From Muribaculaceae bacterium (GTDB lineage: Bacteria > Bacteroidota > Bacteroidia > Bacteroidales > Muribaculaceae): a DNA stretch of 41,568 bases. The position numbers were made by a program, and so were the translations under genes. The stretch spans positions 1-41,568 of the forward strand of contig JAIDPA010000182.1 of NCBI GenBank assembly GCA_029062985.1, in the 5' to 3' direction. The notes under the pieces are model-generated. The model did no database searches. It saw only the letters and a program-made list of their open reading frames with translations, and was not told where the DNA came from. Below are positions 1 to 41,568 of the stretch, in pieces; within the stretch, counting starts at the first letter, position 1, and the number at the start of each line of letters is the position of its first letter.

Positions 1-300
1 TCGAGGCTCCTCGGGGAGGGAGGTTGTCCCTAACCTCCCGGGGCGGCAAAATGGTAATTTTTTGTATGGCGAGGGGGGAGATTACCTTATTGCTTCGGGG
101 GAAGTTGGGGACAACTTCCCTCCCCGGGCTTTTCTCAGGTTCCACTCGCAAAGAAATTACCATTTTGCCGCCGCGGGAAGTTGGGACAACTTCCCTCCCC
201 GGGCTTTTAAATTTAGAATTGAAAGTTGAAAATTGTAATAGCCTTTAGCCCCAATCTCCCAATCCCCCAATGCCCTAATCTCCCAGTGCCCTAATGACCC
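1..300. repeat. Intergenic repeat cluster with inverted and direct copies
   Basis: No gene is visible here. A unit made of a hairpin (gggaagttg, 3-nt loop, caacttccc) followed by tccccgggctttt occurs at about 97-133 and 174-207. A third, diverged copy lies in the opposite orientation at about 13-62; its reverse complement also shares the preceding attaccattttgccg segment found at 156-171. From 208 an AT-rich segment ends in aattgtaatagccttt, and 241-300 is a degenerate run of 8-base words such as ccctaatc and cccaatct. Related segments recur at 25192-25327. The short reading frame across this block is a by-product of the repeat. Confidence 0.7.
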
Positions 301-308
301 AATACAAT

Positions 309-340
309 ACACCCCGCGATTGAGGTCAATCGCGGGGTGT
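309..340 (-). terminator. Terminator hairpin downstream of korB
   Basis: A near-perfect stem (acaccccgcgatt with its complement, about 14 bp and a 4-nt loop) lies just downstream of the korB stop codon. The U-tract on the minus strand is poor (attgtattg), so the call rests on stem strength and position. Confidence 0.7.
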
Positions 341-363
341 GAAATGAGGGAAAGAGGAGGGAA

Positions 364-1386
364 TTATACGGTCCAGGTTTCCTGGGTCTTCATGATCATG
401 TCGCGAAGACCGGAGAAACCTTTCTTGGCTTTAACCTCTGCTACCTGTGCCTCTACATCCGCTTCATAGGAAGGAGCTTCCACATCGCGGATAACGCCCA
501 GAGCAAGGGGAAGATCATGTCCGTCCATGAGGGCAAGCTGGCGGTGGAGGATATCATCGACGGTATGAGCATCGTGAACGAGCACATCGTCAATAGTATA
601 GCCGTCTTCACCGACTGTAACAGCCTTGAGCTGGAAACCATCTCTTACAAGACCCTTCTCATTATTCTTGCCGAAGAGCATCTTCTCGCCCTGACGGAGA
701 GTAATGGTGCGCTCTGCGCGAACTTCCTTGTCAGAAAGCCAGGTGTGGATGCCATGATTGAAGATCACACAGTTCTGAAGCACCTCAACGACAGCTGTGC
801 CTTTATGACGGGCAGCTGCCACCATGATTTCGCGGGTCGTGTCGAGAGTGATGTCGAAACCGCGGGCAAAGAACTTTCCACGCGCTCCAAACACGAGCTC
901 AGCCGGAATGAAGGGATCTTCGGTGGTGCCGTAAGGTGATGATTTAGAAACGAATCCACGGTCGGAAGTGGGGGAGTACTGTCCTTTGGTCAATCCGTAG
1001 ATCTTATTATTGAAAAGGAGGATATTGATGTCGATGTTGCGGCGCAGAGCGTGTATGAAATGATTGCCGCCGATTGCGAGACCATCGCCGTCGCCTGAAA
1101 TCTGCCATACGGTGAGGTCAGGACGCGCTGTCTTCACGCCTGTCGCTATTGCTGCTGCACGTCCGTGGATGGTGTGCATGCCGTAGGTATTCATATAGTA
1201 AGGGAGGCGTGAGGAGCATCCGATACCTGAAATCACGGCAGTGTCTTTGGGAGCTACACCCACCTCAGCCATAGCCTTGTGGAGCACGTTGAGGATAGCA
1301 TGGTCGCCGCAGCCGGGACACCATCTTGCTGTCTGCTCATTCTTGAAATCGCCTGCAGCGAAAGTAACTGTCATATTCTCTTCCAT
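364..1386 (-). CDS. korB: 2-oxoacid:ferredoxin oxidoreductase subunit beta (KorB-like)
   Basis: 340 aa. TPP-binding subunit of the enzyme that oxidatively decarboxylates 2-oxoglutarate or a related 2-oxoacid to the acyl-CoA with ferredoxin as electron acceptor, in the cytoplasm. Visible marks are CPGCGDH near residue 23, whose cysteines are typical of the cluster-binding beta subunit, and the TPP motif GDGDG at 98-102 ending in NN at 126-127. The start is two bases after the korA stop, so the two are co-transcribed and translationally coupled; an alternative start is the next Met (residue 5). A terminator hairpin follows. The exact substrate (2-oxoglutarate versus other 2-oxoacids) cannot be fixed from sequence alone. 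Confidence 0.92.
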   Translation of the reverse strand: MEENMTVTFAAGDFKNEQTARWCPGCGDHAILNVLHKAMAEVGVAPKDTAVISGIGCSSRLPYYMNTYGMHTIHGRAAAIATGVKTARPDLTVWQISGDGDGLAIGGNHFIHALRRNIDINILLFNNKIYGLTKGQYSPTSDRGFVSKSSPYGTTEDPFIPAELVFGARGKFFARGFDITLDTTREIMVAAARHKGTAVVEVLQNCVIFNHGIHTWLSDKEVRAERTITLRQGEKMLFGKNNEKGLVRDGFQLKAVTVGEDGYTIDDVLVHDAHTVDDILHRQLALMDGHDLPLALGVIRDVEAPSYEADVEAQVAEVKAKKGFSGLRDMIMKTQETWTV

Positions 1387-1388
1387 GA

Positions 1389-3242
1389 TTATGCTTTGGC
1401 TAAGTTTTTCTTTACTCCGTCAACAATCTCCTCTACGAGGAAGGGTTGACCCTCGATTTTGTTAATTCTCAGAATCTCCTTGCCCGGGAGGTGCTGCTGC
1501 AGATAGTCGGCAAACATGCCGGTGTTGAGTTCTGCAACGATGATGTTCTTGTAGTTCTTAAGCACTTCGAGAGCATTCTTCGGGAGCGGGTTGATATAGC
1601 GGAAATGAGCGAGTGCGGTCGGGACGCCCTGTGCATTCAGCTCTGTGGCAGCTGTCAGGACATGACCGTATGTGCCGCCCCAGCCTACGAGGATTGTGTC
1701 GGCGTCAGCGTTGCATTCCACCTTGAGCTCGGGTATATCGTTGGCGATATTTGCAATTTTCTCACGACGGACATTGACCATGCGCTCGTGGTTAGGACCG
1801 TCAGTGGAGATGACAGATGTGTTGAAATCTTTCTCAAGACCACCTACACGGTGCATTCCCTTTTCCATGCCGGGCACAGCCCAGTAGCGCACGAGGCTTT
1901 CTGCATCGCGGTCGAAAGGTTTCCAGCCGTTCTCGAGCTGTTCGGGAGTGACGAAATTAGGCTTGATTTCGGGGAAGTCTTTCTCTTCGGGTATTCTCCA
2001 TGCGGAAGAGCCGTTGGCTATGAATGCATCTGTCAGAAGGATGACGGGAGTCATGTGTTCTACAGCTATACGTGCAGCCTCGAAAGCCATTGTGAAGCAG
2101 TCGGTGGGACTGGCGGCAGCGAGCACGCAGAGGGGACTTTCGCCGTTGCGTCCGTAGAGAGCCTGCATGAGGTCAGTCTGTTCGGTCTTGGTAGGCAGAC
2201 CTGTGGAGGGACCACCGCGCTGAACGTCAATCACCACGAGAGGAAGTTCTGCCATCACTGCCAGACCGATGCCTTCGCTCTTTAGGGCGAGACCGGGACC
2301 TGAAGTGGATGTCACGGCGAGATGACCGGCGTAGGAAGCTCCGATAGCTGAGCAGACGCCTGCAATTTCATCTTCCATCTGGCAAGCTTTCACACCGAGG
2401 TCTTTGCGTTTTGCAAGCTCGTGGAGGATGTCAGTGGCGGGAGTGATAGGGTATGAGCCCAGGAACAACGGACGTCCGCTCTTTTCGGAAGCCATGATGA
2501 GACCCCATGCAGTAGCAGTGTTACCGTTGACGTCGGTGTAAACGCCCGGGACTGCCTCATCCGATTCGATACGGTAGGTAGGCATTGAGGCGTGTGTATT
2601 GTGTCCGTAGTCCCAGCCGGCGTGTATCACCTTTTCATTGGCTTCGTAGACTGCGGGTTTCTTGGCGAATTTTGCTTTCAGTTTGGCAAGCACTTTGTCG
2701 ACCGGACGGTCGAAGAGCCAGCAGACAAGACCGAGGGCAAGCATATTCTTGCATTTCATGATAGCCTTGTTGTCCATACCTGAATCGGCGAGGGTGTGCT
2801 TAAGCAGCGTGGTCATCGGCACGAGCATGATGTGTTCAGGGTCAATGCCGAGCTCAGCTACCGGATCGTCAGTCTGATAGAGTGCTTTCTTGAGATTTGC
2901 GGGAGTGAAGGAATCTGCGTCGCAAATGATGATGCCCCCTTTCTTGAGATATTTGAGGTTGGTCTTGAGGGCAGCCGGGTTCATAGCCACGAGCACATCG
3001 GCATGGTCGCCGGGAGTATGAACATTTTTACCTACGCTGACCTGGAATCCGGAGACGCCGCTGAGGGAGCCTTGCGGGGCACGTATTTCAGCCGGATAAT
3101 CGGGGAAGGTGGAAATCAGGTTACCTTCGCCGGCAGAGACGTTGGAGAAGATGTTGCCGGCAAGCTGCATACCGTCGCCGGAGTCGCCGGAGAAGCGGAT
3201 AACAACCTTCTCAATACTCTTAACGTTAGAAGACTGTAGCAT
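1389..3242 (-). CDS. korA: 2-oxoacid:ferredoxin oxidoreductase subunit alpha (gamma-alpha fusion, KorA-like)
   Basis: 617 aa. Residues about 10-190 form the gamma-type domain (starting IRFSGDSGDGMQLAG). From about 215 follow the pyruvate:ferredoxin oxidoreductase N-terminal domain (GSYPITPATDI, EDEIAGVCSAIGASYAG, TSTSGPGLALKSEG) and a C-terminal transketolase-like domain. It binds substrate and CoA together with KorB. This fused architecture is the usual Bacteroidetes form. It is the first gene of a two-gene operon with a consensus promoter 83-112 bp upstream. Nothing is truncated. Confidence 0.93.
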   Translation of the reverse strand: MLQSSNVKSIEKVVIRFSGDSGDGMQLAGNIFSNVSAGEGNLISTFPDYPAEIRAPQGSLSGVSGFQVSVGKNVHTPGDHADVLVAMNPAALKTNLKYLKKGGIIICDADSFTPANLKKALYQTDDPVAELGIDPEHIMLVPMTTLLKHTLADSGMDNKAIMKCKNMLALGLVCWLFDRPVDKVLAKLKAKFAKKPAVYEANEKVIHAGWDYGHNTHASMPTYRIESDEAVPGVYTDVNGNTATAWGLIMASEKSGRPLFLGSYPITPATDILHELAKRKDLGVKACQMEDEIAGVCSAIGASYAGHLAVTSTSGPGLALKSEGIGLAVMAELPLVVIDVQRGGPSTGLPTKTEQTDLMQALYGRNGESPLCVLAAASPTDCFTMAFEAARIAVEHMTPVILLTDAFIANGSSAWRIPEEKDFPEIKPNFVTPEQLENGWKPFDRDAESLVRYWAVPGMEKGMHRVGGLEKDFNTSVISTDGPNHERMVNVRREKIANIANDIPELKVECNADADTILVGWGGTYGHVLTAATELNAQGVPTALAHFRYINPLPKNALEVLKNYKNIIVAELNTGMFADYLQQHLPGKEILRINKIEGQPFLVEEIVDGVKKNLAKA

Positions 3243-3324
3243 TTTGTTGGTTAGATTTAAGTTTCGGTTTGCGCCTTGTTCCGGCTTAGCCGGGACGCAA
3301 TAACGTGTTTCAAAAATTATGTGG

Positions 3325-3354
3325 CAAAGTTAGTGAAAAACTTTATTACGCAAA
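3325..3354 (-). promoter_or_regulatory. korAB promoter (Bacteroidetes type)
   Basis: On the minus strand a TTTG -33 box (3351-3354) is followed after 18 nt by TAACTTTG (3325-3332), which fits TAnnTTTG. The expected transcript begins near 3320 and gives a leader of about 78 nt. That leader contains a closed hairpin at 3269-3300 (ttgcg/cgcaa outside, ccggc/gccgg inside). Confidence 0.7.
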
Positions 3355-3359
3355 ACAAA

Positions 3360-3401
3360 AAAGGAAATTTTTCTTTAATTAAAATAAAAAATCTTTCCTT
3401 T
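3360..3401. repeat. AT-rich inverted repeat in the korA to Bro-N spacer
   Basis: AAAGGAAA (3360-3367) and TTTCCTTT (3394-3401) are perfect inverted arms around an AT-rich loop, just upstream of the korA promoter. They could be a weak terminator for the Bro-N transcript or a regulator site. The rest of the 319-bp spacer holds the korA leader and the yifB relic listed separately. Confidence 0.4.
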
Positions 3402-3482
3402 GAAATAGCAAATTTCTATAATGCAGGTTTTAAACCCCGGGAAGACACAGTGATTTTGCAACAAAATTCTATAAAAACGGTA

Positions 3483-3528
3483 TAGATTCCCTATCCTCAA
3501 TCTTGAAGCGAAGCTACTGCACGGCACG
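3483..3528 (-). pseudogene. Degenerate yifB fragment
   Basis: Bases 3502-3528 match the intact yifB at 4684-4710 in 25 of 27 positions and in the same orientation; similarity continues more weakly to 3483 (tagattcc is identical in both). Read on the minus strand it gives RAVQ, a TAG stop, then LRFK, against RGVQQLRFK in yifB. This is a broken internal piece of a yifB-type gene downstream of the Bro-N gene. It suggests that a duplicated or exchanged yifB copy once lay here and decayed. Confidence 0.6.
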
Positions 3529-3561
3529 ATTTAGGGCAAAGACACTTTATAAACGCTACGC

Positions 3562-4401
3562 TCATTCGATTTCTTTCTTTGGGTGCTGGTTTCCCAAGTA
3601 ATCTTGTGCTTTGACGGAGGAAATGACACTGCGGCCGAGTTTGGTCTCCAGTTCGTTACGGGCTGCTTTGGCAACATTGCCTCCACTTTTGGCTATACTT
3701 ACATGATGTCCCATTGAAGCTGGATTTTGTTGCTTGGAAATCTCTGTGGCTGAGGCTTCTGCAAGCATATTGAGCGCGAGTTCAATATTCGTCATATTAT
3801 CACGGAGTGATTCCTTATGAAGACCTTTGAAATCCTTGTATTCTCGTGTCTTCATACCGCTCCATTGCTTTGTGATAATATCGGTCAGCATCCCGTATTT
3901 CTCATTTGGAACTTGTCCACGTTTCCATTCATCGGTAAGCTGTTTTCTTATATCAATTCCGCGTATCCTACTATTTATCCATTCCTCTGAATAGCCCAAA
4001 CGGCGATAATCAGCCACAGCCTGTTCGATTGATAATTCCGGATCTTGGAGCTGGTCAATTCTTGTGGCAGCCACCCCCGCCATCCATTGCTTGAAAGGCT
4101 CCGCTTTTGGAGAGGGTATCGACTGAATGATACGGAAAAATTGTTCACATGTAGCGACATCAGTCAAACGCATTTTGCCGTCGGCTGCAGGAAGTTTCAA
4201 CTGTACGATATTTTCGTACACTTCACTTCCTTCCTTTTTAAGCTTTCTTTTTAAGTCACTTAAGTATCTGCGAGGATTTTCGCTGTCAGTCAGCACTTGG
4301 ACTACATCCACAACTGAAAAATACCATTCTTCAGTTTCACTATCCCAAGCGGTACGGATTTTATTCTCGTCAAAGAGTTGTATTTGGTTCTTTTTTGTCA
4401 T
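3562..4401 (-). CDS. Bro-N (phage antirepressor-like) domain protein
   Basis: 279 aa. The N-terminal ~110 residues look like a Bro-N DNA-binding domain, with WYFSVVDVVQVLTDSENPRRYLSDLKRKL near residue 25 and the KLPAADGKMRLTDVATCEQFFRIIQSI region. The remainder carries the W(A)GV..R.D..QDPE and WIN.RIRGI segments seen in free-standing Bro-N proteins of Bacteroidetes and distantly in DinD. Such proteins occur in phages and as chromosomal singles; the cellular role is not known to me. The gene begins 21 bp after yifB, so it is probably co-transcribed with that competence-related gene. No other phage gene is nearby. A yifB relic lies 34 bp beyond the stop. Confidence 0.75.
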   Translation of the reverse strand: MTKKNQIQLFDENKIRTAWDSETEEWYFSVVDVVQVLTDSENPRRYLSDLKRKLKKEGSEVYENIVQLKLPAADGKMRLTDVATCEQFFRIIQSIPSPKAEPFKQWMAGVAATRIDQLQDPELSIEQAVADYRRLGYSEEWINSRIRGIDIRKQLTDEWKRGQVPNEKYGMLTDIITKQWSGMKTREYKDFKGLHKESLRDNMTNIELALNMLAEASATEISKQQNPASMGHHVSIAKSGGNVAKAARNELETKLGRSVISSVKAQDYLGNQHPKKEIE

Positions 4402-4422
4402 AATTACAATGAGTTTAATTAA

Positions 4423-5967
4423 TTAGAAGGTTTTGCCGTAGTTGCCGCGGTCGAGGGAGCGATAGCCGATGGCTTCGGCTATGTGGGCTACCCGGACATT
4501 ATCGGAGCCGTCAAGGTCAGCGATTGTACGGGCTACACGCAGGATGCGGTCGAAAGCGCGTGCCGACATGTTGAGGCGCGTCATGCGGTCTTTGAGCTTT
4601 GCAAGACCTTCAGCATCGGGCCAGGCATATTTATGGAGGAGGCGAGAATTCATCTGGGCATTGCAGTAGATTCCTTTCTCGTCCTTGAAGCGAAGCTGCT
4701 GCACGCCACGGGCTGTCATCACTCTCTGACGGATGTGTTCGCTCTTTTCTGCGGGAGCGGTGTTTGCCATGTCATCAAAACTGACAGGCTGAATCTCTAC
4801 CTGAATATCAATTCTGTCAAGGAGCGGACCCGAGATGCGGTTCATATATCTGGTGACCGCGCCCGGAGCACAGGTGCATTGCTTCGTGGGATGTCCGTAA
4901 TAACCGCAGGGGCAAGGGTTCATCGACGCCACGAGCATAAAGGAAGCGGGATAATTGACGGTGTATTTAGCGCGGGCAACGGTTATCACGCGGTCTTCGA
5001 TAGGCTGGCGGAGCACTTCCAGCACCTGCCTCGGAAACTCCGGAAATTCATCAAGAAAGAGAACGCCGTTATGGGCAAGGGAAATCTCGCCGGGCATAGG
5101 ATTGGTGCCTCCTCCGACAAGGGCAACCGGAGAAACGGTATGGTGTGGCGTACGGAACGGTCGGCGGGTCATGAGCATGGATCCTCTTGACAATTTTCCG
5201 GCTACGGAATGAATCTTTGTCGTCTCCAGAGCTTCTCCGAGACTGAGGGGAGGAAGAATCGAGGGGATACGCTTAGCCATCATTGACTTGCCGGCTCCGG
5301 GAGGTCCGATCATCAGGAGATTGTGTCCTCCTGCACAAGCCACTTCAAAAGCTCTTTTCACCGAATCCTGACCCTTGACTTCGGAGAAGTCGAAATCAAA
5401 TGAGGCAGCTTCGGCAGCAAACATTTCGCGGGTGTTGATGAGGGTGGGCTTGAGGTCGGAAGATTCGGAAATGAGGGCAGCGGCTTCCCCGAGGCTCTTC
5501 ACACCGAACACTTCAATACGATTCACCACAGCAGCTTCCGTCACGTTAGCTTCCGGCACAATCAGACGCTTAAATCCCATCTCGCGCGCCTTTACAGCCA
5601 TCGGGAGCGCCCCTTTGACGGGTAATACCGAACCATCGAGCGAGAGTTCGCCCAGCATCATATATTCGGAAAGATGATCGGCAGGAATCATTTCATGGGC
5701 TGAGAGCACGCCGATAGCCATCGGGAGGTCGAATCCGGCTCCCTCTTTCTTTATATCGGCAGGCGCAAGGTTGATGATTGTGCGGCGATGTGGGAATGAA
5801 AGCCCGGTATGGGTCACAGCCGACACCATCCTCTGATAGCTTTCCTTGACAGCTGTGTCGGGCAGACCGACGATTGAGAAAGTGGAACCGTTTCCTCCGT
5901 CAGTCTCTATTGTGACGGGGAAGGCATCGATTCCTTGAATGGCGGCGGTATAGACTTTGGTCAGCAT
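4423..5967 (-). CDS. yifB: YifB/ComM family AAA+ Mg-chelatase-like ATPase
   Basis: 514 aa, full length. Order of parts: N-terminal ChlI-like domain (about 20-150), AAA+ core with Walker A GPPGAGKS (221-228) and Walker B GVLFLDEF (301-308), a cysteine-rich NPCPCGYYGHPTKQCTC segment near 352, and the C-terminal Mg-chelatase domain. ComM of this family is a hexameric helicase that promotes branch migration during natural transformation in other bacteria; that role is inferred here. comM is a known insertion hotspot in Acinetobacter, which is of interest given the relic copy and the Bro-N gene immediately downstream. Confidence 0.92.
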   Translation of the reverse strand: MLTKVYTAAIQGIDAFPVTIETDGGNGSTFSIVGLPDTAVKESYQRMVSAVTHTGLSFPHRRTIINLAPADIKKEGAGFDLPMAIGVLSAHEMIPADHLSEYMMLGELSLDGSVLPVKGALPMAVKAREMGFKRLIVPEANVTEAAVVNRIEVFGVKSLGEAAALISESSDLKPTLINTREMFAAEAASFDFDFSEVKGQDSVKRAFEVACAGGHNLLMIGPPGAGKSMMAKRIPSILPPLSLGEALETTKIHSVAGKLSRGSMLMTRRPFRTPHHTVSPVALVGGGTNPMPGEISLAHNGVLFLDEFPEFPRQVLEVLRQPIEDRVITVARAKYTVNYPASFMLVASMNPCPCGYYGHPTKQCTCAPGAVTRYMNRISGPLLDRIDIQVEIQPVSFDDMANTAPAEKSEHIRQRVMTARGVQQLRFKDEKGIYCNAQMNSRLLHKYAWPDAEGLAKLKDRMTRLNMSARAFDRILRVARTIADLDGSDNVRVAHIAEAIGYRSLDRGNYGKTF

Positions 5968-6016
5968 CGGCAGAAACGAAAGATGATATAGCGGAATAAA
6001 AAGAATTGCAGACAGC

Positions 6017-7054
6017 TTATTTTTTCATCAGGCGGCGGAATGCCTTAAATGCAGAGTCCGGTTCGGAGCCCCTATAATTCTGATTGCCGACTGAATCCAC
6101 AACCATAAAGAAAGGGACACGTGGCACATTCAGAGTCATAATCTTTTCATCAGCAAACCCTGCGGGAGCCCACATCCTCACCACTTTTTTCAAAGAATCT
6201 TTTCTGATCTGAGACCTCCATGACAGGGAATCGGGGTCAAGACAGATGTCAGCAATGTTGCGGAGGGCTGAATCAGGATATTCCTTCACCAGCGCTTTCA
6301 CCGAATCCATCATATCTTTCCGCTCTTTCACGTTAGCCATCCAGAAATAAATGAGAGTTGCTTTAACAGAATCCGTACGGAGAGTGTCCACCTCATGCTT
6401 TGAGGCTGAGCGGAGAGCCATTGAATATAGACGGGAACGTGGAGAGACCTTTATTCCGGGCTGGTCGGAACGTCCCACAAGATGAGTCCATTTAGAATCG
6501 GCGGCATCACCCTTGAGGCTGCGCCAGAGCGTGCGGAATGTTTCCTCATCGTCAATACGGGAGAATGTCGTCAGCAACAACAATGCCGACAAGGGATTAT
6601 CAGGATTTGCAGTCACGTATTTCTTTACCGCATCATTAATCTTCTCAGCATCGGCAGATGAAAGAGCGTCGGCATTAGCATTTCTCCATTGAGACCATTC
6701 CTCATTTATGTCATTTCCGCCGACAGTCCATTTCGCAGGGGCAGTCTCTTTTCCCGAGATTGAGATCTTATCGCCACGTTCGGCATATACCATCAGTGGA
6801 TAAGCTTTCGGACCGACATAAATGTAGACCAACGCCGGGTTTATTGTCGGACCCTTGAAATCGCCCTTTCCTCCGTTAATAGCCACAGCCGATTCCCTTA
6901 TGAATCCTCCCCGTCTGTCGGAGGCATAGTAAATCAGCTTGTAGTTGGCGTTAAGTTCCTGAGGTAGGGAAAAGTCAATAGAAAACTCCTTCTTGCCACA
7001 TCCGGCAAGAAGAATCAGGGAGAAGAAAAGAAAAATGCGTATAATTTTCATCAT
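6017..7054 (-). CDS. Thioredoxin-fold lipoprotein (DUF4369-like, no CxxC)
   Basis: 345 aa from the chosen Met at 7054 (an upstream in-frame ATG at 7084 would add ten residues and lies upstream of the predicted transcription start; 7051 is also possible). Signal peptide MMKIIRIFLFFSLILLAGC with lipobox LAGC, then a beta-rich N-terminal region (about 25-110) like the DUF4369 domain of Bacteroidetes TlpA-type proteins. The C-terminus VPRVPFFMVVDSVG resembles the last strands of a thioredoxin fold, but the CxxC redox pair is missing, so a disulfide reductase role is unlikely. Probably a periplasmic or outer-membrane-attached protein. A consensus promoter abuts the start codon. Confidence 0.7.
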   Translation of the reverse strand: MMKIIRIFLFFSLILLAGCGKKEFSIDFSLPQELNANYKLIYYASDRRGGFIRESAVAINGGKGDFKGPTINPALVYIYVGPKAYPLMVYAERGDKISISGKETAPAKWTVGGNDINEEWSQWRNANADALSSADAEKINDAVKKYVTANPDNPLSALLLLTTFSRIDDEETFRTLWRSLKGDAADSKWTHLVGRSDQPGIKVSPRSRLYSMALRSASKHEVDTLRTDSVKATLIYFWMANVKERKDMMDSVKALVKEYPDSALRNIADICLDPDSLSWRSQIRKDSLKKVVRMWAPAGFADEKIMTLNVPRVPFFMVVDSVGNQNYRGSEPDSAFKAFRRLMKK

Positions 7055-7057
7055 ACG

Positions 7058-7089
7058 CAAAAGTATACAAAAAAATGGAAACAATCAAA
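7058..7089 (-). promoter_or_regulatory. Promoter abutting the lipoprotein start codon
   Basis: A TTTG (7086-7089), 20-nt spacer and TACTTTTG (7058-7065) form a full Bacteroidetes promoter. The box ends three bases before ATG 7054, so transcription should begin on or next to the start codon, giving a leaderless or nearly leaderless mRNA. Confidence 0.65.
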
Positions 7090-7094
7090 AGAAA

Positions 7095-8174
7095 TCATAC
7101 GAAGTTGTCGCCGAACCTTGATTTTATCTCGTTAACAATCTGGCGTATTTTCTGTTCTTCCTCAAGGGGATAGATGAGCAGGGCATTTTCGGAATCTGCC
7201 ACAATGTAATCCTTAAGCCCTTTGACCACAATCACCTTATCGGAGGAAGTAGCGAAAATCGAGCCTTGGCAGTCAGTCGGGAGCACCTTGCAGTTTTGAG
7301 TCACGTTGCCGTCGGAGTTATGTGGGGATGCCTCATACAAGGCATGCCATGTGCCCAGGTCGCTCCAGCCGAGGTCAACTGTCTTCACATAGACATTGTC
7401 AGCTTTTTCCATTATTGCATAGTCAATGGAAATGCCTTGGGCATTCGGAAAATTCTTTTCTATGAATGCCGCTTCTTCTGCTGAGCCGTATATACCGTCA
7501 GGGGCATGAAACAGATTGCCTATGTTTGGGGCATATTTATCAAAAGCCTTCAGGATACTTTTCGCCGACCATAGGAACATGCCTGAATTCCAGAAAAATT
7601 CTCCGCTTTTCAGAAACAGTTCCGCCATTTCCCGATTAGGTTTCTCTGTGAACGATTTCACTTTTCTTATTCCTTGCCATCCTTTGACCTTTGTCCCCTG
7701 CTGGATATATCCATAGCCGGTGTTCGGGTTTGTCGGATTTATACCTAACGTGAGCAGACGGTCATCTTTCTCCACAAAATCGAATCCCTCAAGAATGGCC
7801 GCCTCAAACTCCCGCTCTTTAAGCACGAGATGGTCTGAGGGAAGGGTCACAATCGCGGCATCAGGATTCAGGGCAGCGATATGATTGGCAGCCCAGCAAA
7901 TGCAAGGGGCGGTGTTTCTCCGCGCCGGTTCGAGCAGAATGTTTTCCTGACGTATCTCAGGAAGCTGTTCCCGGATGAGGGGTTCATAAAGGCGGTTGGT
8001 CACGAGCACTATATTCTCGGGGGGAACAATCGAGGATATACGTTCAACCGTGAGCTGGAGCAGGCTCCTGCCTGTTCCGAAGAAGTCAAGAAACTGTTTA
8101 GGGCGGTCGGTTCGGCTGAAGGGCCAGAATCTGGAGCCGACACCTCCGCACATAATTACGCAATAGCGATTCAT
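7095..8174 (-). CDS. manC: Mannose-1-phosphate guanylyltransferase
   Basis: 359 aa. It makes GDP-mannose from mannose-1-phosphate and GTP for polysaccharide and GDP-fucose synthesis. The N-terminal nucleotidyltransferase signature is CGGVGSRFWPFSRTDRPKQF (residues 9-28), followed by LEPARRNTAPCI and TLPSDH in the central core and FWNSGMFLWSA. It is the short form without the C-terminal isomerase domain, common in Bacteroidetes. It ends 41 bp before the lipoprotein start, which nevertheless has its own promoter. The last ~35 residues (SENALLIYPLEEEQKIRQIV) match the family end, so it is complete. Confidence 0.92.
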   Translation of the reverse strand: MNRYCVIMCGGVGSRFWPFSRTDRPKQFLDFFGTGRSLLQLTVERISSIVPPENIVLVTNRLYEPLIREQLPEIRQENILLEPARRNTAPCICWAANHIAALNPDAAIVTLPSDHLVLKEREFEAAILEGFDFVEKDDRLLTLGINPTNPNTGYGYIQQGTKVKGWQGIRKVKSFTEKPNREMAELFLKSGEFFWNSGMFLWSAKSILKAFDKYAPNIGNLFHAPDGIYGSAEEAAFIEKNFPNAQGISIDYAIMEKADNVYVKTVDLGWSDLGTWHALYEASPHNSDGNVTQNCKVLPTDCQGSIFATSSDKVIVVKGLKDYIVADSENALLIYPLEEEQKIRQIVNEIKSRFGDNFV

Positions 8175-8271
8175 GATGATAAATTAAATTTCGTCACCCA
8201 ACTTAAAAGTTGCAGGCGTATCGGGTTATGGGGATAGGTAAGGAGAGATTTCTTTGAAAAAGTCCGTTGAA

Positions 8272-10059
8272 TCATTCAGCAGCGTTCTGGAACTGGTGTT
8301 TCACACCTTCCACAACGTTGAGCATATAGTCGCCGAGCTTTTCAGCCTCGCTGATGAGATCCATAAAGAAGATACCCTCCTGATAACCGTATTCCTTATT
8401 ATTGATATTGAAGATATTGGAATCGCGCAGAGAGTTGCGGAGATTGTTGATTTCACGCTCTTTGTTGTAAGCCTGAATGATGAGCGAATCTTCCGGAGTC
8501 TCCATTTCCTTGATGATCTGGAGCATATTGCTCATGGCGCTGCTCACGAGGTCGTACATCTTGTCGATTTCCTGCATGACGGCGGGAGTGAACTTGACAT
8601 GGTTGTTATTCTGACGGAGCACTGCCTTCGCCACATTGAAACATCCGTCGGCAATGGATTCAATCTCGCTGATGACACGCAACATGCCGGCTATGCGCAT
8701 CTTACTTTCCGGACTGAGGCGCCCTTCTGCCACTTTATTGAGGTAATTGCCAATCTCGATATCCATACGGTCAGAAATCTCCTCATATTTCTCAAGGCGG
8801 TTGTAGGTCTCTTCAAATTTGGAATCATTAGCCGGGAGATGGATAATCTCGCGTGCCATGCCGAGCATTCTTTCGACACGTTCCGCATAGACGGCAATCT
8901 CTTTCTGAGCTTGGGTGATGTTGAGCTCAGACGCAGAAAGCATTCCTCTGCCGATATATTTGAGGGAGAAATCCTCTTCCATATCCTTATGCTTGGCAGG
9001 CATAATCCAGCAGACAATCTTGACATATAGCTTGGTGAACCATATCATGATGAGAAGGTTGCACGCATTGAAAACGGTCGGGAACATAGCGAGACCGAAA
9101 GCTACTGATGCCTGAGCTTTCGACGTGAGTCCGCCTTTGGGGTCGATCAAAGTTGAATCTGCCATCTGGGCTTCCTGAGCTGCGGAAATATCAAGCGGAT
9201 TGGTGCCGTTGCACCATTGTGTTATGTCAGCCACAAACTCCATGAAGGGATGGAAGATGCAGAGCACGATAATAGAGCCGATGACGTTGAAGAGCACGTG
9301 CCCCATGGCGGTGCGTTTTGCAGCGAGGTTACCGCTCAAAGAGGCGAGGATAGGGGTAATGGTCGTACCGATGTTGCCGCCGAGGATTATGGCGCATCCG
9401 AGAGAGAAGGAAATCCATCCTTGTGAACACATAATCAACGTTATGGCGAATGTCGCAGCCGAACTTTGAGCCACCATTGTCAGAATTATGCCGAAGAAGA
9501 AGAAAATCAGCACTGAGCCGTAGCCGAGGGTAGTGTAGTTGGTGACAAACTGGAGCATCTCCGGATTTGACTGAAGATCGGGCACATATTTGCTGATCAG
9601 GTCAAGACCCATGAAGAGGAAACAGAAACCTATGAGAAATTCACCGAGCGATTTGTAAGTGCTTTTCTTCATGAAGAGCATAGGCACCCCGACGGCGAGC
9701 AGCAGTATGCTGTAGTCGGAAATATTCACCTCGAAAGAGAATGCCGAGATAATCCAGGTGGTCACCGTGGTGCCGACGTTCGCACCGAAGATGACTGCCA
9801 TGGATTGCGCCAGACTCATGAGACCGGCATTCACGAAACTAACCACCATCACTGTGGAGGCACTTGAGCTTTGTATGAGAGCCGTGATGACAAGACCGGT
9901 AAGGACGCCGGTCACCCTATTCTTGGTCATTATTCCCAAGATGTTACGGAGCCGGTCGCCTGCCACTTTCTGCAGACCCTCGCTCATTACTTTCATTCCG
10001 TAAAGAAACAGACAGACAGCACCCAGAAGGCTGATGAAATCAATGATGGTGTAATTCAT
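8272..10059 (-). CDS. Na+/phosphate symporter (NptA/PNaS family) with PhoU-like tail
   Basis: 595 aa. The membrane part (about 1-350) carries two inverted half-repeats, each with the QSSSA signature (ALIQSSSASTVMVVS near 60; MVAQSSAATFAITL near 200) and GANVGTT/GGNIGTT loops typical of Na-coupled phosphate symporters. The C-terminal ~230 residues are helical and PhoU-like (ERVERMLGMAREII, EISDRMDIEIGNYL), likely a cytoplasmic regulatory domain. It carries phosphate into the cell with Na+. It stands alone behind a strong promoter and a ~107-nt leader. Confidence 0.9.
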   Translation of the reverse strand: MNYTIIDFISLLGAVCLFLYGMKVMSEGLQKVAGDRLRNILGIMTKNRVTGVLTGLVITALIQSSSASTVMVVSFVNAGLMSLAQSMAVIFGANVGTTVTTWIISAFSFEVNISDYSILLLAVGVPMLFMKKSTYKSLGEFLIGFCFLFMGLDLISKYVPDLQSNPEMLQFVTNYTTLGYGSVLIFFFFGIILTMVAQSSAATFAITLIMCSQGWISFSLGCAIILGGNIGTTITPILASLSGNLAAKRTAMGHVLFNVIGSIIVLCIFHPFMEFVADITQWCNGTNPLDISAAQEAQMADSTLIDPKGGLTSKAQASVAFGLAMFPTVFNACNLLIMIWFTKLYVKIVCWIMPAKHKDMEEDFSLKYIGRGMLSASELNITQAQKEIAVYAERVERMLGMAREIIHLPANDSKFEETYNRLEKYEEISDRMDIEIGNYLNKVAEGRLSPESKMRIAGMLRVISEIESIADGCFNVAKAVLRQNNNHVKFTPAVMQEIDKMYDLVSSAMSNMLQIIKEMETPEDSLIIQAYNKEREINNLRNSLRDSNIFNINNKEYGYQEGIFFMDLISEAEKLGDYMLNVVEGVKHQFQNAAE

Positions 10060-10172
10060 CGGAGAAGTTTAAGAGGTGAATGATGATCTTAGTTACAGTC
10101 CCGATTCAGCAAATCGGAAGTGGAAGGAGAGATTATAATTTTAACGTTTATTCAACATCGGTGGTTTGATTG

Positions 10173-10203
10173 CAAAATTAATTAAAAATATTAAACTCCC
10201 AAA
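10173..10203 (-). promoter_or_regulatory. Promoter of the Na/Pi symporter gene
   Basis: TTTG at 10200-10203, a 19-nt spacer and TAATTTTG at 10173-10180 on the minus strand match the Bacteroidetes consensus exactly. It lies in the 167-bp spacer after the TPR-AraC gene, so the symporter is transcribed on its own. Confidence 0.8.
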
Positions 10204-10226
10204 AATATAGCTCCGGAATTTAAACT

Positions 10227-11831
10227 TTAACTCCGGCTTCCATCTGTCTTTATTCTGGAAGCGACATCCCGGTATTGGGTAGGCGTCATATCGAAACGTT
10301 CTTTGAAAGCGCGCTGGAGTGTCCTCGGAGTGCCGAATCCAAGGCTGCATGCAATTTCTGCAATAGATACCGGAGTGTCGGATTCAAGCATACGTCGCGC
10401 TTCATCGAGCCTGAATGAATTTATATATGATTTTACGGAACACCCTTTCTCCTCCTTAATGAGGTTGCCGACGGCTTCCTGACTCAATCCTGTGAAGTCT
10501 GCAAGTTCTTTCCTGCCGAGACCGGGGTCCGTGTAGGGACGGTCAATGAACAGATGCCGGTCAAGGCGTTCGATGACTGATGACTCCTTTTCAGGTTCGG
10601 TGGCGGATGACTGATAAACCGATTCGGCAGCCCGGTCAAAATCCTTTAGCCGCTCTACGAGACGACGGTTGCTTTTGCGGACGTGGTCGGCATGTATGAG
10701 CGTGACTATGAGCAATATGATAAGCATCACGATTACGCTGCCGAAACCAATCATTCTTGCCGTCTGCGCTCTCTGCTGCTCACGGTCGATTTCCGAACGA
10801 TACAGCACAGTCAGATTATTCAGACGTTTGTCAGTGATTTTTGAATAGAGGGAATCATGAAGCGCTATGTAGCGGGAATAGGTGGCAGCGCTTTCCTGAT
10901 GCCGTCCCGCCTGAGTGAGTATGTGTGCTTTCAGGATAAGATCGTTGAGATAGAACCATGGAAAATCCTTATGAGTCGCAAGCAGGGTGTCGGCATCTGC
11001 CAAGGCACCCTCCCAATCTTTTTCAGCTGCCCTGATGCGGCATCTCACTTCAAACAGATGTTCGTAGGCACGCGCCGGGAGAGAGGGGCGTATAAGAGTA
11101 TCAGCCTTTTCGAGAAGACGTTTTGATCCCTGATGGTCGCCTTCAGAAAAAAGAGCTTCTCCCTCGAAGGCAATTGCTGTGACGGGAAAATGCCCCGTAG
11201 TGTCTGTGCAACCGTTTTTGCTGCTGTACTCAGCCACAAGTCGAGCATATTCTCTTCCGACTTTGTTCATACGGACAGTGTCAGACAGGGAGCGTGAAAT
11301 AATCCACATCCATTCGTTGATGTTTGCGGCTGTGGCAAAAGCCGGTCCTGAACGTAAGGGATTTGTGATATAGCGGGAGGCAGGTTCAAGTTCCTCCAAA
11401 GCGCGTTCAGGTTGCGATAGTTTGTATAGAATCTGTGCTCTTACTCTTTTTGCCATTGCCAGCGAAAGAGAGTCGTTCATCTCAATGGCTTCGTTTCTCA
11501 TCCTGACGGCGAGAGAGTCAGCTTCGGCAAAACGACCGTCGGAAAAGAGGTGATCTATCAGCACGTTGAGGGCAGCAAAATAGTAGGGTGTCTTTCCTTC
11601 ATGGCGCATGCTGTCGACAATCGCCTCCATCTCTGCCGTGTGGTTGTCAGCAGGATGCAGATTCTGAATGCGCTGAATGCGTAATGCCTGATTCAGGGAC
11701 TGAGACATATCGGAATTCTTCTCCTCTTTTGAGCAGCCGATAAGCGGAAGCAGAAGGAGAGTCAGCAGGACCGTTACGAGCCGGACATATCGCAGGATGG
11801 GCAGTCTGTGAATCTGAATATGGCAAAACAT
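10227..11831 (-). CDS. TPR-containing membrane-anchored AraC-family regulator
   Basis: 534 aa from ATG 11831; an upstream in-frame ATG at 11915 would add 28 residues in front of the signal-like segment and is less likely. Order: hydrophobic N-terminus LVTVLLTLLLLPLIGC, which doubles as a lipobox (Cys33); a helical TPR-like region; a transmembrane helix near 360-380 (MIGFGSVIVMLIILLIVTLI); a short coiled linker; and a C-terminal AraC-type double HTH (about 437-525, with SIAEIACSLGFGTPRTLQRAFKE). Family members sense a periplasmic signal and act on DNA from the membrane; the signal is unknown. Target candidates are the divergent folA operon or the nearby lipoprotein gene, by position only. Confidence 0.85.
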   Translation of the reverse strand: MFCHIQIHRLPILRYVRLVTVLLTLLLLPLIGCSKEEKNSDMSQSLNQALRIQRIQNLHPADNHTAEMEAIVDSMRHEGKTPYYFAALNVLIDHLFSDGRFAEADSLAVRMRNEAIEMNDSLSLAMAKRVRAQILYKLSQPERALEELEPASRYITNPLRSGPAFATAANINEWMWIISRSLSDTVRMNKVGREYARLVAEYSSKNGCTDTTGHFPVTAIAFEGEALFSEGDHQGSKRLLEKADTLIRPSLPARAYEHLFEVRCRIRAAEKDWEGALADADTLLATHKDFPWFYLNDLILKAHILTQAGRHQESAATYSRYIALHDSLYSKITDKRLNNLTVLYRSEIDREQQRAQTARMIGFGSVIVMLIILLIVTLIHADHVRKSNRRLVERLKDFDRAAESVYQSSATEPEKESSVIERLDRHLFIDRPYTDPGLGRKELADFTGLSQEAVGNLIKEEKGCSVKSYINSFRLDEARRMLESDTPVSIAEIACSLGFGTPRTLQRAFKERFDMTPTQYRDVASRIKTDGSRS

Positions 11832-11836
11832 AGCTG

Positions 11837-11844
11837 CAAATTTA
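11837..11844 (-). promoter_or_regulatory. -7 box directly before the TPR-AraC start
   Basis: TAAATTTG on the minus strand ends five bases before ATG 11831. No TTTG -33 box is seen at 19-21 nt, so the site is weaker than the others. If used, the mRNA is almost leaderless. Confidence 0.4.
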
Positions 11845-11906
11845 GAAATAAAAGTTGACAATAGCATATTTAGGGATAAAATTGTTATCTTCGCAGAATG
11901 GTAGGG

Positions 11907-11950
11907 GGGAGGCATTAGGCGTTAGGCGTTAGGCTCGGGGTGGTTGGGTG
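11907..11950. repeat. Tandem heptamer repeat (ggcgtta)
   Basis: ggcatta, ggcgtta, ggcgtta, ggc run in tandem at about 11911-11935 between the divergent regulator and folA, followed by a G-rich stretch. The reverse complement, gcctaac units, recurs at 25312-25325, so this belongs to the dispersed spacer repeats of this genome. Confidence 0.6.
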
Positions 11951-11982
11951 ATTGGAGACGAAACTTAATTAAATCGAAAGAT

Positions 11983-12480
11983 ATGGAGATAAATATGATA
12001 GTCGCTGCCGGACGCGACGGAGCTATCGGGAAGCAGGGCGACCTGATATGGCACCTTCCCGGTGATCTGAAACGGTTTAAGTCATTGACTATGGGGCACA
12101 CTGTCGTCATGGGGCGTAAGACATGGGAATCTTTACCGAAACGTCCGTTGCCCGGAAGACGTAATATTGTGGTCACTCACAATCCGGAATATGTTGCCGA
12201 GGGGGCGGAGGTCATGACGGGCGTAGAGGAGGTGATTGAATCGGTTGGCGGTTCCTCCCCTTTCATAATGGGAGGGGGCGAGATCTACAGGCTTTTTTAT
12301 CCCTTCGTTACAAGAGTATGTCTGACTGAGGCTGATGCCGTCTGTGAGGATGCCGACGCACGTATCTCTCTCCCGGGAGAGAACGATGAGTGGGAAAAAA
12401 CAGAGGAATCGGAATGGCACTCGGCTCCTGACGGGTTACGTTTCCGTTATGTGGAATACAGACGTCGCCAACTGCAATAA
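11983..12480 (+). CDS. folA: Dihydrofolate reductase
   Basis: 165 aa. It reduces dihydrofolate to tetrahydrofolate with NADPH, restoring folate after thymidylate synthase. Motifs: MIVAAGRDGAIGKQGDLIWHLPGDLKRFK (residues 5-33), MGRKTWESLP, and MGGGEIYRLFYP near 100. The chosen start gives the normal length; an upstream ATG at 11944 would add 13 residues that do not look like DHFR and overlap the repeat-rich spacer. folA is usually next to thyA; here thyA lies 12 kb away on the other strand. The next gene starts one base after the stop, so the two are co-transcribed. Confidence 0.93.
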   Translation: MEINMIVAAGRDGAIGKQGDLIWHLPGDLKRFKSLTMGHTVVMGRKTWESLPKRPLPGRRNIVVTHNPEYVAEGAEVMTGVEEVIESVGGSSPFIMGGGEIYRLFYPFVTRVCLTEADAVCEDADARISLPGENDEWEKTEESEWHSAPDGLRFRYVEYRRRQLQ

Positions 12481-12481
12481 G

Positions 12482-13765
12482 ATGAAGATAGCCATTATCA
12501 ATAAGAGCGACAGCACGGGAGGGGCTGCTGTTGTGAGCCGTCGTCTGATGGAGGCGCTGAGAAAGCAGGGTGCTGACGCCCGGATGCTCGTGGCTGAGAA
12601 ACTGACAGATTCTCCATACGTGGAGAAGGCTGCTGAAGGATTGCGTCTGAAATTACCTTTCCTCAAGGAGAGGCTTGGAATTTTTATAGAGAATGGTTTT
12701 AACCGTGAGACTCTGTTTAAAATAGATACCGGAGCAGACGGACTTCCTTTATGGCGACACCCGCTTGTGGCAGACGCAGATGCCATATTGCTCAATTGGG
12801 TGAATCAGGGTTTTCTGTCGCTGAAGGGGGTGGCAAAGATTGCTGAATTGGGAAAACCGGTGATATGGACCATGCACGATATGTGGAATATGACGGGCAT
12901 CTGTCATCATGCCGGGGATTGCAATCATTTTCGTATGGAATGTGGAGATTGTCGGCTGATGGGTAAGCATCGAGGTAGGCATGACCTTTCCAGACGAGTC
13001 TGGTTAAAAAAGAGAGAGCTTCTCCCGGGGAGCATCTGTTATGTGGCAGTCAGCAATTGGCTGGCTTCAAAAGCACGGGATAGCAAGCTTCTCGGAGAGA
13101 GTAGGATAGAGGTTATTCCCAATGCTTTCCCCATGAAGCCTTCAGAAAGGACAGAGAGGCAGCCGGAGCGCCCGCTGCGTTTACTTTTCGGTGCAGCCCG
13201 ACTTGATGACCCGATAAAGGGACTTCCGGTGCTTGTGGAGATGACTAAAGCTATTGTCCGGAAGTATCCCGATTTGGCAGGGAGGATAGAGATAGTTACT
13301 TTCGGGGGTGTGAAGAATCCTGACAGCATGACAGGAATGGCTATCCCTCATCGCCATTTGGGTATGCTGAGGGGTGATGAAGAGGTGCGCAGGGTGTATG
13401 AGGAGAGTGATGTGCTGGTGTCGGCTTCAAGTTATGAGACATTGCCGGGAACACTCGTAGAGGCTCAGGCTTACGGATGCATACCGGTTAGCTTTAATCA
13501 AGGAGGACAGCGTGATATAGTGGATCATCTCACGACGGGATATATCGCAGAATATTCATCTGACCCATCAGAGGCAGCCTCTCGTCTGGCAGATGGGGTA
13601 GCGTGGGCTGCGGGTATAATCAGCGATTCGGAAACCTATGGGAATATGCTGGAAAAGATGAGGAAGAGTGTTTCGGAAAGATTCTCCGGCGAATCGGTAG
13701 CAGAAGCTTATCTTCAGCTGATAAAAAGCCTCCCGCCTGACAAGGGTATGTTAAATAGGAATTAA
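12482..13765 (+). CDS. Family 4-type glycosyltransferase
   Basis: 427 aa, starting MKIAIINKSDSTGGAAVVSRRL; a longer frame open to 12335 overlaps folA and is not used. GT-B fold: the N-terminal half has the acceptor-side loop (TMHDMWNMTG) followed by a cysteine cluster CHHAGDC and CGDC seen in a subset of these enzymes. The C-terminal half has the nucleotide-sugar site (LFGAARLDDPIKGLPVL, ASSYETLPGTLVEAQAYGCIPVSF). It presumably transfers a sugar in envelope polysaccharide or O-glycan synthesis. It sits alone after folA, not in a polysaccharide locus, so the acceptor is unknown. Confidence 0.85.
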   Translation: MKIAIINKSDSTGGAAVVSRRLMEALRKQGADARMLVAEKLTDSPYVEKAAEGLRLKLPFLKERLGIFIENGFNRETLFKIDTGADGLPLWRHPLVADADAILLNWVNQGFLSLKGVAKIAELGKPVIWTMHDMWNMTGICHHAGDCNHFRMECGDCRLMGKHRGRHDLSRRVWLKKRELLPGSICYVAVSNWLASKARDSKLLGESRIEVIPNAFPMKPSERTERQPERPLRLLFGAARLDDPIKGLPVLVEMTKAIVRKYPDLAGRIEIVTFGGVKNPDSMTGMAIPHRHLGMLRGDEEVRRVYEESDVLVSASSYETLPGTLVEAQAYGCIPVSFNQGGQRDIVDHLTTGYIAEYSSDPSEAASRLADGVAWAAGIISDSETYGNMLEKMRKSVSERFSGESVAEAYLQLIKSLPPDKGMLNRN

Positions 13766-13814
13766 TTAAAAAATGCAGCTGATGTTTATTTGTTGAATGT
13801 CAAGTAATTATAAA

Positions 13815-13845
13815 TTGTCGCATACGGACGATGATTTTGTCGCAT
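13815..13845. promoter_or_regulatory. Two TTGTCGCAT direct repeats, 22 bp apart
   Basis: TTGTCGCAT occurs at 13815-13823 and 13837-13845; the second copy sits in a TTTTG-tcgcat-CAAAA dyad. The spacing of two helical turns upstream of the lipoprotein promoter fits a bound regulator. No assignment is possible from sequence. Confidence 0.45.
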
Positions 13846-13876
13846 CAAAACTGATGTTCTTTTATGCTTAGTATGC

Positions 13877-13917
13877 TAATTTTGTATTCAATTTTCGATT
13901 TCGAAATTAGAATACAA
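13877..13917 (+). promoter_or_regulatory. Promoter -7 box and overlapping 36-bp dyad
   Basis: TAATTTTG at 13877-13884 fits the -7 consensus, without a clear TTTG at -33. It overlaps a dyad whose outer arms are TTGTATTC (13882-13889) and GAATACAA (13910-13917), with further pairing inside. The dyad covers the expected transcription start and could be an operator or a 5' hairpin of the mRNA. Confidence 0.55.
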
Positions 13918-13940
13918 TAAATACGACATATTAACCATAC

Positions 13941-16481
13941 ATGAAAACAATTTTAAAAAATCTGTTAGGCTGGGTAGCGATGCTCTTCATCGCTGCCGGA
14001 TGCTCAGACGATATCTCCGACATATCTGTTCCCACAGGCTCTGTTGAGGAAGAGAACGGAGCGCTCATATCGGTTTTTAATCTTTGCACGGACGGAGAAT
14101 TGACAGGCACGCACTCTGTCATCTTCCATGTCTCAGCTCCAAAACGTGATGTTTATTATTCTTTTTCAGGAACTATAACTCCTGAAAAGAGCATTGCTGT
14201 CAATGGCAACGAGATTAATCTTCTATGCCGTCTTAATCTAAAAAATATCAAAATTCCCAACGGGGATTACTTCATCTCTATTTCCGGAGAGAATCTACCG
14301 AATCTCGGCACCCACAAAGTAAGATTATTTGACAACACCGTCACTGAAGTTGTGCGTGCAACCTTTAAATATGAGGGAATGAAAGGGGAAGGTACTGAAG
14401 AAAACCCCTATCTGGTGTCTTCTCCGAATGATTTCGAGACATTAACGTCAAATCTTCAGAAAGATCCTGATCACGGCTATGGCATCTATTTCAAGCAGAC
14501 AGAGTCTATTTCCTTAGCGCACAAGACTGCTGGAGTGGTAGGCGTTGCTCCTTTTCAGGGCACATACGACGGAGGAGGTCATTCAATTATGTCGCCGGAA
14601 TGGAAACCCTATCAGCAGTATCCCGATTCAGGTGTCGGTCTGTTTTCGATGCTTTGTAACGCCACAGTCAGAAATCTTACCATATCAGGAGCTGACTTTT
14701 CAGGAATTGCAGGAAGAGGGGGCATCCTTGCAGGAAGCTCAAAGGGGAACCTGATTCTTGAGAATCTGAATATCAGAGGTATGATCGACGGCAGAGGTGA
14801 TTATATTGGAGGGGTGATAGGAGATGTCTACGGAGGAGTCACGGTTTCTAATGTCGTAGTTGAAGCCGGCACCAGAATATATGGTAAGGTTAACTATTCC
14901 GGAGGATTGTTCGGTTCATTACAGTCTACATCCAATTCCTCCCTGAAAGATATCCAATGTTATGCCGATGTCGACGGAGCTGTCTATACAGGAGGAATGA
15001 TCGGCTTCATGAAAGGGTCGGCAAAACTTTCTGCTGAAAATATCACGGTCGATGGCAGTGTGGCAGGTAAGGATTATGTAGGAGGTGTCTTCGGCTTTAT
15101 TGATAACGGGGAGATAAATACCGTCACTGTCGGAGCAGCCGGCAATATGATTGTGAATGGTGCTGAAAATGTTGGCGGTATAGCCGGATATATGACTAAT
15201 ACCACTCTCTCAGATTCACAATCGTTTGATTTCGTCAAGAATTCAAGCGGTGTGCTTGGTGTGCCTGCTCCGCAGGGTTTCAAGTCTTCTTATAGCGGTA
15301 AGGTGGCAGGCAAGCGGAACGTAGGAGGCTTGGCAGGCTATGCCAGAAACTCCGGAATACTTCATATATCCTCATCCGCAACTGTGGATTGCATAGGAGA
15401 GCAGACAGGCGGCATAGTAGGATTTGTAGACGATACGGACAATACCAGCAGGATAGAAGACTGCACCTTCTCGGGTCAGTTCATTTCTCATTTTAATGAT
15501 TATATCGGGGGTATTGTAGGGTTCTTGCGCTCCTCCTGCGGAGGGCGTATGCAAGATTGCGTGAACTATGCCTCTATCGTGGGTGGTGATTACACAGGAG
15601 GCATCTGCGGATATATCCACAAGGAGCACAACTATGACCAGGGTGTCAAGAATATGCTGGAAATCAACTGGGCAGTCAATGCCGGAAAGGTGGATGGTGC
15701 TAATAATGTCGGCGGTATCATAGGCAGACTCTACACACACAAAGAACAGACATATCTTATTCTTGACTATGAGGTAGCCATCAATCACTGTATGAATGCA
15801 GCCTATATCATTGCCCGTGGCGGCGACGGAGAGGACGGACTGGGAGGCATAATCGGACGTTCATGTCTTATGACGAATGTCAATTATTGTGCCAACCATG
15901 GTGTGATAGAGGCTAAGGGTAAACTCCATTCGATCGGCGGAATAGTAGGTCGCCTGGGGCAAGATGCTAAGTATGAAAAAGAGAGTAATTACGGCACGAG
16001 AGTCATAGAATGCATAAACACCGGAACAATAAAATCCTCTCATAGTTCCGCACGTGTCGGAGGCATAGCCGGATATTGCGAGGAAGGAAATGATGTCAAC
16101 ACCACCTCAAGCGGTATTTGGAACAGCCGGAATTCAGGCACAGTAGTTCCTGACCAGAATAATGACACAGGCGGTATTTTGGGTTGGGGTGACAATTTAG
16201 CCGTAGTGCAAAAAAATTTCAATATAGGTAAAGTGGAACACGGCAATGCAATTCTGGGTACACATAAGTTTAATGGTGTGGTTCGCAGCGGAGTGAATTA
16301 CTTTATTGAAGGCACGGGCGCAAGCTGGCCCTCATGGCTGGCGTATGGTGTGCCTGAATCAAAACTGACCGACCAGAGTGCCTATCCGGAATTTGATTTC
16401 AAATCCGTTTGGGAAATGACTTCCGACGGACCCAATCTACGTAGAAATAAATGGCGCGACCCTGCTTCGGCAGCTCTTTAA
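13941..16481 (+). CDS. GLUG-repeat surface lipoprotein
   Basis: 846 aa. Signal peptide with lipobox IAAGC (Cys21), followed by SDDISD, which fits the Bacteroidetes surface lipoprotein export signal of acidic residues after the cysteine. Residues about 30-145 may be an Ig-like or carbohydrate-binding N-terminal domain; from about 150 to 780 there are many GLUG-type turns of the form Y-x-G-G-x-x-G (YIGGVIG, YSGGLFG, YTGGMIG, YVGGVFG, NVGGIAG, QTGGIVG and more) at 30-45 residue spacing, predicting a long right-handed beta-helix. The product probably reaches out from the outer membrane as an adhesin or glycan-binding protein; no catalytic signature is seen. It is monocistronic, with elaborate upstream dyads. 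Confidence 0.8.
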   Translation: MKTILKNLLGWVAMLFIAAGCSDDISDISVPTGSVEEENGALISVFNLCTDGELTGTHSVIFHVSAPKRDVYYSFSGTITPEKSIAVNGNEINLLCRLNLKNIKIPNGDYFISISGENLPNLGTHKVRLFDNTVTEVVRATFKYEGMKGEGTEENPYLVSSPNDFETLTSNLQKDPDHGYGIYFKQTESISLAHKTAGVVGVAPFQGTYDGGGHSIMSPEWKPYQQYPDSGVGLFSMLCNATVRNLTISGADFSGIAGRGGILAGSSKGNLILENLNIRGMIDGRGDYIGGVIGDVYGGVTVSNVVVEAGTRIYGKVNYSGGLFGSLQSTSNSSLKDIQCYADVDGAVYTGGMIGFMKGSAKLSAENITVDGSVAGKDYVGGVFGFIDNGEINTVTVGAAGNMIVNGAENVGGIAGYMTNTTLSDSQSFDFVKNSSGVLGVPAPQGFKSSYSGKVAGKRNVGGLAGYARNSGILHISSSATVDCIGEQTGGIVGFVDDTDNTSRIEDCTFSGQFISHFNDYIGGIVGFLRSSCGGRMQDCVNYASIVGGDYTGGICGYIHKEHNYDQGVKNMLEINWAVNAGKVDGANNVGGIIGRLYTHKEQTYLILDYEVAINHCMNAAYIIARGGDGEDGLGGIIGRSCLMTNVNYCANHGVIEAKGKLHSIGGIVGRLGQDAKYEKESNYGTRVIECINTGTIKSSHSSARVGGIAGYCEEGNDVNTTSSGIWNSRNSGTVVPDQNNDTGGILGWGDNLAVVQKNFNIGKVEHGNAILGTHKFNGVVRSGVNYFIEGTGASWPSWLAYGVPESKLTDQSAYPEFDFKSVWEMTSDGPNLRRNKWRDPASAAL

Positions 16482-16536
16482 TCGCATGCGAGGGTTGGCA
16501 GCAGTGAGGGGACGACTGACAAAATATTAATATATT

Positions 16537-16551
16537 CGGTAAATATTACCG
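16537..16551. promoter_or_regulatory. Dyad cggtaa-ata-ttaccg upstream of cstA
   Basis: A 6-bp inverted repeat with a 3-bp centre lies 40 bp before the CstA start and next to tatattcg, a one-mismatch -7 box. It may be an operator controlling CstA. Confidence 0.4.
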
Positions 16552-16590
16552 CGATAATTCCGTTCATATCTTGTAATAAATAATAACATC

Positions 16591-18048
16591 ATGATTTCAT
16601 TTTTAATAGCATTAGTGGCTCTTGTCGGGGGCTACTTCCTTTATGGCGGTCTGGTGGAGCGTGTATTCAAGACAGATTCCAGCCGTCCGACTCCCGCTAC
16701 TACCATGGCAGACGGTATTGACTACGTTGCGATGCCTACATGGAAGGTTTATCTGATTCAATTCCTCAACATTGCCGGGGTAGGTCCGATTTTCGGTGCG
16801 ATAATGGGGGTAATGTATGGTCCGGCAGCATTCCTCTGGATTGTCCTGGGCACCATCTTTGCCGGCGCGGTCCATGATTTTATGTCGGGAATGATTTCAC
16901 TTCGTCTGGGCGGCAAATCTTTGCCTGAGATTGTGGGAAGTGAACTCGGGAAAAAGATAAAGGTGGTGATGAGCGTATTCACATGCATCCTTCTTGTGAT
17001 GGTGATTGCAGTGTTCGTGCGCACTCCGGCAAATCTTCTCGGTTCCCTGACTCCTGAACATCTCGACGGAACATTCTGGGCAATATGTATTTTCCTTTAC
17101 TATATTCTCGCGACTCTGCTCCCTGTCGATAAGCTTATCGGTAATCTCTATCCGTTGTTTGGCTTCGCTCTCCTCTTTATGGCAGTGGGCATAATGGGGT
17201 ATATGATTTTCAACGGCGTTGCGATTCCTGACGGCTTTTCAGAAGGTCTGTTCAACCGTCATCCCGGAGGGGAGGCAGCTCCGATATTTCCTATGATGTG
17301 CATTTCTATAGCCTGTGGAGCCATTTCCGGTTTTCATGCGACGCAGAGTCCCATGATGGCCCGTTGTCTGAAAAATGAGAAGCATGGCAGAATGGTTTTC
17401 TATGGCGCGATGGTTTCAGAAGGTATAGTGGCATTGATATGGGCAGCTGCTGCGATAGCATTCACCGGTGGCTACGGTAAGCTTGCTGACTATATGGCGT
17501 CTCACGGACAGGATGCGGGTATCCTTGTGCATGAGGTGTGTGTGAAATGGCTTGGAACGTTCGGTGGTATTCTGGCTATACTCGGAGTGATAGCCGCTCC
17601 AATCACTACAGGCGACACGGCGATGCGCAGTCTGCGCCTGATTATTGCTGACGCGCTGGGTATTGGACAGAAGAAATTCTTAAAGCGTCTTTTGGTGACC
17701 CTTCCTATTGTCGTGTTGAGCTATCTTCTTCTCAAAGTGAATTTCGACATTCTCTGGAGATATTTCGCATGGTGCAATCAGACGCTTTCCATCTTTACTC
17801 TCTGGGCATGCAGTGTCTATCTGGCACGCAGCAAGAAAGCCTATCTTATCACAATGATTCCGGCAATGTTCATGACTGCTCTTTGCGTGACGTTCATCTG
17901 CTATGCTCCGTTAGGTTCCTATGTGGAAGGTTTCGGTCTTCCGTTAGGTTATAGCGAGGCAGTCGGTTTAATAGCCATGTCGGTATGCACTTTCCTTTTT
18001 ATCAGATGGAGAAGATCGGTTGAGATTACTTCACCTCTGGCGGCATGA
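16591..18048 (+). CDS. cstA: CstA-family peptide/pyruvate transporter
   Basis: 485 aa, about a dozen hydrophobic segments. Typical CstA stretches: GGYFLYG at the N-terminus, FLNIAGVGPIFGAIMG near 53, GAVHDFMSGMISLRLGGKSLPEIVG near 92, SGFHATQSPMMARCL near 250 and ITTGDTAMRSLRLI near 340. Family members take up peptides or pyruvate during carbon starvation. It is clearly shorter than the roughly 700-residue enterobacterial CstA; the shorter form is common in Bacteroidetes. The gene is convergent with thrC and shares a bidirectional terminator with it. Confidence 0.88.
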   Translation: MISFLIALVALVGGYFLYGGLVERVFKTDSSRPTPATTMADGIDYVAMPTWKVYLIQFLNIAGVGPIFGAIMGVMYGPAAFLWIVLGTIFAGAVHDFMSGMISLRLGGKSLPEIVGSELGKKIKVVMSVFTCILLVMVIAVFVRTPANLLGSLTPEHLDGTFWAICIFLYYILATLLPVDKLIGNLYPLFGFALLFMAVGIMGYMIFNGVAIPDGFSEGLFNRHPGGEAAPIFPMMCISIACGAISGFHATQSPMMARCLKNEKHGRMVFYGAMVSEGIVALIWAAAAIAFTGGYGKLADYMASHGQDAGILVHEVCVKWLGTFGGILAILGVIAAPITTGDTAMRSLRLIIADALGIGQKKFLKRLLVTLPIVVLSYLLLKVNFDILWRYFAWCNQTLSIFTLWACSVYLARSKKAYLITMIPAMFMTALCVTFICYAPLGSYVEGFGLPLGYSEAVGLIAMSVCTFLFIRWRRSVEITSPLAA

Positions 18049-18062
18049 TAATTGACAACGAC

Positions 18063-18112
18063 GTAAAAGAAGAATCCTCTGTGTCTCAAGGCACAGAGGA
18101 TTCTTCTTTTAC
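18063..18112. terminator. Bidirectional terminator between cstA and thrC
   Basis: A perfect 21-bp stem (gtaaaagaagaatcctctgtg and its complement at 18092-18112) encloses an 8-nt loop. The outer A/T bases provide a T-run after the GC part on both strands, fitting its place between convergent genes. Confidence 0.88.
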
Positions 18113-18133
18113 ATATCTTTTGAAATGTGAGAT

Positions 18134-19438
18134 TTAGCGTGACAGGAGGAACTGTTTGAAAGCCGTGAAGTCAGGCGCCATCTCCACGCTCTTCTTTTCT
18201 CCTTTCATGAATTCAGCCAATCGCGCGGGAATCTCTACCTCTTTCCCTGTTATGCCTTCGACAGTCTCCTTGAATTTTGCAGGGTGAGCCGTCTCAAGGA
18301 ATATGCCGGTCTCTTCAGGACGGAGTTGTTCTTCAAGCGCACGGAAAGCCACCGCCCCATGAGGGTCGAGCATGTATCCATCTTTCTCAAGAGTGGATTT
18401 CATTGTTTCGGCAATCTCCCGGTCAGTGTAGGTGCATCCGCTTATCCCGGCAGTGATTGCATCATGGCTATGTCCGTATAGATCAAGGACACGGGCAAAG
18501 TTGCTTGGATCGCCTACATCCATTGCATTTGCTATAGTCTGCACTGAAGGGCGCGGACTGTATTCGCCGGTCTTAAGATATTGGAAGAAAATATCGTTGG
18601 CATTATTGGCAGCAATAAATCGCTTGACGGGCAATCCCATGCGTTTGGCAATCAGTCCGGCAGTGATGTTTCCGAAATTTCCGCTCGGCACACACACAAC
18701 AATTTCGTTTGTGTCAGCGCCGGCTGCCATAAGCTGTCCGACAGCGTAGAAATAATAGAACATCTGGGGGAGGAAACGTGCCACATTGATTGAATTGGCA
18801 GATGTGAGCATCATTTTCTCGTTAAGTTCAGTGTCGAGGAAAGCCTGCTTCACCAACGCCTGGCAATCGTCAAACGTACCGTCTATTTCAATAGCTTCTA
18901 TATTGCGTCCGAGTGTCGTGAACTGTGATTCCTGAATAGGACTTACCTTCCCTTTCGGATAAAGCACGAACACACGCACACCCTCTACTCCAAGGAATCC
19001 ATTGGCTACGGCGCTGCCGGTGTCGCCTGAAGTAGCCACGAGCACATTCACGAGCCTGTCTTTATTCTCACGATTGAAATAGCCGAGGAGGCGCGCCATG
19101 AAACGAGCGCCGACATCCTTAAATGCGAGTGTGGGGCCGTGGAACAATTCAAGAGAATAGATATTGTCTGTCACCTTCACAAGAGGGATAGGGAAGTTCA
19201 TCGCATCCTCTGTCAATGCTTTGAGCATTGCAGGCTCCACGTCTTCTCCGAAAAGAGCCTGCGCAACTTCGGCTGCCATTTCCGGAAGAGTCATTTCCGG
19301 AAGACGCCTGAAAAACTCCTCCGGGAGCACCGGGATACGTTCGGGCATATAGAGCCCGCGGTCAGGCGCAAGCCCTTTTACGACTGCCTCTTCAAGCGTA
19401 ACTTCCGGGGATTTGCCGGTTGTGGAATAGTAGTGCAT
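18134..19438 (-). CDS. thrC: Threonine synthase
   Basis: 434 aa. PLP enzyme converting O-phosphohomoserine to threonine. N-terminal MHYYSTTGKSPEVTLEEAVVKGLAPDRGLYMPE is the family signature; the PLP lysine lies in FHGPTLAFKDVGARF near 105; ATSGDTGSAVANGF and VPSGNFGN bind the cofactor phosphate. It is the last gene of the thr operon, 17 bp after the preceding gene. The length is normal. Confidence 0.95.
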   Translation of the reverse strand: MHYYSTTGKSPEVTLEEAVVKGLAPDRGLYMPERIPVLPEEFFRRLPEMTLPEMAAEVAQALFGEDVEPAMLKALTEDAMNFPIPLVKVTDNIYSLELFHGPTLAFKDVGARFMARLLGYFNRENKDRLVNVLVATSGDTGSAVANGFLGVEGVRVFVLYPKGKVSPIQESQFTTLGRNIEAIEIDGTFDDCQALVKQAFLDTELNEKMMLTSANSINVARFLPQMFYYFYAVGQLMAAGADTNEIVVCVPSGNFGNITAGLIAKRMGLPVKRFIAANNANDIFFQYLKTGEYSPRPSVQTIANAMDVGDPSNFARVLDLYGHSHDAITAGISGCTYTDREIAETMKSTLEKDGYMLDPHGAVAFRALEEQLRPEETGIFLETAHPAKFKETVEGITGKEVEIPARLAEFMKGEKKSVEMAPDFTAFKQFLLSR

Positions 19439-19455
19439 ATTAATTATATTTGTAT

Positions 19456-20679
19456 TTATTTTTTCGGAGATAAGAGAAATTCTCTGATAAACTCATCATC
19501 CTTCATTAACCCGTAGCTCCCTTTCTCAGCCTCCTTTTCAGAATATTTCATTACCGAATCGGGCTGAATGCCGGGATACCATATAAGGAAAGGCACAGGA
19601 TTGGAGGTGTGAGTGCGTAAGCGGCATGGAGTGGGGTGGTCAGGAAGCACTGCTACTGCCACATCCATCCCTTCCTCTTCGATAGCTTTTATCAGCGGAG
19701 CCACAACTCTGTGGTCAAGGCTTTCGATTGTTGATTTCTTCAGCTTCGCGTCTCCTTCATGTCCTGCCTCATCGCTTGCCTCGACGTGAAGGAAAACGAA
19801 GTCGGCATCCCCTCTCAGAGCATTCAGGGCTGCCTGCATTTTTCCTTCATAATTTGTGTCGTATAGTCCGGTGGCGCCTTCGACATGAATAGGCTCCAGA
19901 CCGGCATAGACTCCTATACCCATAATCAGGTCAACGGCAGATATGACGTAGCCTTTCCCGATTCCGAAGAGCTGCTGCATGGTCTTCATCGCAGGCTTAT
20001 AGCCCGCGCTCCATGGCCATATACTGTTGGCTGGATCCTTCCCTTCAGCAATTCTCCGAAGATTGACGGGATGATTCTCAAGGATTTCCCGGCTGCGGAT
20101 AATCAGAGAGTTGATATAGTCGGCAGTAGCCTGAGCTTCGGGAGTCTCAGCCTTGACCATCACATCGGCAGCGGGAGTGCCCGGCACGTCGTGAGGAGGT
20201 GTGCAATGAATGTGTTTGTCTCCGTCTTTAATTTTGAGGAGATGCCTGTAGCTTACACCCGGGAAGAAACGGGCACGTCCGTCGCCTAACCCTTCGTTGA
20301 GGGCATCTATAAGCTGAGCAGCCTCTTCTGTGGATATATGTCCGGCAGAATGGTTCTTGATGGTGTTATCGGGGGCAATACAGATAAGGTTGCATCGCAT
20401 TGCCATTTCATCCGGGTCTATGTCAATCCCCATGCTGGCTGCCTCAAGGGAGCCTCTTCCTTCAAAGACATCCGGGAGAGAATAACCCAACAGCGATAGA
20501 TGAGCTATCTCGCTTCCGGGAGGAAATCCTTCCGGCACGGTAGCAAGCTGTCCGGAACGCCCCTGAGCTGCAAGACGGTCGATTGCAGGCGTGTCGGCTG
20601 ACTCGATGGGTGTGAGTCCGTTCAGTTCGGCACAAGCCTCATCAGCCATTCCGTCGCCTAAAATTATTATATGTTTCAT
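19456..20679 (-). CDS. APGM-family phosphotransferase, probable homoserine kinase of the threonine operon
   Basis: 407 aa from MKHIIILGDGMAD; an upstream in-frame ATG at 20706 overlaps thrA and is not used. The alkaline-phosphatase-superfamily metal site is visible (GDGMAD near 7, ADTPAIDRLA, PPGSEIAHLSLLGY near 62 with the serine, HVEASDEAGHEGD and LPDHPTPC near the C-terminus). Automated annotation usually reads cofactor-independent phosphoglycerate mutase. Its position between thrA and thrC, with no GHMP-type thrB in the operon, points to homoserine phosphorylation; genetic work in Bacteroides supports a related gene in that role, as I recall. In the cytoplasm, pathway threonine. Confidence 0.82.
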   Translation of the reverse strand: MKHIIILGDGMADEACAELNGLTPIESADTPAIDRLAAQGRSGQLATVPEGFPPGSEIAHLSLLGYSLPDVFEGRGSLEAASMGIDIDPDEMAMRCNLICIAPDNTIKNHSAGHISTEEAAQLIDALNEGLGDGRARFFPGVSYRHLLKIKDGDKHIHCTPPHDVPGTPAADVMVKAETPEAQATADYINSLIIRSREILENHPVNLRRIAEGKDPANSIWPWSAGYKPAMKTMQQLFGIGKGYVISAVDLIMGIGVYAGLEPIHVEGATGLYDTNYEGKMQAALNALRGDADFVFLHVEASDEAGHEGDAKLKKSTIESLDHRVVAPLIKAIEEEGMDVAVAVLPDHPTPCRLRTHTSNPVPFLIWYPGIQPDSVMKYSEKEAEKGSYGLMKDDEFIREFLLSPKK

Positions 20680-20689
20680 GTTTTCTTTC

Positions 20690-23125
20690 TTATCTGATAT
20701 TGGCAATGCTGATTATGTCGGCAAAGACTCCGGCAGCCGTAACCTCAGCCCCTGCTCCGTATCCCTTAATTACCATAGGATATTCCTTATAGCGTTCGGT
20801 CGTCAGAAGGATTACGTTGTTGCTCCCGGCGAGATTATAGAAAGGATGGTCAGCCCCTACCCGGCGCAGACCGACACTGACTTTGCCGTTGTCAAGGGAT
20901 GCCACAAAACGGAAATGCTCTCCTGCAGCTTCAGCCTCAGCTCTCTGGCGTTCGTATTCCTCGTCATGACGCTTGATATTGCCGATAAAGTCGGCAGCTT
21001 CTCCCTCAAACAGTTCATCGGGAACAAACAGATTTTTCTCTACATCTTCCTGATCAATCTTATATCCTGCCTCACGTGCAAGAATCACGAGTTTGCGGAT
21101 TACGTCTTTTCCTGAAAGGTCGATGCGCGGGTCAGGCTCGGCATATCCTGCCTCTTTTGCCATTTCTATTGCGCGGCTCATAGGAATTTCTGAAGAGAGA
21201 ACGTTGAAGATATAATTGAGAGTGCCTGACACGACAGCCTCTATCTTCAGAATCTTGTCGCCTGAGTTTATAAGAGAGTTGATCGTATTAATGATGGGGA
21301 GACCGGCGCCTACATTGGTTTCGAAAAGATATTTCACGTCTTTTCTGCGAGCCATTTCCTTAAGCGCCAGATAATCGGCATAGTCGGAAGAGGCAGCGAT
21401 TTTATTGGCAGCCACGACATTGACATTATGGGAGAGAAGGTCAAGATAAAGGGCAGCAATATCGGCAGAGGCGGTACAATCGACAAATACGGAGTTGAAG
21501 ATATTCATTTTGAGCACTTCGTCGCGTATTATCTCCGGAGATGCGTCGATACCTTCGCGCTCGAGCAGCGAGCGGCAGTCAGTGATGTCTATTCCGTCGC
21601 GGTTGAAAATTGCTTTTTTGCTTGAAGCGACCCCCACGACGTTCAGCCTCAGATTTTTCTCTTTCAAAAGATTTTCCTGCTGCTTGCGAATCTGTTTCAG
21701 AAGACTGTCTCCGACGTTTCCTATACCCACAAGGAACACGTTGAGCACCTGCGTGTCGCTCAGGAAGAATGAATCATGAATTACGTTGAGGGCTTTCCGG
21801 AGACTTTTCTTTTCAATCACGAATGAGATGTTGGTCTCTGATGCGCCTTGCGCACAAGCAATGACGTTTATACCGTTTCTGCCTACGGTATTGAAGAGTT
21901 TGCCGGCAAGTCCGGTGGTGTGTTTCATATTTTCACCCACGACGGCTACGGTAGCCAGGTCACGCTCAGCCTTGACTTCGTTGAATGTGCCGGAAGCGAG
22001 TTCGGCAGCAAATTCTTCCTGAAGGGTGTGCACAGCAAGATCAGCGTCAGCATTTCTGACTGCGATAGTGGTATTGTTCTCACTGGCTGCCTGCGACACT
22101 AAGAAGACACTTACACCTTTCTTTGTCAGAGCGTTGAAAATGCGTGAATTGACACCGATGACACCCACCATGCAAGGGCTGCTGATTGTGACCAGACAGG
22201 TATCATTTATAGAGGAGATACCCTTTATCGCCTTTCCATTGTGGCGTGTTTCATTGGTGATTCTGGTGCCGGGAGCGGAGGGGTTGAAAGTATTTTTGAC
22301 CCAGATGGGTATATTTTTATGATATACAGGATAGATTGTCGGAGGATAGATCACCTTTGCGCCGAAGTTGCAAAGCTCCATGGCTTCGATGAACGTGAGT
22401 TCGTCAATGACGTAGGCATTATCGATGACGCGAGGATCAGCCGTCATGAAACCGTCGACATCAGTCCAGATTTCAAGAGCATCCGCATCCAGGGCGGCAG
22501 CCATAATTGCAGCGGTGTAGTCGCTTCCTCCTCTTCCAAGATTTGTCACTTCTCCTTTAGTGTCGGAAGCAATAAAACCGCCCATGACAGCCGTAGTCCA
22601 GTCGTATGCACAGACTTTCTCTTGTATCAGGCTGTTTGTGAGGGCAGAATCAAGTTCGCGAGAACCGTGTGGCCCCTCCTTGGTGCGTATGAAGGTTCGT
22701 GAGTCAAAGTGGGTGGCACCCTTAATCATATTTGCGACAATCACACTTGAGAGTCTCTCACCGTAGCTTACAATAATGTCAAGCGCACGTTGAGACAGAT
22801 CGTGAAGGAGCATGACTCCTTTGTAGATATTTCCAAGTTCGTCAAGCATCATCTTCACCAGCGCATAGGTGGCGTCTCGTTTGGAAGGGGGTATGACGCC
22901 ATCGACGACAGCGACGTGCCGTTCGACAATACGGGCGTAATTATCAAGATATGCGATATCATCAGCCACAGCAAGCCGTGCAGTGGCTATCAGGAGGTCA
23001 GTGATTCCGCCGAGGGCAGAAACGACAACCACTTTTTTACCGGGAGTCTCCTCCACAATTTTACGGACATTGGAAAGGCTTTCGACAGTTCCGACTGAAG
23101 TGCCTCCAAACTTTAAAACCTTCAT
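20690..23125 (-). CDS. thrA: Bifunctional aspartate kinase / homoserine dehydrogenase I
   Basis: 811 aa. N-terminal kinase (MKVLKFGGTSVG at 1; about 1-290), two ACT-like regulatory repeats (about 305-460, with VGVIGVNSRIFNALTKKGVSVFLVSQ and VAVVGENMKHTTGLAGKLF), and homoserine dehydrogenase from about 465 (VFLVGIGNVGDSLL dinucleotide site, KAGYAEPDPRIDLSGKDVIRKLVIL-type catalytic region). It carries out the first and third steps of aspartate-family synthesis and is usually inhibited by threonine through the ACT domains. It is the first gene of the operon; a -7-like TATGTTTG lies at 23230-23237. No leader peptide rich in Thr or Ile was seen. Confidence 0.95.
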   Translation of the reverse strand: MKVLKFGGTSVGTVESLSNVRKIVEETPGKKVVVVSALGGITDLLIATARLAVADDIAYLDNYARIVERHVAVVDGVIPPSKRDATYALVKMMLDELGNIYKGVMLLHDLSQRALDIIVSYGERLSSVIVANMIKGATHFDSRTFIRTKEGPHGSRELDSALTNSLIQEKVCAYDWTTAVMGGFIASDTKGEVTNLGRGGSDYTAAIMAAALDADALEIWTDVDGFMTADPRVIDNAYVIDELTFIEAMELCNFGAKVIYPPTIYPVYHKNIPIWVKNTFNPSAPGTRITNETRHNGKAIKGISSINDTCLVTISSPCMVGVIGVNSRIFNALTKKGVSVFLVSQAASENNTTIAVRNADADLAVHTLQEEFAAELASGTFNEVKAERDLATVAVVGENMKHTTGLAGKLFNTVGRNGINVIACAQGASETNISFVIEKKSLRKALNVIHDSFFLSDTQVLNVFLVGIGNVGDSLLKQIRKQQENLLKEKNLRLNVVGVASSKKAIFNRDGIDITDCRSLLEREGIDASPEIIRDEVLKMNIFNSVFVDCTASADIAALYLDLLSHNVNVVAANKIAASSDYADYLALKEMARRKDVKYLFETNVGAGLPIINTINSLINSGDKILKIEAVVSGTLNYIFNVLSSEIPMSRAIEMAKEAGYAEPDPRIDLSGKDVIRKLVILAREAGYKIDQEDVEKNLFVPDELFEGEAADFIGNIKRHDEEYERQRAEAEAAGEHFRFVASLDNGKVSVGLRRVGADHPFYNLAGSNNVILLTTERYKEYPMVIKGYGAGAEVTAAGVFADIISIANIR

Positions 23126-23229
23126 ATATGAAAAAGTAGATTAAAGATTTGACAGGTGTTGGAATTAGTTCACCAAAAAGCAGAACGCTGAGAAATAATT
23201 GCCAAAATTAGCGATTTTTATTGAGAGCA

Positions 23230-23237
23230 CAAACATA
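23230..23237 (-). promoter_or_regulatory. Candidate -7 box of the thr operon
   Basis: TATGTTTG on the minus strand fits TAnnTTTG and lies 105 bp before thrA. No matching TTTG -33 box at the normal spacing was found, so the call is tentative. Confidence 0.4.
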
Positions 23238-23405
23238 ATTAATAATAATTCATGATAGTTGAGGATAATATAAAAAAAATATGCAGAAATGGGTCGAGAA
23301 GTGAATATATTATGGGGGACTGGAAATTATTATTAGAGACACTTTGTCTGTTAATATCTACAATTCAAGAGATTAAAAAATTTTTCTAAAAAAGATGAAA
23401 AATTA

Positions 23406-23437
23406 TTTGGAAATAAAATAAAGAAGTAGTAATTTTG
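23406..23437 (+). promoter_or_regulatory. Consensus promoter of an orphan RNA
   Basis: TTTG at 23406-23409, a 20-nt spacer and TAATTTTG at 23430-23437 match the Bacteroidetes consensus exactly. It fires away from thrA into a stretch with no convincing protein-coding gene that ends in a strong terminator. Confidence 0.8.
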
Positions 23438-23440
23438 CAA

Positions 23441-23680
23441 TGTCAAAACAGGACATTGAGTGGCAAAATGTAGTTATAATGAGGTTTTCAACTCCTGTTT
23501 TGATTACAAATGTATGAGTACAAAATCGCAATAAGCAGTATAAATATATTTGTAGGCATTATTCTTATTAGTCGGGAACTGACTTATGGATAATTAGGTG
23601 TAAATTTAAATTAGGGAACTGATAAATATCAATTAAAGCGTGATTAGTGCCTCGTCGGGAGACGAGGCACTAATATTTTT
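23441..23680 (+). ncRNA. Predicted orphan non-coding RNA, about 240 nt
   Basis: The interval between a full consensus promoter and a 13-bp terminator stem has no credible reading frame: the best, ATG 23440, gives 25 codons and would be leaderless. The 5' end can form two mutually exclusive hairpins: CAATGTC/GACATTG (23438-23444 with 23452-23458) or the 11-bp TCAAAACAGGA/TCCTGTTTTGA (23443-23453 with 23493-23503). GGGAACTGA occurs twice exactly 40 nt apart (23574, 23614). It lacks the closing helix expected of 6S RNA and I do not recognise RNase P, tmRNA or SRP RNA features. The function is unknown; a trans-acting regulatory RNA is the simplest reading. Confidence 0.65.
23644..23680 (+). terminator. 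Rho-independent terminator of the orphan RNA
   Basis: ttagtgcctcgtc (23644-23656), loop ggga, gacgaggcactaa (23661-23673) form a perfect 13-bp stem followed by tattttt. The T-run is only on the plus strand, which fixes the direction. Confidence 0.9.
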
Positions 23681-23717
23681 GCCCCTCCGGGAATATGACA
23701 ATCTTACTCACTGCCAA

Positions 23718-23751
23718 TAAAAAATCGACGGAGCTATCACAACCCCGTCGA
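23718..23751 (-). terminator. Minus-strand terminator with no obvious gene upstream
   Basis: On the minus strand tcgacgg pairs with ccgtcga around a 13-nt loop (arms 23745-23751 and 23725-23731) and is followed by a run of Ts. It would end transcripts entering from thyA or from the unassigned 23844-24050 segment. Confidence 0.75.
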
Positions 23752-23843
23752 ATCATCATTATAACATTCATTTAACTACCTGTTTCGATTAATTATTCTT
23801 TGATTTCATAAGCTCAACCTATAGGTTACTTCATAAGCTAAAC

Positions 23844-23912
23844 CTATTTGGTACGAGGAAAAGCATAAGCACCCTCATACCATTCAACTCTCGCTTCTGA
23901 AAATTGAATCAT
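23844..23912 (-). CDS. Possible 22-aa micro-ORF or remnant
   Basis: Reads MIQFSEARVEWYEGAYAFPR and two more residues, then TAG, with an ordinary protein-like composition. The same frame is open upstream to an ATG at 24050 except for one TGA at 23979-23981, so this could be the end of a decayed 68-codon gene. Immediately after the stop, AGGTT(T/G)AGCTTATGAA is repeated with a 25-bp period (about 23805-23846). I do not recognise the peptide. A terminator follows about 90 nt downstream, so the stretch may instead be an RNA. Confidence 0.25.
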   Translation of the reverse strand: MIQFSEARVEWYEGAYAFPRTK

Positions 23913-24146
23913 AGAATATAATTTAATAATTTGAGACTGAGATGCGAACAACTGAATTATTTCTGAATAGCCGGTGTGTCAGAAAATGGTGGTCGTATTT
24001 CCGTTTGCTGAAGGTCGCTTTCTACTGAGACTGTCAGAAACATGTTTCATCAAAATTATATAATTATATTGACAGACTGAGAGATATGTCCCCCATATCC
24101 TCGGGAATGCAAACTTACAAAAATATTTTGGATTTGACTATAAATA

Positions 24147-24243
24147 TTTTGATTCACAAAAGTTCACTTCCGGTATGATATTTCTTAAACTGTTTATTAA
24201 TAGCGAATTATACGACTGAAGCGTGAACTTTTGTGAATCAAAA
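24147..24243. repeat. 21-bp perfect inverted repeat flanking 55 bp
   Basis: TTTTGATTCACAAAAGTTCAC (24147-24167; 20 of these bases also form the core of neighbouring partial copies) is exactly complementary to 24223-24243. The 55-bp centre has no promoter box. Partial copies (agtgaatt, agttttgtgaag) follow to 24270, and a separate dyad gaagataa/ttatcttc lies at 24267-24283. It could be a MITE-like relic, an operator array or a recombination site. Confidence 0.7.
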
Positions 24244-24342
24244 GTGAATTAAATATGAAGTTTTGTGAAGATAATTTATCTTCTGATATTGTCGAAATTT
24301 ATAGTTCCGGGGTGTATACCCGTCATTAGGATTTTAGTTGTG

Positions 24343-25137
24343 TCACACACTGACCTGACCTTTTATGGCAGGATGGGGATTATAATCTGTCAGTGTGAAA
24401 TCTTCATATCGGAAAGCAAATAGATCTTTGACTTCCGGATTGAGGTGCATGACAGGGAGCGGGCGTTCATCACGTTCAAGTTGTGTGTGTACCTGCTCAA
24501 GATGATTTAAATAGATATGAGCATCGCCTAAGGTGTGGATAAATTCTCCGGGTTGCAGACCGCAGACCTGTGCCACCATCATCGTCAGCAGAGCGTAACT
24601 GGCAATGTTGAACGGTACTCCTAAGAAAGAATCGGCGCTGCGTTGATAAAGCTGAAGCGAGAGTTTGCCGTCTGCTACATAAAATTGAAACAGCGTGTGG
24701 CAAGGAGGAAGATTCATATTGTCGAGATCTGCCACATTCCAGCTGCTGACAATTATCCGCCGGGAGTCAGGATTTTCCTTTATACTACGCACTGCCTCTG
24801 AAATCTGGTCGATGAATCCCCCCTTATAGTCAGGCCATGACCTCCACTGATAGCCATAGATATGACCGAGGGAACCATCCGGGTCTGCCCATTCATTCCA
24901 GATGCGCACTCCATTATCTTGCAGATATTTCACATTTGTATCGCCTGCAAGAAACCATAGAAGCTCATGAATGACACTTTTGAGGTGAATTTTTTTTGTG
25001 GTCAGTAGTGGAAAACCTTTGGAGAGGTCAAAACGCATCTGATATCCGAATGTAGATATTGTGCCTGTGCCTGTACGGTCTTCCTTACGATGACCATTCT
25101 CAAGAATATGGCGCAGGAGAGCTTTATATTCTTTCAT
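24343..25137 (-). CDS. thyA: Thymidylate synthase
   Basis: 264 aa, the standard length of the short ThyA form. It methylates dUMP to dTMP with methylene-tetrahydrofolate. Motifs: [29 protein letters not shown] near 20, [16 protein letters not shown] near 52, catalytic cysteine in [12 protein letters not shown] near 146, [20 protein letters not shown] near 165 and [12 protein letters not shown]. It lies behind the polyferredoxin gene with a repeat-filled 186-bp spacer, so it may have its own promoter. It works with FolA, which is encoded at 11983-12480. Confidence 0.96.
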
Positions 25138-25189
25138 TGACTGATTTTTTATTATTTCAAGTATCGTTTAGGAGATAAAGGAAGGGAGA

Positions 25190-25325
25190 GATTTAAATTT
25201 AAATTGAAACTTGAAAATTGAAATTTGAAAATTGTGATAGCCTTTTTGCCCATGGAACTTTCGGAGTAACTCCTTCCCGCCGAGCCTTGAGCCCTGAGGA
25301 GCCTTGAGCCTCGCGCCTAACGCCT
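25190..25325. repeat. Composite low-complexity spacer repeat
   Basis: An AT-rich part with repeated ttgaaa/ttgaaaattg words runs into gatagcctttttgcc, matching 208-249 near the left edge. Then come gagccttgag and gaggagccttgagcctcg words and gcctaac heptamers at 25312-25325, the last matching 11911-11935 in the opposite sense. No gene is visible in the spacer. Confidence 0.6.
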
Positions 25326-26142
25326 ATTTAGCTTCTCCCACCTTGTTGACAAGGGGTGTGCCGCGACGGTTACGTTGCATTTGATAGCGTATGGCGTCAT
25401 TAGGGCATACTTTCAGACAGTCGAAACATCGGATGCAGCGGGAATTGTCTACATATCGGCTTACTACCTTTATACAGTGGGCTTCACATACATCCTCACA
25501 TTTCATGCAGTTGATGCATTTATCAGGGTCTATCTCTATATGAAGCAGGGTGTAATCACTCAGAAGACCCAGGGCAGTGCCTACAGGACATATTTCCGTG
25601 CAATATCCGCGCCCGGTGAAAATGGCGCATACCGCCAGCAGGATTGCCGAAACTACTCCGGCAAGTATGCCTGTCGTCATTCCGATGCCAAGCTCAATCC
25701 AGGTCTCAGCCTGTGCCGAGGGATGAATCGCACCGCAAATGTTGCGCATGATGCTCCACGGCTCAAGCCAGAAAGGCACCACCGTCACTCCTATGAAAAG
25801 ACATACGAAAAAAATGACTGCGACCTGATACCTCATCGGAGTCGGACTCCGAAAAGATAAAGGACGCTGTTTTCTGCCCAGACGTCGTCTGAGCAGAATG
25901 ACAGCATCCTGAAACGTCCCTACGGGACAGACCGTAGAACAATATATACGTCCGAAAATGAAAGTCAGCGCAAACCATAGCAAGAGAGCCCCCATCCCGA
26001 CTGCAATCAGAGAGGGAATGATCTGTAGCTTTGCCACCACTCTGGCAATCGGATGAAGTGTCGGGCTTATAGCAAGATAAGCCACGGCGAAAACGAAGAA
26101 CAGAATGGCGAGAAAGATTCTTATGGTGCGTAAATCTTTCAT
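25324..26142 (-). CDS. NapH/CcoG-like membrane polyferredoxin
   Basis: 272 aa with about four transmembrane helices. Two CxxxCP motifs (GRIYCSTVCPVG near 67 and GRGYCTEICPVG near 180) characterise the NapH/NosR-type electron-transfer family. Near the C-terminus are two 4Fe-4S motifs: CINCMKCEDVC followed by C, and CIRCFDCLKVCPNDA. It probably moves electrons between the quinone pool and a soluble or periplasmic partner; no partner reductase is adjacent. It lies between yidC and thyA. An 8-bp inverted repeat (ggcttata/tataagcc at 26159-26197) fills the 86-bp gap to yidC. Confidence 0.8.
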   Translation of the reverse strand: MKDLRTIRIFLAILFFVFAVAYLAISPTLHPIARVVAKLQIIPSLIAVGMGALLLWFALTFIFGRIYCSTVCPVGTFQDAVILLRRRLGRKQRPLSFRSPTPMRYQVAVIFFVCLFIGVTVVPFWLEPWSIMRNICGAIHPSAQAETWIELGIGMTTGILAGVVSAILLAVCAIFTGRGYCTEICPVGTALGLLSDYTLLHIEIDPDKCINCMKCEDVCEAHCIKVVSRYVDNSRCIRCFDCLKVCPNDAIRYQMQRNRRGTPLVNKVGEAK

Positions 26143-26228
26143 CTGAATATTTTTTGAAGGCTTATAAATCTTGTGAAACCATTAAATCCTATAAGCCTGT
26201 TGTCTGACACTGCAAACCTTGCTGCGCG

Positions 26229-28316
26229 TTATCTTTTATTGCGCTTCTGCTGCTCGCGGAGCATTGCCTGCTGCTGCTTCTGCATCTCTTCGAGACGCGC
26301 CATGAAGCCGCTTTTCTTCTTCGGTTTCTTGGCGTTCTCAGCCATCACCTTCCTGACGTCTTCCTCCTTGACAAAGAAACGGAAAGCGTAGGTCTGGGCT
26401 ATAGTGATAAGCAGCGAAAGGAAGTAATAGTAGGACAGACCGGCTGCATAGTTATTGAAGAAGACCATGAAGAAGAGAGGCATCAGATACATCATCCATT
26501 TCATGCCCGGCATCTGTCCCTGTGAGTTCTGCATATTGATGCGGGTGTAGACAATATTGGTGATTGTCATAAGCAGACAGAAGAGCGAGATGTGATTGCC
26601 GAAATATTCCGTTATGAGAGGGATATTGCCGCTCCATGAAATTATAGCGTCAGGAGCTGCAAGGTCTTTCGCCCAGAGGAAACTTTGTCCGCGCAGCTCA
26701 ATAGCTGAAGGGAAGAAAGAGAACATGGCGAAAAGAATCGGCATCTGAAGAAGCATAGGAAGACAGCCTGACATCGGGTTTGCCCCTGCTTTGTTATAAA
26801 GAGCCATAGTCTTCTGCTGGCGAATCATGGCATTTTCATTCCCGGGATATTTGTCATTGATAGCCTTGATATCCGGAGCAAGCACCCTCATCTTCGCCTG
26901 GCTCATGAAGCTCTTATACGTCAGCGGGAAGAGCACGAGCTTGATGAAGATGGTCATAATAAGGATTATTATGCCATAGTTGGAGATGAATGAGCCGAGG
27001 AAGTTGAAGATAGGAATAACGATTCCAGTGTTGATCCATCTGAATATTGACCATCCGAGAGGAATCAGCTTTGTCAGCTTGAGGTCTTCATTGGCTACGG
27101 TATGGCGGTCAAGATCAGACAGAAGAGGGTAGAGGTTAGGTCCGATAAAGAGAGAGTAGGAGACCGGTGTCGGTGAGTTCCAGTCATAATCGTTGGAGAC
27201 TGCCTCCGTTGAGAAACTCTTCAGGAAATAAGGCTTGTTCTTAAGCACTGTCGACTCGAAATCAGCCGTATTGAACGGACGCTCAGCCACGAGCACAGAA
27301 GAGAAGAACTGATTCTTGAATCCTATCCATCTCACTTTTGCCTGACGCTCCTCCTTATCATTTTTATTTTCGGAAAGATTTTCTACCGAACCTCCGGCAA
27401 ACTTATAATAGAGAGCGGAGTTGCGTTCCTCAAACATTTTTCCTTTCTCCTGGCGTATAAGATCCTGGCTCCAGTTGACAATGAGGTTGCGGTTATTGCT
27501 TTCTATCACATGCGTCATGTCTTTCTGCACAATTTTGATGCCTACTACATAGGAATCTCCTTTAGGAAGAGTATATTCTATTCCCCAGAAGGCATCACCC
27601 TCCATTGGCAGCAGCATTCTGACCACTGAATCATTGACCACTTCGGGGGTGAAGTAAAGGTCGGCAGTGCTGACAGGCTGGGGGAGGGGGAGCTGGAAAC
27701 TGAAAGAGTTGGTTGAGTCTTCGAAAATCACCACTTTCTCCTTGCGTTTCTGACTTTCATCAGGGGTGTATTCAGTGTCATATTTCTTGAGCTCTGCACG
27801 TGTGATTGAACCTGATTTGGCGCTAAGCTGAAGTTTGATGACGTCATTTTCTATTTTCACTATAGAATCAGATCCATTAAGGAAGCGTGCAAATTTTCCG
27901 TAACGACCCATAGAGGTAGACGCAACGCGCACAGCCTCAATTGCCTTGCGTTGTTCTGCCATAGACATCTTTTTCAGATCAGCCTTGCAGACGTCTTCCC
28001 AGTCAAGAATCTTTCCGTTGACCTTGACTGTGCCGTTCACTTTATTCCCGGCTACTGTCAGGTCGATGTTGGCGTCCTTTAGGCGTGATGCATGAGTGCT
28101 GTCAGGAAGGACCACAGTCTCTCCGTTAAGGATGATATTTTTTACAAGCCACTCCTGTTCGGTGGCAGTCAGCGAGTCTGTAGAGGCAGGCTGCTGAACG
28201 GTCTGGGCTACATTCTCCTCCTCTTCGGGAACTGCCTCCTTTTTGGGAGAGAGCCACATGAAGCCGAAAAACACCGCTGCCATAAGCAGCAATCCGATGC
28301 CGGTGTTCTTATCCAT
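26229..28316 (-). CDS. yidC: Membrane protein insertase YidC
   Basis: 695 aa; the long form with N-terminal membrane anchor (MDKNTGIGLLLMAAVFFGFMWLSP), a large periplasmic domain (about 60-400) and the C-terminal insertase core with about five helices (NYGIIILIMTIFIKLVLFPLTYKSFMSQAKM near 435 holds the groove arginine/lysine region; MSGCLPMLLQMPILFAMF follows). It ends in a basic tail KKKSGFMARLEE...QQKRNKR, typical for ribosome contact. It inserts membrane proteins with or without Sec. It lies 33 bp downstream of pyrG and is probably co-transcribed with it. Confidence 0.95.
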   Translation of the reverse strand: MDKNTGIGLLLMAAVFFGFMWLSPKKEAVPEEEENVAQTVQQPASTDSLTATEQEWLVKNIILNGETVVLPDSTHASRLKDANIDLTVAGNKVNGTVKVNGKILDWEDVCKADLKKMSMAEQRKAIEAVRVASTSMGRYGKFARFLNGSDSIVKIENDVIKLQLSAKSGSITRAELKKYDTEYTPDESQKRKEKVVIFEDSTNSFSFQLPLPQPVSTADLYFTPEVVNDSVVRMLLPMEGDAFWGIEYTLPKGDSYVVGIKIVQKDMTHVIESNNRNLIVNWSQDLIRQEKGKMFEERNSALYYKFAGGSVENLSENKNDKEERQAKVRWIGFKNQFFSSVLVAERPFNTADFESTVLKNKPYFLKSFSTEAVSNDYDWNSPTPVSYSLFIGPNLYPLLSDLDRHTVANEDLKLTKLIPLGWSIFRWINTGIVIPIFNFLGSFISNYGIIILIMTIFIKLVLFPLTYKSFMSQAKMRVLAPDIKAINDKYPGNENAMIRQQKTMALYNKAGANPMSGCLPMLLQMPILFAMFSFFPSAIELRGQSFLWAKDLAAPDAIISWSGNIPLITEYFGNHISLFCLLMTITNIVYTRINMQNSQGQMPGMKWMMYLMPLFFMVFFNNYAAGLSYYYFLSLLITIAQTYAFRFFVKEEDVRKVMAENAKKPKKKSGFMARLEEMQKQQQAMLREQQKRNKR

Positions 28317-28349
28317 TACTTTCTGTTTTCTGTTGTTTTGGTTTGTCGG

Positions 28350-30038
<1,689 letters not shown>

Positions 30039-30209
30039 TCAGAAAATTGAAAATTTAAAAATTGACACTTGAAAAACGTTACCGCGGGGTCTATTTTCCA
30101 TTCCCCAATCTCAGATACTTAAACTGCGCCGTATGTCTGCATCTAATCTCTCTGTCTAAATATTAATCAAATTTTTTAGTGTCTACTTTTTGAGGATGGT
30201 ACAAGCATT

Positions 30210-30340
30210 CACGTTGAATCATCGGATTTGTGTAGATTTATTCAGATTGAACCCTACGATTTGTGTGGTTTTTCTCAGATTGAACCCTACGATTTGTGTG
30301 GTTTTTCTCAGATTGAACCCTACGATTTGTGTGGTTTTTA
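30210..30340. repeat. 33-bp tandem repeat, three near-identical copies plus one degenerate
   Basis: Units begin at 30243, 30276 and 30309 and are identical except for the last bases (cagattgaaccctacgat, then ttgtgtggttttt). A more diverged unit occupies 30210-30242. The copies abut without spacers, so this is a minisatellite, not a CRISPR. The period is 11 codons, and on the minus strand it encodes KNHTNRRVQSE repeats. Confidence 0.9.
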
Positions 30341-30354
30341 CTTGTATTTATCAT
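30238..30354 (-). CDS. 38-aa repeat micro-ORF (KNHTNRRVQSE x3)
   Basis: Starts MINTS and then reads KNHTNRRVQSE three times before TAA. The tandem repeat is exactly in frame, and the frame stays open beyond the stop (IYTNPMIQRECLYHPQKVDT, then about four residues to another stop), which includes a diverged repeat unit. The start lies 13 bp after the stop of the 39-aa ORF. The product would be basic and hydrophilic, without signal peptide or membrane segment. It may be a real small protein with a variable repeat number or simply a read-through of a minisatellite. Confidence 0.35.
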   Translation of the reverse strand: MINTSKNHTNRRVQSEKNHTNRRVQSEKNHTNRRVQSE

Positions 30355-30367
30355 GATTTTGTGTAAT

Positions 30368-30487
30368 TTACATTTCTTCCAAAGTAAACAGACGCGTTTC
30401 AATATTATACTTCGATAGGATGCTTGTTTTGATGTGGTCTACTTTCTCCAAAAATTCTTTGTGGTCGTAGTTGCGTTGCTGACTCAT
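30368..30487 (-). CDS. 39-aa hypothetical ORF
   Basis: Reads MSQQRNYDHKEFLEKVDHI, then KTSILSKYNIETRLFTLEEM, ending in TAA. Composition is ordinary, with a predicted helical charged first half, and codon use is plausible. It is followed after 13 bp by the repeat ORF and preceded by an 8-bp inverted repeat (TTGTCACC/GGTGACAA, 30491-30523). It may be an intact small gene or the amino end of a gene truncated by the repeat block. I do not recognise the family. Confidence 0.4.
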   Translation of the reverse strand: MSQQRNYDHKEFLEKVDHIKTSILSKYNIETRLFTLEEM

Positions 30488-30490
30488 ACT

Positions 30491-30571
30491 TTGTCACCGC
30501 TGTAATTATTACCGTGGTGACAAAATCACTAAAATTTCCTTAACTTCACAAATACCGTATTTACTTCACAA
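30491..30571. promoter_or_regulatory. Stacked dyads upstream of the 39-aa ORF
   Basis: TTGTCACC (30491-30498) and GGTGACAA (30516-30523) are perfect inverted arms immediately upstream of ATG 30487. A little farther away AAATAC-C-GTATTT (30550-30562) is flanked by direct ACTTCACA repeats (30543-30550, 30563-30570). The pattern fits operators for an autoregulated small gene. No standard promoter box is seen between them. Confidence 0.4.
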
Positions 30572-30681
30572 CAGTAGATTTTCCTGCCTAACGCGGTCCC
30601 ATTACCACTTGAATAAATCTTCGAGGTTCTTTCAATCGGGATTAATTATCTGGTATTCTGAGCGTTGATACATGACCTTAC

Positions 30682-30707
30682 ATTTTACGCAATGCACTGC
30701 GTAAAAT
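30682..30707. terminator. 10-bp perfect stem downstream of the HEPN gene
   Basis: attttacgca, loop atgcac, tgcgtaaaat. It lies 95 bp past the HEPN stop codon. There is no T-run after either arm, so it may be an operator or RNA hairpin rather than a true terminator. The rest of 30572-30801 shows nothing I can assign. Confidence 0.45.
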
Positions 30708-30801
30708 TACGTCTCGCAAATATGGCATAATTTTAACATAGCGCAAGGAAATTACTTGAATTATGAGAACCGCCAATATCTCACTACATCACAAAAAATT
30801 C

Positions 30802-31206
30802 TTATTCTTTAATGAGCGCCTTTATAGTTTTAATGACTATTGCAGATCTTGGTCTCAGATCGAGAGCGGTCTCTTTATCGCAAAATGAGAAATCATCGTA
30901 ATCATTATTATGGCGCAAATCAAATAACCGGAAGAAGTCCTTGGCAATATTAACGTTGAGTTTACCTGTCCTCACAAAATGTAATGACAGCATGGACTTA
31001 ACTCCGGCATGAGTTTGTGCTGTTATATAGTTTTTCAAAAGTAAGGCAGCGATTGCATAATAGCATGCATAGTATAGGCGGTTAACAGCCGTACTATAAA
31101 AACCGCCGGCTATAAGATAATCAGCCTCCTTTAATGCCTCATCACATTTTTCGAGACGGTAGACAATCATTTCGTTACGGGATTTTTCGTCAAGATCGGC
31201 TGTCAT
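30802..31206 (-). CDS. HEPN-domain protein (putative toxin of an MNT/HEPN pair)
   Basis: 134 aa, the usual HEPN size. Helical, with AVNRLYYACYYAIAALLL near 40-57 and the C-terminal RHNNDYDD at 98-105, matching the R..xDYDD end of the HEPN (PF05168-like) group. In proven pairs the HEPN protein is an RNase toxin, kept inactive when its MNT partner adds AMP to it. It overlaps the MNT gene by four bases (ATGA), indicating coupled translation. The strict Rx4-6H catalytic motif of HepT is not evident, so RNase activity is uncertain. Confidence 0.8.
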   Translation of the reverse strand: MTADLDEKSRNEMIVYRLEKCDEALKEADYLIAGGFYSTAVNRLYYACYYAIAALLLKNYITAQTHAGVKSMLSLHFVRTGKLNVNIAKDFFRLFDLRHNNDYDDFSFCDKETALDLRPRSAIVIKTIKALIKE

Positions 31207-31520
31207 AGTGTTATGCCTTCTCTTCGGACGTTAAGGGAGAATTGGGATATGCGTTCTTCCCAAATTTTATTAATGAGAACAAGTGGGGATACACGAATTC
31301 CCTCCTCAATTTCTATATCATATAGGGAATCCATTATTTCATTACGGCGGTTGACGAAATTATAACCCTGATATGTATCAGGGAGCAAGATAAGAAGATC
31401 AATATCAGACGAAGGTGTGGCGTTCCCTCGAGCCTGCGAACCATAAAGAACAGTTCGTGCTTCCGGGAAATACTTTTGCATTATTTGACGTATTTTTTCT
31501 ATAATTTTCGTCTGCCTCAT
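31203..31520 (-). CDS. Minimal nucleotidyltransferase (MNT, putative antitoxin)
   Basis: 105 aa. The nucleotidyltransferase signature GSQARGNATPSSDIDLLI (residues 27-44) supplies the glycine-serine and the two aspartates (39, 41) that bind metal and ATP. MNT proteins paired with HEPN act as antitoxins that modify the toxin; this is inferred from the family and the overlapping arrangement. It has its own full promoter, whose -33 box lies within the end of the fic gene. Confidence 0.85.
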   Translation of the reverse strand: MRQTKIIEKIRQIMQKYFPEARTVLYGSQARGNATPSSDIDLLILLPDTYQGYNFVNRRNEIMDSLYDIEIEEGIRVSPLVLINKIWEERISQFSLNVRREGITL

Positions 31521-31537
31521 TTCGATCTTATTTTCTG

Positions 31538-31569
31538 CAAATATATTATTTTTTCAAAAGATTACCAAA
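31538..31569 (-). promoter_or_regulatory. MNT/HEPN promoter overlapping the fic 3' end
   Basis: TTTG (31566-31569), 20-nt spacer, TATATTTG (31538-31545). Transcription should begin near 31533 and leave a leader of only about 13 nt. The -33 box uses bases of the last fic codons. Confidence 0.75.
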
Positions 31570-32575
31570 TGTTGACTATCCAATAGCCGGTCTTGTTACT
31601 TCCTTTACGCTCTATCCATCCCCGGGACTTCATGTTGGCGAGTATTCTCTTGACTCCGTTTTCAGAAAGTCCGGTTTTATGGGCTATGTCTATGCGTGTA
31701 AGGTGAGGATTGTCTATTAGAAGAGTAAGAATGGATAGCTCGGATTTATTGGGTACTTTATCGGGTATTTTATTGGGTACTTTATTGGGTATTTTATTGG
31801 GTATTTTATTGGGTACTTTTTCTTTTATATTATTTTTTAAAGCGGTTAGAATTTCATTTAGCATGAAGTCAATGAAAGGTCCGGATTGACCCTCCTTAGT
31901 TGATTCGGCAATCGCATTGTAATATTCCTCCTGATTGGCATACACCATATTTTCGACCGGAAGATATTCAAACAACGGGTTCAGCTTTCCAAGAATCAAA
32001 GATTGCCACAGTCGTCCTGTGCGTCCGTTTCCGTCAGAAAAGGGATGAATAAACTCAAATTCATAATGGAATACACATGAACGAATCAAAAGATGGTCTT
32101 TTGAATTTTTTAGCCACTGGAAAAGGTTTCCCATAAGTTCAGGCACAATTTGTGGAGGTGGTGCCATGTGTATCAATCCTCTCTCTCCGAAAACACCGAC
32201 TCCGCCATTACGATATTTACCTGCATCCTTTGTCAATGCATTCATCATAATACCATGCGCTTTCAGTAAATCTTTTTCTGAAAAGGGATTTAGCCGAGAA
32301 TAAATATCGTAAACACTAATCGCATTTTTGACTTCCTGAATTTGACGGATAGGAGCTACAACTTGTTTTCCGTTGATTATATCCTTTACCTCATCTTCAC
32401 TAAGGGTATTTCCTTCAATAGCAAGTGAAGAGTGAATGGTTTTGATACGGTTTATCTTACGCAATTTCAAGGCATTTTCCCCTTCAAGTGCAATATTATG
32501 GCGTTCTATAAGAGCGGAAATATCAGCTATGAGATTGATTGCTTTTGCTGATATAGTGAAAGGAGGAATAGCCAT
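31562..32575 (-). CDS. Fic family protein with PNKV/PNKI repeat linker and winged helix
   Basis: 337 aa. N-terminal alpha-helical Fic_N region with the autoinhibitory motif SLAIEGN (50-56, Glu54), which fits a self-restrained class II Fic; Fic core with HPFSDGNGRTGR (177-188, catalytic His177) and flap region near 121-137. Residues 254-277 are six copies of K(V/I)PN/K(V/I)PD four-residue units encoded by 12-bp repeats. From 280 a winged-helix-like domain (LTRIDIAHKTGLSENGVKRILANM) follows. Such enzymes usually transfer AMP to a protein hydroxyl. The target is unknown; the wHTH suggests DNA binding or autoregulation. Confidence 0.9.
   Translation of the reverse strand: MAIPPFTISAKAINLIADISALIERHNIALEGENALKLRKINRIKTIHSSLAIEGNTLSEDEVKDIINGKQVVAPIRQIQEVKNAISVYDIYSRLNPFSEKDLLKAHGIMMNALTKDAGKYRNGGVGVFGERGLIHMAPPPQIVPELMGNLFQWLKNSKDHLLIRSCVFHYEFEFIHPFSDGNGRTGRLWQSLILGKLNPLFEYLPVENMVYANQEEYYNAIAESTKEGQSGPFIDFMLNEILTALKNNIKEKVPNKIPNKIPNKVPNKIPDKVPNKSELSILTLLIDNPHLTRIDIAHKTGLSENGVKRILANMKSRGWIERKGSNKTGYWIVNIW
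31747..31820. repeat. 12-bp tandem repeat inside fic (six units)
   Basis: attgggta(c/t)ttt-type units repeat six times, each four codons, so changes in copy number keep the frame. They separate the Fic core from the winged helix. Unit sequence differs mainly at the C/T position (tacttt versus tatttt) and one cgg/tgg change. Confidence 0.88.
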
Positions 32576-32609
32576 ATTTTTAATTGACTTTTAGATTTAG
32601 AACAGGAGT

Positions 32610-33437
32610 TTATTTCAGGTTGTAGACATCGCGGCGCAATTTCGCTGCCAAGGCAAGAGGGGGCAATCCCTGTGCTTTCAGTTCCCTGACGCTTACCGGC
32701 TTGCCGATGATGATGCGATAACGGCTCCCTCGTGCTCGGCAAACCTCACCCGGCAGGAGCACCTGTTCTATGTTTACCTTAATATTCAGTTTCTTACGCC
32801 AGCGGGCTGCCTTATAGAATCGGCTGCTGTTAAGTCCCTCAAAACGTATCGGCACAATCTCGCGCCCTGTCTCGATAGCTTTGCTGACAAATGCTTTCTG
32901 CCAGGTCAAATCAGAAATACTCCCGTCCTCATGCAGACGCGATACGAGTCCTGCCGGAAATTGCAGCACCTGCATGTCAGACTCCAATGCAGCGTTGATA
33001 GCCTTGGCGGCTTCTCTTCCCTGACTCCCGAATTTGTTTATCGGGAGAAAGACATCGCGCAGGGGTTCCACATTCATGAGCATATCATTCACCATGAAGC
33101 GTATCCCGTCATCACCGTATTTCTCACCGAGCACGGCAATGAGGGCAATACCGTCGAGTCCGCCCAACGGATGATTGGAGGCAAACATATAGCGTTGCCC
33201 CTCTTTCAGATTTTCCATCCCTTTCACCTCCACCTCAATCCCGAGATGTTCCAGAATCTTGCGTGCAAAAGCAGACCCTCTTGCCGGAAATGTTACCCTC
33301 AGCATCTCATTGAGTTCATCCTGATGGATTATTCTTTCCAGAGCGGAAATCATGAAACCCGGCAAAAAACGCGATGTCTTCTCCGGAAGACGATCGCGTA
33401 ATATCTTATGAAGGTTTATTTCAAGCGGCTTATCCAT
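32610..33437 (-). CDS. PlsC/hemolysin-like lysophospholipid-type acyltransferase
   Basis: 275 aa. Acyltransferase motif [13 protein letters not shown] near 109 (His and Asp of the active site) and the second block [12 protein letters not shown] near 173. Members of this group put acyl chains onto glycerol-phosphate or amino-acid lipids; the related Bacteroides enzyme in glycine-lipid synthesis is one candidate relation, but its usual N-acyltransferase partner is not adjacent here. No transmembrane helix is obvious; probably peripheral to the inner membrane. It overlaps the obgE stop by eight bases, so it is translated with that gene. Confidence 0.78.
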
Positions 33438-34596
33438 TTACTTTGTCTTCTTCGTCCCAGAACTCATCTTCCCAATCCTCATCATCGAGAGGAAGCTCAT
33501 CTTCAATTTCATCATCCTGGTGGAATATGAATTCATCCTCCTCCTCCACACGATGACGCACGTCAAGATTACGGTGGGTCATTGTCGCCTTAGCCTGATT
33601 CTCTTCCGAATTAATCTCTCTCCATAGAATATCCTTCAATTCAGTCAGTCCCTGCCCTGTAACAGCTGAAATAAATACTGTAGGGACACCTTCCGGCAAC
33701 TCTTTTGACAGCTCCTCACGCAGTTCATCGTCAAGCATATCCGACTTTGAAATTGCGAGTACACGACTCTTATCCATGAGTTCGGGATTAAATTCCTTAA
33801 GTTCATTGAGCAGAATTTCATAATCCCTTTTAATATTATCGCTGTCAGCCGGTATCAGGAATAGAAGCACGGCATTGCGCTCGATATGACGTAGGAAACG
33901 CAGCCCTATACCTTTACCTTCGCTTGCTCCCTCTATAATTCCCGGTATGTCAGCCATTACAAACGATTTGTCGCCCCTGTAATTTACGATTCCCAGACTC
34001 GGTTCCATAGTTGTGAAAGGGTAGTCGCCGATTTTGGGTTTAGCTGCCGACATAGCTGACAGAAGGGTAGATTTCCCGGCGTTAGGGAAACCCACGAGTC
34101 CGACATCTCCAAGAAGTTTAAGCTCCAGAATCACCGCCTTCTCAATAGCCGGTTGTCCCGGCTGCGCATAACGGGGTGCGCGATTAGTGGATGTGGCGAA
34201 ATGCCAGTTGCCTAACCCTCCTTTTCCTCCTCTCAGGAGTTTTATTTCCTGTCCGTCTTCGGTAATCTCTGTGATAAACTCTCCGGTCTCAGCATCAAAG
34301 ACGGCGGTTCCGACCGGCACCTCTATGATGCGGTCTTCTCCGTCTTTACCGAATGATCTGCCGGCGCCTCCGCTTTGTCCGTCGGTAGCGAATACATGGC
34401 GCTGATAACGCAAGGGGAGAAGTGTCCATAAATGCCTGTTCCCTTTAAGGATGATATGGCCGCCGCGACCACCGTCGCCACCGTCCGGACCCCCTTTGGG
34501 CACATATTTAGCTCTATGAAAATGTCGGCTGCCTGCACCTCCCTTTCCGGAGCGGCACAGTATCTTAACGTAATCTATAAAATTTGATTCTGCCAT
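33430..34596 (-). CDS. obgE: GTPase ObgE/CgtA
   Basis: 388 aa. Glycine-rich Obg fold (1-158; [25 protein letters not shown]), GTPase domain with G1 [11 protein letters not shown] near 168, G3 DIPG and G4 SKSD, and ISAVTGQGL near the G5 position. The C-terminus (about 340-388) is an acidic tail ([16 protein letters not shown] and onward) instead of the OCT domain of Gram-positive Obg. It is a ribosome-associated GTPase tied to 50S maturation and stress control. Operon with the upstream nucleotidyltransferase is likely (58-bp gap). Confidence 0.95.
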
Positions 34597-34654
34597 AACT
34601 TTTAATCTTTGAGGAGGTTATGAATAATTGAAATGCTCTCCCTATGTAATGTCC

Positions 34655-35749
34655 TTATTTTTTCAGAAGACTATGGCTCATCATTTCATTTGCATGTCTG
34701 TAGTCGTCGGGAGAGCCTATGTCTATCCAGGTGCCCTGCACGGGAAAACATTCCACTTTGCCCCCGTCTGAAATAATATTTTCCACAAAATCGGGAGCAT
34801 CGAGAAATTCTCCTTTCACAATGCGCTTGAGTAGATCCCTTTTTATTAGATAAACGCCCGCATTGGCAAAATAGTTGTAGGTAGGTTTCTCTTCGAGTCC
34901 GATTACTCTTTCTCCTTCCAGATGGAGGATTGCGAAAGGCACAGACACTGTGTAAGGCACGGCTGCCATAGTTACGTCGGCATGGCTTCTTTTATGCTTG
35001 AGATAGAACGCTTCGAAATCTATCCCTGTAAGCAGGTCAGAATTCATCAGGAGGACATCCTCACTGGTGAAACTGTCGATAAGGGCAAGCGAGCCTATTG
35101 TGCCGAGACGTTTGGGCTCAAGGATACATTCTACGATTGCATTTCCCTTACGCTTATCGAAATGTTCGATGATTTGTTCAGCAAGATAGTTGACTGTGAC
35201 AAATATGTTTTTCACCCCACAAGATTCAAGCTCTTCTATATTATAGTCGATAATCGGTTTTCCGCCGACTTCAAGCAGAGGTTTGGGGGTGGTGAGAGTC
35301 AGCGGCCGCAGGCGTTCTCCTCTACCTCCTGCCATCAGGACAGCATCAATGGGAAGAAATGTCTTGACAGACTGAAGGTCAATTATATCGACGATATGCC
35401 CGCTTTCGACGACAGGTAATAAAGAAAGTCGCCGACGCCGACCCTCAGCAATTGTAAGGCAAAGATCATCGTCCGGATTTGCCGCTAAGAAATCCTTGTG
35501 CATCACCTTCTCCAGAGTGTCGTCAAGCCCTATGCCCGAAATAATGGCGCGCCGTATGTCACCGTCTGTGACTGTCCCGGCAAGGAGTCCTTCGGGAGTG
35601 ACTGCAAAAAGAGTCATCGCAGCTCCTGAGAGTGCGTTGATGGCAGCCAGACCCTCTTTGACAGACGATAGTGTGGATATGGCATGCTGGCGGAGGAGTC
35701 TGTTCCCTCGCTCGCTTATTCCGGAGTGTGTATTTTCAGGTGTTCTCAT
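34655..35749 (-). CDS. CBS-domain sugar nucleotidyltransferase
   Basis: 364 aa. Residues about 20-135 form a CBS pair (GTVTDGDIRRAI near 60; LSLLPVVESG), followed by a GlmU/RfbA-type nucleotidyltransferase core: VLMAGGRGERLRPLTLTTPK near 137, VTVNYLAEQI, LLMNSDLLTGIDF and NAGVYLI. The product is a nucleoside-diphosphate sugar, probably a GDP- or UDP-hexose, for envelope glycans; the exact sugar is open. The CBS pair may sense adenine nucleotides. It precedes obgE in the topA operon. Confidence 0.85.
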   Translation of the reverse strand: MRTPENTHSGISERGNRLLRQHAISTLSSVKEGLAAINALSGAAMTLFAVTPEGLLAGTVTDGDIRRAIISGIGLDDTLEKVMHKDFLAANPDDDLCLTIAEGRRRRLSLLPVVESGHIVDIIDLQSVKTFLPIDAVLMAGGRGERLRPLTLTTPKPLLEVGGKPIIDYNIEELESCGVKNIFVTVNYLAEQIIEHFDKRKGNAIVECILEPKRLGTIGSLALIDSFTSEDVLLMNSDLLTGIDFEAFYLKHKRSHADVTMAAVPYTVSVPFAILHLEGERVIGLEEKPTYNYFANAGVYLIKRDLLKRIVKGEFLDAPDFVENIISDGGKVECFPVQGTWIDIGSPDDYRHANEMMSHSLLKK

Positions 35750-35797
35750 GTCTGTCGTTGTCAGTTTTCCAGTGTCAGTTTTGTGAGATTAACTTCT

Positions 35798-36724
35798 CTA
35801 TTCCGTAGGGCTTTCCCTTTTCTCTCCCGGACTTTCATATAGAGCCAATGTCTCCTTAAGCTGAGTGACTACCATCGCCTTCAGCTCCGGAGGTTCAAGC
35901 ACCTTGACTGCCGGACCCAGAGCGAGAATCTCATGAGCCAGCTCATAGTTAAGCTTCAGCCTGTAGGTGAAGATGGAATATGAATCTGTCACCTGTTCCT
36001 GCTGGGAACGATGCAAAGGGAGCGCACGGAAGTATTTTGCCTGTGTAGGGGTGGTCTGCAGTCTGACTGTCTTCACGGCTGCTTCCGAAGTGGTCACTCC
36101 TACGATATTGCCAAACAGTTTATCAGGCTCGAAATTCGCAGGCATTGTGAAAGTCTCGGTCAGCATCTTCATTTCCCTTATACGGTCAAGAGCATAGGTT
36201 CTTATCCCTTTATCTTTCACCTTCAGCCCTATCATATACCATCTCTGCTTATACCTTTTCACAAAGTACGGACAGAAAACGATATTTCTTTCGGCACGCG
36301 AGCGATTGAATCCTGCGTAGGTTATGTTAAGACGGTTTCCCCCTTTCATTGCATCCAGCACTATCGGAAGAAATTCGCGAGCCGAGGGGACGTCTTCAAT
36401 CTCCACACGGTCATCAGGGATGCTGCTCTCCTTCAACGCGCTGCTGACGGCATAGGAGTCAAGAATCAGATTTGTGAATGAGCGGTTGCGCGGCGAGCTA
36501 TCCGTGTCGATATAATAGTTGCCCTGGCTGTCGCAAGCTATATCGATATTGAAATTCTTCTCAATATTGCGCCGGTAATTATAGAAAGTACGTTCCGGCA
36601 GGGGTTCTCCCTCAGAAAAAGGGCTGAGCATCCAGAGACGGTTTATCTCCTTTCTCGACAATTTTTCATATCGGGTGAGAGTATCAACGATCCAGACATA
36701 TCGTCCGATAAGGTCACGCGCCAT
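35798..36724 (-). CDS. WYL-domain transcriptional regulator
   Basis: 308 aa. N-terminal helix-turn-helix-like half (1-90; YEKLSRKEINRLWMLSPFSEG, ERTFYNYRRNIEKNFNI), then the WYL fold with RWYMIGLKVKD near 160 and RTYALDRIREM, and the C-terminal extension (ALGPAVKVLEPPELKAMVV). WYL proteins sense ligands or nucleic acid fragments and often regulate DNA metabolism or defence; no defence gene is next to it. It lies 18 bp after topA, so co-transcription with topA is likely. The short first codons MARDLIGRYVW support the start. Confidence 0.88.
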   Translation of the reverse strand: MARDLIGRYVWIVDTLTRYEKLSRKEINRLWMLSPFSEGEPLPERTFYNYRRNIEKNFNIDIACDSQGNYYIDTDSSPRNRSFTNLILDSYAVSSALKESSIPDDRVEIEDVPSAREFLPIVLDAMKGGNRLNITYAGFNRSRAERNIVFCPYFVKRYKQRWYMIGLKVKDKGIRTYALDRIREMKMLTETFTMPANFEPDKLFGNIVGVTTSEAAVKTVRLQTTPTQAKYFRALPLHRSQQEQVTDSYSIFTYRLKLNYELAHEILALGPAVKVLEPPELKAMVVTQLKETLALYESPGEKRESPTE

Positions 36725-36742
36725 ATCTCAGCTGATTGAAGA

Positions 36743-39112
36743 TTACTTCCCCTTCGCGCTTTTGCGGGTGGTCTTCTTTGCTCCCGCCGGCTGCGACTCC
36801 ATAAGTTTTTTCGCCTCCTCGAATGTCAGGGAAGCAGCATCGGTGGTTTTTGGAATCTTATAGTTGACTGCCTTTTTTGCTCCCTCCGGCTTATAGGCAA
36901 GGTAGGGTCCGAATCTGCCGTTAAGCACTTCAAGCCCCTCCATCTCCGGGAAAGTCTTTATCAGGCGGTTGGCTTCATCTTCTTTTTTCTTAGCGATGAG
37001 GGCAGCCGCTTCTTCTATATTGATTCCTTGTGGAGTAAGATCCTTGGGGATGGAGACAAACATATTCCCGTATTTTACGTACGGACCGAAACGTCCTATG
37101 GCAGCCGTGACAGGGACGCCATCAATCTCTCCCACTTTACGTGGAAGTTCAAAAAGTTTAAGGGCTTCCTCAAGAGTAATTGACGACATACTCTGGTCGG
37201 CAAGCAGAGAGGCAAAAAGGGGCTTCTCCTCATCAGCAGCATCACCTATCTGAACCACCGGACCGAACTTTCCTATTTTTACTGATACCGGTTTTCCCGT
37301 CTCAGGATGGTTGCCTAATAGACGCTCGCCCACCTTCCGCTCCATCCTGAGTGCATTGATACGTTCAATTTCAGGATGGAAATTACCGTAAAAATCAGAA
37401 ATCTCATTTTGCCAGGGAAGTTGACCTTCGGCAATATCATCGAATTTTTCTTCAACTTTGGCTGTGAAATTATAATCAAGAATATCAGGGAAATATTCAG
37501 TCAGAAATGCATTCACAACCATACCGACATCAGTCGGGACAAGTTTCCCTTTCTCACTGCCTGTGGTCTCTGTGAGAATCTCTTTTGAGATTTTACCGTC
37601 ATAGAGACGCACCACCTCATAATCGCGCTTTACGCCCTCTTTTTCTCCACGTCTTACATAATCGCGTGCCTGGATTGTGGAGATGGTAGGCGCATACGTT
37701 GACGGACGTCCGATGCCGAGATCCTCCATTTTTTTCACAAGAGTAGCCTCTGTATATCTGGCAGGCGCCTGGGTAAATCTTTCAGTTGCCGTGATTTCGG
37801 TAGCATTCAGGCGGTCGCCCGTTTTTAAAGGAGGGAGCTCTACAAATTCTTGATGACGCACATTCTCGGTTTTCCAGACTTTCAGGAATCCCTCGAATTT
37901 CACCACTTCACCCTCTGCGCGGAACACTATATCATCGTTATCCGCCGTCTCTGCTTTTACCATAGAGCTACCCTTGTCGATATGGATATCAACATTGGTC
38001 TTTTCAATTTCAGCATCTGCCATCTGAGAGGCGACTGCACGTTTCCAGATCAGCTCATAAAGTTTTTTCTCCTGAGGGGTGCCGTCGATAGTCTTATTGC
38101 TTATATAAGTCGGGCGGATAGCTTCGTGAGCTTCCTGAGCGCCTTTGGAATGAGTGTGATAATGGCGTATTTTCAGATATTCCTCTCCCATATCTTTCTT
38201 TATGGTGTCGGCGATAGTAGCCAGAGCCATATCTGAAAGATTGGTGGAATCAGTACGCATATATGTGATTTTTCCGTCCTCATAGAGATTCTGGGCAATC
38301 ATCATGGTCTGATTGACAGACAGTCCGAGTTTGCGGGAAGCTTCCTGCTGAAGGGTAGAGGTCGTAAACGGAGGGTAGGGGGAACGTTTGAGAGGTTTCA
38401 CCGCTACGTCTGCCACTTTAAATGTGGCATCCTTACAATCCTCCAGCAACTTGAGAGCATCTTCCGATGATGAGAGACGGCGGGTCAGTTCCCCTTTGAT
38501 TATTCTGTCTTCACCCTTTTCCGAGAAGATACCGTTGACGCGGAAGAAAGGTTCAGGATTGAAAGCTTCAATTTCAAGTTCACGTTCGCAGAGGAGACGC
38601 ACTGCCACACTTTGCACACGTCCGGCGGAAAGAGCAGGTTTTATTTTTTTCCAAAGGACGGGGCTGAGTTCAAATCCGACGATACGGTCGAGCACTCTTC
38701 GCGCCTGCTGGGCATTCACGCGGTCAATGTCAATTGTGCGCGGATTCTTGATTGCCTCCAGGATTGCCGGTTTCGTAATCTCATGGAAGACAATTCTCTT
38801 GGTAGTGGCAGGATCAAGGCTGAGCACCTCGGCAAGATGCCAAGCAATGGCTTCTCCTTCGCGGTCCTCATCCGAAGCGAGCCAGATGGTGTCAGCTTCC
38901 TTAGCAGCTTTTTTCAGCTTTTTTACCAATTCTTTTTTATCGTCCGGTATTTCATAGATAGGTTCAAACCCGGCATCAATATCAATACTGAAGCCGTGTT
39001 TCTGAAGGTCGCGGATATGTCCGTAGCTCGACATGACAGTAAAGTCTTTGCCGAGAAATTTTTCAATTGTCTTAGCCTTGGCAGGAGACTCGACTATAAC
39101 GAGGTTTTTCAT
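36743..39112 (-). CDS. topA: DNA topoisomerase I
   Basis: 789 aa. Toprim domain (NLVIVESPAKAKTIEKFLG at the start; ASDEDREGEAIAWHL near 80), the catalytic tyrosine in GKITYMRTDST near 300, and the GRPSTYAPTISTIQARDYV region. The C-terminus contains repeated topoisomerase-associated FGPYVKYG / RFGPYLAYKPEG-type units rather than cysteine zinc fingers, and ends in a basic tail KKTTRKSAKGK. It relaxes negative supercoils. A -7-like TAATTTTG is at 39200-39207 with a ~80-nt leader. Confidence 0.95.
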   Translation of the reverse strand: MKNLVIVESPAKAKTIEKFLGKDFTVMSSYGHIRDLQKHGFSIDIDAGFEPIYEIPDDKKELVKKLKKAAKEADTIWLASDEDREGEAIAWHLAEVLSLDPATTKRIVFHEITKPAILEAIKNPRTIDIDRVNAQQARRVLDRIVGFELSPVLWKKIKPALSAGRVQSVAVRLLCERELEIEAFNPEPFFRVNGIFSEKGEDRIIKGELTRRLSSSEDALKLLEDCKDATFKVADVAVKPLKRSPYPPFTTSTLQQEASRKLGLSVNQTMMIAQNLYEDGKITYMRTDSTNLSDMALATIADTIKKDMGEEYLKIRHYHTHSKGAQEAHEAIRPTYISNKTIDGTPQEKKLYELIWKRAVASQMADAEIEKTNVDIHIDKGSSMVKAETADNDDIVFRAEGEVVKFEGFLKVWKTENVRHQEFVELPPLKTGDRLNATEITATERFTQAPARYTEATLVKKMEDLGIGRPSTYAPTISTIQARDYVRRGEKEGVKRDYEVVRLYDGKISKEILTETTGSEKGKLVPTDVGMVVNAFLTEYFPDILDYNFTAKVEEKFDDIAEGQLPWQNEISDFYGNFHPEIERINALRMERKVGERLLGNHPETGKPVSVKIGKFGPVVQIGDAADEEKPLFASLLADQSMSSITLEEALKLFELPRKVGEIDGVPVTAAIGRFGPYVKYGNMFVSIPKDLTPQGINIEEAAALIAKKKEDEANRLIKTFPEMEGLEVLNGRFGPYLAYKPEGAKKAVNYKIPKTTDAASLTFEEAKKLMESQPAGAKKTTRKSAKGK

Positions 39113-39199
39113 TTTTCAAATGGTTTAAGCGCCGGAGCATGGCAGGTAAAAAAAGCGGGAGAGCCGGAAGCGTGTGCCTCCGGAAAAATTACTTGGGTG

Positions 39200-39207
39200 C
39201 AAAATTA
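39200..39207 (-). promoter_or_regulatory. Candidate -7 box of topA
   Basis: TAATTTTG on the minus strand fits the consensus; no TTTG at -33 was found. The leader contains a short ccgga/tccgg hairpin near 39164-39183. Confidence 0.4.
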
Positions 39208-39233
39208 ACACTTTTTTCTTTAACACATAAATA

Positions 39234-39256
39234 AGCGGATAAGTTTTATAGCCGCT
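39234..39256 (-). terminator. Weak terminator hairpin after the GH97 gene
   Basis: On the minus strand agcgg (39256-39252) pairs with ccgct (39238-39234), with further tataa/ttat pairing inside, followed by tatttatg. A modest hairpin 22 bp past the stop codon. Confidence 0.45.
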
Positions 39257-39277
39257 ATTTGCAGGAGGCTTGCGGAT

Positions 39278-41251
39278 TCAATCTATAATCATGGCAAAGC
39301 CCCCTCCCGGAGCAAGAGAAATATCAAGAATATCGGAATTTCCGACAGTCAGATTTTCTTTCTTATAGTCGCGTGCATTTCGCTCGGCATTGACTCCGTC
39401 TTTAAAGAGGATAGCCTTATGGCTACCGTCTGCGAGGAATGAAAGATCAAGTTTTATTTCTCGAGGAGTCCAGTCAGTGATACCTGCCACATACCATTTA
39501 TCCCCTTTCCTACGGGCTGTGATGATATATTCTCCCATTGCACCGTCGATAATACGGGTTTCATCCCAGGTGGTTGGAATTGAGGAAATAAAATCACGAC
39601 TTTCCGGCTCTGCGTCATAATTGGATGGAGTGTCGCACAGCATTGTGAAAGGGGAGTCGTAGATAGTAAATAAAGCGAGCTGGTGGCAGCGTGTGCCCTG
39701 GCTCATAGGCTCGTAATAGTTGGCATGATAGGAAGATTTGGTGGCATTTTTCATAGCGCCCGGAGTGTAGTCCATCGGACCGGCAACCTGACGAATATAA
39801 GGTATCATGACATCATATTTCATCTGATCCAGCTTCCCATCGCTCCATTTCATCTGCTCCAGACCGTTTACCCCTTCAAAATTAAGCACATTTGGATATG
39901 TTCGGTTAAGACCGGCGGGCTTATACATTCCATGAAGGTCGAGGAAGAGATTATATTTTGCGGCAGTCGCAGAAGCACGGTGAACGAAATCAACAATTTC
40001 CTGATCGTCACGATCCATGAAGTCGACCTTAAAACCTTTCACACCCATGTCGGAATAATGTTTGCAGACATTCTCCATGTCGCGGTCGAAAGCATAATAA
40101 CCAGCCCAAAGCACTATGCCCACATTTTTTTTATCCGCATAGTCGATTATCTCGGCGAGATCAATTTCCGGCACAACCTGCATCAGGTCAGCTTTCTTAT
40201 TGACTGCCCAGCCTTCATCAAGAATTACATACTCGATGCCATTTTCGGAAGCAAAGTCAATATACTTTTTATATGTATCATTGTTAACCCCTGTCTTGAA
40301 ATCAACGCCTATAATATTCCATGCGTTCCACCAGTCCCAAGCCACTTTCCCGGGTTTTATCCAACTGATGTCAGAGAGACGATTTGGGGACGCCAGGAGA
40401 TAGGACAGATTGGAAGCAGCCAGGTCGCAATAATTATCCGTAACGATAGCTACGCGCCAGGGGAAGACGCGCTTGCCATTGGTTTTTGCTATAAAGTTTT
40501 CGCGTTCCTGCACCACCAGCTGCAGTTCGTTATGTCCTCCCTGTTTTTTAGTTTTCGGATATGGGGCATGATTCCCTTTCAAGCCGTTGGGATTATCACC
40601 TGCTGTCATATATAACCCCGGGAACTGCTCGAGATCAGATTCCGTGATGCAGACTTTTACGTTATCGTCGAGCTCAACCACCAGAGGGAGGAATGCTATT
40701 TTATTTTTATCAACTTCTGAGAGTTTAACTTCCGTATATTCATTCTCGAAAGAATTGAAATAGGGATCATCCTTACGAGGGAGAACGTATGGTATGAATG
40801 CTTTGGCATCTGAAGGGAAATTATATTCCACTCCTTCATCCTTTATGATAAGCGGTTTTTTCTGATTCGAGATGAAGCGATAAGCCACGCCGTCGTCATA
40901 GACCCTGAATTCCACACTCCATCCCCCCTCGAAGTCAAGAGTGGCAGCATTGTAACATTCCTTGACATTCTCAGCCCTATAGAAAGGGGAGGGGACAAGA
41001 GTATCCACACTTTTGCGAGCCACTTTCTTTACCTTGGGATTGAATCCCCAGACCTTGCCGTTTTCGAGCGTCATTGAAAGGGGGGAGGGGTCGAGAACGG
41101 GATTGTCATTGAGATTAATACTATAAGAGAGCGTTTCTCCGGCGTCAATCACTGTCTTAAGTCTACCGGAGGGAGAGACAACAGTGTAATTATCTGCAGG
41201 GAAAGCAGCCAATGTGGAGACCAGCAGCAATCCTAAAGTCAAGTTTCTCAT
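39278..41251 (-). CDS. GH97 glycoside hydrolase, retaining type (probable alpha-galactosidase-like)
   Basis: 657 aa with signal peptide (cut after FPA near residue 19). N-terminal beta-sandwich (about 20-290), then the (beta/alpha)8 barrel and a C-terminal beta domain. In the retaining GH97 enzyme BtGal97b the nucleophile is Asp415 and the acid/base Glu470; here GFKVDF gives Asp410 and GVNGLE gives Glu465, both shifted by five. The LHGMYKP segment has Gly where inverting SusB-type enzymes have a catalytic Glu. Thus SusB-style naming as an alpha-glucosidase is likely wrong in mechanism. Periplasmic; no SusC/D pair is next to it. Confidence 0.85.
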   Translation of the reverse strand: MRNLTLGLLLVSTLAAFPADNYTVVSPSGRLKTVIDAGETLSYSINLNDNPVLDPSPLSMTLENGKVWGFNPKVKKVARKSVDTLVPSPFYRAENVKECYNAATLDFEGGWSVEFRVYDDGVAYRFISNQKKPLIIKDEGVEYNFPSDAKAFIPYVLPRKDDPYFNSFENEYTEVKLSEVDKNKIAFLPLVVELDDNVKVCITESDLEQFPGLYMTAGDNPNGLKGNHAPYPKTKKQGGHNELQLVVQERENFIAKTNGKRVFPWRVAIVTDNYCDLAASNLSYLLASPNRLSDISWIKPGKVAWDWWNAWNIIGVDFKTGVNNDTYKKYIDFASENGIEYVILDEGWAVNKKADLMQVVPEIDLAEIIDYADKKNVGIVLWAGYYAFDRDMENVCKHYSDMGVKGFKVDFMDRDDQEIVDFVHRASATAAKYNLFLDLHGMYKPAGLNRTYPNVLNFEGVNGLEQMKWSDGKLDQMKYDVMIPYIRQVAGPMDYTPGAMKNATKSSYHANYYEPMSQGTRCHQLALFTIYDSPFTMLCDTPSNYDAEPESRDFISSIPTTWDETRIIDGAMGEYIITARRKGDKWYVAGITDWTPREIKLDLSFLADGSHKAILFKDGVNAERNARDYKKENLTVGNSDILDISLAPGGGFAMIID

Positions 41252-41281
41252 CGTAAAGATATTTTAGGTTAAAATTCGAGT

Positions 41282-41313
41282 CAAAAGTAATAATAAAGAT
41301 TGAAGTTTGCAAT
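41282..41313 (-). promoter_or_regulatory. Promoter of the GH97 gene
   Basis: TACTTTTG (41282-41289) preceded by ATTG (one mismatch to TTTG) at 41310-41313 with a 20-nt spacer. The leader would be about 25 nt. Confidence 0.6.
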
Positions 41314-41320
41314 TTTAAAT

Positions 41321-41351
41321 AAAAAAGACCCATGCCCTAACCACGGCTCTT
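41321..41351 (-). terminator. Minus-strand terminator for a gene beyond the right edge
   Basis: On the minus strand aagagccgtg pairs with catgggtctt (one mismatch, one G-U) around a 7-nt loop and is followed by a run of Ts. It sits just upstream of the GH97 promoter and implies a transcript arriving from beyond 41355. Confidence 0.7.
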
Positions 41352-41464
41352 TCATTTAAAAAGACTTACATTAGGGGATCAGGGGATGGCTATTTTCTTT
41401 ACTAAAGATGTAGTTATGGTTCGCTTAAGAACCAAGATTTTCTACACTTTCGACATGCTACTGA

Positions 41465-41568
41465 CTATGTTACAATGATTTGTGGAGTTGGTTCAGAGTT
41501 TGGTCCGGTCCACTTTGCAAGAGAGATATCCTGGTCCAAGGTTCGCATTGGGAGGGTATAGGGTTTAG
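41465..41568 (-). CDS. Possible 3' end of a gene cut by the window edge
   Basis: A frame open to the right edge ends at TAG 41465-41467 with the last residues WTGPNSEPTPQIIVT. The piece is too short to identify and could be chance. The following ~110 bp to the terminator hold only a ggttc/gaacc mini-dyad (41418-41433). Confidence 0.25.
   Translation of the reverse strand, partial: KPYTLPMRTLDQDISLAKWTGPNSEPTPQIIVT

What the first reader, a model, noticed from the sequence alone, without database searches (positions are those of the whole stretch)
23406..23680. Orphan ~240-nt RNA gene with its own promoter and terminator in the thrA-thyA spacer
The sequence directly shows an exact Bacteroidetes promoter (TTTG, 20 nt, TAATTTTG) and, 207 bp on, a 13-bp terminator stem with T-run on the same strand, while the interval lacks a credible protein. 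I recognise no standard housekeeping RNA. This is the strongest candidate for an undescribed element in the window.
Basis: partly seen in the sequence, partly recalled or inferred. Interest (0 to 1): 0.72.

Follow-up and report, generated by a model that had tools for sequence, protein, structure and literature searches.

The report
Undescribed small RNA, LacI-linked in relatives
A stretch with no evident protein in a gut bacterium's genome looks like a real, previously undescribed small RNA gene, and in many relatives a neighbouring sugar-type regulator seems to have its only good DNA docking site in front of it.

Summary
Window 23406-23680 (+) carries an exact Bacteroidetes promoter (5 in the window, 0.35 expected), a 14-bp terminator hairpin, one copy in its genome and no Rfam match. 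Homologues occur in 25 of 111 same-genus draft genomes; none credible in 397 family and 393 order genomes outside the genus (weak hits partly read). All 25 have TTG-20/21-TAnnTTTG. The shared part is 3': a nearly invariant 18-mer (<=1 mismatch in 22 of 25), a small hairpin, and a terminator stem with 67 doubly changed cells against 20 in shuffles. The 5' half varies.

A 32-bp operator-like element starts 86-88 bp before the -7 box in those 14 and one more, not in the other 10. At <=1 mismatch it is unique to this locus in 14 of 16 genomes searched. The window has neither LacI nor element.

Most likely a new regulatory sRNA family, ancestrally LacI-controlled. No target was found; expression is untested.

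The parts
23406..23409 (+). -33 promoter element TTTG
   Evidence: A TTG lies 20 (23 loci) or 21 (2 loci) nt before the -7 box in 25 of 25 homologous loci.
23430..23437 (+). -7 promoter element TAATTTTG; 5' end of the RNA inferred near 23441-23445
   Evidence: Start site inferred from the known promoter layout, not measured. A second TAnnTTTG box 43 nt before the 18-mer was not chosen.
23442..23504 (+). 5' hairpin of the variable 5' domain
   Evidence: MFE fold. Sequence not conserved; its pairs are not in the RNAalifold consensus of this locus with its three nearest relatives.
23505..23554 (+). second hairpin of the 5' domain (UUACAAAUGUA...UAUAUUUGUAG)
   Evidence: Kept in that four-sequence consensus, with almost no variation to test it.
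23588..23605 (+). nearly invariant 18-mer GGATAATTAGGTGTAAAT, centre of the conserved core
   Evidence: 22 of 111 genus genomes at <=1 mismatch carry it in the RNA context; 0 hits for the backwards control. Diverged copies in G100, G075, G067.
23611..23622 (+). short hairpin UUAG-GGAA-CUGA with GNRA loop (GUAA in three relatives; absent in G100)
   Evidence: 98.8% of cells paired, but three of its four pairs never vary, so they do not test the pairing.
23643..23681 (+). terminator hairpin (14 bp, GGGA loop) and T-run; 3' end near 23680
   Evidence: In the whole structure 67 cells with changes on both sides against 20.1 in shuffles (0 of 500 as high); the changes lie in this stem, at 10 of its 13 pairs.
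23580..23680 (+). conserved 3' core as matched by covariance model R1
   Evidence: 100.3 bits, E = 1.3e-17. R1 was built from this and 20 other loci, so this score is by construction.
23203..23233 (-). divergent promoter-like site (TTTG-N19-TAATTTTG), presumably of thrA
   Evidence: The thrA ORF starts at 23125 on the minus strand.
   Evidence: Left neighbour in some relatives, topA-like or other genes in others.
   Evidence: A homologue lies near the RNA in most homologous loci.

Best explanation
This is a free-standing small regulatory RNA gene of about 240 nt, single copy, found only in one genus (Muribaculaceae by the titles of matching public records). The shared functional part is the last ~95 nt: an exposed 18-mer, a small GNRA hairpin, a short linker and the terminator hairpin. 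The 5' part is a variable leader. In the ancestral arrangement a divergent LacI-family regulator binds a paired CGNTT operator about 83 bp upstream of the start and controls the RNA, probably as an activator. Since that is its only good operator in the genome, the metabolic signal would be passed on through the RNA alone. The exposed 18-mer most likely base-pairs with mRNAs. In the window's lineage LacI and operator have been lost and the RNA runs from its bare promoter. Shown here (by sequence): the RNA family, promoter, terminator, element position, element uniqueness and its absence here. Inferred: transcription, LacI binding, activation rather than repression, direction of change (loss), sugar or polyol as the signal, and action by base-pairing.
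For: Conservation in 25 of 111 genus genomes. The 18-mer is kept at <=1 mismatch in 22 of them while LacI proteins from different loci share as little as about 36% identity. Covariation in the terminator stem: 67 doubly changed cells against 20.1 shuffled and 9-24 in slid controls, covariation score 0.531 against 0.134. Promoter TTG-20/21-TAnnTTTG in 25 of 25. Element scoring 21-31 of 32, starting -86 to -88 from the -7 box, in 15 of 25 loci; best score 16-19 in the other 10. Its distance to the lacI start is not fixed (77 to 392 bp; 14 in one locus if a longer lacI ORF is used), so it is tied to the RNA promoter. At <=1 mismatch it occurs only at this locus in each of 14 of 16 genomes searched; the 8 sites elsewhere with 2 mismatches are fewer than the 24 control hits. 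LacI domains confirmed in the four proteins scanned. Of 34 RNA-lacking genus genomes searched, 2 have a LacI match at E<=1e-40.
Against: No transcript evidence. No target found: complements of the 18-mer with <=3 mismatches in 23 genomes number about 68 beyond the RNA loci against 57 for the backwards control, and start regions from parts of two genomes show no excess pairing. Pairing with lacI, thyA or thrA starts is weak. The count of stem pairs with double changes (10) is itself not above shuffles (60 of 500 as high). The terminator apex GTCG-TGA-GAC also occurs on ordinary terminators of the family. In six loci two -7 boxes were possible and I chose one; in L041 the element helped me choose. 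The RNA was not found in 86 of 111 genus drafts, so it is dispensable. A 27-aa frame exists in the window.
Confidence: 0.7

Rival explanations
1. The RNA acts by binding a protein (sponge, scaffold or 6S-like regulator), not by base-pairing. The 18-mer and GNRA hairpin are the binding site.
For: Eighteen nearly invariant consecutive bases with an adjacent GNRA hairpin, and no target complementarity above control.
Against: No long 6S-type closing stem in the folds and no Rfam match. Protein-binding motifs were not searched for.
Confidence: 0.2
2. It encodes a small protein, and the conserved core is its 3' untranslated region.
For: Frames of 10-47 aa run into the 18-mer in 9 of 25 loci, 27 aa in the window (MYEYKIAISSIN..., ATG at 23510); G123 has a similar 19-aa frame at the same place.
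Against: In 16 of 25 loci the longest frame over the 18-mer is 8 aa or less. The printed peptides differ between lineages (the 24-aa one is shared by three near-identical loci); two of the window's three nearest relatives lack its frame. Conservation is at base level through the AU-rich core. Frames that end before the 18-mer were examined only in the window and its nearest relatives.
Confidence: 0.05
3. It is a cis-acting element: a leader, attenuator or terminator serving thrA or thyA rather than a separate gene.
For: It often lies between thrA and thyA; in G075 it sits upstream of and on the same strand as thrA.
Against: thrA in the window is divergent and thyA convergent. Neighbours vary: carB-like, a glycoside-hydrolase-like gene, topA-like, fabF-like (names by inspection). 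The RNA ends at its own terminator.
Confidence: 0.05
4. In the window's own lineage the gene is a decaying relic, since regulator and element are gone.
For: LacI and element absent here; altered cores in G075 and G067, which also lack both.
Against: The window's 18-mer, terminator and promoter are intact, as in seven of the nine other loci without the element.
Confidence: 0.1

Closest known systems
GibS and FopS sRNAs of Bacteroides thetaiotaomicron (PMC7366714, PMC11697453; passages read)
   Same: Intergenic sRNAs of the same order with exposed conserved seeds; FopS has a Rho-independent terminator and the canonical promoter type. Linked to carbohydrate use.
   Different: Their conserved seed is in the 5' part, FopS is a 14-copy family of ~65-70 nt, and GibS uses another promoter motif. 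Here the conserved part is at the 3' end, single copy, with a variable leader and a LacI gene beside it in many relatives. The FopS paper says its structure was deposited in Rfam; whether the release used holds it was not checked, and no Rfam family matched.
SgrR-SgrS of enteric bacteria (PMC4098024, passages; divergent gene order recalled)
   Same: A dedicated, metabolite-linked transcription factor activates a small RNA.
   Different: SgrR is not a LacI-family protein (recalled); sequences were not compared. Here regulator and operator seem to be lost while the RNA stays.
LacI-family regulators beside polyol or hexuronate genes in other genera of the family (for example G167)
   Same: 47% identity, and a similar element AAAACGTTTGCAGATTTTGGAAACGTT upstream.
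   Different: There the divergent gene is a mannitol-dehydrogenase-family enzyme (PF01232); in our loci it is the RNA, and R1 finds no RNA in L108-L119.

Membership tests
Independently transcribed intergenic sRNA | Own promoter and Rho-independent terminator, no conserved ORF | tested here: met
   promoter kept in 25 of 25 loci; no frame over the 18-mer shared across lineages.
Independently transcribed intergenic sRNA | Transcript of discrete size observed | not testable with these tools
   No RNA-seq or Northern data at hand.
Base-pairing (trans-acting) sRNA | Conserved complementarity to target mRNAs | tested here: inconclusive
   No excess over control; the start-region test used parts of two genomes.
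Any Rfam 15 family | Score at or above the family's gathering score | tested here: not met
   on the window; on seven relatives (only a cobalamin riboswitch elsewhere in L032 passed).
LacI-controlled transcription unit | Operator-like element at a fixed place relative to the promoter | tested here: not met
   Not met in the window itself (L030: best score 19 of 32). Met in 15 of 25 homologous loci, at -86 to -88.
LacI-controlled transcription unit | Binding and regulation shown | not testable with these tools
   Needs EMSA or a mutant.
FopS/GibS family | Shared R1 seed and family alignment | not tested
   Seed letters were not in the passages read; only the Rfam scan bears on it.

The most novel reading that the evidence does not exclude
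A LacI-family sensor whose whole regulon is one operator in front of one RNA, so that a sugar-type signal is relayed entirely by a small RNA. In several lineages the sensor first lost most of its ligand-binding domain and then vanished with its operator, leaving the RNA core unchanged: a regulatory RNA that outlives and escapes its transcription factor.
Probability: 0.5. Interest if true: 0.7.

Novelty: new variant of a known kind. Interest (0 to 1): 0.55.

Why it matters
Muribaculaceae are abundant in the mouse gut (recalled), and the capped listings of my two searches on their small RNAs (32 titles shown) named none. This gives a candidate with defined ends, a predicted regulator, a predicted operator and two isolates to test it in, one with LacI and one without (record titles). 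It also offers a natural series (full LacI, shortened LacI, no LacI) for asking how an RNA survives the loss of its transcription factor.

Tried and rejected
Rfam on the window and seven relatives: nothing for this RNA. Weak R1 hits: of 20 weak rows, 13 were read. Nine share only the terminator apex; L089, L090 and L095 share another sequence; L094 shows neither. The 7 unread rows (G165:C73, G018, G219, G087:C13, G410, G301, G414) and, G001 and G026 were dropped on E-value alone. G076 was read and lacks the 18-mer.

Targets: the 18-mer's complements in 23 genomes, about 68 beyond the RNA loci against 57 for the control, summed by hand. Duplex energies on 954 start regions of G004 and 625 of G062, 146 reciprocal best pairs: best combined score -3.7 against -4.6 +/- 0.9 for 60 shuffled seeds; best single site -17.6 in G004 (shuffled minima -15.7 +/- 1.3) and -14.9 in G062 (-15.2 +/- 1.1): negative. 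Pairing with lacI starts (11 of 14 loci; 3 starts not found; mean z -0.6), with the window's thrA (z -0.7), thyA (z -2.0) and thyA 3' end (0.3); thyA across 14 loci mean z -0.4, the window's own then -0.8: not significant.

Six loci (L027, L030, L036, L038, L041, L043) have two TAnnTTTG boxes within 260 nt. In L041 I first took the box at 18 nt and replaced it with the one at 215 nt because that fits the element, so L041 is not independent support for the spacing. A long-range pairing of the leader's CGCU with AGCG appears in RNAalifold of two of four subgroups; not pursued. A second hairpin AACUGA/UCAGUU was set aside because many members have a C-A mismatch.

The Fisher test (14 of 25 against 2 of 34, p = 4e-5) compares reading of the locus with a whole-genome search at E<=1e-40, which the shortened copies would probably miss, and ignores relatedness: descriptive only. 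Only 34 of 86 RNA-lacking genomes were searched for LacI. The thyA tree covers 16 of 25 loci, is midpoint-rooted, and labels G105 'none' although its contig ends 0.4 kb upstream; short and absent LacI are not cleanly nested.

Phages and plasmids: no match. Two viral contigs hold the 18-mer without the core.

Full report
What was claimed and what is there. TTTG is at 23406-23409 and TAATTTTG at 23430-23437; such promoters are rare by chance (5 in the window, mean 0.35 in shuffles). The terminator hairpin is 14 bp at 23643-23674, followed by ATTTTTG. The region folds far better than shuffles (z -6.9). Rfam has nothing. The promoter matches the published consensus, TAnnTTTG at -7 and TTTG near -33 (PMC7366714, passages). 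The longest frame reaching the 18-mer is 27 aa.

It is a conserved RNA. In its own genome the only second hit is the hairpin's own reverse complement. A search of 60 relatives plus the own genome showed that the 3' part is conserved, next to thyA in four of the first loci read. The 18-mer GGATAATTAGGTGTAAAT occurs with at most 1 mismatch in 22 of 111 genus genomes, with no hit for the reversed control; one extra hit in G023 (L044) is not the RNA. A covariance model from 21 loci adds three diverged members, G075, G067 and G100: 25 of 111. In 397 family genomes, 17 match at E <= 2e-7, all of the same genus; of 20 weaker rows I read 13 and none has the 18-mer. In 393 order genomes only the window's own matches at E <= 0.001. 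A scan of GTDB contigs for the exact 18-mer found 27 stretches, 20 with the core by my reading, all titled Muribaculaceae, Porphyromonadaceae or Bacteroides sp..

Anatomy. The core is the 18-mer, a short A/T stretch, UUAG-GNRA-CUGA, a linker that in most members ends in AAAGCG, and the terminator. In the stem, 67 cells have changes on both sides against 20.1 in shuffles (0 of 500 as high) and 9-24 in slid controls. The number of pairs with such a change (10 of 13 in the stem) is not above shuffles (60 of 500). The inner hairpin hardly varies and is not tested. The stem's apex is shared with ordinary terminators of the family. The 5' part (about 37-209 nt by predicted starts) varies between lineages. 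Single folds often put a hairpin near the predicted 5' end, but alignment of close relatives does not support it by covariation.

The promoter. In all 25 loci a TTG lies 20 nt (23 loci) or 21 nt (2 loci) before the TAnnTTTG box I assigned, although box and 18-mer are 49 to 221 nt apart. In six loci a second box was possible.

The regulator. A divergent LacI-family gene lies next to the RNA in 14 loci. Ten are full length (340-361 aa). Four are shortened (three of 197-207 aa; the G016 copy is an open frame of similar length). Three of the short ones align to the N-terminal ~155-180 residues of full copies and weakly to a C-terminal piece, with ~100 residues missing between; two of them keep the LacI helix-turn-helix but match only the first part of the sugar-binding profiles. 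In 10 loci no LacI was found at the locus; in G105 the contig ends too soon to tell. A 32-bp element with two CGNTT half-sites starts 86-88 bp before the -7 box in all 14 LacI loci and in G023, whose neighbour is a different gene, WYL-like by my reading. The other 10 loci have no comparable site. Its distance to lacI varies (77-392 bp, or 14 in L031 by its longer ORF). With at most one mismatch it occurs only at this locus in each of 14 of 16 genomes; the other two, G100 (diverged element) and G099 (no RNA), had no hit; 8 sites elsewhere with 2 mismatches compare with 24 control hits. The pattern was drawn from these loci, so their matching it is by construction; the uniqueness is not. LacI is thus predicted to control this RNA, perhaps itself, and little else.

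Co-occurrence and loss. Of 34 RNA-lacking genus genomes searched (of 86), 2 carry a LacI match, G099 and G032 (the latter beside a transporter-like gene), and neither has the RNA there. The window's genome has no LacI match at 1e-10, but it is 86% complete. On a thyA tree of 16 loci, nine with short or no LacI group together at 99/99 and the six full-length ones lie outside; G023 suggests a separate loss; the root is midpoint only and several forks are open. The nearest LacI elsewhere (47%, genus g31) sits beside a mannitol-dehydrogenase-family gene with a similar element; some more distant ones sit beside sorbitol/xylitol-dehydrogenase-like genes by my reading. That is the only basis for guessing a polyol or hexuronate signal.

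How it probably works. I infer that LacI, on its ligand, activates the RNA from about -83; that position suits activation better than repression, but it is not proof. The exposed 18-mer would then act on mRNAs. I looked for targets and found none. The start-region scan used about half of G004 and under a quarter of G062, so it has little power. A protein-binding role remains open.

What is known. GibS and FopS are the nearest described sRNAs that I found (PMC7366714, PMC11697453, passages). They differ in the place of the seed, copy number and neighbourhood. SgrR-SgrS is nearest in logic (PMC4098024, passages). A search for LacI, sRNA, 'divergently transcribed' and Bacteroid- together found 0 papers; the capped listings, seen as titles and abstract starts, show no LacI-sRNA pair or Muribaculaceae sRNA. 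The library lacks most subscription papers.

Verdict. It stays a prediction until a transcript and a target are shown.

Noticed in passing
window 24147-24243: Perfect 21-bp inverted repeat with 55 nt between its arms, in the ~660-bp stretch between the RNA and thyA; no other copy found in its genome. In several relatives the gap from core to thyA is far shorter.
   Followed up: partly
window 23725-23751 (-): Terminator-like hairpin followed by TTTTTTATTG on the minus strand, about 590 bp downstream of thyA; which transcript it ends is unclear.
   Followed up: no
window 23805-23854: Two tandem 25-bp copies, 84% alike, TTCATAAGCT.AACCTAT.
   Followed up: no
L089, L090, L095 (genomes G376, G165, G255, genus g28); also L264 (G076): Weak R1 hits. 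The first three share a different conserved sequence, AAAATGTGTTTTATGTTAGTTATGTAATTGTTTTAA..AATTAAAACGCAGC, before a terminator; G076 shares only AATTAAAACGCAG. Possibly another RNA or 3'-end family.
   Followed up: no
L091, L092, L093, L096, L097, L098, L099, L100, L101: Terminators elsewhere in this family share the apex GTCGTGAG or GTCGTGATGAC (GNRA-type loop). In the window itself the motif GTCGNGAGAY occurs twice, not above chance.
   Followed up: partly
L032 1873-2086 (+): Cobalamin riboswitch (Rfam, 94.9 bits) between the RNA and thrA in G022, where LacI lies in other lineages.
   Followed up: no
L102 2636-3168 (G099): Upstream of a LacI relative without the RNA lie many GC-rich repeats of the type CAAGGAAAGCGGTCCTCCCGGCC.
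   Followed up: no
L053 (G106), between the RNA and thyA: A 787-aa gene that looks like a lipoprotein glycoside hydrolase (family 3 by inspection) sits beside the RNA and a shortened LacI.
   Followed up: no
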